Shown piece by piece: positions 1 through 64,000 of a DNA stretch of 64,000 nucleotides. Position numbers and translations under genes: made by a program. The DNA lies in assembly GCA_018896025.1 (NCBI GenBank), contig JAHIND010000008.1:434001-498000 (forward strand), written 5' to 3'. The stretch comes from Pseudomonadota bacterium (GTDB lineage Bacteria > Desulfobacterota > Desulfarculia > Desulfarculales > Desulfarculaceae). The notes under the pieces are model-generated. The model had not been told where the DNA came from. It ran no database searches and saw nothing but the letters and a program-made list of their open reading frames with translations. Numbering within the stretch: the first letter of the stretch is position 1; each line of letters starts with the position of its first letter.

Positions 1-393
1 AATGTTATCCCCCGGCGAAGCGGAAGGCCCCACCGCCGGGCCGCCTCCCCGCCAGGCGTGCATGCGCGCCGCCTCGCGGCCGGCATGAAACAGCTGCACC
101 GCCACCTTGCCGCCCTGATCGTGCACCTCGCGGGCCAGGCGGGCCATGCCGGGGATGTGGCTGTCTTGGCTCAGGGAGTTTTGCTTGGGCGAGATGCGGC
201 CCTGCTCGCATACGTTGATAATGCCAGTCACCACCAGGCCCACCCCGCCAGCGGCCAGATCATGGTACAGGGCCAGCTCCCTGGGCGAGACCTCCCCGTC
301 TTTCAAGGCGGCCTGCTCAAAGGTGGCCGAGCGCATCAGGCGGTTGGCCAGGGTCAAGCCCTTGATGCTCAGGGGGGTGAACAGCGCGCCCAA
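1..393 (-). CDS. Old Yellow Enzyme-family NADH:flavin oxidoreductase, N-terminal part (truncated by window edge)
   Basis: Reverse-strand translation LGALFTPLSIKGLTLANRLMRSATFEQAALKDGEVSPRELALYHDLAAGGVGLVVTGIINV...VQLFHAGREA is OYE-like. TTG start at 393 overlaps the preceding gene; absent from the supplied ATG-type ORF list. Confidence 0.8.
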   Translation of the reverse strand, partial: MGALFTPLSIKGLTLANRLMRSATFEQAALKDGEVSPRELALYHDLAAGGVGLVVTGIINVCEQGRISPKQNSLSQDSHIPGMARLAREVHDQGGKVAVQLFHAGREAARMHAWRGGGPAVGPSASPGDNI

Positions 394-395
394 GT

Positions 396-2456
396 CTAGG
401 CCTCCCAGATGATGTTGGCGTCCAGGGCCAGGGGTTCACCCTCACACACGGCCACCGGATTCAGGTCCACCTGGGATATGGCCCCATGGGAGGCCCCCAA
501 ATCGCCCAGGCGGCAGATAAGCTGGGCCAGGGCTTCGCGGTTGAGCGGGGTCTCGCCCCGGAATCCGGCGAAGCGCTTGGCCATGCGCAAACGATCCAGC
601 ATGGCCAGGGCCCGGGGCGGGTCCAGGGGAGCCATCTCAAAGGCCACGTCCGGCTCCAACTCGGCGGTTACCCCGCCCACCCCCAGCATGACGCAGGGGC
701 CGAACTGGGCGTCCTTGAGGTAGCCCACGATCAGCTCATAGTCGGGTTTGCGCTGGGCCTGGAGCACCAGGCTGCCCTGTCCCTCCATGACCTTTCGCAG
801 GCGATCCAACTCCCGCTCCAGCTTGGCCGGGCTGTCCAGGTTCAGGCACACCAGACCCTTTTCGCTCTTGTGCACCTCGCCGGGCAGCAGGCCCTTGAGC
901 ACCACCGGCCAGCCCAGCCTGTCCGCCGCCGAGCGGGCCTGGTCCAGGTCCGCCACCAGTTCCTCGGCCACGGTAGGAATCTTCCAGGCCCGCAGCAGGC
1001 GTTTGGACTGGTATTCGTCCCACACCCCTTGGGTGGGGGGCAGGTCCGTGGGCAGGGGGCGGCCCGAAGCCTGGGGGCGGGGAGGCAACGCGGCGCGGTG
1101 GCCGGGGTGGCTGGCCGCCGCCAGGCAGTCCACGGTGCGGGCCAACTCGCCGAACACCGGCACCCCCTCGGCCTGGGCCTGGGTCTCGAACTCCCTCACC
1201 GGCTGGTCCAGGCCCAGGGCCCAGAAGACCATGCCCTTGCCCTGGTCGGAGAGCAGCTCCTTGTAGCGAGCCAGGTTCACCTGGTCCTGGGTGCCGCCCA
1301 GGAAGGTGTGCAGCAGCACCAGGTCCACGTTGGGGTCCTTGGACACTGCCTGCACCGCGTGATCCATGGTGGGGCCGGGGCCATGAAGCTCCATGGCGGG
1401 CCATAGGTCCACGGGGTTGCCCGGCGGCATCCAGGCGGGGAACACCTTGGCCAATTCTTCCAAGGTCGCGGGAGCCAGGTCGGCCAGGGGCAGACCGTTG
1501 TCTTCCAGGAGGTCGCAGGAGAGGATGCCCGCCCCACCGCTGAAGGTGATCACCGCCACCCTAGCCCCGGCCGGGATCTCCGGCAACAGGGACAAGGAAC
1601 GGCCCAGGTCCACCAGTTGGTGGAAGTCGCGGGCGGTGCCCACGCCCACCGCCTGCAACAGGCCCTGGGTGAGCCTGGCGTTACCGGCCAGGCTGGCGGT
1701 GTGGCTCAGGGCCGCCTTGGCCCCGGAGGCGCTACGGCCCGACTTGAGCACCACCAGGGGCTTGGTCGCCCCTTCGGCCAGTTCCATGAAGCGCCGCCCC
1801 CGCGGCATGGACTCCAGGTACAGGGCCACGCCCTTGGTGCTGTCGTCGTGCAGCATATATTCCAGCACGTCGCACTCGTCCACATCGCACTTGTTGCCGA
1901 TGGAGCAGGCCTTGTTCACCGCGATGCCCCGGCGGGTGGCCAGGTCGGCCAGGAACCCGGCCGAGAGCATGCCGCTCTGCACCACCAGGGAGAGGGTGCC
2001 GTGGGGCGGCAGTACCCGGGTGATGTTGGGGGACATAAAGGTGAAGTATTTTTGGCCCGGCACGTCCACCAGGCCCATGCAGTTGGGGCCCCACAGGCGC
2101 ATGCCCGCCTGGCGGGCGATGGCCACGCATTTGGCCTGCAACTCGCGCCCCGCCTCGCCGGTCTCGGCGAACCCCGCGCTCTGGATCATCACCCCGCGCA
2201 CGCCCTTGGCCGCGCACTCCTCCAGGATTTGAGGGGTGAAGCGGGCTGGCACCAAGAGAATGGCCATCTCCACCGGGTGGGGAATGGCCGCCACGCTGGG
2301 GTAGCAGGTCAGCCCTTCCAACTCCTGGTACTTGGGGTTGACCGGGTAAACCGCCACCTCTCGGGTGGCCGCCGTGTTGACCAGCAGGCTTTTGCCGGTG
2401 CGCTCGGGGCTGGCGCCCACCACGGCCACGGAGGAGGGATTGAAGAAAAATTCCAT
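396..2456 (-). CDS. ADP-forming acyl-CoA/acetyl-CoA synthetase, fused alpha-beta (CoA-binding plus ATP-grasp)
   Basis: 686 aa; N-term MEFFFNPSSVAVVGASPERTGKSLLVN (CoA-binding), C-terminal ATP-grasp-like LGWPVVLKGLLPGEVHKSEKGLV. Confidence 0.9.
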   Translation of the reverse strand: MEFFFNPSSVAVVGASPERTGKSLLVNTAATREVAVYPVNPKYQELEGLTCYPSVAAIPHPVEMAILLVPARFTPQILEECAAKGVRGVMIQSAGFAETGEAGRELQAKCVAIARQAGMRLWGPNCMGLVDVPGQKYFTFMSPNITRVLPPHGTLSLVVQSGMLSAGFLADLATRRGIAVNKACSIGNKCDVDECDVLEYMLHDDSTKGVALYLESMPRGRRFMELAEGATKPLVVLKSGRSASGAKAALSHTASLAGNARLTQGLLQAVGVGTARDFHQLVDLGRSLSLLPEIPAGARVAVITFSGGAGILSCDLLEDNGLPLADLAPATLEELAKVFPAWMPPGNPVDLWPAMELHGPGPTMDHAVQAVSKDPNVDLVLLHTFLGGTQDQVNLARYKELLSDQGKGMVFWALGLDQPVREFETQAQAEGVPVFGELARTVDCLAAASHPGHRAALPPRPQASGRPLPTDLPPTQGVWDEYQSKRLLRAWKIPTVAEELVADLDQARSAADRLGWPVVLKGLLPGEVHKSEKGLVCLNLDSPAKLERELDRLRKVMEGQGSLVLQAQRKPDYELIVGYLKDAQFGPCVMLGVGGVTAELEPDVAFEMAPLDPPRALAMLDRLRMAKRFAGFRGETPLNREALAQLICRLGDLGASHGAISQVDLNPVAVCEGEPLALDANIIWEA

Positions 2457-2501
2457 TGCCAGGCCTTTGTGATGCGGGTGGAGTGGGTGCGACGTCTGTT
2501 G

Positions 2502-3272
2502 TTACTTGGCCTGGAACTTGGGCGGCCGTTTTTCAACAAATGCCTTGCGGCCCTCTTGGTAGTCCTCGGTGTCGTACAGGGGCATGCCCAGGGCGTTCTC
2601 GCACCACAGGGCCTCGTCAAAGGACATGCCCTCGGTGCGGCGCATGCTCTTCTTTATGGCCTGCACCGCCAAGGGGGCGCACTGGCAGATGTCCTGGGCC
2701 AGGGCCATGGCGGTTTCCAGCACCTGCTCGGGCGGCACCACCTGGTTCACCAGGCCGATGGCCAGGGCCGTTTGAGCGTCGATGGGCTTGCCGGTGAGCA
2801 TCATCTGCGCGGCCCAGGCGCTGCCCACCAGGCGGGGCAGGCGCACCGTGCCTCCCAGGCGGGGCAGGATGCCCAGGCGGGCCTCGGGGAAGCCGAAGCG
2901 GGCCTTTTCCGAGGCGATGCGCAGGTCGCAGGCCAGGGCGGTTTCCAGGCCGCCGCCCATGACCACCCCGTTGATGGCCGCGATCAGGGGCTTGTCCAGT
3001 TCCATGCCCCGCATGGGGGTGGTGGGCAGGAGCCAAGGTTTATGGCGGCACTCCTTTACAAAGGGCAGCCAGGTTTTTACGTCCGCCCCAGCGCAAAAGG
3101 CCTTCTCGCCCGCCCCGGTGATCACCCCCACCCACAGCTCGGGATCCTGGGCAAAGTCCTCGAAGGCATCGTGCAGTTGCTTGAACAACTCGGGGCTGAG
3201 GGCGTTGAACACCTCGGGACGGTTCAGGGTGAACAGGGCAATATGCTCTTTCTTTTCGTACAGAAGCTCCAT
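2502..3272 (-). CDS. enoyl-CoA hydratase/isomerase
   Basis: 256 aa crotonase: AFCAGADVKTW, NGVVMGGGLETALACDLRIASEKARFGFPEARLGILPRLGGT. Confidence 0.92.
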   Translation of the reverse strand: MELLYEKKEHIALFTLNRPEVFNALSPELFKQLHDAFEDFAQDPELWVGVITGAGEKAFCAGADVKTWLPFVKECRHKPWLLPTTPMRGMELDKPLIAAINGVVMGGGLETALACDLRIASEKARFGFPEARLGILPRLGGTVRLPRLVGSAWAAQMMLTGKPIDAQTALAIGLVNQVVPPEQVLETAMALAQDICQCAPLAVQAIKKSMRRTEGMSFDEALWCENALGMPLYDTEDYQEGRKAFVEKRPPKFQAK

Positions 3273-3442
3273 GCTCGTTTATCCTTTTCCCTGGCCCTTG
3301 CGTTGCTCGCGCTGTGGTGGCGAGGGCCGCGCCAGACGCAAAACCGGCGGAAAGTTTAATCCCATTAAAGCGAATCGCCTTGGTTGGTATAAGGCATTTT
3401 TCTTTGCAAGGCAACGTTCATCCGGAGCAGTCCGGCTATCCG

Positions 3443-4423
3443 TCATCCCCCCGCCATCTCCAGCAGAGCCGGGAGAAAGACGGTCAGGTCCTCCACCACG
3501 CACACGTCGGCCAGGTTGAAAATGGCTGCTTGGGGGTCGCTGTTTACGGCCACGATGAACCCCGAGCCTTGCATGCCCACCGTGTGCTGCCGTGCCCCGG
3601 AGATGCCGCAGGCAAGGTATAGGCGCGGGGTCACCGTGGCTCCGGTGAGCCCCACTTGCTGGCTGTAGCCCAGCCAGCCCAGGTCGCACACCGGCCGCGA
3701 CCCGGCCAGGGCGGCCGAGGAAAAAAGGCCCGCCAGGCGGCGCAGCAGTTCCAGGTTTTCCACCTGGCCCACGCCCCGCCCGGCAGCCACCACCACCTGG
3801 GCCCGTCCGAGGCCCGCGTCCGTTCCCGCGCCTTCCACTACTTCCAGAACTTTGGTGCGGCAGGGTGGAGCGCTAAGGTGAACCACCTCCACTTCGCCCT
3901 GGCTGGCCTCAGCGGGCGGGGCGGCCTCGAAAGCGCCCGGCTGCACGGTAAGCACCAAGGGCCATGCGACGGGCGAGAGCTTCTCGCGCACCTTGCCGAA
4001 ATGGGCGCTGCGCCAAAAAGTCGGGCCAGCCGCTTCCAAGCTCACGCTCTCCACGCCGGGGATATAGGCGGCCTCCAGGTCCACGGCCAAGGCTGGGGCC
4101 CAGTCCAAGCCCGAGGTGGAGTGGGCCCCCAGCACCACCTGGGCCTCAAGGCGCGGCAGCAGTTCGGCCAAAGCCAGGCGCTGGGCCTCGCCGTGGAAAT
4201 GGGCCAGGCCTTCCACCTCCACCGCCCAGGTCTTTACCCCGCTACAGCGGGCGATTTCCTGGGCCAGCGGCTGGGCGTCTTGCCCCAGCACCACGGCGGC
4301 TATCTCCAGGTCAAGATCCGAGGCCACTTGACCCGCGCAGGCCAACAGCTCCCAGGTCACCGGGGCCAGAAGACCCTGGGCGTGCTCGGCCACCACCACC
4401 AAACGCCTTGCCGTCGCGCTCAC
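3443..4423 (-). CDS. etfA: electron transfer flavoprotein alpha subunit
   Basis: 326 aa; C-terminal GISGARQHTVGMQGSGFIVAVNSDPQAAIFNLADVCVVED FAD-domain signature; 4-bp overlap with etfB. Confidence 0.92.
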   Translation of the reverse strand: MSATARRLVVVAEHAQGLLAPVTWELLACAGQVASDLDLEIAAVVLGQDAQPLAQEIARCSGVKTWAVEVEGLAHFHGEAQRLALAELLPRLEAQVVLGAHSTSGLDWAPALAVDLEAAYIPGVESVSLEAAGPTFWRSAHFGKVREKLSPVAWPLVLTVQPGAFEAAPPAEASQGEVEVVHLSAPPCRTKVLEVVEGAGTDAGLGRAQVVVAAGRGVGQVENLELLRRLAGLFSSAALAGSRPVCDLGWLGYSQQVGLTGATVTPRLYLACGISGARQHTVGMQGSGFIVAVNSDPQAAIFNLADVCVVEDLTVFLPALLEMAGG

Positions 4424-5184
4424 AGCAAAGCCCTTTCGCGCAGGATGGCCAACAGGCGCTCGGCCTTTTGGGCGGTGTCGCCCTCAAGCACCAGGCCCGT
4501 GCGTAGCTTTTCGGGCGGGGCCATGGCCAGCACTTTTTCGCGTTCTATCGGCGCGGCCAGGCCGGTGGCCTCCAGGGTGAAGGGGGTGGTCTTTTTGGCT
4601 CGCAGCAGATTGGACAGGGTGGGGTAGCGGGGCTGATTGGGGCCGGACTGGATGGTGACCAGCGCAGGCAACTGGACGGCCAGGCGCTGGCGGCGCCCGC
4701 CCTCCATCTCCCGCTCAACCTCCAAGCTGCCGCTTCCGGCTTCCAGGCGCACCACCGAGGTCACGGCGGGCATTCCCAACTTGGCGGCCAGCATGGGCCC
4801 CACCGCGCCCTGCATGGTGTCCTCGGACATGACCCCGGCCAGGATCAGATCGAAGCCCTGCTCCCTGGCCCAGGCCGCGATCCAGGCGGCCAGGGTGGAC
4901 GGCCGGGGTGGCGGCTGCTCGGGGGCCAAGATGTGCACCACCTGGTCGGCTCCCATGCCCAGGGCCCGGCGCAGGGCGTCTACCACCGTGGCGGGCCCCA
5001 CGCTGAGCGCGGTCACCCGCGCTTCCGGCAGGCGGTCCTTGAGGCGCAGGGCCTCCTCCAGGGCCAACTCGTCATAGGAGCTTATCTTGCGGCGCAGGGG
5101 AGGGCGGGGGCGCAGCTCGGCCCCTTGGAGGTCGAACAGACTCTCCGGCTCCCACACCTGTTTGAGGCACACCAACACGCGCAC
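4420..5184 (-). CDS. etfB: electron transfer flavoprotein beta subunit
   Basis: 254 aa; MRVLVCLKQVWEPES..., SYDELALEEALRLKD, AWAREQGFDLILAGVMSEDTMQGAVGPMLA. Confidence 0.92.
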   Translation of the reverse strand: MRVLVCLKQVWEPESLFDLQGAELRPRPPLRRKISSYDELALEEALRLKDRLPEARVTALSVGPATVVDALRRALGMGADQVVHILAPEQPPPRPSTLAAWIAAWAREQGFDLILAGVMSEDTMQGAVGPMLAAKLGMPAVTSVVRLEAGSGSLEVEREMEGGRRQRLAVQLPALVTIQSGPNQPRYPTLSNLLRAKKTTPFTLEATGLAAPIEREKVLAMAPPEKLRTGLVLEGDTAQKAERLLAILRERALL

Positions 5185-5360
5185 GGCTTCCCTCTGTTCA
5201 TGCTCGTGGTGAATCGCTGGTCATAGTGTAGGCCATGCCCAAGCTCCTGCCAATAAAAAACGAACGATCGCTCGGAAAATAGTTGCAATCCACCACCGGA
5301 CGCGGCTACATTTAGCTACGATACAAACGGCCCGCAAGGGCCGGGGAGAATCCATTCGGC

Positions 5361-6059
5361 ATGAGCGTTTTGTACATGATGCGCCACGGTCAGGCGTCCT
5401 TCGGCCAGGACAACTACGACCGGCTCTCGGACCTGGGCCTGCGCCAGGCGGCCCTGACCGGCGAGCACTTGTCCCGCCTGGGCCTGGCTTTTGACGCCGC
5501 CTATTGCGGCACCATGTCCCGGCAACAGGGCACCGCCCGGGCCGCCCTGGAGGCGTTGCCTTCACCGCCGCCGCTCCAGGTGCTGCCCGAGTTTAACGAG
5601 TACGAATCCATCCCCATCATCAAGTCGCTGCTGCCGGCCATGCGGCGGGAAGACCCGGTCATAGACCAAGCCGCGCCTCACATGTTCGACGACCGCAAGG
5701 CCTTTCAGACCGTTTACGAGGGAGCCATGCGCCGCTGGATTTCCGGGCGCTATACCTTGGACCAGGGGGAGGCATGGGATCAGTTCCAGGCTCGCGTCCA
5801 GGCGGCCCTGGAACGGGTGCGGGTGGACAACGGCCGGGGCAAGACGGTGTTGGTGTTCACCTCCGGCGGCCCCATTTCCGCCGCCCTGCGCCTGGCCTTG
5901 GGCCTGGGCGACGAAACCGCCCTGCGCATCACCTGGGTCATCAAGAACGCCTCTTTGAGCAGCTTTTTTTACAATGACCGAGATTTTTCCCTTTCCCTGT
6001 TCAACTCCACCGACCATCTGGAACTGCACCAGAAACCGGAGTTGATCACCTACCGCTAG
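5361..6059 (+). CDS. histidine phosphatase (phosphoglycerate mutase-like) family protein
   Basis: 232 aa; N-terminal MRHGQASF (RHG motif) and LRQAALTGEHLSRLG. Confidence 0.88.
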   Translation: MSVLYMMRHGQASFGQDNYDRLSDLGLRQAALTGEHLSRLGLAFDAAYCGTMSRQQGTARAALEALPSPPPLQVLPEFNEYESIPIIKSLLPAMRREDPVIDQAAPHMFDDRKAFQTVYEGAMRRWISGRYTLDQGEAWDQFQARVQAALERVRVDNGRGKTVLVFTSGGPISAALRLALGLGDETALRITWVIKNASLSSFFYNDRDFSLSLFNSTDHLELHQKPELITYR

Positions 6060-6075
6060 GCCGGAAGGACTCGCC

Positions 6076-7284
6076 ATGGACTTTAAAATATCCGAGGAAA
6101 CCCAGACCATCCTGGAGATGATCAACGAGTTCGTGGACAAAGAACTCATCCCTCTGGAGCAGGATTTTCTGCACCGCCCCTGGGAGGAACTGGAGCCGGT
6201 GCTCAAGGCCAAGCGGGAGATGGTCAAGCAGATGGAGCTGTGGGCTCCCCTGCACCCCAAGGAGTACGGGGGTATGGGCCTGGGCCTGGTGGACTACGGC
6301 CTGGTGTGCGAGGCCCTGGCCCGCAATCCCCTGGGGGTGTACGTGTTCGGTTGCCAGGCCCCGGACGCGGGCAACATCGAGATACTCATCAAGTACGGCA
6401 CCCCGGAGCAAAAGGAAAAATACCTGGCTCCGCTCATCGCCGGGGACATCCGCTCCTGCTTCTCCATGACCGAGCCCGAGCAGCCGGGTTCCAACCCGAT
6501 ATTCATGGACACCACTGCGGTCAAGGGCGGCGACGACTACGTGATCAACGGGCACAAGTGGTTCACCTCCTCGGCCGACGGCGCTTCCTTTGCCATCGTC
6601 ATGGCGGTGACCAACCCCGACGCCCCCCGTCATCTGCGGGCCTCCATGATCATCGTGCCCACCGACACCCCCGGCTTCAACCTGGTGCGCAACATCCCGG
6701 TGATGGGCCACGCCGGCTCGGGCTGGCACAGCCACGGCGAGATCCTGTACCAGTCTTGCCGGGTGCCCCAGGCCAACCTGCTGGGCCCCGAGGGCCACGG
6801 CTTCGTCATCGCCCAGGAGCGCCTGGGGCCGGGCCGCATCCACCACTGCATGCGCTGGATCGGCATATGCAACCGGGCCCTGGAGATGATGTGCCACCAG
6901 GCCCTTACCCGGGAAATATCTCCGGGGAAGCACCTGGCCGACAAGCAGATCATCCAGGCCTGGATAGCCGAGAGCACCGCCGAGATGCGGGCCGCCCGGC
7001 TCATGGTGCTCAACTGCGCCTGGCGCATCGAGCATTACGGCCAAAAGGAGGCCCGCCAGGACATCTCCCTGATCAAGTTCTACACCGCCGGGGTGATGCA
7101 GCGGGTGCTGGACCGGGCGGTGCAGGTGCACGGCGGCCTGGGGGTCACCGACGACACCATCCTGGCCACCTTGTATCGCGGCGAGCGCTCGGCACGCATC
7201 TACGACGGGGTGGACGAGGTGCACAAGGTCTCGGTGGCCCGACGCATCCTCAAGGAATACGCGGCGGAGCACGGCCTCTCATGA
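6076..7284 (+). CDS. acyl-CoA dehydrogenase, ACAD10/11-like
   Basis: 402 aa; CFSMTEPEQPGSNP, NGHKWFTSSADGA, ERLGPGRIHHCMRWIG, YDGVDEVHKVSVARRIL. Confidence 0.9.
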   Translation: MDFKISEETQTILEMINEFVDKELIPLEQDFLHRPWEELEPVLKAKREMVKQMELWAPLHPKEYGGMGLGLVDYGLVCEALARNPLGVYVFGCQAPDAGNIEILIKYGTPEQKEKYLAPLIAGDIRSCFSMTEPEQPGSNPIFMDTTAVKGGDDYVINGHKWFTSSADGASFAIVMAVTNPDAPRHLRASMIIVPTDTPGFNLVRNIPVMGHAGSGWHSHGEILYQSCRVPQANLLGPEGHGFVIAQERLGPGRIHHCMRWIGICNRALEMMCHQALTREISPGKHLADKQIIQAWIAESTAEMRAARLMVLNCAWRIEHYGQKEARQDISLIKFYTAGVMQRVLDRAVQVHGGLGVTDDTILATLYRGERSARIYDGVDEVHKVSVARRILKEYAAEHGLS

Positions 7285-8000
7285 CCTACCGCCAGTTCAA
7301 GCGTCAGGCCAAGCTAACCCAGGAGGACTTTTGCCTGGAGATGTTGGCCGCCCACCGCGAGGACATAAAGGCCAAAAAGCAGCGGACCGCGGTCAAGAAC
7401 CTGGAGCTGATCTTTCAAGCCACCCTCAAGGTGAGCAACCAAAAGGGCTTCCAGGCCATGACCATGCGCGACCTCAGCAAGGCCAGCGGCCTTTCCATCG
7501 GGGCGCTCTACGACTACTTCAACGGCAAGGAGGCCCTGCTGGAGATGATCCAGGGGGCGGGCCGCCGCATAACCCGGCGGGTGATGCGCCAGGCCGTCTC
7601 CGGCGGCGAGGCTCCGCCGGAAAAGCTGGCCTCCGCCATCCGGGCCCACCTGTATCTCAGCGAGGCCATGCAGCCCTGGTTCTTTTTCTCCTACATGGAG
7701 GCGCGCCACCTGGGCAAGGTGGAGAAGCAGCGAGCCAAGGAGGGCGAGTTGGCCACCGAGCGGCACATCGCCGAGGTCATCAAAGAGGGCAAGCGCCAGG
7801 GCGTCTTCGCCGGGGTGGACCATCTGCTCACCGCCGCGGTGATCAAGGGCATGCTGCAAGACTGGTACCTCAAGCGCTGGAAGTATGCCAAGCGCCGGGT
7901 GAGCGTGGAGCGCTACGCCGATTTCGTGGTGGGACTGGCCCAGGGATACTGCACCGGCGGCCTTGGCCCGGCCGGGGCAGGGGAGGCGCGAGATGAGTGA
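7281..8000 (+). CDS. TetR-family transcriptional regulator
   Basis: MTYRQFKRQAKLTQ...FQAMTMRDLSKASGLSIGALYDYFNGKEALLEMI helix-turn-helix; ATG at 7281 overlaps ACAD stop by 4 bp (lies in the C-terminal part of supplied ORF 6240..8000). Confidence 0.88.
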   Translation: MTYRQFKRQAKLTQEDFCLEMLAAHREDIKAKKQRTAVKNLELIFQATLKVSNQKGFQAMTMRDLSKASGLSIGALYDYFNGKEALLEMIQGAGRRITRRVMRQAVSGGEAPPEKLASAIRAHLYLSEAMQPWFFFSYMEARHLGKVEKQRAKEGELATERHIAEVIKEGKRQGVFAGVDHLLTAAVIKGMLQDWYLKRWKYAKRRVSVERYADFVVGLAQGYCTGGLGPAGAGEARDE

Positions 8001-9063
8001 GCTCCTGGACCAAGCCGCCCGGGTAAGGCCGGGCGAGGAGTTGGACGCCGGACGTCTACAGGAGTTTCTGCGCCTGAGCATCCCCGGAATCGGCGGCGAG
8101 CTTAAGATCAGCCAGTTCCCCTCGGGCTACTCCAACCTCACCTACTTTTTGCGCATGGGTGGGCGGGAGATGGTCTTGCGCCGGCCCCCCCACGGCACCA
8201 AGGCCAAGACCGCCCACGACATGGGCCGCGAGTACAAGGTGCTCAGCGCCCTGCACCCGGTGTTCCCCTATTGCCCCAAGCCCCTGGTCTACAGCGAGGA
8301 CCCGGCCGTCATGGGCTGCCATTTTTACGTGATGGAGCGTATTCAGGGCATCATCCTGCGCCGCAGCCTGCCGCCGGAGCTGGGTTTCGGCCCGGTGGAG
8401 CTTAAGCGGTTGACCCAGCGTCTGGTGGAGGTGATGGCCGAACTGCACGCGGTGGATTATCAGGCCGCCGGGCTGGGCGAGTTCGGCAAGCCCCAGGGCT
8501 ACGTGCGCCGTCAGGTGGAGGGCTGGAGCAAGCGCTACCGCGCCGCCCGCACCCCGGACGTGCCCAACGGCGAGGCGGTGATGGAGTGGCTGGCTGCCGA
8601 GATGCCGCTGGAAAGCCCCACCCCCACGGTTATCCACAACGACTTGAAGCTGGACAACGTGGTGCTGGCCTCGGACGACCCGCTCAAAATAGTCGGGGTG
8701 CTGGACTGGGAGATGGCCACCCTGGGCGACCCGCTCATGGACTTGGCCTGCACCCTGGCCTACTGGGCGCAAGCGGACGACCCCCCGGAGATGGTGGAGG
8801 CCGCCTCCATGATCACCCATTTGCCGGGCTGCCTGACCCGCCGGGAAGCGGTGGAGTATTATGGGCAACTGACAGGACGGGTGATGGACCGCATGGACTT
8901 TTACTACTGCTTTGGCCTGTTCCGCCTGGCGGTCATCGTCCAGCAGATTTATTATCGATACTTCCACGGCCAAACCGCCGACAGCCGCTTCGCCCGCCTG
9001 GGGCCCATGGTGGTCCTGCTTTTGGCCAAGGCCAGAGCGGTGGCGGAGGGAGCCCAAGCCTAG
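7993..9063 (+). CDS. APH-type phosphotransferase family protein
   Basis: SGYSNLTYFLRMGGREMVLRRPP, VIHNDLKLDNVVL (HxDxxxxN), GVLDWEMATLGDPLMDLA. Confidence 0.9.
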   Translation: MSELLDQAARVRPGEELDAGRLQEFLRLSIPGIGGELKISQFPSGYSNLTYFLRMGGREMVLRRPPHGTKAKTAHDMGREYKVLSALHPVFPYCPKPLVYSEDPAVMGCHFYVMERIQGIILRRSLPPELGFGPVELKRLTQRLVEVMAELHAVDYQAAGLGEFGKPQGYVRRQVEGWSKRYRAARTPDVPNGEAVMEWLAAEMPLESPTPTVIHNDLKLDNVVLASDDPLKIVGVLDWEMATLGDPLMDLACTLAYWAQADDPPEMVEAASMITHLPGCLTRREAVEYYGQLTGRVMDRMDFYYCFGLFRLAVIVQQIYYRYFHGQTADSRFARLGPMVVLLLAKARAVAEGAQA

Positions 9064-9153
9064 GAAGGCGTCTTGTGTCGAGCAAGTCCCGGCCTGGGCC
9101 ACAAAAAGTAAGGCCCGCGCAGAAGGCGGGCGCATGCCGGCAAGGAGAAGAGC

Positions 9154-10476
9154 ATGGACAAGCCCGTGATTTCCCTGGTGCGTTACGATCAGCCCTTGGA
9201 GCCGGTGCGCCGGGCGGTGGAGCTGTGCGGCGGCCTGGAGCGCATCCCGGCCCACGCCAAGGTCTTCATAAAGCCCAACATCGTCTTCTGGACCAAGGCG
9301 GTCAACTTCCCCAAGTGGGGGGTGATCACCACCAGCCGCCTGATAAACGACGTGGTGACCCTGCTGCGCGAGCATGGGGTGAGCGACATCACCATCGGCG
9401 AGGGCATGGTCCTGGGCCGCGCCAACGACACCGAGACCTCGGCCCACGCCTATGAGACTCTGGGCTACACCAAGCTCAGGGACCGTTACGGGGTAAAGCT
9501 GGTGGACACCTTCCAGCGGCCCTTTAAGGAAGTGGACCTGGGCGACGGGGTTCAGCTCAACTTCAACCAGGACATCCTGGCCAGCGACTTCGTCATCGAC
9601 CTGCCGGTGATGAAGACCCACGCCCAGACCATGGTCAGCCTGGGCATCAAGAACTTAAAAGGCATGATCGACGTGACCTCGCGCAAGCGCTGCCACAACG
9701 CGGACCAGGACAAGGACCTCAACTTCTACATCGCCCGGCTGGCCGACCCCATGCCGCCCCTGCTCACCATCATCGACGGCACCTTCACCTCGGAGTACGG
9801 CCCGGCCTTTGACGGAGTGGTCCACCGCCGCGACCTGCTGGCCGCCTCCTGGGACGTGCTGGCCGCGGACATAGTGGGCTGCAACCTGCTGGGCCACCCG
9901 CCCCAGAGCGTGCCCCACCTGGCCCATGCCGCCAAGAACCGAGGCCGTTCCCTGGAGCTGGACTCGGTGGAGGTGGTCGGCGAGGCGGTGAAGGACCATG
10001 CCCAGTACCACGGCTGGGCCTTTCCCTACACCGAGGATGGGGCCTTGCCGGTGCCCATGGCCAAGCGGGGCATCTCCGGCCTGTCTTACTACAAATACGA
10101 TAACAGCCTATGCACCTATTGCTCGGGCATCAACGGCGCGGTGCTCTCGGCCATCGCCATGAGTTGGCAAGGCGAGCCCTGGGACAACGTGGAGGTCTTG
10201 ACCGGTAAGCGCATGCAGCCCCGGCCCGGCGCCAACAAGACCATCCTCCTGGGCAAGTGCATGTACCAGGCCCACAAGGACAACCAGCAGATCAAGGAGA
10301 TGATCGCGGTGAAGGGCTGCCCGCCCAAGCCTGAGCAGATCATCAAGGCCTTGCACCAGGCGGGCATAATGGCCGATGATCAGTTCTTCGCCAACCTGGA
10401 CCGTATGCCCGGCATGTTCATGAAACGCTACAAGGACAAGCCGGAATACGACCAGGGCCTGTTCACCATCGAGTGA
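9154..10476 (+). CDS. DUF362 domain-containing protein
   Basis: 440 aa; HAKVFIKPNIVFWTKAVNFPKWGVITTSRLINDVVTLLREHGVSDITIGEGM...DLPVMKTHAQTMVSLGIKNLKGMI. Confidence 0.82.
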   Translation: MDKPVISLVRYDQPLEPVRRAVELCGGLERIPAHAKVFIKPNIVFWTKAVNFPKWGVITTSRLINDVVTLLREHGVSDITIGEGMVLGRANDTETSAHAYETLGYTKLRDRYGVKLVDTFQRPFKEVDLGDGVQLNFNQDILASDFVIDLPVMKTHAQTMVSLGIKNLKGMIDVTSRKRCHNADQDKDLNFYIARLADPMPPLLTIIDGTFTSEYGPAFDGVVHRRDLLAASWDVLAADIVGCNLLGHPPQSVPHLAHAAKNRGRSLELDSVEVVGEAVKDHAQYHGWAFPYTEDGALPVPMAKRGISGLSYYKYDNSLCTYCSGINGAVLSAIAMSWQGEPWDNVEVLTGKRMQPRPGANKTILLGKCMYQAHKDNQQIKEMIAVKGCPPKPEQIIKALHQAGIMADDQFFANLDRMPGMFMKRYKDKPEYDQGLFTIE

Positions 10477-10502
10477 GTTCATCCGAAGCGGGAGTTGAGA
10501 AC

Positions 10503-11381
10503 ATGCAGCGCGTATTGGTTGTGGGAGCCGGATTCATGGGGGCGGGCATCGCCCAGGTGTGCGCCCAGGCGGGTCATCAGGTAAGCCTGATGGACGTAAA
10601 GCCCGAAGCCCTGAACAGGGCCATGGAGGGCATGAAGACCTCGGTGGGCAAGCTGGCCTCCAAGGGCCTGATAAACGACAACCCCGGGGCGGTGCTGGCC
10701 CGGGTGACGCCTGTGGACAGCCTGGAGAGCGCGGCGAGCGCCGATTGGGTGCTCGAGGCGGCCCTGGAGATCGAGTCCCTGAAGCTGGAGCTGTTCGCCG
10801 AGCTGGACCGCCTGGCGAAGCCCGGCACCCCCCTGGCCAGCAATACCTCCTCCATACCCATCAGCCGCTTGGCCGCGGCCACCAGCCACCCGGAACGAGT
10901 GCTGGGCTTGCACTTTTTCGGGCCGGTGCCCTTGATGGGCCTGGTGGAGGTGGTCAAGGGAGATAAGACCTCGGACGAAGTTTTCGAGCGGAGCATGGCC
11001 TTTGTCCGCGCCTTGGGCAAGCACCCGGTGCGGGTGGGGCGCGACATCCCCGGCTTTGTCATGAACCGGGTGTTCGCCGCCGCCTTCCGCGAGGCGGTGG
11101 ATTTGGTGGCCAACGGGGTAACTACCCCCGAAGATCTGGACGCGGGCATGCGCCTGGGCTATGGCTGGGCCGCCGGGCCCTTTGAGGTGGTGGACAACGC
11201 TGGCCTGGACACCTTCGTGCTCATCGACCGCTTCTTGCAGTCCATGGGCGAGGCTGACTTGGTGGCCCGCTGCGATCTGGTGGAAAAGATGGCGGAGCAG
11301 GGCCGCCTAGGCCGCAAGGTGGGCAAGGGTTTCTACGACTACACCCCCGAGGGCAAGCGGGTGCTCCGCAAGGAAGAGTAG
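10503..11381 (+). CDS. 3-hydroxyacyl-CoA (3-hydroxybutyryl-CoA) dehydrogenase
   Basis: MQRVLVVGAGFMGAGIAQVCAQAGHQV; NTSSIPISRLAAATSHPERVLGLHFFGPVPLMGLVEVV. Confidence 0.92.
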   Translation: MQRVLVVGAGFMGAGIAQVCAQAGHQVSLMDVKPEALNRAMEGMKTSVGKLASKGLINDNPGAVLARVTPVDSLESAASADWVLEAALEIESLKLELFAELDRLAKPGTPLASNTSSIPISRLAAATSHPERVLGLHFFGPVPLMGLVEVVKGDKTSDEVFERSMAFVRALGKHPVRVGRDIPGFVMNRVFAAAFREAVDLVANGVTTPEDLDAGMRLGYGWAAGPFEVVDNAGLDTFVLIDRFLQSMGEADLVARCDLVEKMAEQGRLGRKVGKGFYDYTPEGKRVLRKEE

Positions 11382-11408
11382 GGGAAGGCTCGCCCCCGCT
11401 AAGCCACT

Positions 11409-12263
11409 TTAGTAAAGGGCCTCTGCGCCGCGCCGGGCGAAAAGCTCGCCGTCGCGCAGGCCCTGCTCATAGCTTTCCCGCACCAGATCAGGGTTGGCCT
11501 TCTCCCACTTGGAGATGGCCAGATCCTTGGAGGGTTGGGCATAGGTGACGCCGGGGTGGTTCCGCAGCTCATGGGCCGGGTAGCGCCGGGTGAGCAGCAC
11601 CAGCACCGGCGTTTCGCCCGGCTCCAGCACCTCCAGTGGGGCGTTGTCCAAGATGCCGCCATCCACCACCTTGCAGCCGTTCCAACTGCACCAGGGCACC
11701 ATGGGCGGCAGGCAGGATGAGGCCACCACCAAATCCACCAGTTCCCGCACCGTGGCGCACTGGGAGGCGTGACCCACCACCGGCTGGAAGCCCAGTTTGC
11801 GGGCGTAGCGGTGGTGCACCGGATCGCCCATGCTCTTGTCCAGGCTGTAACCCAGATAGCCCAGCCCCACCCCCAGGGCCGACTTGGCCCAGGCCGGTGG
11901 GCGGCTCATGAAGATGCGCAGGTCCGGGCCCTGCTTGAGGCGCTGGAAGGGCTCGCCCTCCAGCACCGATTCCAGGGCTTCGCGGTACACCCTCAGGCCG
12001 GTGGGGTCGGGCAAGAATGGGTTGCGTCCGGGAGGGTCGTACTTGGCCCGGCGGGCGTGGGCGGCCTGGTAATATTTTATGGCCGCTTCAATCTCGCCGG
12101 AGAAGATATGGCAGGCGGTGCTGGCTCCCGCGCTCACCGCCACCACCGCACTGGGGGTCAGGTGCATGGCCGGGCCGGCGGTTTGCCAAAAACCGGCCTG
12201 CCAAAAACAGCGCGACCCGCCGCCCGCGAATACCACCCCATTATATGAATTGCGTTCAGACAT
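11409..12263 (-). CDS. patatin-like phospholipase family protein
   Basis: MSERNSYNGVVFAGGGSRCFWQAGFW (GGGxR-like), AVSAGAS (GxSxG variant), DGGILDNAPLEVL (DGG). Confidence 0.8.
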   Translation of the reverse strand: MSERNSYNGVVFAGGGSRCFWQAGFWQTAGPAMHLTPSAVVAVSAGASTACHIFSGEIEAAIKYYQAAHARRAKYDPPGRNPFLPDPTGLRVYREALESVLEGEPFQRLKQGPDLRIFMSRPPAWAKSALGVGLGYLGYSLDKSMGDPVHHRYARKLGFQPVVGHASQCATVRELVDLVVASSCLPPMVPWCSWNGCKVVDGGILDNAPLEVLEPGETPVLVLLTRRYPAHELRNHPGVTYAQPSKDLAISKWEKANPDLVRESYEQGLRDGELFARRGAEALY

Positions 12264-12366
12264 GATGCCCGGATTACCCCCATGGGTGCTAGGTAAACCT
12301 TTCCACCCCATTACTCATTATTATGACTATTTCAGGGCGGAGGCAAATCCCAAAAGCAAAAAAAAG

Positions 12367-12397
12367 GCCCGCCCCGATACAAAAAATCGGGGCGGGC
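12367..12397 (-). terminator. rho-independent terminator downstream of the thiolase gene
   Basis: Perfect 12-bp stem GCCCGCCCCGAT / ATCGGGGCGGGC followed on the minus strand by a T-tract (TTTTTTTGCTTTTGG). Confidence 0.85.
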
Positions 12398-12417
12398 TCT
12401 GTACCAGTTTGGTGCGT

Positions 12418-13620
12418 CTAGGCTTCGCGCTCGATGATGGTGGCCACGCCTTGGCCGCCGCCCACGCAGGCGTTGGCGCAACCCCAGCGGGCGCCCTTGG
12501 CCTCCAGGATGCGGGCCAGGGTGCCGATGAGCCGGTTGCCCGTGGCTCCCAGGGGATGGCCGATGGCCAGGCCGCCGCCCATCACGTTGACCCGCTCGGG
12601 GTCGAGCCCCAATTCCTTGATGCAATTCAGGGCCACGATGGCGAAGGCCTCGTTGATCTCCCAGTAGTCGATGTCGCCCGGCGACATGCCCAGCTTCTCC
12701 AGGGCCTTGAGGCTGGCGGGCACCGGGCCCTGGCCCATGATGGTGGGGTCCACCCCGGCGAAGCCGATGGAGCGGATGGTGGCCAGGGGTTTGATGCCCT
12801 TGGCCAGGGCCTTTTCCTTGGACATGAGCATGATGCCCGTGCCCGCCGCGTTCAGGGGCGAGCTGACCCCGGCGGTGATGACGCCGTCCTTTTTGAAGGC
12901 GGGCTTCAGGGAGGCCAGGCCTTCCAGGGTGGTGTCGCCGCGCACCGCCTGGTCCGTTGTCACGCTCATCACCGTGCCGTCGGCCTGGGGCGCCTCGATG
13001 GGCAGTATTTCGCCGTCAAAGAAGCCGTCGGCCTGGGCCTGGGCCGCCCTGTGATGGGAGCGCACCGCCCACTTGTCCATCTCTTCCTTGGTGCAGCCGG
13101 ACTGAGCAAAGAGCTTTTCCGCGGTGAGGCCCATGTTCATGGCGCTCATCATGTCCCAGTGGCGGTACTCGGGATTCAGGAAGAGGCCCAGGTTGGGCGC
13201 GGCCAGGCCCCGGTCCTTGGTGGTGCCGCCCATGGGCACCCTGGTCATGTGCTCCATGCCGCCCACCATGACCACGTCGGCGAATCCCTGGGCGATTTCC
13301 ATGAAGCCGATGTGCACTCCGGCCATGGCCGAGCCGCACTGCTGGTCCACGAACTTGGCCGCGATGGTCTCGGGTAGGTTGGCTAGGAAGATGGGAGTGC
13401 GGCCGCCGTAGGTCCACTGTTCGCCCACCCCGGTGGCCGAGCCCACGATAAAGTCGTCCACCTCCTTGGCCTCCACCCCGGAGCGTTTTATCAGCTCGGG
13501 CAGCACCTGGGCCAGCAACTCGTCCGCCCTCAGGGCGTGGAACCAGTCTCGGCCGGGATCATTGGGGCGGCAGCGGGATTGGGCCGTGCGTAGGTAACCG
13601 GCGATCACCACCTCTTGCAT
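12418..13620 (-). CDS. acetyl-CoA acyltransferase (thiolase)
   Basis: 400 aa; VDQQCGSAMAGVH (active Cys), NEAFAIVALN, GGGLAIGHPLGATGNR, CVGGGQG. Confidence 0.93.
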   Translation of the reverse strand: MQEVVIAGYLRTAQSRCRPNDPGRDWFHALRADELLAQVLPELIKRSGVEAKEVDDFIVGSATGVGEQWTYGGRTPIFLANLPETIAAKFVDQQCGSAMAGVHIGFMEIAQGFADVVMVGGMEHMTRVPMGGTTKDRGLAAPNLGLFLNPEYRHWDMMSAMNMGLTAEKLFAQSGCTKEEMDKWAVRSHHRAAQAQADGFFDGEILPIEAPQADGTVMSVTTDQAVRGDTTLEGLASLKPAFKKDGVITAGVSSPLNAAGTGIMLMSKEKALAKGIKPLATIRSIGFAGVDPTIMGQGPVPASLKALEKLGMSPGDIDYWEINEAFAIVALNCIKELGLDPERVNVMGGGLAIGHPLGATGNRLIGTLARILEAKGARWGCANACVGGGQGVATIIEREA

Positions 13621-13631
13621 TGCTACTCTCC

Positions 13632-15761
13632 TTAGTCCTGGTAAAAGGTTTGGCCCTGGGCGGCCATTTTCTTTATAAGTTCGGCCGGGGCAAAGCGCGC
13701 CCCGTAGCGGCCTTCCAGTTCAGTGAGCTTGGCCAGCACCTTGTCCAGCCCCCATTTGTCGGCATAGCGGAAGATGCCGCCCCGGTAGGGCGGGAAGCCG
13801 GTGCCGTAGATCATGGCCAGGTCCATGTCCGCCGGTCGGTCGCAGATGCCTTCTTGCATCATCAGGGCCGCCTCGTTGATGCCGTTGGCCAGCATCACGT
13901 CGATGATCTCTTGCTTGCTCATCTCGCGGGGGGCCACCTGATGCTCTTTGAGATAGTCGGCCAGCACCTGGGCCACCCGTGGGTTGGGAACCGGCTTGGG
14001 GCCGCTGTAGTCAAAGTAGCCCCGCCCGGTCTTGCGGCCGTAATCGCCCAGGGCGTAGATGGCCTCGGTCAGCGGATGGATCTTGTAGCGGTCGCCCAGG
14101 CGGCGGGCGAAGGTCTGGTTCACGTGGTAGTTGATGTCGATGCCGGTGAGGTCGGACAGGGTGGCCGGCCCCATGGGCATGCCGTAGTCCATGAGCGCCT
14201 GCTCGATCTCCACCGGGCTCACGCCGTCGGACATGAGGAACACCGAGCCACCCATGAGCCCGCCCAACTGGCGCGACACGTAGAAGCCGGGGCCGTCGTT
14301 TACCACCACCGGGACCTTCTTGATGGTGCGGCCAAAGGCCACGCTGGTGGCCAGGGTCTGGTCGGATGTCTGCTGGGCGCAGATGATCTCCAGAAGAGGC
14401 ATGCGCTCGGCCGGGTTGAAGAAGTGCAGCCCGATCATGCGGCCGGGGTCGGTGAGCACCGTGGCCATCTCGGTGATGGGCAGAGCCGAGGTGTTGGTGG
14501 CGAAGATCACGTCCGGGCGGCAGATGCCTTCCAGCTTTTTCCAGATGTCCTGCTTCACCTCCATGTTTTCCAAGACCGCCTCGATCACCAGATCCACCCC
14601 GGCCATGTCGGCCAGGTCGGTGGTGGTCTTGAGCTTTTCGGCAATCAGGGCCTCGAGCTGCTCGGGCTTTAGCTTCTTTATCTTGATCTTGTAGGCAAAG
14701 GTCTTTTTGATGGCCTCCACCGCCTTGGCCAGGGCCTGGTCGTTCACCTCCCACAGCACCGCTTCCAGGCCGCTGGAGAGCAGCAGGTGCACGATGCTCG
14801 ATCCCATGACCCCGCCGCCCAGCATGCCCACCTTTTGGGGCTTGGCCGGAGTGAGGCCCTTGATGCGGGGCAGGCGCCCGGCGGAGCGCTCGTTCAAGAA
14901 GATGCCGATGAGGTTCTTGGCCACGTCGGACACCAGACAGTCGCCGAACAGATCGGCCTCGCGGGTGATGTCCGCCTCGAAGTCGGTGGACAGTCCCTTT
15001 TCCACCGCCTCGATGATCTTGAAGGGGGCGATGTAGCCCTTGGCCTTGGGCGCGGTCTGGGCCTTGATGAAATTGATGAGGTGGGTCTTTTCGCTGGCGC
15101 TGGGCAGGCGGTCGAAGCGGCGGCTGGCCCGGCGGCTCTGGTGGCTCAGCAAGCCCTTCTGGAAATTGCCCGCCGCGGCGAGCGCAGCTTGGCGCAGCTG
15201 ATCCAAAGGTACTTCTGCGTCCACCAGGCCCAGGGACCAGGCCTTTTGGGCCTTGATGAACTTGCCGGTGAGCATGAGGTCCAAGGCGTCGGGCAGGCCG
15301 ATGACCCGGGGCATGCGCTGGGTGCCCGCGCTGCCGGGCAGCAGGCCCAGCTTCACCTCGGGCAGGCCCAGGCTCACCCCCTTGGCGGCGATGCGGTAGT
15401 GGCAGGCCAGGGCAATCTCCATGCCCCCGCCCAGGCAGTTGCCGTTGATGGCCGCGATGATGGGCTTGGGAGAGGCCTCCAGGGCGTTCAACCAGCGGTG
15501 CACGTCCATGAGCTTGGCCACGAAGGGGGCCTTTTCCTTTACTGTGAGGAGCTGGGTGACGTCGGCCCCGGCCACGAAATTCTTGCCCGTGCCGGTGAGG
15601 ATTATCACCTTCACCTCGGGGTCTTCCACCGCCTCCAAGGTGGCCTGCTTCAGCTCCAGGATGAAGTGCTCGGACATCTGGTTGACCGGGGGATTGTCCA
15701 TCTGCAGGATGGCCACCCCGTCGATCAGTTCCACCTTGACCGTCTGGTACTGCGTGTTCAT
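13632..15761 (-). CDS. bifunctional enoyl-CoA hydratase/3-hydroxyacyl-CoA dehydrogenase (FadB/FadJ type)
   Basis: MNTQYQTVKVELIDGVAILQMDNPPVNQ; crotonase NGNCLGGGMEIALACHYRIA then KVGMLGGGVMGSSIVHLLLSSG HAD domain. ORF extends upstream to 15971 but ATG at 15761 is favoured. Confidence 0.92.
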   Translation of the reverse strand: MNTQYQTVKVELIDGVAILQMDNPPVNQMSEHFILELKQATLEAVEDPEVKVIILTGTGKNFVAGADVTQLLTVKEKAPFVAKLMDVHRWLNALEASPKPIIAAINGNCLGGGMEIALACHYRIAAKGVSLGLPEVKLGLLPGSAGTQRMPRVIGLPDALDLMLTGKFIKAQKAWSLGLVDAEVPLDQLRQAALAAAGNFQKGLLSHQSRRASRRFDRLPSASEKTHLINFIKAQTAPKAKGYIAPFKIIEAVEKGLSTDFEADITREADLFGDCLVSDVAKNLIGIFLNERSAGRLPRIKGLTPAKPQKVGMLGGGVMGSSIVHLLLSSGLEAVLWEVNDQALAKAVEAIKKTFAYKIKIKKLKPEQLEALIAEKLKTTTDLADMAGVDLVIEAVLENMEVKQDIWKKLEGICRPDVIFATNTSALPITEMATVLTDPGRMIGLHFFNPAERMPLLEIICAQQTSDQTLATSVAFGRTIKKVPVVVNDGPGFYVSRQLGGLMGGSVFLMSDGVSPVEIEQALMDYGMPMGPATLSDLTGIDINYHVNQTFARRLGDRYKIHPLTEAIYALGDYGRKTGRGYFDYSGPKPVPNPRVAQVLADYLKEHQVAPREMSKQEIIDVMLANGINEAALMMQEGICDRPADMDLAMIYGTGFPPYRGGIFRYADKWGLDKVLAKLTELEGRYGARFAPAELIKKMAAQGQTFYQD

Positions 15762-15933
15762 TTCCCTCTCCCTAGACCAAAAAGGGGTTGCCGCCGCCGT
15801 CCCGGCGCCGATTGACCCGGCGGCGGCGGGATATCCCGCCCACGCCTTGGCCCATGCGGACCGTGGCACCGTGGGCCTCGCCCCTGAATTAAGCTTCGTC
15901 CCAGTGGTTAAGACCGTTATTATGTTGACAAAT

Positions 15934-15946
15934 AACGTATTGCGTT
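15934..15946. promoter_or_regulatory. candidate AACGYAnTRCGTT operator upstream of the fadJ-thiolase operon
   Basis: AACGTATTGCGTT; matches the palindrome family described in findings. Confidence 0.5.
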
Positions 15947-16082
15947 GCTCTGCACTAAACTTGCAACACATAGATTATACAAACAAAGCCATGATCTAAT
16001 GCAAGCAAAAAATGAACAATGGTTCGGAAAAATCAGGATGCGAAGGCGAAGGCCTCGGCGGCGGGGCGCTCAGGGCTTGGGA

Positions 16083-16772
16083 TCAGCTTCTAGGCTTTTC
16101 TTGCAGGTATTCCCGCGCGTACTTGCGGTAGAGGTGGTAGCACAGCACGCCCATGATCTCGTGGCCCCTGAGGGCCAGCTCTTCCCGCTCGGCCGGTTTC
16201 ATGTCCACCGTGGCCCGGCGGAAATCTTCGATAAGGTCCTTGGCCACGTTCTTGAAAGTGCCGGCCAGCATGGGCAGGGTCACCTCGGGCTTGAATTTGT
16301 TGGCCCGGTTGATGCCCAGTTTGGCCATGTTGACCATGACCTTGGCTACGATGATGTCGTCTTGGGAATAGACGTTTTCGCCGTTTTCGACCTTGGGGCT
16401 GATGAGTTGCCATTGTTTGAGAACGGGCAGCCAGCGCGCGGCCAGGCTGGTGGCTTTGAGGAAGGCTTCGTCCCCCACCGCCCCGGTTCCCAGGTAGTGC
16501 TCCATGGGGCGGAAGTATTCGGTGCGCAGCTTGAGCATGGCCATTTTGCTGGCGCTGCGGTTTTCCCACATGATTTTCTTGATGGTGGGCAGGGGCAGGA
16601 AGAAGTCGTTTTGCAGCTCCTTGATGAGCCGGATGCGTTCCACGTAGCTTTCATCGTAGTCAGCGGAGTTGGAGCCCAACTTGCGGGGCTTGGGCAGCAG
16701 GCCGGACCTTATATAATAATGGATGGTCTGTTTGGGCACGTCGGTGCGCCTGGCCAATTCGCTTATTTTCAT
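16083..16772 (-). CDS. MerR-family transcriptional regulator
   Basis: MKISELARRTDVPKQTIHYYIRSGLLPKPRK. Confidence 0.9.
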   Translation of the reverse strand: MKISELARRTDVPKQTIHYYIRSGLLPKPRKLGSNSADYDESYVERIRLIKELQNDFFLPLPTIKKIMWENRSASKMAMLKLRTEYFRPMEHYLGTGAVGDEAFLKATSLAARWLPVLKQWQLISPKVENGENVYSQDDIIVAKVMVNMAKLGINRANKFKPEVTLPMLAGTFKNVAKDLIEDFRRATVDMKPAEREELALRGHEIMGVLCYHLYRKYAREYLQEKPRS

Positions 16773-17788
16773 CGCAACCCTGCCTCCCCCCGGTTTGTTG
16801 CAAATCCTAATTTAATCTGGGTGCGGATGAACCATATTCATGTCGGATACTTTTTTACACCACCCAGTGGGAAAACCCAAATCATCTGATTGGTGCCGGG
16901 CTAAAATTTAGGTGCGCCGACCCCGAGGCTGCATCGCTTGGCCCCGAAACCCCGCCGGCCGCTCACCAAGAGGCGCGAGCCTTATAAGGCCCTCAACCTA
17001 CTCCGCCGCCTTACTTGCCACGATGCAACAACGTATCGCATGGTCTCATAACACGATTAAATTGACAAGATATCTCTCAGTTAATACTAAATTAAATAAT
17101 ATGTACGAATAGCTTGACTAAACGTTGAGCGCGAATATACAGTATACGCCGAGAAAGCGAATTGGCAGCCCTGTAGAGTCGGCTCGGCCGGTGGGGCGCT
17201 TCAAATTGGAAGAGCCATCTTTTGGGGCCGGGGGCCGAGAGCCCGGCTCAGAGCCGGACCGGGGCCATGGCGCGCCCCAAAACAACAGGGTTGCTTTCCT
17301 GGGGTGAAAACAGGACGGGTTTTATGCCAAAATGGCTTGGACCACATTCAACAGCCCGCATCCTTACATCATTTGCATCAGCACAAAACCACCCATCGCT
17401 CCTCGTGGGGCCGTGGCTCGAACCCAGCCAACCATCATCAAGGCATTGAACGGCCGATGCAGAACCGGCCGCTAATGTATCGAATGTTTTAGGTCTGACG
17501 CGCCGTACGGCAGGCGCCCACGGCCAGGCGGATATTGAATCTGTTTCGGTGAATATCTGCGCCTCATCCAGCACGACACCTTGAACCGCAGACAGCTTGA
17601 TCAATCAGCTTCCTATTGGACGATCCCGCTGGGGCGCGGCGCCGGCATCGGCGCAAGGCTCCGGTTGAGCAAGGGCGGCGGGCCCGTGGCTGCCGCCCAG
17701 CCAAGGAGACCCGGCCACGGCTCGCTTCCGGCAGGTTCCCTGCCCAGGCAAGCGGTCTGGCCCAACAGTCAAAAGGGAGGGAAGTATC

Positions 17789-19072
17789 ATGCAATTTTTG
17801 GGGAGAGTCGGGACAGTGCTGTTGGGGCTGTCTTTGGTCCTGGCCATGTGCCTGCCGGTAGGCGCCGTGGAGCCCATCAAGATCGGGGTGCTGGGTCCCA
17901 TGTCCTTCACCCAGGGCGAGGGGCACTGGAACGGGGCCACCATGGCGGCCGACGAAATCAACGGTGCCGGTGGGGTGAAGGTGGCCGGTGTAATGCGGCC
18001 CATCAAGCTCATCAAGGTGGACACCAACGAGTTTTTGAGCATACCCGACGCCACCAACGCGGTGGAAATGGCGGTGAGCCGCTATAAAGTGGACTTTTTG
18101 GTGGGCGGCTTCCGCACCGAGGCGGTGCAGGTGATGCAGGACATCGCCATGGACGCCAAGAAGATATTCATCGGTTGCGGCGCGGCCCACCCGGAGCTGT
18201 GCACCCGGGTCACCAAGGACTACGACCGCTATAAGTATTGGTTCCGTCTGACCCCCATCAACTCCAAGTATCTGGGCAAGGTGGACTTCATCCTGCTGGG
18301 CACCGCCGCGGCCATCATGAAGAAGACCTTGGGCATCAAGAAGATCAAGGTGGCGGTGGTGGCCGAAAAGGCCGCCTGGGCCGATCCCATCGTCAACATC
18401 TCCCAGAAGCTGCTTCCGGCCAAGATGGGCATGGAAGTGGTGGGCGTGTGGCGTCCCTCTCCGGTGGCCAAGGACTGCACCGCCGAGTTGGCGGCGATCC
18501 AGCGCGCTGGGGCCCACATCGTATTCACCACCTTCTCCTCCTCGGTGGGTCTCACCTTCGCCAAGCAGATGGGCGAGCTCAAGGTGCCCGCCGCGGCGGT
18601 GGGCATCAATGTGGAGTCCCAGAAGTCCGGCTTCTGGGAGGCGACCGGCGGCAAGGGCAACTACACCGAGACCATTAACACCTACGCCAGGGTGGCCATC
18701 ACCCCCAAGACCATTCCCTTCTACGACAAGTACGTGAAGCTCTTCAACCAAGCGCCCAACTACACCGCCGGCACCTATGACGCCCTGTACATCCTCAAGG
18801 AAGCGGTGGAGAAGGCCGGCAGCGTCGAATCCGACAAGGTCCTGCCCTTCGTGGAAAAGACCGATAATGTCGGCACGGCGGGACGCGTTGTTTTTGACAA
18901 GTCCCACGATGTGACTTGGGGCCCGGGTTACGTGACCGCTCTGGGCACCCAGTGGCAGGACGGCAAAATCCAGTGCGTGTGGCCCTATCACTGGGAGAAG
19001 GTGTTCTACGAGGGCACCGTGCCCTTCAAGCTGGCCCCCTGGATCGTGGATTACTGGAAGAACAAAAAGTAA
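17789..19072 (+). CDS. ABC transporter substrate-binding protein (Liv/urea type)
   Basis: 427 aa; signal peptide, EPIKIGVLGPMSFTQGEGHWNGATMAADEINGAGGV. Confidence 0.92.
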   Translation: MQFLGRVGTVLLGLSLVLAMCLPVGAVEPIKIGVLGPMSFTQGEGHWNGATMAADEINGAGGVKVAGVMRPIKLIKVDTNEFLSIPDATNAVEMAVSRYKVDFLVGGFRTEAVQVMQDIAMDAKKIFIGCGAAHPELCTRVTKDYDRYKYWFRLTPINSKYLGKVDFILLGTAAAIMKKTLGIKKIKVAVVAEKAAWADPIVNISQKLLPAKMGMEVVGVWRPSPVAKDCTAELAAIQRAGAHIVFTTFSSSVGLTFAKQMGELKVPAAAVGINVESQKSGFWEATGGKGNYTETINTYARVAITPKTIPFYDKYVKLFNQAPNYTAGTYDALYILKEAVEKAGSVESDKVLPFVEKTDNVGTAGRVVFDKSHDVTWGPGYVTALGTQWQDGKIQCVWPYHWEKVFYEGTVPFKLAPWIVDYWKNKK

Positions 19073-19087
19073 GCGAATGTCCCTTAA

Positions 19088-19116
19088 GTCCCTCCGGGCC
19101 TGGCGCCCGGAGGGAC
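19088..19116 (+). promoter_or_regulatory. strong hairpin between SBP and permease genes
   Basis: GTCCCTCCGGGC-ctggc-GCCCGGAGGGAC, perfect 12-bp stem, no T-run, 16 nt after SBP stop. Confidence 0.8.
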
Positions 19117-19205
19117 CCATGGGCGTGACCAGCCAATCCTAGGCGTGGGGCCTTGGGCCGCGCCTACCATCTGGGCTTACCGTCACTGGTCCGCGAGGTG
19201 GACGC

Positions 19206-20075
19206 ATGATACTGGACATCATCATCGACGGCCTGATCAAGGGCAGCGTATACGCCCTGCTGGCCATTGGCTTCTCCCTGGTGCTGGGCGTGGCGCGCAT
19301 CATCAACATCGCCCACACCGCCCTGTACATGACCGCGGCCTATCTCATCTACGTTGGCACCAAAATGATGGGCCTGCCCGCCCCCGTGGCCATGGTGGCC
19401 TCCATCGTGCTCACCGTGATCCTGGGCCTGTTGATCTACAACTTTTTCATCAGGCCCATCCAGGAGCACGAGGCGGCGGTGCTCATCGCCACCATCGCCG
19501 TGGCCATGATGATCCAGGAAGTCTTTCTGATGATCTTCGGCGGCCACTACTTGGGAGTGAACCCCCTGATTGACGGCTACGCCACCATCCTGGGGGTCAA
19601 GGTCACCTACCAGCACCTTTTGGCCTTGGGCCTGGCCCTGGTGGTCCTTTTGGCCACCCGGCTCTTTTTGCAGAAGACCCGCCTGGGCCTGGCCATCCGC
19701 TCCACGGCCCAGGACCGGGAGGTGGCCAACCTCATGGGCATGAACGTTACCCGGGTGGCCATGGGCACCATGGCCGTGTCCGTGGGCATGGCCGCGGTTA
19801 CCGGAGCCATCGTGGTTCCCCTGGTCACGGTGGAGCCCACCATGTGGATGCATCCCCTCATCATGATGCTGGCTATCGTGGTCCTGGGAGGCCTGGGCAG
19901 CATCGAGGGCAGCTTCGTGGGGGCCTTCATCCTGGGCTTCGCCGAGTCCATGGTGGTTTTTTTGGTGCCCATGGGATCCTTTCTCAAGGACTCGGTGGCC
20001 CTGTCCATCATGATATTGGTGCTTTTGATCAGACCCGAGGGCCTGTTCGGGGTTTCTTTCGAGGAGGAGCGTTAG
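19206..20075 (+). CDS. livH: branched-chain-type ABC transporter permease
   Basis: 289 aa; LIKGSVYALLAIGFSLVLGVARIINIAHTALYM; C-term IRPEGLFG. Confidence 0.92.
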   Translation: MILDIIIDGLIKGSVYALLAIGFSLVLGVARIINIAHTALYMTAAYLIYVGTKMMGLPAPVAMVASIVLTVILGLLIYNFFIRPIQEHEAAVLIATIAVAMMIQEVFLMIFGGHYLGVNPLIDGYATILGVKVTYQHLLALGLALVVLLATRLFLQKTRLGLAIRSTAQDREVANLMGMNVTRVAMGTMAVSVGMAAVTGAIVVPLVTVEPTMWMHPLIMMLAIVVLGGLGSIEGSFVGAFILGFAESMVVFLVPMGSFLKDSVALSIMILVLLIRPEGLFGVSFEEER

Positions 20076-20076
20076 C

Positions 20077-21138
20077 ATGGGCCTGCTGGGCGTGTACTTC
20101 CGTAGAACCGTGGGCATCCTGCGCACCGAGGTGCTGGTTCTCCCCAGCCGCGTGGCGGTGCTCGTATTCATCGTGGCCCTCATGGCCCTGCCGATTTTCA
20201 CCCAGGACTATTACTTCCTCCGGGTGCTGATACTCACCTCCATCTTCGCCATTTTCGCGGCGAGCTGGGACCTGCTATCGGGCTTCACCGGGCAGATGAA
20301 CTTCGGCCACGCCCTGTTCTTCGGGGTGGCCGCCTATGTCACCGCCCTGTTGAACCTCAAGCTGGGCCTGCCGCCGTATTTTTCCATCCCCCTGGGCGCG
20401 GTGGGGGGAGTGCTCACCGGCCTGGTCGTGGGCATCCCCTGCCTCAGACTCAAGGGCTCCTATCTGGCCCTGACCACCTTGGCCTTCCCCATCATCCTCA
20501 CCGGCATCGTCTTCGCCATTCCCGAAGTGACCGGCGGGGAGCTGGGCCTGGCCGGGCTGTCGCGCCTCACCGGGTCTCGGGTGATGGACTACTACCTGAC
20601 CAGCGGCCTGATGCTGATTCTGGGCTTCACCATGTGGAAGATCACCGACTCCAAGACCGGCATCATCCTGCACGCCATCCGCGAGGATGAGCTGGCGGTG
20701 CGCACCGCCGGGGTCAACACCACCCGCTACAAGCTGTTGGCCTTTTGCATGAGCGGCTTTTTCGCGGGCGTGGCCGGCGGGCTTTACGCCCACTTCATGC
20801 GCCTGGCCGGGCCTTCCGGCCTGGAGGTGGGCCTATCTTTCCAGGTGATCATCTGGGCGGTGTTCGGCGGCATGGTCACCATCTACGGCCCCATCGCCGG
20901 GGTCTTCATCCTCTACCCCCTCATGGAGATTCTGCGCGTAGTTCTGGACCAATTCCCCAGTCTGCCCGAGATACGCATGTTCATTTTCGCGGCCCTGGTG
21001 CTGCTGACCCTGCTGTTCATGCCCGAGGGGCTCATCCCCTGGGTGCGCGACAAGATAGAGACCGAATGCCCCCGCTGCAAGGTGCGCAACGTTTTCAGCA
21101 GACACAGGTGCCGCATATGCGACGCCGCTTTGGACTAG
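20077..21138 (+). CDS. livM: branched-chain-type ABC transporter permease with C-terminal zinc-ribbon-like tail
   Basis: 353 aa LivM-like (DLLSGFTGQMNFGHALFFGVAAY) ending ETECPRCKVRNVFSRHRCRICDAALD. Confidence 0.9.
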   Translation: MGLLGVYFRRTVGILRTEVLVLPSRVAVLVFIVALMALPIFTQDYYFLRVLILTSIFAIFAASWDLLSGFTGQMNFGHALFFGVAAYVTALLNLKLGLPPYFSIPLGAVGGVLTGLVVGIPCLRLKGSYLALTTLAFPIILTGIVFAIPEVTGGELGLAGLSRLTGSRVMDYYLTSGLMLILGFTMWKITDSKTGIILHAIREDELAVRTAGVNTTRYKLLAFCMSGFFAGVAGGLYAHFMRLAGPSGLEVGLSFQVIIWAVFGGMVTIYGPIAGVFILYPLMEILRVVLDQFPSLPEIRMFIFAALVLLTLLFMPEGLIPWVRDKIETECPRCKVRNVFSRHRCRICDAALD

Positions 21139-21184
21139 ACCACGGCAGGTCCTTATTCCCCAGCAACGTGTGAGGTGAAATAGC

Positions 21185-22897
21185 ATGGATGCCAAAGAAG
21201 CCTACTTGTCCAAACCCTGGTTGCAGCATTACCCCCAGGACGTGCCCCCCGAAATGGACATCCCCGTGGTTTCCATTCCGGAGATGTTCGATCAGGTGGT
21301 GGAAAAGTACGGCAATAAGACCTCGCTGATCTACTACGGCAAAAAGATCAGCTATCGGGAGCTCAAGGAGCAGGCGGACCGTTTCGCCGCGGCCCTGAGC
21401 GGCCTGGGGATACAAAAGGGCGACCGGGTGGCCTTGTTCCTGCTCAACTGCCCCCAGTACGTCATAGCCTATATGGGCGCCTTGAAAGTGGGGGCGGTGG
21501 TCACTCCGGTGAGCCCGGTCTACACCAGCCAGGAGGTGCGCCACCAGCTCAGCGACAGCGGGGCCAGGGTGGTGGTTTGCCAGGACATCCTCTACGACAA
21601 GGTGGCCGAGGCCGGGGTTGAACTGGACCAGGTGGTCATCACCGGGGTGGACGAGTACCTGCCCAAGCTTAAGAAAATCTTCGCTAAGAAAATCATGGCC
21701 AAGGCTTACGGCGGCATGCACGTGCCCGACGAGGCCATGATCCAGCGCGACGGGCTGCTGAAGTTTCAGGACATGATAAAGAAGGCGCCCGCCCAAGCGC
21801 CCCAGGTGAGCCTGGACCCCATGAACGACCTGGCCGCGCTGCCCTACACCGGCGGCACCACCGGCCTGCCCAAGGCGGCCATGCTCACCCACTACAACAT
21901 CATTGCCTGCCAGGCCCAGGCCCTGTCCTTCTGGAGCAGCAAGTTCGAGGAGGGCAACGAGACGGTCATCGCCTTCCTGCCCATGTTCCACATCTACGGG
22001 CAGGTGGTGATCATGCTCACCAGCCTGGTCAACGGCTACACCATGGTGCTGTTCACCACCCCGGACATGGACGAGATCCTGAACGCGGTGGAGCGCTACG
22101 ACGCCTCGGGCTTCTACGGGGTGCCCACCCTGTACGAGTACCTGAAGGAATACGACAAGACCGATCGGGTGGATTGGAAGCGCATCAAGGTAATCGTGTG
22201 CGGCGCGGACACTCTGCATGAGAGCACCGTGGAGGGCTGGGAGCGGCGCACCGGCAGCCACATCACCGAGGGCTATGGCATGACCGAGACTGCGGCGGTG
22301 AGCCACACCAACCCCCTGCACCGGCCCAAGCGGGGCTCCTTCGGCATTCCCATCCCCAATGTCACCGCCGCCATCCTGGAGGTGGACTCCAACGAGTTCG
22401 TGCCCGTGGGCGAGGTCGGGGAGATGGTGCTCAGCGGGCCCAACATCATGCGGGGATACTGGCAGCGGCCAGACGACAACCGGGACACCATGATCGAGAT
22501 GGAAGGCAAGACCTGGATGCGCACCGGTGACCTGGTGAGCATGGACGAGGAGGGCTACTTCCATTTCTTCGACCGCAAGCGGGACCTGATCAAGCACAAG
22601 GGCTACTCGGTGTTCGCCAAACATGTGGAGGAGGTGCTCTACAACCATCCCCAGGTCAAGGCCGCGGGAGTGGTGGGGGTGCCCGATCCCAAAGTGGGCC
22701 AGCTTATCAAGGCCTATGTGGTGTTGCAGGCCGAGGCACGGGGCAAGGTCTCCGAGGAGGATCTCATCGCCCATTGCAAGGCCGAGATGGCCCACTACAA
22801 GGTGCCCCAGATCATCGAATTCAGGGGTGAGCTGCCCAAGACCGACGTGGGCAAGGTCTCCCGCCGTGAGCTGCGCGAAGAGGCGGAGGAAAGCTAG
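21185..22897 (+). CDS. AMP-dependent acyl-CoA synthetase/ligase
   Basis: 570 aa; LPYTGGTTGLPKAAMLTHYN, EGYGMTETAAVSHTNP, RTGDLVSMDEEGYFHFFDRKRDLIKHKGYSV. Confidence 0.93.
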   Translation: MDAKEAYLSKPWLQHYPQDVPPEMDIPVVSIPEMFDQVVEKYGNKTSLIYYGKKISYRELKEQADRFAAALSGLGIQKGDRVALFLLNCPQYVIAYMGALKVGAVVTPVSPVYTSQEVRHQLSDSGARVVVCQDILYDKVAEAGVELDQVVITGVDEYLPKLKKIFAKKIMAKAYGGMHVPDEAMIQRDGLLKFQDMIKKAPAQAPQVSLDPMNDLAALPYTGGTTGLPKAAMLTHYNIIACQAQALSFWSSKFEEGNETVIAFLPMFHIYGQVVIMLTSLVNGYTMVLFTTPDMDEILNAVERYDASGFYGVPTLYEYLKEYDKTDRVDWKRIKVIVCGADTLHESTVEGWERRTGSHITEGYGMTETAAVSHTNPLHRPKRGSFGIPIPNVTAAILEVDSNEFVPVGEVGEMVLSGPNIMRGYWQRPDDNRDTMIEMEGKTWMRTGDLVSMDEEGYFHFFDRKRDLIKHKGYSVFAKHVEEVLYNHPQVKAAGVVGVPDPKVGQLIKAYVVLQAEARGKVSEEDLIAHCKAEMAHYKVPQIIEFRGELPKTDVGKVSRRELREEAEES

Positions 22898-22899
22898 TC

Positions 22900-23667
22900 A
22901 TGGCCCAGCCCTTCTTGGAGATTAGCGGCCTGCACAAGGACTTCGGAGGCCTCACCGCCACCAACGAGGTCAGCTTCAGCATGGGCCGCGACGAAATAGT
23001 CGGGCTCATCGGACCCAACGGGGCGGGCAAGACCACCCTGGTGCGCCTGATCAGCGGCATCCTGCGCCCCGACCGGGGCAAAATCCGCTTCAAGGGCAAG
23101 AACATCACCGGCAAGAAGACCTGGGACATCGTGAACATGGGCATCGCCTGCACCTTCCAGAACATGCGCCCCTTCCGCCGTTTGCCCATCATTGCCAACG
23201 TGATGGTCTCCTGCCTGAGCCCCCGGGCCATGAAGCGCGGCGAGTGGGTCAAGAAGGTGGAGGCCAAGGCCATGGACGCCCTGGAGTTCGCGGGCATCTC
23301 GGACATGGCCCTGGAAAAGGCCTCCACCCTGTCCCAGGGAGACCTGAAGCGCCTGGAAGTGGCCCGGGCCGTGGCCACCGAGCCGGAGCTGCTCTTGTTG
23401 GACGAGCCCTTCGGCGGCTTGAGCCCGGCGGAAACCGACCTGATGGCCAAGTCCATCGCCCGGCTGCACAAGGGAGGCCGTTTTGGCCGGCTGCACAGCG
23501 AGGGCCCGGCCATGATCATCATCGAGCACAAGCTGGCCCAGCTTATGAAGATCGTGGACCGCATCATAGTTTTGGACTTCGGAACCATCATCGCCGACGG
23601 CACGCCGGAGAAAATCGTGGCCAATCCCGAGGTGATCGAGGCCTATCTGGGAGAGGGAGGGGTCTAA
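22900..23667 (+). CDS. livG: ABC transporter ATP-binding protein (LivG type)
   Basis: Walker A GPNGAGKTT; LSQGDLKRLEVARAVATEPELLLLDEPFGGLSPAET. Confidence 0.92.
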   Translation: MAQPFLEISGLHKDFGGLTATNEVSFSMGRDEIVGLIGPNGAGKTTLVRLISGILRPDRGKIRFKGKNITGKKTWDIVNMGIACTFQNMRPFRRLPIIANVMVSCLSPRAMKRGEWVKKVEAKAMDALEFAGISDMALEKASTLSQGDLKRLEVARAVATEPELLLLDEPFGGLSPAETDLMAKSIARLHKGGRFGRLHSEGPAMIIIEHKLAQLMKIVDRIIVLDFGTIIADGTPEKIVANPEVIEAYLGEGGV

Positions 23668-24417
23668 GTGCTTCTTGAGGTTGCCAACCTGACGGTCTCT
23701 TACGACAAGGCCATGCTTATCAACGACCTGAGCATGTCGGTGGACGAAGGCGAGCTGGTAAGCCTGGTGGGCCCCAACGGCGCGGGCAAGACCACCCTGC
23801 TCAGGGCGGTCACCGGCCTGGTGGCCTGGGAAAAGATGACCCTCAGGGGCACCGCCGGAGGCGATGTGACCCTCAAGGGGCGCATCAGCTTCGACGGCAA
23901 GGCCATAGAAAAGACCCCGGCCCACGAGATCGTGCGCATGGGGCTGGTGCACTGCCCGGAACGGCGGCGGCCCTTCCGGGAGATGAGCGTCATCGAAAAC
24001 CTTATGGCCGGGGCCTACCTGCACCCGGACAAAACCCAGACCCAGGTCGACCTGGAGATGGTCTACAAGCTTTTCCCGGTTCTGGAAAAGCGCACCCGGC
24101 AGGTGTCGGGCACCCTGTCCGGTGGTGAGCAGCAGATGCTGGCCGTGGGACGGGCCCTGATGTCGCGGCCCAAGCTGCTTTGCATCGACGAGCCATCCAC
24201 CGGATTGGCCCCTCTGATGCGCAAGGAGGTTTTCAACAAGATTGAGCAGATTCGCGACATGGGCATAACCATCCTCTTGGTGGAGCAGGAAGTGGGCACG
24301 GTGTTCAAGATGGCCACCCGCAACTACGTGCTTTCCTCGGGCAAGATCATCGCCCAGGGCAAGGGCGAGGATCTGCTGGAGGACGAGGTTATTCGCAAGA
24401 CCTACCTGGGGCTGTAG
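23668..24417 (+). CDS. livF: ABC transporter ATP-binding protein (LivF type)
   Basis: GTG start; Walker A GPNGAGKTT, LSGGEQQMLAVGRALMSRPKLLCIDEPSTGLAP. Confidence 0.92.
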   Translation: MLLEVANLTVSYDKAMLINDLSMSVDEGELVSLVGPNGAGKTTLLRAVTGLVAWEKMTLRGTAGGDVTLKGRISFDGKAIEKTPAHEIVRMGLVHCPERRRPFREMSVIENLMAGAYLHPDKTQTQVDLEMVYKLFPVLEKRTRQVSGTLSGGEQQMLAVGRALMSRPKLLCIDEPSTGLAPLMRKEVFNKIEQIRDMGITILLVEQEVGTVFKMATRNYVLSSGKIIAQGKGEDLLEDEVIRKTYLGL

Positions 24418-24503
24418 GGGCGCCGTCGGCGCGGGCCCCGGTGCCTATATCACGAGAGACAAAGACTGATTGCGCTGTGCGCTCTATACCTGTAGCATGG
24501 CAT

Positions 24504-24516
24504 AACGTATAGCGTA
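24504..24516. promoter_or_regulatory. candidate AACGYAnTRCGTT-like operator
   Basis: AACGTATAGCGTA, 53 bp before the ACAD start; 11/13 identity to the 15934 site. Confidence 0.4.
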
Positions 24517-24568
24517 GATAAACGATAAATGTAAAACGGCGGCCCGGCAGCGGGCCGGGGAGACAAAC

Positions 24569-26389
24569 ATGGGCGTCAACTACTTCCGCCGGGACGGCCG
24601 GGACAGCAAGTTCGTGCTTCTGGAGCACCTGGGCGTGGACCGGCTTCTGAGCTATGAGCCTTACAAGGATTTTTCGGCCGACGACTTCGCCATGATCATC
24701 GACGAGGCACTCAAGGTGGGCAGGGAGGTGATGGGCCCGGCCTTGCAGGACGGCGACCGCATCGGCTGCACCTATGAAGGCGGCAAAGTGACCACCCCGG
24801 ACGCCATCAAGGAATGCTGGCGGGTGCTCAACGAGAACGGCTGGCCCGCGGCCACCTACAACCCCGAGTTCGGGGGCCAGGGCCTGCCCGAAATAGTGGG
24901 CGGCCTGGTGGGCGAGATCTTCAATGGGGCCAACATGGCCGTGATGACCTACTCCGGGCTCATGGTGGGCAACGGCCACCTCATCGAGGACTTCGGCACC
25001 GACCAGGACCGGGCCATGTTTTTGGAGAATATGTACACCGGGGTGTGGGGGGGCACCATGTGCCTCACCGAGCCGGACGCCGGTTCGGACGTGGGCGCGC
25101 TGCGCACCAAGGCCACGCCGGGTGCCGACGCGGACGATCCGCGCATTTACAAGATCGAGGGGGTCAAGCGCTTCATCACCTGCGGGGAGCATGACCTCAC
25201 CGAGAACATCATCCACCTGGTTTTGGCCCGCATCGAGGGCGGCCCCTCGGGCACCAAGGGGGTGAGCCTGTTCATCGTGCCCAAGATTTGGGTGAACCCG
25301 GACGGCAGCATGGACCAACCCAACGACGTGTTCTGCGCGGGTATCGAGCACAAAATGGGCATCCATGGCTCCAGCACCTGCACCTTGAACTTTGGGGAGC
25401 AGGGCAAGTGCCGGGGCATCCTTCTGGGTGAGCCCCACAGCGGCATGGCCAAGATGTTCCAGATGATGAACCATGCCCGTCTGGGCTGCGGCATCCAGGC
25501 GGCCGGGGCCACGGCCAGTGCCTATGACACCGCCCGAATCTACGCCAAGGAGCGGGTGCAGGGCGCGCCGCTCACCGATCGCCACGGCCCGGCGGTTCCC
25601 ATCATCCAGCACGAGGACGTGCGCCGCATGCTCATGAACCTCAAGGCGGGCTCCGAGGCCATGCGGGTGTTCATAGCTTATCTGCTGCTGCACTCGGACG
25701 TGGCCAAGCACGACCCGGACGAGGCGGTGCGCCAAAAGGCCCAGGCCCGGGTGGACATCCTCACCCCACTGGTGAAGGCCTACCCGCCGGACCTGGGCTA
25801 CGTGCTCATCCGCGACGCCATCCAGGTCCTGGGCGGGGCGGGCTATTGCAGCGACTTCCCGGTGGAGCAGTACGCCAGGGACATCAAGATCCTGTCCATC
25901 TGGGAGGGCACCAACTACATCCAGTCCCTGGACCTGGTGGGCCGCAAGATTGGCGCCCAGGGCGGCAAGGTGTTCCAGGAGTGGGTGGGCGAGCTGATGG
26001 CTTTTGCCAAGGAAAACGAGGCGGACCAGGACTTCCAGGCCGACTTCAAGCTGCTGGGCCAGGCGGTGGGCATGGTGGCGGATTTCGCCCAACGCTTTGC
26101 CGGGTACTTCAAACAAGGCCGCATCTCCCTGGTGCCTATGTTCGCCACCAGGTTCCTGGATTGTTTCGCCGAGGCGGTGCTGGCCAAGCTGATGCTGGAG
26201 CAGGGGCTCATTGCCCGCGCCAAGCTGGCCGAGGTGGAACCGGGCTCCTCGGACGGTGTGTTCTACCAGGGCAAGGTGGCCACGGCCAAGTTCTTCTGCC
26301 GCAACATCCTGACCAACGTTTTCGGCCGCTATGCCTCCCTGAAGACCGAAGACCTATCGGCCATGGAGATACCGGAAGAAGCCTTCTAG
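24569..26389 (+). CDS. acyl-CoA dehydrogenase, large DmdC-like type
   Basis: 606 aa; MCLTEPDAGSDVGALRTKA, HKMGIHGSSTCTLNF, LSIWEGTNYIQSLDLVGRK, C-terminal helical extension. Confidence 0.9.
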   Translation: MGVNYFRRDGRDSKFVLLEHLGVDRLLSYEPYKDFSADDFAMIIDEALKVGREVMGPALQDGDRIGCTYEGGKVTTPDAIKECWRVLNENGWPAATYNPEFGGQGLPEIVGGLVGEIFNGANMAVMTYSGLMVGNGHLIEDFGTDQDRAMFLENMYTGVWGGTMCLTEPDAGSDVGALRTKATPGADADDPRIYKIEGVKRFITCGEHDLTENIIHLVLARIEGGPSGTKGVSLFIVPKIWVNPDGSMDQPNDVFCAGIEHKMGIHGSSTCTLNFGEQGKCRGILLGEPHSGMAKMFQMMNHARLGCGIQAAGATASAYDTARIYAKERVQGAPLTDRHGPAVPIIQHEDVRRMLMNLKAGSEAMRVFIAYLLLHSDVAKHDPDEAVRQKAQARVDILTPLVKAYPPDLGYVLIRDAIQVLGGAGYCSDFPVEQYARDIKILSIWEGTNYIQSLDLVGRKIGAQGGKVFQEWVGELMAFAKENEADQDFQADFKLLGQAVGMVADFAQRFAGYFKQGRISLVPMFATRFLDCFAEAVLAKLMLEQGLIARAKLAEVEPGSSDGVFYQGKVATAKFFCRNILTNVFGRYASLKTEDLSAMEIPEEAF

Positions 26390-26413
26390 AAAACTCGTCA
26401 GCAAACGAGCGGG

Positions 26414-26448
26414 GCAGGGGACGGCTGGGGTCGTTCCCTGCTTCTTTT
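26414..26448 (+). terminator. probable intrinsic terminator after the ACAD gene
   Basis: GCAGGG...CCCTGC stem followed by TTCTTTTTGG. Confidence 0.5.
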
Positions 26449-26574
26449 TGGAGGCGGCGGGGATGATAACCGGCCTGCGGCCAGGGCTATTGCCAGAGAC
26501 GCAAGGATGGGGATGTGGTGGTAAACTTACACCGGAGAATTACAGTGATATTAGCGCACCAGCGACGGTGAGAC

Positions 26575-27414
26575 ATGAACCCCGAGCCTGCCATAAGCCA
26601 CATCCTTCCCAAATCGAGCCTAAGCGGCTTGAGGGTGCTCATCCGCGGCGCGGGCGAGATGGCCAGCGGTGCGGCCTACCGTCTGGCCCATGCGGGCTTC
26701 CACGTATTGATGACCGAGATAAGCCGCCCCCTGGCGGTGCGCCGGGCGGTGAGCTACTGCGAGGCAGTCTACGACGGCAGCAAGATCGTGGAGGGGCGCA
26801 CTGCCCGGCTCATCCAGAGCCCGGAGGAGGCCGAGGAGCTTTGGACCCGGGCGGAGCTGCCGGTGATCGTCGATCCTCACATGACCTGCCGGGCGGCGAT
26901 CAGGCCCATGGTCATCGTGGACGCCCTGGTGGCCAAGCGCAACACCGGGCTCACCAAGGGCATGGCTCCCTTGACCATTGGCCTGGGGCCGGGCTTTCAC
27001 GCCCCGGACCAGGTGGATCTGGCCATCGAGACCAACCGGGGCCACAACCTGGGGCGCTTGATCAGCCTGGGCTCGCCCGAGCCCAACACCGGAGTGCCGG
27101 GCAACATCGCGGGCTACACCTCCCAGCGGGTGTTGCGTTCGCCGGCCGCCGGGGTGTTCGAGACGGATCTGGACCTGGGAGAGAGGGTGCGGGCAGGGCA
27201 GGTGGTGGCGCGGGTTAGCGGTCAGGCCGTGGAGGCCAAGGTGGAGGGCATCCTGCGTGGCCTCTTGCGCCCCGGCGCCGAGGTGATCCCCGGCACTAAG
27301 GTTGGCGACGTGGACCCCAGGGGGCAGATCGAGTATCTGCACACCATCAGCGAAAAGGCCAGGGCGCTGGGCGGCTCGGTGCTGGAAGGCATCATGGCCG
27401 CCTTCAACCGCTAG
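26575..27414 (+). CDS. selenium-dependent molybdenum hydroxylase/cofactor system protein YqeB-like
   Basis: 279 aa; VLIRGAGEMASGAAYRLAHAGFHVLMTEISRPLAVRRAVSYCEAVYDG...VEGRTARLI, GLGPGFHAPDQVDLAIETNRGHNLGR. Confidence 0.82.
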   Translation: MNPEPAISHILPKSSLSGLRVLIRGAGEMASGAAYRLAHAGFHVLMTEISRPLAVRRAVSYCEAVYDGSKIVEGRTARLIQSPEEAEELWTRAELPVIVDPHMTCRAAIRPMVIVDALVAKRNTGLTKGMAPLTIGLGPGFHAPDQVDLAIETNRGHNLGRLISLGSPEPNTGVPGNIAGYTSQRVLRSPAAGVFETDLDLGERVRAGQVVARVSGQAVEAKVEGILRGLLRPGAEVIPGTKVGDVDPRGQIEYLHTISEKARALGGSVLEGIMAAFNR

Positions 27415-27501
27415 GCCAGGCCGAGCGGCCAAGACGCCGCCCAAGCCAAGAATTTCCAGACAAAGTAGAACTTACAGGACGGGCCGCGGGCGCCCCACGG
27501 G

Positions 27502-28209
27502 CTAGTCCAGGCTCAGGTCGGTCTGCTGTTCCGCTTGCAGGCTGCTGACCACCCGATCCATGCCTTGGGCGATGTGGTGGCGGATTGCGGCCAGGGCCTT
27601 GTCCACGTCCCTTTGGCGAAGCGCCTCCAAGAGGTTGCGGTGCTCCTCGGCCACCTCCTTGATGCGGTTGCTGCCCAGATATTCCGGCCGGTAGCGCAGG
27701 TACAGCTTCTCAAAAATCTCCTGCAGCATGTGGCAGATGATGTCGTTGCCGGAAAAGCTGGCGATCTTTAGGTGGAACTGGGCGTCCAGCAGGATAAGGC
27801 GGCGGCCCACCAGGTTCTTGGCCTCGCTGCGCTGGAGGCTGAAAGCCTCCTTGATCTCGTCGAAGTTCTTGGCGGTCATGTTTTCGATGACCGTGGGCAG
27901 GATGTACAGCTCCAAAGCCTCGCGGGCCATGTAAAGCTGCCTGGCGTCCTCTTCGGTGATCTCGCTGACGAAGTAACCCTTGTTGGGCACGTAGGTGACG
28001 AAGTTGGATGCCTCCAGGCGGTTTAGGGCCTGGATCACCGGGGTGATGCTGATGTCCAGCCGCTTGGCCAGGTCGTTGCTGATGATTTTTTGGCCAGGTG
28101 CGAACTGGTTGAGGTAGATCATCTTTTTTACTTTTTGATAGGCTTCCTCAATGGCCAGGCCTCTCCGGTTGCCGTTCTTGGGACTGGCCTTCTTGGGTGC
28201 TTTCGCCAC
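27502..28209 (-). CDS. GntR-family (FCD-type) transcriptional regulator, paralogue 1
   Basis: RRGLAIEEAYQKVKKMIYLNQFAPGQKIISNDLAKRLDISITPVIQALNRLEASNFVTYVPNKGYFV. GTG start at 28209 with GGGAG ribosome site favoured; ORF open to 28281. Confidence 0.88.
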   Translation of the reverse strand: MAKAPKKASPKNGNRRGLAIEEAYQKVKKMIYLNQFAPGQKIISNDLAKRLDISITPVIQALNRLEASNFVTYVPNKGYFVSEITEEDARQLYMAREALELYILPTVIENMTAKNFDEIKEAFSLQRSEAKNLVGRRLILLDAQFHLKIASFSGNDIICHMLQEIFEKLYLRYRPEYLGSNRIKEVAEEHRNLLEALRQRDVDKALAAIRHHIAQGMDRVVSSLQAEQQTDLSLD

Positions 28210-28676
28210 GTACGCATCTCCCTCAGTGCAAATGACCTCTAAAGGGGCAGAGGAATGACTTTTGGTTGAAGTTGCCCCCACTTGGGTTCGGACTCATAAC
28301 CTGCATGCGGCGCAATGGCGGGACGTGGCTTGCAATGGTGAGTCGGCGCAGCCTGTCAGTTAATAGCTTCACCCAAAAACCAGGGGCCTTTGCGACCTGG
28401 AGGCCGAACATATCCACTAACAATATCTGGGATAACACGCTATTGCAATAAAGCCAAACTCTTAGTGGTCATTTTGACGGACCGGCACACGAATTTCCGC
28501 CTGGGTCAAAACCGTGTTCCGCCTGTCAAGCCTGCTTGGAACCCCGCTTATCGGGGATTTTCTCGGGACGGGGGAGGACATTAGTAAGGCTGAGTGAGGC
28601 GCGCAGTCTTGTTATTGACTAATTGTCGACAAGAGAAATATATTAATGGCGTTTCTATGAGAGGCTAGCGTGTTTT

Positions 28677-28693
28677 GTAACGCATTGCGTTAC
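28677..28693. promoter_or_regulatory. perfect 17-nt palindromic operator candidate
   Basis: GTAACGCATTGCGTTAC. Confidence 0.75.
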
Positions 28694-28730
28694 TGAGTTG
28701 CATTTTTTTGTGACTTTCCTCAAATAACTC

Positions 28731-28760
28731 TTGACCCGGTCAAATATAATTAATTATAAA
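28731..28760 (+). promoter_or_regulatory. putative sigma70-type promoter
   Basis: TTGACC-18 nt-TATAAA; near-duplicate at 60811-60840. Confidence 0.6.
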
Positions 28761-28782
28761 ATATATAAATTAAATTAAGTAG

Positions 28783-28797
28783 TAACGCAATGCGTTA
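28783..28797. promoter_or_regulatory. perfect 15-nt palindromic operator candidate
   Basis: TAACGCAATGCGTTA; centre 105 bp from the centre of the 28677 site. Confidence 0.75.
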
Positions 28798-28992
28798 GCT
28801 GTGAAACTTCAGCAAGATATGCGCAGGCCCTGATCGTCGAAACCTTGGTGGGAGGTGACCGCTAAACGCTAAATCGGACTATTGTCCGCTAAATATTTTC
28901 GGAGTCCGGGCGCATCCAATCAGAGTGATCAGCATAGTTGAACCGCCCAAACCAACCGCCGTAACGTTTTGTACTCTAAGGGAGGAGTATTT

Positions 28993-30237
28993 ATGTCTAA
29001 TACGTTTAAGGCCTTTGGAATGATGCTGGCCACGGCCGCCTTGGTGGCGGTTATTGGGTTGGCGCCCACCACCGTTCTGGCAGAAAAACCCCCTATCAAA
29101 ATCGGCTTCATCCACACCATGAGCGGCCCGATCTCCATGTACGGGATCAGCTCGGCCGCCGGGGCCAAGGTCGCGGTGGACGAGATCAACGCGGCGGGCG
29201 GCGTCCTGGGCCGCAAGCTGGAACTGATCGTACGCGACGATAAGATCAGCCCCGACACCGGCCTGCGCGAGGCCAAGGACCTGGTGCTCAAGGAGAAGGT
29301 GGACTTCCTGGCCGGCACCATCAGCAGCGGCGTGGGCTTGGCCATCTCCAACTACGCCAAGCGGGCCAAGAAAATTTATCTGATCAACATTGCCCAATCC
29401 ACCAAGATTACCGAGGAGAACTTCCATCCCTACGTCTTCCGTTTCACCACCAATTCCACTCCTTACTTCGGCAAGGGCCCGGCCATCGCCTTGGCCAACA
29501 CCTACAAGTCCAAGAAAATCATCGTGCTGGGCTACGACTACGAAACCGGTAAAAACAGCCTTAAAGAGTTCAAGGATACATACTTGAAGCTGGTGCCCGA
29601 CGCCAAGTTCATTGACGAACTTTGGGTGCCCCTCGGCACCACCGACTTCACCGCCTACATCGCCAAGATGGCCAACTCCGGGGCCGATTGCTTCTACCTG
29701 GCGGCCATTTACGGCGGCGGCGAGTTGGCTTTCACCAAGCAGGCCTGGTCCTTCGGCCTCTATGACAAGATGAAGGCCGTGCAGCCCTGCGCCGGCGACG
29801 TGGAGACCTGGTCCAAGGTCAAGCAAGGCGACCCCTACCCCAAGGACGCCCTGGCCACCTGCCGCTACCCCTTCTGGGCCATCAAGGGCGAAAAGAACGC
29901 GGAATTCGCGAAAAAGGTCCGCGAGATGACCGATCTGTGGCCTGCTTATGGTGCCCTGGACGCCTACATCATCATGTACGCCATCAAGGACGCGGTCACC
30001 AAGGCGGGCAGCACCGACACCCAAAAGGTGATCAAGGCCATGGAGAATCTGACCATGGACACCTTCGTGGGCAAGATCAAGATGCGCGCCTTTGACCATC
30101 AGGCCATGATGCCCACCTGGTACGGCATCATGCGCTTCACCCCGGACCTGCCTTTCCCTCACATAACCGACGTGGGTGAGCTAGGCGAGGATAGTTACCA
30201 CACGATCGAGCAGATCAAGAAGATCCGCGGCAAGTAG
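28993..30237 (+). CDS. ABC transporter substrate-binding protein (Liv type)
   Basis: MSNTFKAFGMMLATAALVAVIGLAPTTVLAEKPPIKIGFIHTMSGPISMYGISSAAGAKVAVDEINAAGGVLGRKLELIVRDDK. Confidence 0.93.
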   Translation: MSNTFKAFGMMLATAALVAVIGLAPTTVLAEKPPIKIGFIHTMSGPISMYGISSAAGAKVAVDEINAAGGVLGRKLELIVRDDKISPDTGLREAKDLVLKEKVDFLAGTISSGVGLAISNYAKRAKKIYLINIAQSTKITEENFHPYVFRFTTNSTPYFGKGPAIALANTYKSKKIIVLGYDYETGKNSLKEFKDTYLKLVPDAKFIDELWVPLGTTDFTAYIAKMANSGADCFYLAAIYGGGELAFTKQAWSFGLYDKMKAVQPCAGDVETWSKVKQGDPYPKDALATCRYPFWAIKGEKNAEFAKKVREMTDLWPAYGALDAYIIMYAIKDAVTKAGSTDTQKVIKAMENLTMDTFVGKIKMRAFDHQAMMPTWYGIMRFTPDLPFPHITDVGELGEDSYHTIEQIKKIRGK

Positions 30238-30257
30238 CGACGGTAATAGTCACGCAA

Positions 30258-30285
30258 AACAGGCGGAGCTTCGGCTCCGCCTGTT
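30258..30285 (+). promoter_or_regulatory. strong hairpin between SBP and permease genes
   Basis: AACAGGCGGAGC-TTCG-GCTCCGCCTGTT, perfect 12-bp stem with TTCG tetraloop, 21 nt after SBP stop. Confidence 0.85.
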
Positions 30286-30306
30286 ATCAACAAAAAAGGT
30301 GCCGTT

Positions 30307-31185
30307 GTGACTTTTGAAGCGTTCGCCGGTCAAACCCTCGCGGGTGTCAGCTTGGGCATGGTTTGGTTCCTGATAGCCGCAGGCCTATCGATTATCTTTG
30401 GCACCCTCAAGATACTTAACCTGGCTCACGGCAGCCTATACATGCTGGGCAGCTTCTGCTGCTACCAAGTTACCGTCAGCCTGGCCCACGTAGCAGGCAA
30501 TTTCTGGATTGGGGTGTTGGTGGCGCCCATAGTAGTGGCCTTGGTGGGCGGGGTTATCGAGGTGTTTCTGCTGCGCCCCATCTACAAGGCGGAAATGATC
30601 TATCAGTACATCCTCACCTTTGCACTGGTGCTGATAATAGGTGAGGCCTGCAAGATGATCTGGGGCGTGGGCTACCATAGCGTGCAGGTGCCTTGGCCCT
30701 TCCAAGGGTCTATCGGCGTCTTTGGCCTTTCCTTTCCCAGCTACAACTTTTTCCTGATCGCCATGGGCCCATTGGTTTTCATCGGTTTGAGGACCCTCAT
30801 AAATAAGACGGATTTGGGCCGCAACATCCGGGCGGTCACCGAGAACCGGGAAATGGCCAACGCCCTGGGCACCAATGTACCGCGGGTCTACACCGGGGTT
30901 TTCATGCTGGGCGCCTGGCTGGCGGGTTTGGCCGGATCCCTGTGGCCGCCGGTGTCGGTGGTGGCCCTGGGCTCTGACATGGCCGTGGTCATCGACTGCT
31001 TCATCATCGTGGTCATCGGCGGCCTGGGCAGCCTGGCCGGGGCCTTCGTGGGGGCCATAATATTGGGCCTCACCACGGCGTTCGGGCTCTACCTGATACC
31101 CAAGCTGGCCGTGGCTTTCGGCTTCATCCTGATGATCATTATCCTGTTGATCCGTCCCTATGGCCTCATGGGTGAGCCGGAATGA
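30307..31185 (+). CDS. livH: branched-chain-type ABC transporter permease
   Basis: 292 aa; LAGVSLGMVWFLIAAGLSIIFGTLKILNLAHGSLYMLG. Confidence 0.92.
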   Translation: MTFEAFAGQTLAGVSLGMVWFLIAAGLSIIFGTLKILNLAHGSLYMLGSFCCYQVTVSLAHVAGNFWIGVLVAPIVVALVGGVIEVFLLRPIYKAEMIYQYILTFALVLIIGEACKMIWGVGYHSVQVPWPFQGSIGVFGLSFPSYNFFLIAMGPLVFIGLRTLINKTDLGRNIRAVTENREMANALGTNVPRVYTGVFMLGAWLAGLAGSLWPPVSVVALGSDMAVVIDCFIIVVIGGLGSLAGAFVGAIILGLTTAFGLYLIPKLAVAFGFILMIIILLIRPYGLMGEPE

Positions 31186-32153
31186 TGGCGAACGGCATGA
31201 ACAGAATTTCCTGGTTGGGCACAAGCCCCCGCAACGCCTTTATGCTGGCGGGCCTGGTTGCCTTGTTGGTGTTGCTTCCTTTGTTCCTGGGACAAAGTTG
31301 GCTCAGCATCACCACCGAAATGTTGATCTTGGCCCTGGCCGCCAGCTCCTTGAACATCATGCTGGGCTACACCGGCATGGTTTCCTTCGGCCCGGCAGGT
31401 ATATACGCGGTGGGCGCCTACACCACCGGCGTGTTCATGGAGAAGCTGGGCATCGGCATAGTTCCGGCCGTTTTGGCCGCACCGGTAATGGCCGGCATCA
31501 TCGGGTTCCTGGTGGGCTGGATCTGCGTCAGACGCTCGGCGGTGTACTTCGCCTTGTTGACCCTGGCCTTCTCGCAGATTATCTGGACCGTCGTCTTCCA
31601 GTGGTATTCGGTGACCGGCGGCGACGACGGCCTGGTGTCGGTGCCCGTCCCCGATTTCTTTTTCGAGATAACCAACTGCTACTACTTCATGCTGGCCGTG
31701 GTGAGCGTGTGCCTGTTCATCATTTGGAAGATCGTCAACTCCCCCTTCGGCATGACCCTGCAGGCCATCCGGGAAAACCCCAACCGGGTGGAGTTCATCG
31801 GGGTCAACGTCAAGCACTACCAGTTGGCCTCCTTCGTCATTTCCAGCGTATTTTTGGGCATAGCGGGCAGCATGCACTGCGTTTTCAGCGGCAGCGCCTT
31901 TCCGGATTACGCCTATTGGGTCAAGTCGGCCGACATGCTGGTCATCTGCCTGCTGGGCGGCATCTACAATTTCTTCGGCCCCCTGGTGGGCACCGTGGTC
32001 TACACCGTGCTCACCAAAGTCATCTCCGAATACACCATGCACTGGCACCTGGTTTTGGGCGGCATCATCGTATTGATAATCTTGGCCATGCGCAAAGGCG
32101 TGGTGGGGACCCTGGCCAACTACTGGGCCAACCGCAAGAGCGCGGCCGCGTAG
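31182..32153 (+). CDS. livM: branched-chain-type ABC transporter permease
   Basis: 323 aa; ASSLNIMLGYTGMVSFGPAGIYAVGAYTTG; 4-bp overlap with livH. Confidence 0.92.
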   Translation: MMANGMNRISWLGTSPRNAFMLAGLVALLVLLPLFLGQSWLSITTEMLILALAASSLNIMLGYTGMVSFGPAGIYAVGAYTTGVFMEKLGIGIVPAVLAAPVMAGIIGFLVGWICVRRSAVYFALLTLAFSQIIWTVVFQWYSVTGGDDGLVSVPVPDFFFEITNCYYFMLAVVSVCLFIIWKIVNSPFGMTLQAIRENPNRVEFIGVNVKHYQLASFVISSVFLGIAGSMHCVFSGSAFPDYAYWVKSADMLVICLLGGIYNFFGPLVGTVVYTVLTKVISEYTMHWHLVLGGIIVLIILAMRKGVVGTLANYWANRKSAAA

Positions 32154-32165
32154 GAAGGTGGAACT

Positions 32166-32912
32166 ATGATGCTGCTCGAAGCGAAAGGGATCAGCAAGTC
32201 CTTCGGAGGGCTCAGCGCTGTTTCCGAAGTCGACCTGGTTATCGGCAAGGAGGAGTTGGTCTCCATCATCGGCCCCAACGGAGCGGGCAAATCCACCCTG
32301 TTCAACCTGATCACCGGCCACATCCGGCCGGACCGGGGAACCGTGCTTTACAAGGGCGAGGACATCACCGGCCGCAAGCCCTACGACATCTCGCGCATGG
32401 GGGTGGGGCGCTCCTTCCAGAAGCTCAACATCTTCCCCCGCCTGACCACCTTCCAAAACGTTCAGGCCTCCCTGTTCTCGGCCAAAAAGATCAACCGCAA
32501 CATCTTCGCCGATTCCTGCCGCATGCTGGGCGACGAGGTCGAGGATATATTGGAAAGCGTGGGCCTGGGCGGGCAGTCGGAAACCCTGGGGGGCTTGCTG
32601 GCTCACGGCGATCAAAAAAGGCTGGAGATCGGCATTGCCCTGGCGCTGAACCCTGAATTGTTGCTCTTGGACGAGCCGACCCAGGGCATGAGCCCCGGAG
32701 AGACCGTGGAAACCACGGAGTTGATCCGAGGCCTGGTGCGGGCCCGGCACATCAGCCTTGCCTTCGTGGAACACGACATGAGCGTGGTGTTCGGCATTTC
32801 TGACCGAATCAACGTGTTGCACCAGGGCATGTTGATCTTCAGCGGCAAGCCCGAGGAGGTCAAGGCCAACGAAGAGGTGCAGCGGATCTATCTGGGTAAG
32901 AGTGAGAAGTAG
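32166..32912 (+). CDS. livG: ABC transporter ATP-binding protein (LivG type)
   Basis: GPNGAGKSTLFNLITGHIRPD; LAHGDQKRLEIGIALALNPELLLLDEPTQGMSP. Confidence 0.92.
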   Translation: MMLLEAKGISKSFGGLSAVSEVDLVIGKEELVSIIGPNGAGKSTLFNLITGHIRPDRGTVLYKGEDITGRKPYDISRMGVGRSFQKLNIFPRLTTFQNVQASLFSAKKINRNIFADSCRMLGDEVEDILESVGLGGQSETLGGLLAHGDQKRLEIGIALALNPELLLLDEPTQGMSPGETVETTELIRGLVRARHISLAFVEHDMSVVFGISDRINVLHQGMLIFSGKPEEVKANEEVQRIYLGKSEK

Positions 32913-33613
32913 TGTTTCTCAAAGTAGAAGATATAGACACCTACTACGACGCCACCCACATCCTTTTCAGGGTGAGCCTGGAGGTGGCCGAGGGTGAGAC
33001 GGTCAGCGTGCTGGGCCGCAACGGCGTGGGCAAAACCACCTTGCTCAGGAGCATCATCGGCCTGACTCCGCCGCGCAAGGGAAAGATCTATTTCCAGGAC
33101 CGCAAGATAAACGGCCGCCAGCCGTTTCAGATAGCCCGCCATGGCGTGGGTTTCGTTCCCGAGGACCGCGACATCTTCCCCAACCTCTCGGTAAAGGAAA
33201 ACCTGGAGATGGGGGTCCAAAAAAACAGCGGCCGCAGCGGATGGGACCTGGACAAGATATACACCTTGTTTCCTATACTCAAGGAGCGGCGCAACCAGTG
33301 GGGTGGGACCCTTTCCGGCGGGGAGCAGCAGATGCTCACCATCGCCAGGACCCTGATGGGCAACCCCAGACTGCTGCTGCTGGACGAGCTGTCCGAGGGG
33401 CTGGCCCCCTTGGTGGTGCGTGCCATCAAGGAGCAGATACTGCTCATTCAAAAAGAGGGGGTGACCATACTCATCTCCGAGCAGGATTCTTCTTTTGTGC
33501 TCGACGTGTCCAGCCGATCCTATATTTTGGAAAAGGGCCACGTGTGCTGGCATGGCCCGTCCCAGGAGCTGCGGGACGACTCCACGATTCTGGACCGCTA
33601 CCTGGGAGTGTGA
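32912..33613 (+). CDS. livF: ABC transporter ATP-binding protein (LivF type)
   Basis: GRNGVGKTTLLRSIIGLTPP; LSGGEQQMLTIARTLMGNPRLLLLDELSEGLAP; GTG start overlapping livG stop. Confidence 0.92.
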   Translation: MFLKVEDIDTYYDATHILFRVSLEVAEGETVSVLGRNGVGKTTLLRSIIGLTPPRKGKIYFQDRKINGRQPFQIARHGVGFVPEDRDIFPNLSVKENLEMGVQKNSGRSGWDLDKIYTLFPILKERRNQWGGTLSGGEQQMLTIARTLMGNPRLLLLDELSEGLAPLVVRAIKEQILLIQKEGVTILISEQDSSFVLDVSSRSYILEKGHVCWHGPSQELRDDSTILDRYLGV

Positions 33614-33693
33614 GAACCGGCATCAGACGTATTGCAATGGGGTAGATTTCAACGGGGTCGAATAGAGGCCCAGGGAGAGGGGATTCAGCTATC

Positions 33694-34797
33694 ATGAAAA
33701 CGACCGGCGCGGTTTTATACGAATACAACACCCCCCTGGTGATTGAGGAACTGGAACTTGATCCGCCCCAAAAGGGCGAAGTATTGGTGGAGATGAAGGC
33801 GGCCGGGATCTGCCACAGCGACCTGTCGGTGATCACCGGCGTGTTCTCCATGCCTCCCTTGCCTTGCATCCCCGGCCATGAGGGCGCGGGCATCGTGCGC
33901 GAGGTGGGGCCCGGCGTGGAAAAGGTGAAACCCGGCGATCACGTGATGATCCTCTGGGCGCCCTCCTGCGGGCATTGTTTCTACTGCCAGCACGGGCAGC
34001 CGTATATGTGCGACTTCCGCCAATTCACCCGTGGCGGCATGATGCCCGACGGCACCCACCGCCTGCGCAAGGGCGACACCAACATATTCAACATGACCGG
34101 AGTGGGCACCTTCAACCGCTTCAACGTGATCACCCAGAACTGCGTGTTGCCCATCGAAAAGGACATCCCCTTCGAGATCGCCGCCCTCACCGGTTGCGGC
34201 GTGATCACCGGGGTGGGTTCGGTGTTCAACACCGCCAAGGTCAAGCCCGGCAGCAGCGTGGTGGTCATCGGCAGCGGCGGCGTGGGCATCAACGTGATCC
34301 AAGGCGCGGTGTTGGCCGCGGCCACCAAGATCATCGCGGTGGACCTGTTGGACAACAAGCTTGAGCAGGCCAAGAAATTCGGAGCCACTCACACCATCAA
34401 TCCCAACAAGGAAAACGTGGCGGAGAAGGTGATCGAACTCACCGACGGCAGGGGTGCGGATTACGCCTTTGACGTGGTGGGCAGCCCGCAGCTGGTGTCC
34501 CTGGGCGTCGACGTCATCCGGCGCGGCGGCAAGGTGATCATGGTGGGTATGGGCCCGGCGGATCAGAAGCTGGACCTCGCCCTTACCCCCCTGCTGGTCA
34601 TGGAAAAATCCTTGCTGGCCTGCTACTACGGCTCCAGCGACATGTGCACCGACCTGAAGATGCTCCTGGACCTTTACAAAATCGGCCGTTTGGACCTGGA
34701 TGCCTTGATCAGCGCCCGCTATAGCCTGGAAAACATCAACCAGGGATTCGCCGACCTGGTGGCCGGCAAGAACCTGCGCGGCGTGGTGAACATGTGA
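33694..34797 (+). CDS. zinc-dependent alcohol dehydrogenase (MDR family), paralogue A
   Basis: 367 aa; GICHSDLSVITG, GHEGAGIV, structural-Zn CGHCFYCQHGQPYMC, GSGGVGINVIQGA. Confidence 0.92.
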   Translation: MKTTGAVLYEYNTPLVIEELELDPPQKGEVLVEMKAAGICHSDLSVITGVFSMPPLPCIPGHEGAGIVREVGPGVEKVKPGDHVMILWAPSCGHCFYCQHGQPYMCDFRQFTRGGMMPDGTHRLRKGDTNIFNMTGVGTFNRFNVITQNCVLPIEKDIPFEIAALTGCGVITGVGSVFNTAKVKPGSSVVVIGSGGVGINVIQGAVLAAATKIIAVDLLDNKLEQAKKFGATHTINPNKENVAEKVIELTDGRGADYAFDVVGSPQLVSLGVDVIRRGGKVIMVGMGPADQKLDLALTPLLVMEKSLLACYYGSSDMCTDLKMLLDLYKIGRLDLDALISARYSLENINQGFADLVAGKNLRGVVNM

Positions 34798-34952
34798 CCA
34801 TGACTTTAACTTCGGAACATTCAGTCCCAAGTGATGGATGAACATCGGCTGCTTAAAAATTAGGGGGGGCGCGTTCCCCGCCCCGGTACGAATCCTCAAG
34901 CTGGTTGGAGGGTTGAACTGATCGGGTTTTTTATGCGGGGGCGCAATAAATA

Positions 34953-34984
34953 GAACCCCAGCCTTCTTCGGAGGGCTGGGGTTC
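34953..34984. terminator. hairpin, possible terminator
   Basis: GAACCCCAGCC / GGCTGGGGTTC 11-bp stem; weak flanking T-tracts. Confidence 0.5.
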
Positions 34985-35102
34985 ACCTTTAGCCGGGTCG
35001 CGCCGGCGGGCCAGGCTGGACAGGAAACATTTGGTGGGTTATATAACGGCAAGGTAGGGAAATATTTCCAATAATTCAGCGGCGGGGGAAAACGGCCAGA
35101 CC

Positions 35103-35819
35103 ATGCCCACGGAAAGTAAAACCACAAACAAAAGAGGGGCATCCCGCAAAGGGGTGGCCATCGAGGAGGCCTACCAGCGCATCAAGGAGATGCTCTATCT
35201 CAACCAACTGGCTCCTGGGCAAAAAATCCACTACGAGGACATGTCGCGGCGGCTGAACATTTCGGTCACCCCGGTGATCCAGGCGCTCAACCGGCTGGAG
35301 GCCTCGGGCCTGGTGGAGTACGTGCCCAACAAGGGCTACTTCCTGGGCGAGATAAACGAGCAGGAGGCTAAGGAGCTTTACGAGGCCCGCGAGGCCCTGG
35401 AGCTTTACCTCATACCCAAGGTGGTGGAGAAGATAACCGCCAAGAAGCTGGACGAGGTCCGCAAGACCTTCGCCCGCCAGAGGGTGGGGGAGAGCGCCCA
35501 GGCCCGGCGGGAGTTCATCCTGGTGGACGCCGAGTTCCACCTGCGCATCGCCAGGATTTCGGGCAACGAGGTGATCTGCCGTTTGCTCAAGGAAGTCTTC
35601 GAGAAAATCTTCCTAAAATACCGGCCAGAATACCTGCACAGCGACACCTTCAAGGGTATTTACCGGGAGCACAAGGAGCTTCTGGACGCGCTACGCCAGA
35701 AGGACGTGGAACTGGCCGTGGAGACCACCCGCGCCCATCTGGCGTCCGGAGCCAAAAGAATTATTCAAAGCCTGCGCGCCCAGTCTGACAGTGAATCAAT
35801 GCTGGGTGTGGACCTGTAG
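35103..35819 (+). CDS. GntR-family (FCD-type) transcriptional regulator, paralogue 2
   Basis: RKGVAIEEAYQRIKEMLYLNQLAPGQKIHYEDMSRRLNISVTPVIQALNRLEASGLVEYVPNKGYFLGE. Confidence 0.9.
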   Translation: MPTESKTTNKRGASRKGVAIEEAYQRIKEMLYLNQLAPGQKIHYEDMSRRLNISVTPVIQALNRLEASGLVEYVPNKGYFLGEINEQEAKELYEAREALELYLIPKVVEKITAKKLDEVRKTFARQRVGESAQARREFILVDAEFHLRIARISGNEVICRLLKEVFEKIFLKYRPEYLHSDTFKGIYREHKELLDALRQKDVELAVETTRAHLASGAKRIIQSLRAQSDSESMLGVDL

Positions 35820-35844
35820 CCCCCCGCCTCGGCCCAAAGGAACC

Positions 35845-36807
35845 TCAGTCTTGGGCCAAGCCTTTGATCACTTCCTGCGCTTCGGCCACGATCCGGCCGA
35901 TCAACTCGGCCACGCTGGGAAGGTCGCCGCAGCGCTCCACCACTTGGCCCGCGTAATACAGGCCCTTTTCCTTGCCCCCGTCGGCCCAGCCCTGCCGGGC
36001 CAATTGACCGGAGATATACGGGGCCAAGGTTTCCAGCCCGGCGCCTTCTTTTTCCAGGCGGTCCACTTCTTCGCTCCAGGCGGTGCGCAGCACCCGCCCG
36101 GTGTTTTTGAGCGAGCCCATGATGAGCATGGTGTCGGCGGCGGTGGAGGTCAGATAGAATTTCTTGAGGTCCGGGTGGCCGGGGCATTCCTTGGTCAGGA
36201 TGAAGCGGGTGCCCATGTTGACGCACTGGGCGCCCAGGGCCAGCCCCGCGGCCAGGGTGCGGCCGTCGCAGAATCCGCCGCCGCCGATCACCGGGCGGTC
36301 CACCGCGCCGACCACCTGGGGGATCAGCACGATGGAGCCCAGGCCCGCCTCGCCGGGATGGCCGCCGCACTCCACGCCCACCACGGAGATGGCGTCCACC
36401 CCCAGGCTCTGGGCCTTGAGGGCGTCGCGGATGCGGGCGCATTTGTGGATGTGGAACAGGCCCGCCTCCTTGATCTGGGCGCGGTAGGGCTCCGGGCTTT
36501 GGCCCGCGGTCTCCAAAATGCCCACCCCGCTTTCAGCCACGGCGGCGATGAGCTTGCCGATGTCGTTGGCCGACAGGCTGGGGAAAAGGGAGACGTTGAC
36601 CCCGAAGGGGCGGCTGGTGATGGCGCGGGTCTTGGCTATCTCTTCGCTGAGGGCCGCCGGGTCGGGGTTGATGGCCGAGGCGATGCAGGCCAAGGCCCCG
36701 GCCTCGGCCACCGGCCCCACCAACTCGGCCCGGGACAGCCACTGCATGGTGCCGCACTGGATGGGATGTTTGATCCCCAGGCGCTTGGTCAGTTCGGTCG
36801 CTATCAT
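35845..36807 (-). CDS. nitronate monooxygenase / NPD-family FMN enzyme
   Basis: MIATELTKRLGIKHPIQCGTMQWLSRAELVGPVAEAGALACIAS; GGFCDGRTLAAGLALGAQCVNMGTRFILTKE. Confidence 0.9.
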   Translation of the reverse strand: MIATELTKRLGIKHPIQCGTMQWLSRAELVGPVAEAGALACIASAINPDPAALSEEIAKTRAITSRPFGVNVSLFPSLSANDIGKLIAAVAESGVGILETAGQSPEPYRAQIKEAGLFHIHKCARIRDALKAQSLGVDAISVVGVECGGHPGEAGLGSIVLIPQVVGAVDRPVIGGGGFCDGRTLAAGLALGAQCVNMGTRFILTKECPGHPDLKKFYLTSTAADTMLIMGSLKNTGRVLRTAWSEEVDRLEKEGAGLETLAPYISGQLARQGWADGGKEKGLYYAGQVVERCGDLPSVAELIGRIVAEAQEVIKGLAQD

Positions 36808-36852
36808 AAAAATTTCTTCCAACCTAATTATTGATGGGGCAGAACTAAAACA

Positions 36853-38796
36853 TTAACCCGCGTTCTGCGGCGTATGCAGAGTGCGGTCCAGTTTAAATGG
36901 CCCGTATTTGGCCAAGATGTAAAGAACAATCAACAGGCCCAAGCCCGCGAGGTCGGTGGGCAGGTGGGGGAACAGGAACAGGAAGGCCGTGCAGAAAATC
37001 AGGCCCCTGTACACCCAGGGCAGCTTGCCAAACCAGTAGAGATGCCCTTCCAGGCTTCCGGCCAAGAGGACGCATCCGATCAAGGATGAGATGATCGTGG
37101 GAACCACTTCGCCCGGCGTGCCGTCCATGATCATGGCCGGGTTGAGCACGAACAAAAAGGGCACGATGTACTTGGCCGAGCCCAGGCGCATGGACAGGAA
37201 GCCCGTCTTCATGGGGTCGGAACCGGCTATGGCCGCGGCAGTGATGGCGCCCAAGGCCACCGGCGGGGTTATGTAGGACAGGCAGCCCCAATAGAGCACG
37301 AAAAGGTGGGCGCCCATCTCGTTGAGCCCCACGCCCACCAGGGCGGGAACCAGCACGATGGCCAGGAAGACGTAGCAGGCGGTCACGGTCATGCCGATGC
37401 CCAACACGAAGCTGGTGAGCGCACCGAAGATCAACAGCAGCGCCACATTGCCTCCGGCGTAGAGCACCAGTTCCCGGCTGAAGGAGTTGGCCACGCCGGT
37501 GCAGGACAGGGCCCCGATGATGAGCCCGACGCCCGCCAGGATGCCCGCGATCTGGGCCAGCAAACGGCCCGAGTCAACCAGGAAGCCGATGAAGCTGCGC
37601 AGATTGAGGCGAGTTTCACGGCGCAGCATGGAGCAGGTGAACAGGAAGATCATGACAAAGAAAGGCGCCCACGCCTCGGTGCGCATGTAGAAAAGTATGA
37701 ACACCAATAGGACGATGGTGCCCAGGAAGAACCAGCCTTTGCGCATGGTTTCGCCGAAGTGCGGAAGCTGATCCTTGGGCATGCCGCCCATGTTGTGGGA
37801 CACGGCGTGCAGGTCCACCTGCAACAGCAGGGTGAAGTAATACAAGAAGGCCGGGAAGAAAGCGGCCAGCATCACCACGGCGTAGGGTACGTTCAAGAAA
37901 GAGGCGATCAAAAATCCCGCCGCGCCCATCACCGGAGGCATGATGGAGCCGCCCGTGGACGAGCAGGCCTCCACCGAGGCGGCCCACACTGGGCTGTACC
38001 CGGTTTTTTTCATGGCCGGGATGGTCATGGCGCCGGTAGTGACCACGTTGGAGATGACGCTGCCGCTTAGGCTGGCCATGAAGGCGCTGGAGATGACCGA
38101 CACCTTGGCCGCGCCACCCCGGCTATGCCCCATCAGGGACATGGCGAAGTCCATGAAGAACTTGCCCCCGCCGGTGGAGACCAGGGCCACCCCGAAGATG
38201 ATGAAACCGATGAGCAGGTTGCCCACCACCCGGGTGGGGATGCCGATGATGCTCTCCACGCCCATGGCGTGGTAACGCACGGTTTCCATTAGGCTCAGCT
38301 CGTTGCCCCAGAGGAAGCCGGGCATGTATCCGGCGAACAGGGGATAGACCGAAAAGCCAAGGCATATCCAGAACAGGGATCCGCCGCCGGCGCGCCGCAC
38401 CCCCTCCAGGGCCAGCAGGCAAAGCAGGCCGCCGGCCAAGGTGGGCAGGCTGGGGGCGGCGAATTCCCATCCCTTGGTCAGGATGTTGTAGGCGTTTGCC
38501 CCCAGGTACAAGTTTACGGCTACGCACAGGAAGAACAGGCCCCAATCGTACCACATGACCTTGACGTTGCCCGCCTTGCTGCCTGGGAAGAGCAAGAACA
38601 CCAGGGATAGGTAGGTGGCCAAGATGTAGTAGTAGTAGGCGTTGCCTATGGGCATGAATCCGCCGATCTTCAGGTGGAAGATCTGGTTGATGCACAACAG
38701 GGTGCCCAGCACGGACAGGACGGCGGCCAAAATGTAAACCACCTTGGAGGACCTGACCCGCATCGGTTTAATGCTTTCTCGCGGCATGTCGGACAT
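36853..38796 (-). CDS. TRAP transporter permease, fused 4TM/12TM (DctQM-like)
   Basis: 647 aa polytopic protein; GSIMPPVMGAAGFLIASFLNVPY, YITPPVALGAITAAAIAGSDPMKTGFLSMRLGSAKYIVPFLFVLNPAMI. Confidence 0.92.
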   Translation of the reverse strand: MSDMPRESIKPMRVRSSKVVYILAAVLSVLGTLLCINQIFHLKIGGFMPIGNAYYYYILATYLSLVFLLFPGSKAGNVKVMWYDWGLFFLCVAVNLYLGANAYNILTKGWEFAAPSLPTLAGGLLCLLALEGVRRAGGGSLFWICLGFSVYPLFAGYMPGFLWGNELSLMETVRYHAMGVESIIGIPTRVVGNLLIGFIIFGVALVSTGGGKFFMDFAMSLMGHSRGGAAKVSVISSAFMASLSGSVISNVVTTGAMTIPAMKKTGYSPVWAASVEACSSTGGSIMPPVMGAAGFLIASFLNVPYAVVMLAAFFPAFLYYFTLLLQVDLHAVSHNMGGMPKDQLPHFGETMRKGWFFLGTIVLLVFILFYMRTEAWAPFFVMIFLFTCSMLRRETRLNLRSFIGFLVDSGRLLAQIAGILAGVGLIIGALSCTGVANSFSRELVLYAGGNVALLLIFGALTSFVLGIGMTVTACYVFLAIVLVPALVGVGLNEMGAHLFVLYWGCLSYITPPVALGAITAAAIAGSDPMKTGFLSMRLGSAKYIVPFLFVLNPAMIMDGTPGEVVPTIISSLIGCVLLAGSLEGHLYWFGKLPWVYRGLIFCTAFLFLFPHLPTDLAGLGLLIVLYILAKYGPFKLDRTLHTPQNAG

Positions 38797-38860
38797 GATT
38801 TTTACCCTAGTAAATCTTAATTTGATGCGCCGTATTCACCTGGGAAGTCGCGTTAAACAG

Positions 38861-38894
38861 GTTTGGCCGACGCCGTCGCGGGCGTCGGCCAAAC
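38861..38894 (-). promoter_or_regulatory. strong hairpin between TAXI SBP and TRAP permease genes
   Basis: GTTTGGCCGACGCC-gtcgcg-GGCGTCGGCCAAAC, perfect 14-bp stem, about 12 nt after SBP stop on the minus strand. Confidence 0.85.
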
Positions 38895-38905
38895 CAGCGT
38901 CATGT

Positions 38906-40060
38906 CTAGTCGGCCAAGGCCTGAGTCCGAATCTTGAGCCAGAACTCCTCGAAAGCCTTTTCCTTGATCTTCTTGGCCGTCTTTTCCTCCAGGGCCTTTT
39001 CCCAGGCGGCCTGAAGCTTCTTCATGTGAGCCACGCGCGCGTCGTTCCAGGCCTGGGCCTCGGCGGTCCACACGCCCTTTTCCTTCAGGTAGCGGATGGC
39101 GCCCTCGTGGAAGGGGGCGTCCGCCGGGGGGTTGCCGGATTTCTTGAGGGTCCACAAAGGCATGACCTTGTGGGCGTCCTTGTACAGGTCAAAGCTTTCG
39201 TCCATGGCCTTGGCCATGTTGTAGACCCAGTTGGGGTCCTTGTCGGCGTACACGGTGATCATGGGGTAGCGGTACTCAGCCAGCCAAACCGGCTTTTCCG
39301 GGGAGATGCCCGCGCCGATGGTCTCCTGGGCGGGGGCCAGGAAGGGGGCCACCTTGGTCATGCGCTTCCAGGCGGCCTTGTCGTTGGGGTCGAAGGGAAT
39401 CCAGTAAAGGCCGCGGGACGAAGTCTCCAGCTCGTACATGATGGAGGCCGAGGTGACGGTCACCGAAGCGTCGGTCTTGCCCTCGATGAGAGCCTTAAGG
39501 GAGGAAGCGTAGCTGGGGAATTCCACCTTCTTAACGTCCTTCCAGGTCAGGCCGGCGAAGGCCAGGAAGGCGTCCATCTTGACGTTGAGGGTGGGGGCGC
39601 CGGGTACATAGGAAACCCGTTTGCCCTTGAGGTCCTTGAATGACTTAATGCCCGAGTCCTTGGTGGTGGCCAGGGCGATGGTGGCCGGATGGGCCAGGAT
39701 CACCCTGAGATCCTGAGGACCCCACTGCACGGTGGCGAAGTCATAGAGGCCCTCCGCCGCGAAGTACACCTCGTTGGCCAGGAAGCCGCAGGCCACCCGG
39801 TTGGCGGTCAGGGGCATCAAACGGCCGATGGAGGTGCCCGAGGGCAGCAGGCGGATGCGCATGCCGAACTTCTTGCCAAAGGCGTCGGCGATGGCCGAGG
39901 CCTGCATGTAGCCCGAAGAGCCTACGTCGTAGCAGCTCCACACCATGGTTTTGGGCATAGCCAACTTGTCGCTCGCCCATGCACCCGGCGCGGCGGCCAA
40001 GGCCAGCACCAAGAACGCGCCCAAAAGCAAAATAATTTTCTTTTTGACTAAGTTTCTCAT
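38906..40060 (-). CDS. TAXI-family TRAP transporter solute-binding protein
   Basis: MRNLVKKKIILLLGAFLVLALAAAPGAWASDK signal peptide; DVGSSGYMQASAIADAFGKKFGMRIRLLPSGTSIGRLMPLTANRVACGF. Confidence 0.88.
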   Translation of the reverse strand: MRNLVKKKIILLLGAFLVLALAAAPGAWASDKLAMPKTMVWSCYDVGSSGYMQASAIADAFGKKFGMRIRLLPSGTSIGRLMPLTANRVACGFLANEVYFAAEGLYDFATVQWGPQDLRVILAHPATIALATTKDSGIKSFKDLKGKRVSYVPGAPTLNVKMDAFLAFAGLTWKDVKKVEFPSYASSLKALIEGKTDASVTVTSASIMYELETSSRGLYWIPFDPNDKAAWKRMTKVAPFLAPAQETIGAGISPEKPVWLAEYRYPMITVYADKDPNWVYNMAKAMDESFDLYKDAHKVMPLWTLKKSGNPPADAPFHEGAIRYLKEKGVWTAEAQAWNDARVAHMKKLQAAWEKALEEKTAKKIKEKAFEEFWLKIRTQALAD

Positions 40061-40393
40061 GATCTTTCCCTCCTGGTTCATGAAAACAATTCCATGCACT
40101 ACCCCCGCGCCGGGATCGGCTAAGTTCTTAGGCGGAACCCGAAGCGATGGTTGAATCGAGTGGCCGGTTTGTGAGTTTAAAGTCATTTGAACAGTGAAAG
40201 CGGCATGGGCCGCGGCGCGCCTGCGGCATGGGAGACGCCCAAAATACGGCGGATTGGGCGGTCTGGGCAGCACTGGGCAGGGAGTTTAAAAGCGCGCGGC
40301 TAAAATTTGAAAAAGCAGCCTTCAAAATGTTTACCCCTTGGAGACTTAGGACAAAAGGGGGTAAAGGCCAATCAGGCGCTCAAGGTTGTTTTT

Positions 40394-41182
40394 CTAAGAT
40401 GGAATTACCGGATAAGAGCCTTCGTACCCCAGACCCTGGGATATGACTTTTCCCGTTTGAAACAGTTTTTCCAAAGCCTTGTCAACGGTCTTTTGCACCG
40501 GTTTGTCGCTGGTGTTCAGGGAAAGCGCCACCGAAGCCACCACCTGACCCTCATGATTGAGCAGGGGGACCCCGATGGAATACAAATCCAAGGAAAATTC
40601 GCCGTCGGAGATGGCGTAGCCCCGCTCCCGGGTGGCTTTGAGGTCTTTGATAATTTCGCTCTTTTTGACCACCGTGTTGGGGGTAACCTTGAACAAATTC
40701 ATCTCGTCCAAGAGTTCTTTGGCCTGCTCCGTGGGTAGGGAGGACAAGAGGACTTTGCCCATGGTGGTGCAGTGGGCGGGCACCCGGGAGCCGACATAAA
40801 CCGCGAAAGGATAGTAGCGGGTGCGTTCCTTGCGGAAGATCACCAGTACCTCGCTGCCGTCCAGTACTCCCATGCTCACGCTGCGTTCCAGGCTGTTGGA
40901 AAGATCTTCCAGGTAGGGGCGGGCGATGCTGAACACACCCTCGCTGTGCAAAAACTGGAAAGCCATGCTGAGGACCTTGTTGCCCAGCATGTAGCGCTTG
41001 CCGCTCAGGATGCGCACATAGCCCAGTTCCATCAAGGTAAAGAGGAACCGCTGCACGGTGGTTTTGTTGGTTTCCAGGCGTTCGGCTATCTGGGTGAGGG
41101 ACAGAGGCTCCGGAGAACTGCCCAAGAGTTCCATGATGGCAATGGCTTTGCCTACGGATTTGATGAACTTCCTGTCGCGCAA
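40394..41182 (-). CDS. IclR-family transcriptional regulator
   Basis: KAIAIMELLGSSPEPLSLTQIAERLETNKTTVQRFLFTLMELGYV; C-terminal IclR effector domain. TTG start with GAGG upstream. Confidence 0.9.
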   Translation of the reverse strand: MRDRKFIKSVGKAIAIMELLGSSPEPLSLTQIAERLETNKTTVQRFLFTLMELGYVRILSGKRYMLGNKVLSMAFQFLHSEGVFSIARPYLEDLSNSLERSVSMGVLDGSEVLVIFRKERTRYYPFAVYVGSRVPAHCTTMGKVLLSSLPTEQAKELLDEMNLFKVTPNTVVKKSEIIKDLKATRERGYAISDGEFSLDLYSIGVPLLNHEGQVVASVALSLNTSDKPVQKTVDKALEKLFQTGKVISQGLGYEGSYPVIPS

Positions 41183-41190
41183 TGCGTTAC
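41174..41190. promoter_or_regulatory. candidate operator overlapping the iclR start codon
   Basis: GTCGCGCAATGCGTTAC, 15/17 match to GTAACGCAATGCGTTAC; TTGACT-18-TAGAAT promoter just upstream on the minus strand. Confidence 0.6.
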
Positions 41191-41346
41191 CTCGTATTGT
41201 CTTGCGTTATTCTAAAATTTAATCTAATTTAAAGTCAAGTTCAATTTGGCCTCGGAAAAACTCTGTTTCACCGCTGTCCAAAATCGCCGGTCCAACGGGT
41301 CGGCGTGGGGTTGCACATAGGCAAAGATGAATTAGGAGGGACTTCA

Positions 41347-42522
41347 ATGGAATCGATATTTTTAAGTGAAAAAGAGCAGGCCTACGCCCTGGAGGCGAGG
41401 GAATTCTTTAAGCGTGAAGCGCGCCCCCACATTTTGGCCATGGACCGTGAAAATGAGTATCCATTTGAATTGTTAAAGAAAATGGGTAAGCAGGGCTACA
41501 TCGGCGTGCGTTTCCCCTCCCGCTACGGCGGCGGGGGCCTGGACATGATGCACGAGGCCCTGGTCAATGAAGAAACCGCCGCCCAGTCCTACGCCCTGGC
41601 CTGCGCCCGCAGCGTGCCACACCACTGCGCCTTCATTATCGCCAACTACGGCAGCGAAGAGCAGAAGCAAAAATACCTACCCGGCATTTTCACCGCCGAC
41701 ATCCTCACCGCCGAGTGCATCACCGAGCCCACCGGCGGCTCGGACGCGGTCCGCATGAAGACTAATGCGGAGCTCAAGGGCGACAAGTGGGTCATCAACG
41801 GAGAGAAGCGCTTTCAGGCATCCGGCGCGGTGGCCGACCTGTTCGTGGTGTTTGCCATGACCGAGAAAGACGTGCACCCCAGTAAGGGCATGAGCGTGTT
41901 CGCGGTGGAAAAGGACGCGCCGGGCATCGTGGCCATGGAAGAGTTCGATACCATGGGTTGGCGAGGCCTGCGCATCGTATCCGAGTTGATCTTCGACGGC
42001 ACCGAGATACCCAAGGAAAACCTCATCGGAGAGCGGGGCCAGGGTTTCCCCATCCTAATGGACATGCTCAACAGCGAGCGCATCCTGGTGGCCAGCGGCC
42101 TGTTGGGCACCGCCCGCACCTGCCTGGATATCGCCACCGCCTACACCATGGAGCGCGAGGCCTTCCACCGCCCCATCCGCAATTTCGAGGGCGTGAGCTT
42201 CAAGGTGGCCGAGATGGCCACCCGTCTGGAGGCGGCCAGCCTGCTTCGCTTCAAGGCGGCGCGCATGCTGGACATGGGCCAGGACGTGACCAAGGTGGCG
42301 GCCATGGCCAAGGGCTTTGCCGCGGAAAACGCCTACTGGGTGGCCAACGAGGCCCTTCAGGTAATGGGTGGTATCGGCTACACTACCAAGCACGACATGG
42401 AGCGCCACTTCCGCGACATCCGGGGAGGGATGGTCGCGGTGGGGACCAACGAGATCATGAAACTGGTGGTGCAGAGGGAGCACTATCAAGAGTTCGCCAA
42501 GACCCAAGAATCCGCCAGCTGA
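41347..42522 (+). CDS. acyl-CoA dehydrogenase
   Basis: MESIFLSEKEQAYALEAREFFKREARPHI; GVRFPSRYGGGGLDMMHEALVNEETA; ECITEPTGGSDAVRMKT; ERHFRDIRGGMVAVGTNEIMK. Confidence 0.9.
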   Translation: MESIFLSEKEQAYALEAREFFKREARPHILAMDRENEYPFELLKKMGKQGYIGVRFPSRYGGGGLDMMHEALVNEETAAQSYALACARSVPHHCAFIIANYGSEEQKQKYLPGIFTADILTAECITEPTGGSDAVRMKTNAELKGDKWVINGEKRFQASGAVADLFVVFAMTEKDVHPSKGMSVFAVEKDAPGIVAMEEFDTMGWRGLRIVSELIFDGTEIPKENLIGERGQGFPILMDMLNSERILVASGLLGTARTCLDIATAYTMEREAFHRPIRNFEGVSFKVAEMATRLEAASLLRFKAARMLDMGQDVTKVAAMAKGFAAENAYWVANEALQVMGGIGYTTKHDMERHFRDIRGGMVAVGTNEIMKLVVQREHYQEFAKTQESAS

Positions 42523-42538
42523 ACACCGGGAGAAAACC

Positions 42539-43633
42539 ATGGGGAACCTTCGTCTGATTAAAACCGACTACACCTATGCGGATCTTTCCACCAGCCTCAG
42601 CCCCGCCGTGGAAAAGAGCATGGAAGAGGGTAAATCGGCCAGCACGCTGGTGGTCAACTTCTTTTCCGCCGACAGCATCACCACCGGAGTTCTGGAAGAC
42701 CCTGAGAAATCCCTGCATATGGATTTTTGCAAGGAAAAGGGCATCGTGGTGCGGCGGCGGCTGAATGCCGGAGGGGCCATCTTCGCCAACCAGGGCTCGG
42801 TCATGAACTGCCTATATCTGGATTTGAGCCAGCCCTGGGTGCCTTTCAAGACCATCCGCGAGGCCTTCCCCTTTTTCCTGGAGCGCATGGCCGAGGTGGC
42901 CAGCGAATTGTTCGGCATCGATGCCCGCTACCGTCCGGTGAACGATATCGAGGTGGGCGGCCGAAAGCTGGTGGCCACCTCCGCCCGCTCAGAACAAGGC
43001 ATACTCACCCTGCGTAGCGTGATCAACGTGGTCCCCGTGGACCGCTCCCTCATGTCCGGGGCCATCATCGCCCGTCCGGAGAAATTCCAGGACAAAGTCC
43101 AAAAAGACGGCGGCGCCCGCTTCACCTGCTTCCAGGACGAGGCGGGCCGCCTCGTAGAGCGCGATGATATCTACGCCCTGGCCACCGGCACCATGAAGAG
43201 GGCCTTTGGCGAGGATCTGGAAATCGTGGAAGGCGAGCTGACCGGCCTGGAGCAGCGATACCTGGAGGACTACCTGGAGCGCTTCGGCTCGGACGAGTGG
43301 TTCTACGCCAACAGCGAGCGGGTGCGTTTCACGGGCGCCGACCCGGCGGCCCGTAGGGTGGAGGCCTATCACAAGGCCCCGGCCGGGCTCATGGGCCTGG
43401 CCCTGTTGGCCCTGGACGGCAAGGTGCACGACATAATCCTCTTGGCGGACTTCCATCCCAGCCCCTATTCGGTGATGGGCACCTTTGAAGGCGCCTTGCG
43501 CGGCCAGCCGCTCAATCTGGACGCCATGATGGAGCGGGTGGCCCAGGTGTACAACGCGCCCGGAGTGGAGATTCCCGGCGCCGAGTTGAGCGACTTCGCC
43601 ACCTTGCTGGACAAGGGCCTGAAGCTGCTTTAG
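42539..43633 (+). CDS. divergent lipoate-protein ligase (LplA)-like protein A
   Basis: 364 aa; GIVVRRRLNAGGAIFANQGSV, YRPVNDIEVGGRKLVATSARSEQGILTL, LplA C-domain-like DEWFYANSERVRF...GKVHDIILLADFHPSP. Confidence 0.8.
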   Translation: MGNLRLIKTDYTYADLSTSLSPAVEKSMEEGKSASTLVVNFFSADSITTGVLEDPEKSLHMDFCKEKGIVVRRRLNAGGAIFANQGSVMNCLYLDLSQPWVPFKTIREAFPFFLERMAEVASELFGIDARYRPVNDIEVGGRKLVATSARSEQGILTLRSVINVVPVDRSLMSGAIIARPEKFQDKVQKDGGARFTCFQDEAGRLVERDDIYALATGTMKRAFGEDLEIVEGELTGLEQRYLEDYLERFGSDEWFYANSERVRFTGADPAARRVEAYHKAPAGLMGLALLALDGKVHDIILLADFHPSPYSVMGTFEGALRGQPLNLDAMMERVAQVYNAPGVEIPGAELSDFATLLDKGLKLL

Positions 43634-43890
43634 CCCGGATATTTCATGAAGGCCGCGCGTCCGGCTGCGCCGGCCAGCGGCATACTGCGTTGCCGGCTGC
43701 GTTCAGGCCTCGACGTAGCTTCGGCTACGCCTGCGTCCCTCGCTTGCCGGTCGCCTTGTCTGCTGCTGGCTGGCTGTGCCGGTGATGGGTACAAACTGCA
43801 CATTGACTAGGGGGTGCCTTTTTCACAACGGCCCTATGAATACTGATTCGTTGTTATATGCCACACAGCCCTCATGAAATATCTGGGCTA
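43631..43890. mobile_element. MITE/REP-like non-coding element with terminal inverted repeats
   Basis: TAGCCCGGATATTTCATGA (43631-43649) and TCATGAAATATCTGGGCTA (43872-43890), 19-bp inverted termini with one mismatch; internal CGTAGC-TTCG-GCTACG hairpin. Confidence 0.7.
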
Positions 43891-43917
43891 GGAGGCCGAG
43901 CGGGTTAGGGCGGGGAC

Positions 43918-44298
43918 ATGCTTTCGGACTTGATTAAAGAACATATCGTTTCGCCCCGCAATCAAGGGGTGATCCCCGCCGCCGACGGGATGGGCGAGGT
44001 GGTGGGGCCCGCCTGCGGCGACCAGGTGGTGCTGTACATCCAGATAAAGGATGGGCGCATCAACCGGGCCTCCTTCACCACCCACGGCTGCTGGGCCGCG
44101 GTGGCCATGGCCTCCTGGGTAACCGAAATGGTGATGGGGATGGCCCCGGACCAAGCCCTGAAAATAGACGGCGAGGCCCTGGCCCGGGAACAGGCGGGAC
44201 TGCCGGAAGACAAATGGCCCTGCGCCCGCCTGGTGTCCCTGGCCCTGCACCGGGCGGTGCGCGACTGGCAGCGCCGACAGGGCGGCCAGGCGAGATAG
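43918..44298 (+). CDS. NifU N-terminal/IscU-like Fe-S scaffold protein
   Basis: MLSDLIKEHIVSPRNQGVIPAADGMGEVVGPACGDQVVLYIQIKDGRINRASFTTHGCWAAVAMASWVTEMV...WPCARL: three Cys at scaffold-like positions. Confidence 0.82.
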   Translation: MLSDLIKEHIVSPRNQGVIPAADGMGEVVGPACGDQVVLYIQIKDGRINRASFTTHGCWAAVAMASWVTEMVMGMAPDQALKIDGEALAREQAGLPEDKWPCARLVSLALHRAVRDWQRRQGGQAR

Positions 44299-44320
44299 GG
44301 CGGGGCGAACCGATCCGCAT

Positions 44321-44357
44321 AAAAAAAAGGCCCCCGCCAGCGGGGAGCGGCGGGGGT
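44321..44357 (-). terminator. rho-independent terminator downstream of the cupin gene
   Basis: CCCCCGCC / GGCGGGGG stem followed on the minus strand by TTTTTTTT. Confidence 0.85.
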
Positions 44358-44376
44358 CGCGGCAGTCTTAGCGCGA

Positions 44377-44781
44377 TTAGCCGATGGGTACGTACTCCCC
44401 GCTCTGCACGATAGCCACAACAGTCAGAGGTCCGTCGATTCTTTTGTAACGGTAGGTGTGCTTCAGGCCCGCCGGGATGAACACGGAGCAAGGTGTGGTC
44501 ACGGTGTAGACCTCGTCCTCGATCTCCATCTCGATCTCCGCGTCACCCTTCTTGCTGATGAACAGGTAGGCCTCGCTCTGCTCGTGGTGATGCTTAATGG
44601 TGATGGGCTCGGCCTGATGGATCTTATTGTGAATGCCGCCGGCGATGAAGAAGTTGGCTCCGGGCACCAGCTCGCCATCCATCAAGATCTGATATTTACC
44701 CTTGGCGTGAGCCGCGAACTCATCGATGATCTTGGGTTGGGTGACAATGTACTTGGCATATTTTTCGCTCATTTGATTCAA
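44377..44781 (-). CDS. cupin-domain protein
   Basis: 134 aa; PITIKHHHEQSEAYLFISKKGDAEIEMEDE...VFIPAGLKHTYRY. Confidence 0.85.
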   Translation of the reverse strand: MNQMSEKYAKYIVTQPKIIDEFAAHAKGKYQILMDGELVPGANFFIAGGIHNKIHQAEPITIKHHHEQSEAYLFISKKGDAEIEMEIEDEVYTVTTPCSVFIPAGLKHTYRYKRIDGPLTVVAIVQSGEYVPIG

Positions 44782-44864
44782 CCTCCAATGGTCAATTAGT
44801 TTTCATTTTGTAGGCTGGCTGCCCGTGGTCCCGGCGGCCGGATTTCCTCGCCCCCCGCACCCGA

Positions 44865-45971
44865 TCAGGCGCTAAGGGCCTCCGGGCTGAAAGCCTTGGT
44901 AAAGGCGGCCAGGAAATCGTCGATTTCAATGCCGGTCATCTCCACGTCCGGACGGGCGTAAATTCGCTCCAACTCCTTGCGCACCACCTCCAGGTCGCGG
45001 GGCTTGCCCCGCAGGGCGTCCTCGACGTCCAGGGTCACGCGGTAGGGGGAGGGGTGAAAGTCGCCGGTCACGATCAGGTCTTCAATCAGGTCGTCCTTGC
45101 TCAAGAGGGTGACCCGCAAAAGACCGGCCACGGCCTTTTGGCACCCTTCGCTCTTGACGGCCTCGGCCGGGGCCTGGCCGAAACGCAGGCGTTCGGAGTT
45201 GCCGTAGAACCACTCTTGTGAGTTGTAGGTGTCCTGGTAATCCCGGAGATAGCCCTCTTCCTCGGTGGTCAGCTTGCCGGGGGCCAAGGATATTTCACCG
45301 CCGAACATCTTGTGGATGGTCAGGCGGGATAGCTCCTCAAGGTCGTCGGCGGTGATTTCGCGGCCCAGCTCGTTTTCCAGGCTGGTGAAGCGCTGGCCGA
45401 TGTCCTTTATGGTCTTGTCCTGCACCTTGACCGGGTTGGTGATGATGGCCTTGCGCAGCACGTCCCGGTCGGTGTTGACCACGTTGATCAACAGGCGCAG
45501 GGTGAGGATGCCGTTTTCCAGGCGGGCCGAGCTCGGCACCACCTTGCGGCCCTCCACCTCCACGTCGTTCAGCGGGCGGTAGCGCGCCTCCAGCCCCCAA
45601 AGCTCCTTGAGGGCCTCGGCGATGGCGGTCAGCGAAACGCGGAAAGCGTCCTTGATGTTGGTGAGCGGTACGCCCATTTTCTTGGGGTTCAGGTACAGGC
45701 ACAGGAAGGCGCCGCCCTTGGGGCCGAACACCGCGCCGCCGGTGTTTTGGCGGCGGCGCACCACGATGCCCGTCTGGGCGCAATATTCCAGGTCGATGGC
45801 CTTTTCCGGATCATCCAGATAGCCCGAGGTGATGCTGTCGGTGCTGAACACGTTGAGCAGCACCGTGTTGGGCGCGACGCCGCTGTCCAGGCCCTTTTCA
45901 ACCGCCGGAGAAATGCTGGTGGAAAAATCGGCGTAAGAATAATCGCATTTGATAAACCGCAACTGCTTCAT
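44865..45971 (-). CDS. divergent lipoate-protein ligase (LplA)-like protein B
   Basis: 368 aa; GIVVRRRQNTGGAVFGPKGGA, YRPLNDVEVEGRKVVPSSARLENGILTL, C-domain SQEWFYGNSERLRF...IEDLIVTGDFHPSP. Confidence 0.8.
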   Translation of the reverse strand: MKQLRFIKCDYSYADFSTSISPAVEKGLDSGVAPNTVLLNVFSTDSITSGYLDDPEKAIDLEYCAQTGIVVRRRQNTGGAVFGPKGGAFLCLYLNPKKMGVPLTNIKDAFRVSLTAIAEALKELWGLEARYRPLNDVEVEGRKVVPSSARLENGILTLRLLINVVNTDRDVLRKAIITNPVKVQDKTIKDIGQRFTSLENELGREITADDLEELSRLTIHKMFGGEISLAPGKLTTEEEGYLRDYQDTYNSQEWFYGNSERLRFGQAPAEAVKSEGCQKAVAGLLRVTLLSKDDLIEDLIVTGDFHPSPYRVTLDVEDALRGKPRDLEVVRKELERIYARPDVEMTGIEIDDFLAAFTKAFSPEALSA

Positions 45972-46059
45972 TACAAGCTCCGCAAAAAAGTTGAAAAGGC
46001 CTTGAAGGCGGGTTCGGCAAATTTATATTGCTGGGTGGCAGCGCCCCTCGGCCCCTGAC

Positions 46060-46860
46060 TTACTTTCCTTGGAAATTGGGTTTGCGCTTTTCCAAAAAGG
46101 CGTCGCGGCCTTCCTGGTGGTCTTCGCTGTTCAAGGCCACCGCCTGGAGGTTGGCTTCCAACTCCAGGTAAGCGGACAGGTTCATGGGCCAACAGTTGAG
46201 GGCGGCCTTGATCAGGGCTTGGGCCTTGGTGGCGCCTTGGGCCAAGCTGTGGGCCCATTCCCAGGTCTGCTCCTCAAGCTCTTCGTGGGGAGCAATGCGG
46301 TTGATCATGCCCGCGTCGAAGGCCTCTTGCGCGGTGAGGGAGCCGCCCTCCATCATCAATTGCTTGGTGCGGGCCATGCCGATCCTTTGGGGCAGGAAGA
46401 AGTACTGCCCCCAGTCCGGGGCCAGGCCCACCTTGATGAAGGAGAAAAGGAATTTGGCCCTATCGGAGACGATGCTCAGGTCCGAGGCCAGGATCAGGCT
46501 CACTCCGGCGCCGGCGGCCACGCCGTCCACCGAGGTGATGATGGGCTTGGGCAGCTCCACCATAGCCCGCACCAGGCGGTGTCCGTTTTTCAGGCGCTCG
46601 TAGGCGGGCACCGGGCCGCCAATGTTTTGCATGGAGCGCAAATCGCCACCGGCGCAAAAATGCTTGCCCGCTCCGGCCAGAATCACCGCCCGCACCGAGG
46701 AGTCGGTTTGCAGGTCCTGGAGCACTTCCAGGATCTGGGGCCTGACCTCCATGTCCAGGGCGTTGCGTTTTTCGGGAATGTTGATCATTACCTTGAGCAC
46801 GGAGTCTTCCTGCTCGAACAGAAGCTTGCTGTAGCCGCGGTCTTCAGTTGTCCTAGCCAT
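46060..46860 (-). CDS. enoyl-CoA hydratase/isomerase
   Basis: MARTTEDRGYSKLLFEQEDSVLKVMINIPEKRNALD; HFCAGGDLRSM; VDGVAAGAGVSLILASDL. Confidence 0.9.
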   Translation of the reverse strand: MARTTEDRGYSKLLFEQEDSVLKVMINIPEKRNALDMEVRPQILEVLQDLQTDSSVRAVILAGAGKHFCAGGDLRSMQNIGGPVPAYERLKNGHRLVRAMVELPKPIITSVDGVAAGAGVSLILASDLSIVSDRAKFLFSFIKVGLAPDWGQYFFLPQRIGMARTKQLMMEGGSLTAQEAFDAGMINRIAPHEELEEQTWEWAHSLAQGATKAQALIKAALNCWPMNLSAYLELEANLQAVALNSEDHQEGRDAFLEKRKPNFQGK

Positions 46861-47192
46861 GTAATTTTCGCTTCCTTCGGCGGACGGCCAGATTTTGCCG
46901 ACCGGCCGAACCAACTGGTTGCGCCCCTTGAGGTGGGCTTTTTTAAGGGGAGGAGGGCGCCTTTGGTCGGCAAATATTTATTGCGCCGGGCGCCTCTCCC
47001 CCCAAAAGAGAATTTAAAATATAGCCATATATATAATTAAATAAGAAAATGCAAAAAAATATTGAATGCGCGCCCAGCCTCCTGGGCCAGGGTAATCGGA
47101 GCCGCGCTCCGTTGCCCCTGGCCACGGTGGCTGAGCGATATGTGCATGACTTCATGGCGTCGCATAGTTTAAGTCCCGGCAGCGCCGTTTCC

Positions 47193-48395
47193 CTAGAAGG
47201 TCCGTCCCTTGCGGTTGTCCACCACGCTGGGGCCGTCTTCGATCTTTTCGGTGATCCTGATCTCGTTGAACTTGAGCAGGGTTTCGGATTTGAGGTGGGT
47301 GGACAACTTGTCCAGCACCACCGCGTCCCCGGTTTTGCCCTCCACCAGCAAAGACAAGGTGTCCACGCCCTTGAGGGAATCCACCACCACCCGGTACTTG
47401 GGCGAGAACTGGGGGTAGCTGCGCAAGATGGTGGCGATCTGGCTGGGCCAGAACTTTACGCCCTTGATTTTGAGCATGTCGTCGGTGCGGCCCATGACGC
47501 TTTGGGGCATGGTCAGCTCCCGGCCGCAGGCGCAGGTCTTGTTTTCCAGCACGGTGAGATCGCCGGTGCGGTAGCGCAACAGGGGGGAGGCCTGTTTGCG
47601 CAGGTGGGTGAGCACTAATTCGCCCTTTTCGCCCAGGGGCACCGGCTCGCAGCTGGCCGGGTCGATGACCTCGGTATAGACGAACTCGTCCATGATATGC
47701 AGGCCGTTGTTGTGGCGGCAGGAACGGGCGATGGGCATGCAAAGGGCCATGCTGTAGGAGTCGATGATGGTGATGTCCCGCTCAAAGGCGGCGCGCACCT
47801 TTTCGGGGTAGCCCTGCACCGAGGTGAAGGGCTCGCCGCCCACGAAGATGGTGTGCACGGAGGGGATTCCCGCCTCGGCCAGTTTCATGGCAAAGGTGGG
47901 GTTGGATACCAGCACCCCGATTTGGTAGTCGTTGATCAGCTGCACCGCCCGGGCCGACTCGCCGGGACCCAAGGGGATGACCTTGGAACCGTAGTATTCG
48001 AACTGTCCCTGGTAAAACAGACCGGCGATGAACAGATGGTAGCCGAAGGTGACCGCCACCATGTCCTGGGGGGTGACCCCGGCCGCCTGCAGGGAGCGGG
48101 CACAGACCTGGTGCATGAACTCCAGATCCTGGTTGGTCTGGTAGACCGGATAAAGCTCCTGCCCGGAAGGAGATAGGTTCACCCTGGTGACTTCCGGGGT
48201 GTACAGAGAGCACTCGGACGGAGGCTTTTGTATCTCCGCCTGGAATTCCTTGGGATTGGTAAAGGGGATTTTGCTGAAATCTTCCAGGGAGTTGATGTCC
48301 CCAATCTCCATGGAGGCCTGCTGGAACTTGCGGCGATAGAAATCGATGGTGTCCAAGTGTTTCAGTTGAGCCTGCAACTGTTCTAAAACCGCCAC
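47193..48395 (-). CDS. phenylacetate-CoA ligase (PaaK)-family adenylate-forming enzyme
   Basis: 400 aa; DFSKIPFTNPKEF, SYSMALCMPIARSCRHNNGLHI, LLRYRTGDLTVLENKTCACGRELTMPQSVMGRTDDMLKIKGVKFWPSQI. Confidence 0.88.
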   Translation of the reverse strand: MAVLEQLQAQLKHLDTIDFYRRKFQQASMEIGDINSLEDFSKIPFTNPKEFQAEIQKPPSECSLYTPEVTRVNLSPSGQELYPVYQTNQDLEFMHQVCARSLQAAGVTPQDMVAVTFGYHLFIAGLFYQGQFEYYGSKVIPLGPGESARAVQLINDYQIGVLVSNPTFAMKLAEAGIPSVHTIFVGGEPFTSVQGYPEKVRAAFERDITIIDSYSMALCMPIARSCRHNNGLHIMDEFVYTEVIDPASCEPVPLGEKGELVLTHLRKQASPLLRYRTGDLTVLENKTCACGRELTMPQSVMGRTDDMLKIKGVKFWPSQIATILRSYPQFSPKYRVVVDSLKGVDTLSLLVEGKTGDAVVLDKLSTHLKSETLLKFNEIRITEKIEDGPSVVDNRKGRTF

Positions 48396-48538
48396 AATCA
48401 GCTCCTTTCCAAATGTTGGCAGAAACCAAATTTATATCGGTTGGCTGGCTACGGGCGCCCAGCCCAGTTACGGTTCGGGACCCCCGAACAGACACGATTT
48501 GCCGTAATCGGGCAAATAATCACACAATGCGGTATCAC

Positions 48539-48555
48539 AACATGCATTGCGTTAC
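48539..48555. promoter_or_regulatory. candidate operator in the PaaK-like/GntR divergent region
   Basis: AACATGCATTGCGTTAC, 13/17 match to the 28677 palindrome; weaker second copy TCACACAATGCGGTAT at 48520-48535. Confidence 0.55.
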
Positions 48556-48792
48556 GTAATATTTCATTTAACTTTGGCTGTATGTCAATCATTTTTTAGC
48601 CTCAGTCAGGTGCTTCAATTATCCCCTCCGCACGGGAGGATGGTTGAGCCGGCATAGCAACTCTGTAATATAACATTAAAAAAACCGGCTACTTCGCTTA
48701 TCTTAATAATCGCTTGCAGGGCGCATAAAAAATAATTAAAATAATAATCAAATATACGATAAAAATGACGTTGCGAAAAGGTGATAAACAAA

Positions 48793-49494
48793 ATGGCGGT
48801 AAAAAGCAAGGGCCAGGGGGGGGCGACCGGTAAAAGAGGCGTGGCCATCGAAGAGGCTCACAACCGTATCAAGAACATGATCTACCTGAACCAACTCGCG
48901 CCCGGTCAAAAAATCATCTACAGCGATCTGAGCAAGCGCATCAACACCAGCGTCACGCCGGTGATCCAGGCCCTGAACCGCCTGGAGGCCAATGGCTTTG
49001 TGAACTACATACCCAATAAAGGGTATTTCGTGGGCGAGATAACCCAAGAAGAAGCCATGGAACTCTATGAGGCGCGCGAAGCCCTGGAGACCTACATAAT
49101 CCCCCTGATCATCCAGAACATCACCAAGTCGGCCATTGAGGAAATCAAGACGGTCTTCCGCAAACACAACCGCGAGGCGGCGGGAGGGCCCAACCGCAAG
49201 ATCATTTTGGTGGACGCCCGTTTCCATCTCAAACTGGCCGAATATTCGGGCAACGACGTCATCAACGCCATGTTGAGCGATATCTACGAAAAGCTTTACC
49301 TCAAGTACCGCCCTGAATACCTGGCGGCTCCCCAAATGCGTGAAGTCTCCGCCGAGCACCGCAAAATATTGGACGCCCTGGGCAGGGGAGACGCCCAAAC
49401 CGCCATCGAGACCACCATCAAGCACATCGCGGCCAGCAAGGAGCGCATAACCCGCGCTTTGCAATATCGTCAAGAAACAGGCTTTTATCAGTAG
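48793..49494 (+). CDS. GntR-family (FCD-type) transcriptional regulator, paralogue 3
   Basis: KRGVAIEEAHNRIKNMIYLNQLAPGQKIIYSDLSKRINTSVTPVIQALNRLEANGFVNYIPNKGYFVGEI. Confidence 0.9.
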   Translation: MAVKSKGQGGATGKRGVAIEEAHNRIKNMIYLNQLAPGQKIIYSDLSKRINTSVTPVIQALNRLEANGFVNYIPNKGYFVGEITQEEAMELYEAREALETYIIPLIIQNITKSAIEEIKTVFRKHNREAAGGPNRKIILVDARFHLKLAEYSGNDVINAMLSDIYEKLYLKYRPEYLAAPQMREVSAEHRKILDALGRGDAQTAIETTIKHIAASKERITRALQYRQETGFYQ

Positions 49495-49719
49495 GGGATT
49501 AGCCCAGGGGCCGCCCGGCGGCCATGTCCTCAACTTACTAAAAATTAAAATAAAAATGATGTATTTAACTTTTTTCTTGTCATTGCGGCCGAATAATGTA
49601 ATTTAATAAAAAATCATATTTATGATAAATGGCATTGCGCGGTCGGCACCAAGCGTGATTGCCGCAAGCGCAGGCAAATCTCGATACCAAACCAGACCTG
49701 AAGCGGGGAAACGGGAAAT

Positions 49720-50505
49720 ATGGAGTACCAAAACATCATTTTCGAGGTCAAGGAAGGCATCGGTCACCTCATCATCAATCGCCCCGAGGTGCGCAATGCC
49801 CTCAACCGGGCCGCCCGCCTGGAAATGGCCGACGTGTTGGCCAAGGTGCAGGGCGATTCTTCCATAAAGGTGCTGGTGGTGTCCGGGGCGGGGGACAAGG
49901 CCTTTGTGGCCGGTTCGGACGTCAAGGAGCTGGCCAAGTACAGCCCCTTGGACATGGAAAACTTCATGGACACCCTGGCCCAGGGCTTTTACTCCCAGTT
50001 CGAGCGCTTGGACCGCCCGGTCATCGCCATGATCGACGGCCTGTGCCTGGGCGGCGGCTTGGAGTTCGCCCTGGCCTGCGACCTCAGGTTCGCCTCGGAG
50101 CGCTCCCTGATGGGTTTGCCCGAGATTCGCCTGGGCATCATGCCCGGAGGCGGGGGCACCCAGCGCCTGCCGCGGTTGGTGGGAGTGGCCAAGACCAAGG
50201 AGCTGATTTTCACCGGCGAGTTCATCAAGGCCGACGAGGCCCTGCGCCTGGGCATCGTCAACCAGGTATACCCGGCGGATGAGCTGGAAGAGCAGGTGAT
50301 GGCCGTGGCCAAGAAGATCGCGGCCAGGAGCAGCCTGGCCCTCAAGTGGGCCAAAAAGGCCATCAATGCCTCCCAGGAGACCGGGCTCAGGGCCGGGTTG
50401 GACTATGAGGCCATGGTGGAGTGCCTGCTGTTCACCAGCGAGGACCGCCAAGAGGGTATCAAGGCGCTGTTTGAAAAACGTGAGCCGAACTTCCAGGGCA
50501 AGTAA
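49720..50505 (+). CDS. enoyl-CoA hydratase/isomerase
   Basis: 261 aa; KAFVAGSDVKEL, DGLCLGGGLEFALACDLRFASERSLMGLPEIRLGIMPGGGGTQRLPRLVG. Confidence 0.93.
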   Translation: MEYQNIIFEVKEGIGHLIINRPEVRNALNRAARLEMADVLAKVQGDSSIKVLVVSGAGDKAFVAGSDVKELAKYSPLDMENFMDTLAQGFYSQFERLDRPVIAMIDGLCLGGGLEFALACDLRFASERSLMGLPEIRLGIMPGGGGTQRLPRLVGVAKTKELIFTGEFIKADEALRLGIVNQVYPADELEEQVMAVAKKIAARSSLALKWAKKAINASQETGLRAGLDYEAMVECLLFTSEDRQEGIKALFEKREPNFQGK

Positions 50506-50551
50506 AGCACCTTGCCCCAGACATACGACTATTTAAAAACCAAGTGAGGCA

Positions 50552-51706
50552 GTGATGCAATACAACACCTCCGAGCTCACCGAAGAGCAGAGAATATTCC
50601 AGGATATGATGGCCGACTTCGCCGACGAGGTCTTGGCCCCCATGGTAGACGAGGCTGAAGAGACGGGCCACACCCCCTTGGCCCTGTTCACCAAGATGGC
50701 CGAGATGGGCTTCCTGTGCCCCCGCTACCCCGAGGAGTTGGGCGGCGGCGGCGCGGACAAGCTCAGCGAGTGCATCATGATCGAGCAGGTGTGCCGGATA
50801 AACGCCGGTTTCTGCGGGGCTATCGTGGCTCATAGCGGCCTGGGCACCATGCCCATCTACCTGCACGGCTCCCAAGAGCAAAAAGAGAAGTACCTCATCC
50901 CCGCCATCAAGGGCGAGAAGATCGCGGCCTTCGGCCTAACCGAGCCCAACGTGGGCTCCGACGCCGCCTCCATCCAGACCAGGGCGGTGCGCGACGGCGA
51001 CGAGTACGTGATCAACGGCACCAAGATGTTCATCACCAACGCGCCCATCTGCGACTACGTGATCGTGGCGGCCTACACCCAGCCCGACAAGCGGGGCCTG
51101 GGCATCAACCTGTTCCTGGTGGACAAGGGCACCCCCGGCTTCACGGTGAGCAAGAAGCTGGACAAGGTGGGCAACCACGCCGCCGAGACCGGCGAACTGG
51201 TGTTCGAGGACTGCCGGGTCCCCGCCGAAAACCTCATCGGCGGCAAGGAGTGCGGCGGCTTCCAGCAACTGGAGGACATCCTGATCTCCGGGCGCATCAC
51301 CTACGGGGCCCGCTGCCTGGGCACCGCCCAAGCGGCCTACGATCTCAGCGTGGAGTACGCCAAGCAGCGGGTGCAGTTCGGCAAGCCCATCATCAAGTTC
51401 CAGAACACTTCTTTCAAGCTGGCCGAGATGGCCACCTACATCGACGTGATGCGCACCTACGTGTGGCGGGTGGCCCGTTTGTACGAGGCCGGGGCCAACA
51501 TGAAGAAGGAATCCTCCATGGTCAAGCTGTTCTGCGCCGAACTGCTGCAGAACATCACCAACACCGGCATGCAGATCCACGGCGGCTACGGCTACATGAT
51601 GGAGTATCCCATCCAGCGTCACTGGCGCGACGGACGCCTGTACACCGTGACCGAGGGCACCTCCGAGGTGCAGCGTATCGTCATCTCCAAAGAGTGCGGA
51701 TTCTAG
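50552..51706 (+). CDS. acyl-CoA dehydrogenase
   Basis: AAFGLTEPNVGSDAASIQTRAV, MQIHGGYGYMMEYPIQRHWRDGRLYTVTEGTSEVQRIVISK. Confidence 0.93.
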   Translation: MMQYNTSELTEEQRIFQDMMADFADEVLAPMVDEAEETGHTPLALFTKMAEMGFLCPRYPEELGGGGADKLSECIMIEQVCRINAGFCGAIVAHSGLGTMPIYLHGSQEQKEKYLIPAIKGEKIAAFGLTEPNVGSDAASIQTRAVRDGDEYVINGTKMFITNAPICDYVIVAAYTQPDKRGLGINLFLVDKGTPGFTVSKKLDKVGNHAAETGELVFEDCRVPAENLIGGKECGGFQQLEDILISGRITYGARCLGTAQAAYDLSVEYAKQRVQFGKPIIKFQNTSFKLAEMATYIDVMRTYVWRVARLYEAGANMKKESSMVKLFCAELLQNITNTGMQIHGGYGYMMEYPIQRHWRDGRLYTVTEGTSEVQRIVISKECGF

Positions 51707-51715
51707 GGCGGGGTC

Positions 51716-53257
51716 ATGGATCATCTCATCGAACAGCTCGAACAGAAGAACCAAGCGCATCGCCTGGGAGGCGGGGCCAAACGCATCGAACGGGAGCACG
51801 CCAAGGGCAAGCTCACCGCGAGGGAGCGCCTGGATTACCTGTTCGACAAGGACACCTTCATCGAGGTGGGCTTGTTGACCGACCACACCTGCCGCGATTT
51901 TGGGCTGGAAACTCAGCACATGCCCGGTGACGGAGTGGTGACCGGCTACGGCAAGGTTGACGGCCGCACGGTCTTCGCCTTTGCCCAGGACGCTACGGTA
52001 ATGGGCGGCAGCCTGGGGGACATGCACTCCCAGAAGATCTGCACCGTTATGGACCTGGCGGTGAAGGCCGGGGCTCCCATCGTGGGCATCAACGATTCGG
52101 CCGGGGCCAGGGTGCAGGAAGGCGCCGAGGGCCTGGCCGGGTACGGCCTCATCTTCAAGCGCAACGTCAATGCCAGCGGGGTGGTGCCCCAGATCTCGTT
52201 GATCATGGGCAACTGCGCCGGTGGGGCGGTCTACTCGCCGGCCATGACCGACTTCGTGTTCATGGTCAAGAAGACCTCCTACATGTTCATCACCGGCCCC
52301 AAGGTCATCATGTCGGTCACCGGCGAAGAAGTGACCATGGAAAAACTGGGCGGGCCCCGCATCCACACCAAGATTTCGGGCAACTGCGACCTGGCCGCCA
52401 AGGACGACAACGACTGCCTGGAGCAGACAAAGCGACTGCTCTCCTTCTTGCCCAGCAACGCCCGGAACGTCCCGCCGCGTTTGGAAGCCTCGGAAGAAGC
52501 GCCTTTTGACGAGGATATTCACAAGCTCATCCCCGAGGACCGCAAAAAGTTCTTCGACGTGCGCGAGGTCATCTCCCGCCTGGTTGACGGCGGCGACTTC
52601 ATGGAGGTCAAGGCCCTGTACGCGCCCAACATCGTGTGCGGCTTCGGCCGGGTGGCCGGGCGCTCGGTGGGCATCGTCGCCAACCAATCGCGCCATTTGG
52701 GAGGGGCCCTGGACAGTGACGCCTCGGACAAGGCCGCCCGCTTCGTGCGCACCTGCGATGCCTTCAACGTCCCCCTGGTGAGCCTGGTGGACGTGCCCGG
52801 CTATTTGCCCGGGGTCAAGCATGAGTACAGCGGAATCATCCGCCACGGGGCCAAGATGATCTACGCCTACTCCGAGGCCACGGTTCCCAAGATCACCATC
52901 ATCCTGCGCAAGGCCTACGGCGGAGCCTATCAGGCCATGTGCTCCAAGCAGCTCGGCGCGGATCAGGTGTGGGCCTGGCCCTCGGCCGAGGTGGCGGTGA
53001 TGGGCGCCGAGGGCGCGGTGGATATCGTCTACGCCAAGGACATCGCCAAGTCCGACGCTCCCGAGGTAACTCGCCAGGAAAAAATCGAGGAGTACCGCGA
53101 AAAGTTCGCCACGCCCTACAACGTGGCCAGGAAGCTGCACGTGGACGCGGTGATCCTACCCGGCGACACCCGGCGCTATCTGGTGCAGGCCCTCCAGGCC
53201 CTGGAAGACAAGCAGGAACCAAAACCCTGGCGCAAACACGGCAACGTGCCGCTTTAG
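51716..53257 (+). CDS. acyl-CoA carboxylase carboxyltransferase subunit (propionyl-CoA carboxylase/methylmalonyl-CoA decarboxylase type)
   Basis: 513 aa; RIEREHAKGKLTARERLDYLFDKDTFIEVG, SLGDMHSQKICTVMDLAVKAGAPIVGINDSAGARVQEG, KAYGGAYQAMCSKQLGAD. Confidence 0.92.
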   Translation: MDHLIEQLEQKNQAHRLGGGAKRIEREHAKGKLTARERLDYLFDKDTFIEVGLLTDHTCRDFGLETQHMPGDGVVTGYGKVDGRTVFAFAQDATVMGGSLGDMHSQKICTVMDLAVKAGAPIVGINDSAGARVQEGAEGLAGYGLIFKRNVNASGVVPQISLIMGNCAGGAVYSPAMTDFVFMVKKTSYMFITGPKVIMSVTGEEVTMEKLGGPRIHTKISGNCDLAAKDDNDCLEQTKRLLSFLPSNARNVPPRLEASEEAPFDEDIHKLIPEDRKKFFDVREVISRLVDGGDFMEVKALYAPNIVCGFGRVAGRSVGIVANQSRHLGGALDSDASDKAARFVRTCDAFNVPLVSLVDVPGYLPGVKHEYSGIIRHGAKMIYAYSEATVPKITIILRKAYGGAYQAMCSKQLGADQVWAWPSAEVAVMGAEGAVDIVYAKDIAKSDAPEVTRQEKIEEYREKFATPYNVARKLHVDAVILPGDTRRYLVQALQALEDKQEPKPWRKHGNVPL

Positions 53258-53290
53258 GCCGCGCCTGTCGGCAAAAGGAGCTTGATAGTC

Positions 53291-53689
53291 ATGAGTAAAC
53301 GTATTCGAGTTCTGGCGGCCAAGCCCGGTCTGGACGGGCACGACCGCGGCATAAAGGTGGTTTGCGCCGGTCTCAAGGACGCGGGCATGGAGGTGATCTA
53401 CACCGGCCTGCGCCAGACCCCCGAAGCCATCGTGGCCGCCGCCATGCAGGAGGATGTGGACGTCATCGCCCTGAGCACCTTGTCCGGGGCCCACAACCAA
53501 CACCTGCCCCGGGTGGCCCAGCTTCTGCGCGAAAAAGACGCGCAGCATATCCTGCTGGTAGCCGGGGGCATCGTGCCTCCCCATGACCGCGTCTCCCTCA
53601 GAGAAAAGGGAGTAAGTGAAATATTCGGGCCCGGCACCACCATGACTCAAATCGCCGAGTTCATCAGGACCAACGTGTCCCTGAGCTGA
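53291..53689 (+). CDS. cobalamin-binding small subunit of acyl-CoA mutase
   Basis: [68 protein letters not shown] (DxHxxG). Confidence 0.93.
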
Positions 53690-53708
53690 AAACCGGGAGA
53701 GCGGAGCT

Positions 53709-55364
53709 GTGTCCATGGACCAGAGCAAAATAAAAGAAGCAAAAGCCAAGTGGGCCCAAAGCGACCCCGATCTGGCCAAGTTGTCTCCCCGCCACACCGA
53801 CTGGGGCGACCCAGTGGAGAGCCTCTACACCCCCGCCGACGTGCAGGAGCAGGACTACCTGGAGCAGTTGGGCTTCCCCGGCGAGCATCCCTTCGCGCGC
53901 GGGGTATATCCCAGCATGTACCTGGGCCGCCCCTGGACGGTGCGCCAGTATTCGGGCTATGACTCGCCCAAAGACACCAACGCCCGCTTTCGCTATCTGC
54001 TGGAGCAGGGCCAGACCGGCCTGAGCGTGGCCTTCGACCTGCCCACCCAGATCGGCTACGACTCGGACCATCCCATGTCCGCGGGCGAAGTGGGCAAGGT
54101 GGGGGTGCCGGTGGACACCCTGGAGGACATGGAGGTCATCTTCGAGGGCCTGCCCTTGGACAAGCTATCCACCTCCATGACCATCAACGCGCCCTCGGCC
54201 ATCATGCTGGCCATGTACGTGAGCATTGGCAAGAAACAGGGCCTGGAACCCAAGGTGCTGCGGGGCACCCTGCAAAACGACGTGCTCAAGGAGTACACGG
54301 TGCGGGGCACCTATATCTTCCCGCCCAAGCCGTCCATCCGGCTGGTCACCGACATCTTCGAGTATTGCAGCAAGAACGTGCCGCGCTTCAACACCATCAA
54401 CGTGGCCGGCTACCACATGCGAGAGGCGGGCTGTTCGGCGGTGCAGGAAATAGCGTTCGCTTTCAGCAACGCCATCGCCTACATCGAGGCCGGTCTTGAG
54501 GCGGGTTTGGATATCGACAAGTTCGCTCCGCGCATAAGCTGGATATTCAACACCAACAACAAGATTTTTGAAGAAGTGGCCAAATACCGGGCCGCCCGGC
54601 GCATATGGGCCGAGATGCTCCGGGACCGTTTTGGTGCCAAAGATCCACGTTCGTGCATGCTGCGCTTCCACACCCAGACCAGCGGGGCCAGTCTGACCGC
54701 CCAACAACCCCTGAACAACGTGGTGCGGGTGGCTTACCAGACTCTGGCCGCGGTGCTGGCCGGGGCCCAGTCCATCGCCGCCTGCTCCTATGACGAGGCG
54801 CTCAGCCTGCCCACCGAGGAGTCGGTGCGCACCAGCCTGCGCACCCAGCAGATTCTGCGCGAGGAAACCGGGGTCACCGACACCATAGACCCCATGGGCG
54901 GCTCCTATTACATGGAAGCCCTGACCAACCAGCTTTACGCGCGCATCAAGGAACTGATGGCCGAGGTAGAGGAAATGGGCGGCGCGGTGGAGGCCATCGA
55001 GAAGGGCTTCGTGCAAAAAGAGATAGAGCGCCGGGCCTACGATATTCAGAAACAGGTCGAGCTCGGCGAACAAGTGGTGGTGGGCGTGAACAAGTACGCC
55101 ATCGAGGAAGACGAGCAAGAGGTTTTGGTCGAGTCCAACCCCCAGGCTGAGCAGGACCAGATTCAGCGGCTGCAAGCCCTGAAAAACCGGCGCAGCCAGG
55201 ACAAGGTGAACAGCGCCTTGGCCGCTCTCAAGCAACAGGCTCAGGGCGACGGAGCCCTGATGCCGGTGATTATCGAGGCGGTGGAGGCCTACGCCAGCTT
55301 GGGCGAGATCTGCGGCGTGCTGCGTGAGGTGTTCGGCGAGTATCAGCCGGTAAGAACCATCTAA
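53709..55364 (+). CDS. methylmalonyl-CoA mutase-family large subunit (no fused B12 domain)
   Basis: 551 aa; YLGRPWTVRQYSGYDSPKDTNARFRYLLEQGQTGLSVAFDLPTQIGYDSDHP, LKEYTVRGTYIFPPKPS. Confidence 0.92.
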   Translation: MSMDQSKIKEAKAKWAQSDPDLAKLSPRHTDWGDPVESLYTPADVQEQDYLEQLGFPGEHPFARGVYPSMYLGRPWTVRQYSGYDSPKDTNARFRYLLEQGQTGLSVAFDLPTQIGYDSDHPMSAGEVGKVGVPVDTLEDMEVIFEGLPLDKLSTSMTINAPSAIMLAMYVSIGKKQGLEPKVLRGTLQNDVLKEYTVRGTYIFPPKPSIRLVTDIFEYCSKNVPRFNTINVAGYHMREAGCSAVQEIAFAFSNAIAYIEAGLEAGLDIDKFAPRISWIFNTNNKIFEEVAKYRAARRIWAEMLRDRFGAKDPRSCMLRFHTQTSGASLTAQQPLNNVVRVAYQTLAAVLAGAQSIAACSYDEALSLPTEESVRTSLRTQQILREETGVTDTIDPMGGSYYMEALTNQLYARIKELMAEVEEMGGAVEAIEKGFVQKEIERRAYDIQKQVELGEQVVVGVNKYAIEEDEQEVLVESNPQAEQDQIQRLQALKNRRSQDKVNSALAALKQQAQGDGALMPVIIEAVEAYASLGEICGVLREVFGEYQPVRTI

Positions 55365-55411
55365 GGCTGACTGGGCCGCTTTGGCCCAAAATTAAGCAGG
55401 AGGATCAGATA

Positions 55412-56815
55412 ATGGCGGGCATTTTTACAGCCGCTGCTCATATTCCCTATCTCAAGATAGAGCGAAAAACCATAGGAGGGGCCTGGGAGCGGGGGGGCCA
55501 AAAGGGCTGCCGCAGTGTGGCGGGAAGCGATGAAGACTCCCTGACCATGGCCGCCGAGGCCGCCGGGGCCGCCCTGGAGGCCGGAGGCCGCGACGGAGTG
55601 CAGGCGCTTTACTTCGCCTCCACCACCGCTCCCTACAGGGAAAAGGCTACTGCGGCCATGCTGGCCACGGTCTTGGACCTGGGCGGCAACATGGAGACCC
55701 TGGACCTGGGCAACTCCCTGCGCTCCGGGCTGGGCGCCCTGAAGCTGGCCTTGGACACCGCTGACGGCGGCAAGGTGTTAGTGGCTTCTGGGGAAAAGCG
55801 CCTGGGTTATCCCCGCTCCGACCAGGAGCAGCTCTTCGGCGACGCCGGAGCGGCGGTGCTGGTTGGCGGCGGCGACGCGCCGGTGGCCTACCTGGGCGGC
55901 TACGCGGTCACCGATGAGATCACCGACGTGTGGCGTACCCAGGAGGACACCTACGTGCAATCCTGGGAAGGACGCTTCGTTACCGGCGAGGGCTACCTCC
56001 GGGTGACCGCCCAGGCGATAAAGGGCCTGATGTCCCAGATGGGGCTGAAGCCCGAGGACATCGCCAAGGCCATCATACCCGCGCCGGACCCCCGTTCGGG
56101 CATGGGGATTTTGAAAAAGACCGGGCTCAGCCAGGCGGGCGAGGCCGTGGATTCCCTGCTGGAGACGGTCGGGTTCTGCGGAACGGCCCATCCCCTGGTG
56201 ATGCTGGCCGCCGTCCTGGAGCAGGCCCAGCCCGGCGAAAAGATTCTGCTGGCCGCCTACGGCGACGGGGCCCAGGCCCTGTTGTTCGAGGTGAAGAGCC
56301 AGCCGGTCCTGCCCGCGGTGAGCGTGCCCCAGCAACTGGAGAGCCGCCGCGCCATCAACTCCTATGCACGTTTCCTCAGCTTCAACGGGCTGGTGGAGCC
56401 GCAACCTGGCGAACCATTCCGCCTGGTGCCCTCGGCCACGGTGATCTGGCGAGAGCGCGACTCCCTGTTGCGCTGCCGGGGCAGCAAGTGCCAGGTGTGC
56501 GGCACGGCGGCCTTCCCCATCCAGCGCATCTGCGATAACTGCCGCAGCGTGGACCAGTTTGACACGGTGCGCCTGAGCAGCATGGCTGGCGAGGTGTTCA
56601 CCTTCAGCCGGGACAACCTGGCCGGAAGGCCGGACGACCCGGTGATCGTGCAGACCGTGGTGCAGATGGAAAACGGGGCCCGTTTCTACGGCCTGATGAC
56701 CGACGCCGACCCCAACCAAGTGGATTTGGGCATGCCGGTTAAGCTCACCCTGCGCCGCATGCACGACTTGGGTGGGTTCCACAACTACTTCTGGAAATGC
56801 CGGCCGGTGAGGTAG
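55412..56815 (+). CDS. HMG-CoA synthase-like domain fused to C-terminal DUF35 (zinc ribbon/OB-fold) domain
   Basis: 467 aa; thiolase-fold N-half plus CRGSKCQVCGTAAFPIQRICDNCRSVDQFDTVRLSSMAGEVFTFS. Confidence 0.85.
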   Translation: MAGIFTAAAHIPYLKIERKTIGGAWERGGQKGCRSVAGSDEDSLTMAAEAAGAALEAGGRDGVQALYFASTTAPYREKATAAMLATVLDLGGNMETLDLGNSLRSGLGALKLALDTADGGKVLVASGEKRLGYPRSDQEQLFGDAGAAVLVGGGDAPVAYLGGYAVTDEITDVWRTQEDTYVQSWEGRFVTGEGYLRVTAQAIKGLMSQMGLKPEDIAKAIIPAPDPRSGMGILKKTGLSQAGEAVDSLLETVGFCGTAHPLVMLAAVLEQAQPGEKILLAAYGDGAQALLFEVKSQPVLPAVSVPQQLESRRAINSYARFLSFNGLVEPQPGEPFRLVPSATVIWRERDSLLRCRGSKCQVCGTAAFPIQRICDNCRSVDQFDTVRLSSMAGEVFTFSRDNLAGRPDDPVIVQTVVQMENGARFYGLMTDADPNQVDLGMPVKLTLRRMHDLGGFHNYFWKCRPVR

Positions 56816-56828
56816 CGGGGAGATTATC

Positions 56829-58016
56829 ATGGGTAGCATAAAGGACAAAGTAGCAATCATCGGCATGGGGTGCAGCCAGTTCGGCGAGCGCTGGGACACC
56901 GGCATGAGCGACCTGGCCATCGAGGCCTCCAGCGAGGCCTTCAAGGACGCGGGGGTAGGGCCCGAGGACATCGAGGCCTGCTTCTTCAGCACGGTGTACG
57001 CCCCCATGGGCGGCACCGGCTCCTCGGCCGCCGCCGACGCCCTAAAGCTCAGGGACATTCCCATAATCCGCAACGAGAACTGGTGCACCAGCGGGCACAT
57101 CGCCCTGTTCGAGGCCTGCATGGCCGTGGCCAGCGGCATGTACGACGTGGTCATGGCCCTGGGCGTGGAAAAGCTCAAGGACACCGGATACGCCGGTCTG
57201 GGCATGGGCCGGGGCATGAACCCGGTACTGGAGGCCCGGCGCACCGCGCCCGGCTCCTTCGCGCTCATCGCCAAGCGCTATTTCCAGGAATACGGGCTGA
57301 GCAACGAGGAAGGCAAGGAGCTTATCGGCCGCATCGCGGTGAAGAACCACGACAACGGCAGCCGCGCCCCCAAGGCCCACTTCCACAACAAGGTGCCTTT
57401 GGAAAAAGTGCTGGCCGCTCCGGTCATCGCCTGGCCTCTGGGTCTGTTCGACTGCTGCGGCAACAGCGACGGCGCGGCCTGCGCCATCGTCACCCGTGCG
57501 GACATGGCCAAGAACTTCCGGGACGATCCCATCTACCTGAAGGGCGTGGGCGTGGCCATGGATTCCTCCATGCCCCATCTCAGGCCCAACTTCGACTGGA
57601 TTCACTTCGGGGCCCTGATGAACTCCTCCAAGAAGGCCTACGAGATGGCCGGCATCACCAACCCCCGCGAGGAGTTGGACCTGGCCGAGGTGCACGACTG
57701 CTTCACCATCACCGAGCTGGCCATCTACGAGAACTTCGGATTCAGCAAGCCCGGCGGAGCCATAGAGGACATCCGCTCCGGATTCTTCGAGATCGGCGGT
57801 GGTTTGCCGGTGAACATCGACGGCGGGCTCAAGTGCTTCGGCCACCCCATCGGGGCCAGCGGCCTGCGCATGACCTATGAGATCTACAAGCAGTTGCAAC
57901 AAAAGGTGGACAACCCCGAGCGTCAGGTGAAGAACCCGCGCCTGGGCCTGTCCCACACCTTTGGCGGCCCGCCCCAGATCAGCGCGGTGGCCATATTGGG
58001 CAACGAAAAGGGTTAG
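56829..58016 (+). CDS. thiolase-family protein (SCPx/BbsB-like)
   Basis: 395 aa; ENWCTSGHIALFEACMAVASG, LAEVHDCFTITELAIYENFG, GGLKCFGHPIGASG. Confidence 0.9.
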   Translation: MGSIKDKVAIIGMGCSQFGERWDTGMSDLAIEASSEAFKDAGVGPEDIEACFFSTVYAPMGGTGSSAAADALKLRDIPIIRNENWCTSGHIALFEACMAVASGMYDVVMALGVEKLKDTGYAGLGMGRGMNPVLEARRTAPGSFALIAKRYFQEYGLSNEEGKELIGRIAVKNHDNGSRAPKAHFHNKVPLEKVLAAPVIAWPLGLFDCCGNSDGAACAIVTRADMAKNFRDDPIYLKGVGVAMDSSMPHLRPNFDWIHFGALMNSSKKAYEMAGITNPREELDLAEVHDCFTITELAIYENFGFSKPGGAIEDIRSGFFEIGGGLPVNIDGGLKCFGHPIGASGLRMTYEIYKQLQQKVDNPERQVKNPRLGLSHTFGGPPQISAVAILGNEKG

Positions 58017-58055
58017 GGCTTTTTAAATCGTACCTAGACCGTCGGAGGGTCTGAA

Positions 58056-58928
58056 ATGAATATCAAGAAAGTTATGGTGGTGGGCTGCGGGACCATGGGC
58101 TCGGGCATCGTGCAGGTTTGCGCCCAGTCCGGTTTGCAGGTGGTGATGACCGACGTCTCTCAGGAGATGCTGGACAAGGCCCTAAAGACCATCGCCTGGT
58201 CGGTGGGCAAGCTGGCCGACAAGGGCAAGATAGCCGACGACAAGGACACGGTGATGGCCCGTATCACCGCCAGCCAGGACTACGCCGCCGGTGCCGACGC
58301 CGACTTGGTGGTGGAGGCGGTGTTCGAAAGCATCGAGGTGAAGAGGGAGGTATTCGGCAAGCTGGAGAAGGTCGTAAGCCCCACGTGCTTGCTGGCTTCC
58401 AACACCTCGGCCATCCCCATCAGCGCCATCGGCGGTGGCCTGGAGCATCCTGAGCGGGTGCTGGGCCTGCACTTTTTCAACCCGGTGCCCATGCTGGACG
58501 CGGTGGAGGTTATCAAGGGCATCTCCACCAGCGAGGAGACCATGCAGGCCGGGGTGGATTTCATCCGCTTCTTGGGCAAGGAGCCCATCCGGGTGGACAG
58601 CGACATCGCCGGGTTCATCCTGAACCGCTGCAACATGCTGCTGAACATGGAGGCCTACCGCCTGGTGGAGCAGAAGGTCTCCACCCCCAAGGACATCGAC
58701 ACCGGCTTCCGCCTGGCCTTCGGCCGTAAGATGGGCCCCCTGGAGACCTCGGACTTGGTGGGCCTGGACGTGCAGCTCATGGCCTATACCAACGTGTATG
58801 ACGAGGAAAAGGACTCGCGCTTCTACCCGCCGTCCATCCTGCGGCGCAAGGTGGAGGCCGGGCACCTGGGCCGCAAGACCGGCAAGGGCTGGTACACCTA
58901 CGACAAGGACGGCAAGCGCATAGATTAA
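58056..58928 (+). CDS. 3-hydroxyacyl-CoA (3-hydroxybutyryl-CoA) dehydrogenase
   Basis: MNIKKVMVVGCGTMGSGIVQVCAQSGLQV; NTSAIPISAIGGGLEHPERVLGLHFFNPVPMLDAVEVI. Confidence 0.93.
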   Translation: MNIKKVMVVGCGTMGSGIVQVCAQSGLQVVMTDVSQEMLDKALKTIAWSVGKLADKGKIADDKDTVMARITASQDYAAGADADLVVEAVFESIEVKREVFGKLEKVVSPTCLLASNTSAIPISAIGGGLEHPERVLGLHFFNPVPMLDAVEVIKGISTSEETMQAGVDFIRFLGKEPIRVDSDIAGFILNRCNMLLNMEAYRLVEQKVSTPKDIDTGFRLAFGRKMGPLETSDLVGLDVQLMAYTNVYDEEKDSRFYPPSILRRKVEAGHLGRKTGKGWYTYDKDGKRID

Positions 58929-58975
58929 AGCAGACTCCCGCTGCTTTTGGCTTTTGCCGCTCTTGTCAGCGTATG

Positions 58976-59018
58976 AACCCTTGAGGCCTATCGGGTCCAC
59001 CCTTGGGCCTCAAGGGTT
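58976..59018 (+). terminator. hairpin, possible terminator
   Basis: AACCCTTGAGGCC / GGCCTCAAGGGTT perfect 13-bp stem, followed by TGTT only. Confidence 0.5.
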
Positions 59019-59077
59019 TGTTACGCACGGGACAGGGCAGATCTGTCGGAGTTTTTAAAAACAAAAAGGTTGGAAAC

Positions 59078-60226
59078 ATGAATTTCGCACTTACCGAAGA
59101 ACAACAGATGGTCAAGGAGACCGCGGCCCGCATCGCCGACGAGGACCTGAAGCCCAAAGCGGCGCATTTCGACGAGAACCACGAGCACCCGGCCGAGGCC
59201 TGCGCCACTTTGGGCGAGCTGGGGTTCATGGGCATCGCGGTGCCCGAGGAGTACGGCGGCGCGGGCATGGATTACGTTTCCTATGTGCTGGCCCTGAGCG
59301 AAATATCCAGGGGCGACGCTAGCGTGGGCGTGATCATGAGCGTGAACAATTCGCTGTACTGCTTCCCGGTGATGACCTTTGGCACCGAGGAGCAGAAAAA
59401 GGCTTTTCTCACCCCGGTGGCCAGCGGAGCCAAGATCGGCTGCTACGGGCTTACCGAGGCCGGGGCGGGCAGCGACCCCGCGTCCCTGCGCACCACCGCG
59501 GTTTTGGATGGCAACCAGTGGGTGCTAAACGGCGAGAAGAAGTTCATCACCAACGGCAACGTGGCCTCCTACGCGGTGATCGCGGCGGTGACCGACAAGG
59601 CCGCCGGGGCCAAGGGCATCAGCTCCTTCATCGTGGATTTGGAAAACACCCCCGGCTTTTCCGTGGGGCGGGTGGAAGACAAGATGGGTATCTGCGCCTC
59701 GGGCACCTCGGAGTTGGTGTTTGAAGACGCGCGCATTCCCAAGGACAACATTCTGGGTGAGCCGGGCGCGGGCCTACGCCAGATGCTCACCACCCTGGAC
59801 AGCGGGCGCATCGGCATCGGCTCTCAGGCCCTGGGTATAGGCAAGGCGGTGCTGGAGGAGGCCGTGCAGTACGCCGGGTAGCGCGAGCAGTTCGGTAGGC
59901 CCATCTCCGCTTTCCAGGCCATCCAGTGGAAGCTGGCCGACATGGCCACGGCCCTGGAGGCGGCGGAGCTGCTGTTGCTCAAGGCGGCTTGGATGGAAGA
60001 CCAGCACTCACACTTTGAAAAAAACTCGGCCATGGCCAAGATGTTCGCCAGCGACGCGGCCATGAACGCGGCCATCGAGGGCGTGCAGATCCTGGGCGGC
60101 TACGGGTATTGCAAGGAATACCCCATGGAGCGCCACATGCGCGACGCCAAGATCACCCAGATTTACGAAGGCACCAACGAGATCATGCGCCTGGTCATCG
60201 CCCGCAACCTTTTGAAAAAGCGCTAA
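59078..60226 (+). pseudogene. acyl-CoA dehydrogenase interrupted by one in-frame amber codon (TAG at 59879-59881)
   Basis: MNFALTEEQQMVKETAARIADEDLKPKAAHF...[45 protein letters not shown]...[22 protein letters not shown]; same frame on both sides. Confidence 0.85.
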
Positions 60227-60234
60227 ACAAAAAA

Positions 60235-60279
60235 GCGGCCGTCCCCTTGGTATTGCCGGGAGACGGCCGCGAGCTTTTT
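60235..60279. terminator. bidirectional intrinsic terminator between convergent genes
   Basis: GCGGCCGTC / GACGGCCGC 9-bp stem flanked by A-tract on the left and GAGCTTTTT on the right. Confidence 0.8.
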
Positions 60280-60338
60280 GATGTCGGTCGCCGGTTTTCG
60301 CGGCGTTTCGTTTCTATGAAAGCTTCTCTGCCTGGCGC

Positions 60339-60647
60339 CTATTCCTTTTCGTCCACGAACTTCTTGTAGAGAATCGCCTTGGGGCCTTTCACAAATGGCG
60401 TGAACTGTTTCCATCCGCGGATGGCGGCCAGCTCAGGCGATTGCAGGGTTTTCTCGTCGTCGATGTCGTAGATGGCGATGTACTTGGGCGACCCCTCAGG
60501 CGACTTGTAGCGGCGCGCCCGGTGGAAGCCTGGGCAGGCGAGAACCTGGGGCACATGAACCCCGTTGTACCATTTGTTCCACTCTTCCTCCTGGGCGGGA
60601 TCGATATCCACACTCACTTGCCAGATGTAGTCCCCATTGGCGCCCAT
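60339..60647 (-). CDS. small ferredoxin-fold (dimeric alpha-beta barrel/EthD-like) protein
   Basis: 102 aa; VDIDPAQEEEWNKWYNGVHVPQVLACPGFHRARRYKSPEGSPKYIAIYDIDDEKTLQSPEL. Confidence 0.7.
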   Translation of the reverse strand: MGANGDYIWQVSVDIDPAQEEEWNKWYNGVHVPQVLACPGFHRARRYKSPEGSPKYIAIYDIDDEKTLQSPELAAIRGWKQFTPFVKGPKAILYKKFVDEKE

Positions 60648-60756
60648 TTAGTCCTCCTTTTCAGTCGTAACGTTCATTCTGCCGGTTCCATGAGCTTGAG
60701 CATCAATCTGCGGCAGCGGATCGGGGTCCCGGTTGTGCCGGAACGTGAGCAGTAAA

Positions 60757-60773
60757 ATCACGCATTACGTTAT
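60757..60773. promoter_or_regulatory. candidate operator upstream of alcohol dehydrogenase B
   Basis: ATCACGCATTACGTTAT, 13/17 match; same offset (46 bp) to a TTGACC-18-TATAAA promoter as at 28677. Confidence 0.65.
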
Positions 60774-60810
60774 ACAGGTAACATTTTTTACGAAAATGGC
60801 CAAATAACGC

Positions 60811-60840
60811 TTGACCTCGCAAATCTAAATTAATTATAAA
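60811..60840 (+). promoter_or_regulatory. putative sigma70-type promoter
   Basis: TTGACC-18 nt-TATAAA, preceded by CAAATAACGC as at 28721. Confidence 0.6.
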
Positions 60841-60917
60841 TATAATCAAAAGAAAATCACTAAAAAGCGGCGGTTCTGAAGAAAAAACGCAGCCCACCGA
60901 AGAGGGGAAACCGTGTC

Positions 60918-62021
60918 ATGAAAACCAAAGCTGCGGTTTTATACGAATATAAACAGCCTCTTATCATAGAGGAATTGGACCTCGACGGCCCGAAACAGGG
61001 CGAAGTCCTGGTCGAGATCAAAGCGGCGGGGCTTTGCCATACCGACCTGTCGATCATGCACGGGGTGTACACGGTTCCGCCCACGCCTTGCGTCATCGGA
61101 CATGAAGGCGCGGGCATCGTGCGCGAGGTCGGCCCGGGGGTTGAAAAGTTCAAGGTCGGCGATCATGTGGTCGGAATCTGGGTACCCAGCTGCGGACAGT
61201 GCTACTACTGCCAGCGTAACCAGCCTTATCTCTGCGTCCAGCGGGACCTTACCCGCGCGGGCACCATGCTCGACGGCACCACGCGCCTGACCAAGGGCGG
61301 CAAGGCCATCTACAACATGACCGGCCTGGGCACCTTCAAGCAGTTCACCGTGGTTGCCCAGCAATCCCTTTTGCGCATCGACGAGAGCATTCCCTTCGAG
61401 GTCGCGGCCTTGACCGGGTGCGGGGTGATCACCGGCGTGGGCGCGGTGCTGAACACCGCCGATGTGGAGCCGGGCAGCAGCGTGGCCGTATTGGGCATCG
61501 GCGGCGTGGGGGTCAACGTGATCCAGGGCGCGGTTTTGGCCGCGGCCACCAAGATCATCGCCATCGACCTGCTGGACAACAAGCTGGAACAGGCGGTCAA
61601 GATGGGCGCCACCCACACCATCAACGCTTCCAGGGAAAACGCCCAGGAAAAAGTGATGGAGATCACCGGGGGCATCGGCGTGGATTACGCCTTTGACGTG
61701 GTGGGGGGCAGCAAGGGATCGGAGATCGCCTTGAGCCTGATTCGCAGGGGCGGCAGTTCGGTGATCATCGCGGTGCCCAGCATCGAACAAAAGGCCGTGG
61801 TCCCGCTCACCGAATTCGTGATCACCGAGAAAAAACTGATGGGCTGCTACTACGGCTCGTCCAACCTCAATAGCGACATGCAGACACTATTGGACCTGTA
61901 CAAAATGGGCCGGCTGAAGGTGGAAGAGCTCATCAGCGACCGCTACTCCCTGGATGACATCAACCAAGGGTTCGACGACCTTATCGCGGGGAAAAACCTG
62001 CGCGGCGTCGTGATTATGTGA
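60918..62021 (+). CDS. zinc-dependent alcohol dehydrogenase (MDR family), paralogue B
   Basis: 367 aa; GLCHTDLSIMHG, GHEGAGIVREVGPGVEKF, CGQCYYCQRNQPYLC; very similar to 33694 gene. Confidence 0.92.
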   Translation: MKTKAAVLYEYKQPLIIEELDLDGPKQGEVLVEIKAAGLCHTDLSIMHGVYTVPPTPCVIGHEGAGIVREVGPGVEKFKVGDHVVGIWVPSCGQCYYCQRNQPYLCVQRDLTRAGTMLDGTTRLTKGGKAIYNMTGLGTFKQFTVVAQQSLLRIDESIPFEVAALTGCGVITGVGAVLNTADVEPGSSVAVLGIGGVGVNVIQGAVLAAATKIIAIDLLDNKLEQAVKMGATHTINASRENAQEKVMEITGGIGVDYAFDVVGGSKGSEIALSLIRRGGSSVIIAVPSIEQKAVVPLTEFVITEKKLMGCYYGSSNLNSDMQTLLDLYKMGRLKVEELISDRYSLDDINQGFDDLIAGKNLRGVVIM

Positions 62022-62128
62022 GCGCCGCGCTTTAGATAATTGGCCGTGCCTGCCGTATTGCAAATATGGCTGCCAAAACTAAAACCATGGGGAATTGTTT
62101 CGGACAACTATTGATAATGGAGGGCTTG

Positions 62129-63160
62129 ATGAAAAAGTCATTGATCGCGATTTTGCTGACCCTGTTCGCGGTGTCGGCGCTGATGGCCACGCCTTGCGCG
62201 GCCGGTGATGTGATCAAATGGAAAATGCAAAGCGCATATCCTTCCGGAGATGCCACCTATGATGTGCATTCCGTCCGAGCCGCCAAGCTGATCGAGGAAG
62301 CTTCCGGCGGCAAGATCAAGGTGGAGCTGTTTCCTCCGGGCGCGCTGTGCAGCGTGAAGGAAATGGCCAACGCGGTGGGCGCGGGCATGATCGAAATGGC
62401 CGCGATCTACGGCCCCCGCTACGCTGGCCGCGTGCCTGTGGCGGACGTCGAGGGCGGCTTGCCCTTCACCTGGACCAGCATGGACCAGGTGGCCGAGCTG
62501 TTCTGGGATCCCAAGTACAACATGATCGACACCATCCGCAAGGCCTGGGCCAGCAAGGGCGTCTTCTATCTGGTACCCAACGCCTGCGGCAGCTATCCCT
62601 TCCTCACCAACTATCCCGTCCATAAAATCTCTGATTTCAAGGGACACAAGATTCGCGGCATGGGCGCTTCCGGCGAATGGCTGGCCAAGGCCGGCGCCTC
62701 GCCCACCCCGCTGCCCGGCGGCGAGATCTACATGGCCCTGAAGCTGGGCACCATCGACGGCACTCCCTTCCCGCCCATGATCCTGGAGACCCTCAAGCTC
62801 AAGGAAGTCGTGAAGTACATCACCTTCCCGGGCCTGGTGGCCCCTCCCCAGACCTGCATCGTCATCAACATGGACGCCTGGAAGTCCCTGCCTGAAGACG
62901 TGCGCAAGAAGCTGACCGATCCCAAGACCCAGATCGAGTTCTACCGCGCCAACGGCGAGGCCTACAAAGCCCGTGACGACGAGGCCCTGGCCGCCGCCTA
63001 TTCTTACGGCATCAAGTCTTTCACCATGTCCGACGATCAGCTGCGCATAGGCCGCAAGCTGGCCAAGAGCGTGTGGGACAAGGTCGCCAAGAAGGACAAG
63101 TACTCCAAGGAGGCGGTAGAAACTTTGGTTAAGTTCATGACCGCTAAGGGCATGCTCTAG
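62129..63160 (+). CDS. dctP: TRAP transporter substrate-binding protein (DctP family)
   Basis: MKKSLIAILLTLFAVSALMATPCAAGDVIKWKMQSAYPSGDATYDVHSVRAAKLIEEASGGKIKVELFPPGALCSVKEM. Confidence 0.92.
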   Translation: MKKSLIAILLTLFAVSALMATPCAAGDVIKWKMQSAYPSGDATYDVHSVRAAKLIEEASGGKIKVELFPPGALCSVKEMANAVGAGMIEMAAIYGPRYAGRVPVADVEGGLPFTWTSMDQVAELFWDPKYNMIDTIRKAWASKGVFYLVPNACGSYPFLTNYPVHKISDFKGHKIRGMGASGEWLAKAGASPTPLPGGEIYMALKLGTIDGTPFPPMILETLKLKEVVKYITFPGLVAPPQTCIVINMDAWKSLPEDVRKKLTDPKTQIEFYRANGEAYKARDDEALAAAYSYGIKSFTMSDDQLRIGRKLAKSVWDKVAKKDKYSKEAVETLVKFMTAKGML

Positions 63161-63178
63161 GAATTAGCTGCTTAAATG

Positions 63179-63211
63179 TAACTGGGTGGCTCCACTGGGG
63201 CCGCCCAGTTA
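63179..63211 (+). promoter_or_regulatory. strong hairpin between dctP and dctQ
   Basis: TAACTGGGTGGC / GCCGCCCAGTTA 12-bp stem including one G-U pair, 19 nt after dctP stop. Confidence 0.75.
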
Positions 63212-63363
63212 ATAAAATTAGCGGAATTTTAGTTAAGAATTAGTGAAATATTATTCGCCTATTTTGACGTTAAATTAAGGCTGCCATTAGCGGAATTATA
63301 AGCTTGGGATAGCAGCGAGATCAGGATCGTGGGCAAACCTAAATCCAAGGCATGGTGGGCTAG

Positions 63364-63858
63364 ATGGACACATTCATAAAGCTTGTAGACAACATCAATG
63401 AGTATGTCGGGAGGGTGACCTCGTTTATCATACCCATAATCATGCTCATAGTGTCCCTGGAAGTGGTGATGAGATACGTATTCGACTCACCCACCATTTG
63501 GGCCTGGGACATCAATATTCAGTTGTTCGCCTTGGTGGTCTTTTTGGGTGGGGGCTATACCGCACTCAAAAAAGGTCACGTCAATATCGACATATTGTAC
63601 GGAAGATTGTCCTCCAAAAAGCAGGCGCTGCTGGACGTAGTCACCGCCCCCATATTCTTTTTGTTCATGGTTATTTTGCTTTGGAAGTTGGGGGGGATGG
63701 CGCTGCAATCCGTGGAGGAGCAAGAGGTGATGTCCACCATTTTGGCTCCTCCGATATACCCGCTGAAAATTCTGGTGACCATCGGAGTATTGCTGTTTTT
63801 GTTGCAAGGTGTCGCCAGCCTGCTGCAAAGCATCAAGGTTTTGGCCGGCAAGGACTGA
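63364..63858 (+). CDS. dctQ: TRAP transporter small permease (DctQ family)
   Basis: 164 aa, four hydrophobic segments; SLEVVMRYVFDSPTIWAWDINIQLFALVVFLGGGYTALKKGHVNIDILY. Confidence 0.9.
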   Translation: MDTFIKLVDNINEYVGRVTSFIIPIIMLIVSLEVVMRYVFDSPTIWAWDINIQLFALVVFLGGGYTALKKGHVNIDILYGRLSSKKQALLDVVTAPIFFLFMVILLWKLGGMALQSVEEQEVMSTILAPPIYPLKILVTIGVLLFLLQGVASLLQSIKVLAGKD

Positions 63859-63938
63859 CCGGCCGTTTCAGCGAATAGGGGGCATTCAACCATGTGGCAG
63901 CTCAGCGGGCGATTTGCCTGAAAAGGGATGAGTGAATT

Positions 63939-64000
63939 GTGAGCATTGAATTAATTACAGTATTGATGATCGTCACATTATTGCTTGTGCTTGTCCTCGG
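63939..64000 (+). CDS. dctM: TRAP transporter large permease (DctM family), 5' end only
   Basis: GTG start, MSIELITVLMIVTLLLVLVL hydrophobic start directly after dctQ; truncated by window end. Confidence 0.65.
   Translation, partial: MSIELITVLMIVTLLLVLVL

Follow-up and report, generated by a model that had tools for sequence, protein, structure and literature searches.

What can a protein with the fold of HMG-CoA synthase (HMGCS) do once it lacks the residues that carry out HMGCS catalysis, and what is its relation to the thiolase encoded directly behind it? This question is raised by a gene from a Desulfarculaceae bacterium (Desulfobacterota), located in a 64,000-nucleotide stretch of DNA that was analysed as a whole and is referred to here as the window. 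By analogy with known complexes, we propose, with a probability of roughly 0.77, that its product is a non-catalytic partner subunit of the downstream thiolase and would complete the CoA/substrate cavity of that enzyme.

A fused HMGCS-fold/DUF35 protein without the catalytic triad

The gene and its parts are as follows.

55412..56815, + strand: HMGCS-like/DUF35 fusion protein of 467 aa (P0001), with its ATG at 55412 and its stop codon ending at 56815
55412..56401, + strand: HMG-CoA-synthase-fold domain, residues ~1-330, without the catalytic residues
55622..55624, + strand: codon of Thr71, at the position of the HMGCS catalytic Glu (Glu of SESHPY), by family alignment
55718..55720, + strand: codon of Leu103, at the position of the HMGCS nucleophilic Cys (Cys of FACKAG), by family alignment
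56078..56080, + strand: codon of Pro223, at the position of the HMGCS catalytic His (His of FHQPN), by family alignment
56429..56812, + strand: DUF35 (zinc ribbon and OB fold), residues ~340-467, with Cys360, Cys363, Cys374 and Cys377

An AGGAGG a few bases 5' of the ATG provides a good ribosome-binding site, and a promoter scan returned sites no more commonly than in shuffled sequence. In sequence alignments, residues 5-327 match the archaeal HMGCS 6esq_I (E 4e-22), residues 34-289 match PhlA (E 2e-22 and 2e-20), and residues 346-466 match 6esq_E, the DUF35 partner of 6esq_I (E 8e-11). The AlphaFold2 model of the fusion (pLDDT 93.7, pTM 0.93) has 6esq_I as its top fold match in the PDB, with a TM score of 0.90 by target length and an rmsd of 1.7 Å, followed by PhlA and then MucA. 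Across 85 aligned sequences the four zinc-ribbon cysteines never vary, and neither do a DED motif and a C-terminal YxWK; a first-pass annotation, made from the sequence alone, had likewise placed a Cys4 DUF35 domain at the C-terminus.

To read the triad, the fusion was aligned to two true archaeal HMGCS (L107 and L108) and to 6esq_I; neither the sequence alignment nor the fold match to 6esq_I recovered a Glu/Cys/His triad. The substitution of Thr for Glu and Leu for Cys and the loss of His, as originally proposed, were thus confirmed at Thr71, Leu103 and Pro223, and the corresponding positions are free of Glu, Cys and His in all 109 fused homologues, which span Desulfobacterota, Chloroflexota, Bacillota, archaea and others. 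The catalytic Glu is replaced by Thr in 105 of the 109 and by Ser or Val in four, and the catalytic Cys by Leu, Ile, Thr, Gln or Val. Glu and Cys are likewise gone from all eight fusions found in plasmid records of named isolates (Novosphingobium, Azoarcus, Rhodococcus, Mycobacterium avium, Streptomyces, Haloferax and Haladaptatus), with only Haladaptatus keeping the His. The loss of the triad is therefore real, but it is a trait of the fused family at large and no event of the host genome. Lineage-specific decay was rejected on the same grounds, since the loss spans the entire fused family.

Intermediates with an intact triad were sought in 198 genomes of the host phylum. The archaeal HMGCS model was matched at E <= 1e-25 in 70 of these, no match exceeded its cut-off, and at the best 30 loci the triad positions held neither Glu nor Cys nor His. 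The fusions nearest to true HMGCS came from a single family of the phylum (f42; L127-L132) and scored 261-324 bits against a cut-off of 353, also without the triad; genomes of this family have up to seven archaeal-HMGCS-like matches each. In a phylogenetic tree, the 17 fused proteins sampled formed one clade apart from true HMGCS (support 100/100). The triad may have been lost once or several times: PhlA was placed beside true HMGCS in this tree and in a second one, although a single dead clade that includes PhlA was not rejected (AU p = 0.44).

Could the fusion nonetheless be a true HMG-CoA synthase whose triad has been rearranged? Its fold matches closely, and its top HMGCS matches are archaeal models, at 118-147 bits. 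These scores are far below the cut-offs, however, with 118.5 bits against 353.35 for TIGR00748 (archaeal-type HMGCS), so that by score the fusion is not a member of TIGR00748, and 146.7 bits against 244 for a second archaeal model. The nucleophile position lacks Cys in all 109 fused proteins. In addition, two archaea with the fused form (L085 and L106), where it lies beside thiolase and mutase genes, encode a separate true HMGCS well over the cut-off. The L107 copy of true HMGCS is adjoined by a separate thiolase and a separate DUF35 gene. The fusion thus has the fold of HMGCS with neither its score nor its triad, and on these grounds we reject this identity as strongly disfavoured and highly improbable.

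The absence of catalytic residues might also be taken as the mark of a decaying, pseudogene-like remnant with no function. This is contradicted by conservation, as the protein is full-length and conserved across phyla with the Cys4, DED and YxWK motifs invariant, and its ribosome-binding site is good. We regard a functionless remnant as scarcely credible.

The partner thiolase and its linkage to the fusion

The next gene begins 13 bp 3' of the fusion gene.

56829..58016, + strand: SCP2-type thiolase of 395 aa (P0002), active site intact
57084..57086, + strand: codon of the thiolase nucleophile, Cys86

The active-site residues are Cys86, HDCF (289-292) and GHP (338-340), which bears out the early reading of this gene as an intact thiolase. 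All three elements are invariant in 89 of 89 thiolases paired with a fusion, and the active site is also intact in the partners from all eight plasmid isolates. By both sequence and fold, the closest solved relative of the thiolase is the thiolase of the archaeal complex, such that the top PDB fold matches of the fusion and of its neighbour are subunits of one complex (6esq/6et9). With HDCF and a nucleophilic Cys, the partner is set apart from the Ltp2 and Sal aldolases, and an aldolase of this type was ruled out.

Scanning a single genome for each species, we obtained at least 562 confirmed relatives of the fusion. We analysed the best 80 of these, i.e., those most similar to the query; they came from Desulfobacterota-type bacteria, Chloroflexota, Bacillota (Sporomusa, Solobacterium and Syntrophomonas), Acidobacteriota, Armatimonadetes, Nitrospinota, two archaea and others. 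Within a set of 61 related genomes, 14 have at least one fused copy, and the host genome has a second that is 35% identical. A thiolase adjoins the fusion in nearly all of the best 80 loci of at least 562, mostly with a spacing of -4 to +50 bp, and the pairing is not due to chance because it recurs so widely among them. A marker search found no thiolase at 10 of the 80 loci, but six of these are cut by contig ends and one (L100) is partly masked, leaving three (L049, L058 and L086) that truly have no adjoining thiolase. In each of these three genomes a thiolase with a strong match (497-630 bits) is encoded at another place. A thiolase also adjoins the fusion in all eight plasmid loci. The best 80 loci lie closest to the query in similarity, so it is only through these eight that adjacency was sampled among the most distant relatives. 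Evolutionary distances of fusion and thiolase were correlated across 74 non-redundant pairs (r = 0.72, where the best of 2000 permutations reached 0.21). Mere co-inheritance in one operon would, however, also produce linkage and a correlation of distances.

The pair varies in architecture. In two loci (L139 and L147) the same design is unfused, with the thiolase, a triad-less HMGCS-like protein and DUF35 encoded by three genes side by side. The cluster of Novosphingobium sp. ES2-1 has the fused type and its thiolase beside a lipid-transfer-protein/OB-fold pair. Three further loci (L171, L172 and L173) have a fusion of ~910 aa, extended by SDR and SCP2 domains, directly upstream of the thiolase; a second SDR-SCP2 gene precedes the extended fusion, and in two of the three an acyl-CoA dehydrogenase follows the thiolase. 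This arrangement comes near to a single-chain β-oxidation assembly, of which we found no description.

The extended fusions, with their adjoining SDR-SCP2 gene, could point to a different kind of partnership, in which the fusion channels substrate from a 3-hydroxyacyl-CoA dehydrogenase to the thiolase, for example, rather than completing the thiolase. It would also fit the SDR or HCDH genes that often lie close to the fusion in other loci. The type and position of the dehydrogenase vary, whereas the neighbour is nearly always a thiolase, and we consider channelling of this kind quite improbable.

A proposed non-catalytic thiolase subunit

The four closest known systems combine a thiolase-fold enzyme with a DUF35 protein. 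The closest in structure, the archaeal acetoacetyl-CoA thiolase/DUF35/HMGCS complex of Methanothermococcus (6esq, 6et9), has the same three folds encoded by three genes rather than two, and CoA binds at the interface of its three proteins (PMC6392133). In the pair studied here, by contrast, the triad is absent, HMGCS and DUF35 are fused, and the setting is a β-oxidation operon instead of a mevalonate context. The second system, PhlACB (PpATase)/MucABC (5m3k, 9skh, 9vbo), likewise consists of an HMGCS-like subunit without Cys and Glu, a DUF35 protein and a catalytic thiolase-fold subunit. PhlA lacks the catalytic Cys and Glu and catalysis is due to PhlC residues only; active PhlACB is obtained only on co-expression of the complete operon, PhlA and PhlB are very likely needed for assembly, and PhlB links PhlA to PhlC around a cavity that they share (PMC6392133). 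Our pair shares the triad-less HMGCS-like part and the Cys4 DUF35, the latter as a fused domain, but it departs from the layout of three subunits encoded in a biosynthetic cluster: A and B are separate chains in PhlACB/MucABC and joined here, giving two genes. PhlACB also produces a C-acylated natural product independently of CoA, while the partner here has the full set of SCP2-thiolase residues and lies in a catabolic operon.

The remaining two systems have no HMGCS-like part. In the benzoylsuccinyl-CoA thiolase BbsAB (7pxp), which belongs to anaerobic β-oxidation, an SCP2-type thiolase is likewise paired with DUF35, but BbsA is DUF35 only, and the pair here falls far below the NCBIfam equivalog cut-offs, with 21.4 of 250 bits for the fusion against BbsA and 164 of 750 bits for the thiolase against BbsB. 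The steroid aldolases Ltp2-ChsH2 and Sal-Shy (6ok1, 9myr) are also thiolase-fold enzymes bound by DUF35; they have YDHF or YDCY, and Sal has Gly for the nucleophilic Cys, where the thiolase studied here carries HDCF and Cys86 (PMC12329534).

On this basis, a single chain would unite the roles of the separate HMGCS-like and DUF35 subunits of the archaeal complex and PhlACB. The DUF35 part would clamp the thiolase to the HMGCS-like part, which in turn would close a shared CoA/substrate cavity next to the thiolase active site without performing any chemistry. The thiolase, using Cys86 as its nucleophile and the histidines of HDCF and GHP, would carry out the final thiolytic step of a β-oxidation round. 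The first-pass annotation had likewise suggested that the synthase part became a scaffold or CoA-binding subunit of the thiolase, and this reading is supported by a partner that is always intact, nearly always adjoining and otherwise encoded elsewhere in the genome, and most like the thiolase of the archaeal complex. We amend it in two respects: PhlA provides a published precedent (PMC6392133), and the physical complex, its CoA binding and the dependence of the thiolase on the fusion are what we infer. Counting against a scaffold, other SCP2-type thiolases have been solved without such a partner, and for BbsAB, Ltp2-ChsH2 and Sal-Shy a DUF35 protein is enough by itself (PMC12329534). The lipid-transfer-protein/OB-fold pair that shares the Novosphingobium sp. 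ES2-1 cluster with the fused type counts against it as well.

The HMGCS-like domain does have conserved residues of its own. Among the 39 positions that are at least 90% conserved in the first 330 residues, 18 depart from one or more of the HMGCS references. Every one of the 109 fused proteins has Arg130 and Gly257, where HMGCS has Ser/Ala and Tyr, and Asp144, like Arg130, is conserved in the fused family and different in HMGCS. Such residues (e.g., Arg130, Glu139 and Asp144) could support a new catalytic activity that acts before or after the thiolase. Arg130, Gly143, Gly257 and Ala259 are, however, fully or nearly common to PhlA/MucA-type subunits, no catalytic role was found for PhlA (PMC6392133), and the old catalytic positions keep no Cys or His; a new activity is therefore unlikely. 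Somewhat less doubtful is the idea that the emptied synthase pocket acts as a specificity module, in which Arg130 and Asp144 might help to bind the acyl tail or a second CoA. If so, one scaffold design would let SCP2-type thiolases of bacteria and archaea take many bulky or branched substrates.

Operon context and public annotation

The fusion and thiolase lie within an operon whose other genes, together with an upstream regulator, are listed below.

48781..49494, + strand: GntR/FCD regulator, upstream of the operon
49720..50505, + strand: enoyl-CoA hydratase
50552..51706, + strand: acyl-CoA dehydrogenase
51716..53257, + strand: carboxyltransferase of the propionyl-CoA carboxylase beta / methylmalonyl-CoA decarboxylase alpha type
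53282..53689, + strand: B12-binding small subunit, methylmalonyl-CoA-mutase type
53709..55364, + strand: methylmalonyl-CoA-mutase-type large subunit
58056..58928, + strand: 3-hydroxyacyl-CoA dehydrogenase
59003..60226, + strand: second acyl-CoA dehydrogenase, with an in-frame TAG at 59879-59881

The order is thus hydratase, acyl-CoA dehydrogenase, carboxyltransferase, B12 subunit, mutase-type subunit, fusion, thiolase, 3-hydroxyacyl-CoA dehydrogenase and second acyl-CoA dehydrogenase, with intergenic gaps of 9-74 bp. Such a gene set suggests a round of β-oxidation that yields propionyl-CoA. Because the operon has both propionyl-CoA-carboxylase-type and methylmalonyl-CoA-mutase-type genes, one product of thiolysis is probably propionyl-CoA, and the substrate would be an odd-chain or alpha-methyl compound. 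Mutase-type genes occur near 10 of the best 80 of at least 562 relatives.

The TAG at 59879-59881 is a Glu codon in two genomes of the same genus, and no PylS over the cut-off was detected in the host genome. Pyrrolysine read-through was ruled out for these reasons, and the TAG is instead either a nonsense mutation or an error in the sequence. Elsewhere in the window, 42539-43633 and 44865-45971 encode proteins that resemble each other (364 and 368 aa); the two genes face opposite ways, ~1.2 kb apart, and their products appear lipoate-ligase-like by eye.

A dead HMGCS-like subunit combined with DUF35 and a thiolase-fold enzyme is already known from PhlACB. What we did not find described in any paper of the open-access literature searched is the fused two-gene form, its breadth, its catabolic setting and the strict contrast between a dead and an intact active site. 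With at least 562 relatives, the family points to a large and apparently uncharacterised group of two-component thiolases that keep a pseudoenzyme partner, and it makes a possible reuse of the synthase half of the archaeal channelling complex as a structural part testable. Public records annotate members of the family as HMG-CoA synthase, ACP synthase III, OB-fold protein or hypothetical protein, and pathway reconstructions can therefore wrongly infer mevalonate or ketone-body chemistry. Two fusions without the catalytic Glu and Cys (L179 and L180) are named hydroxymethylglutaryl-CoA synthase in public records, which is probably a misannotation.
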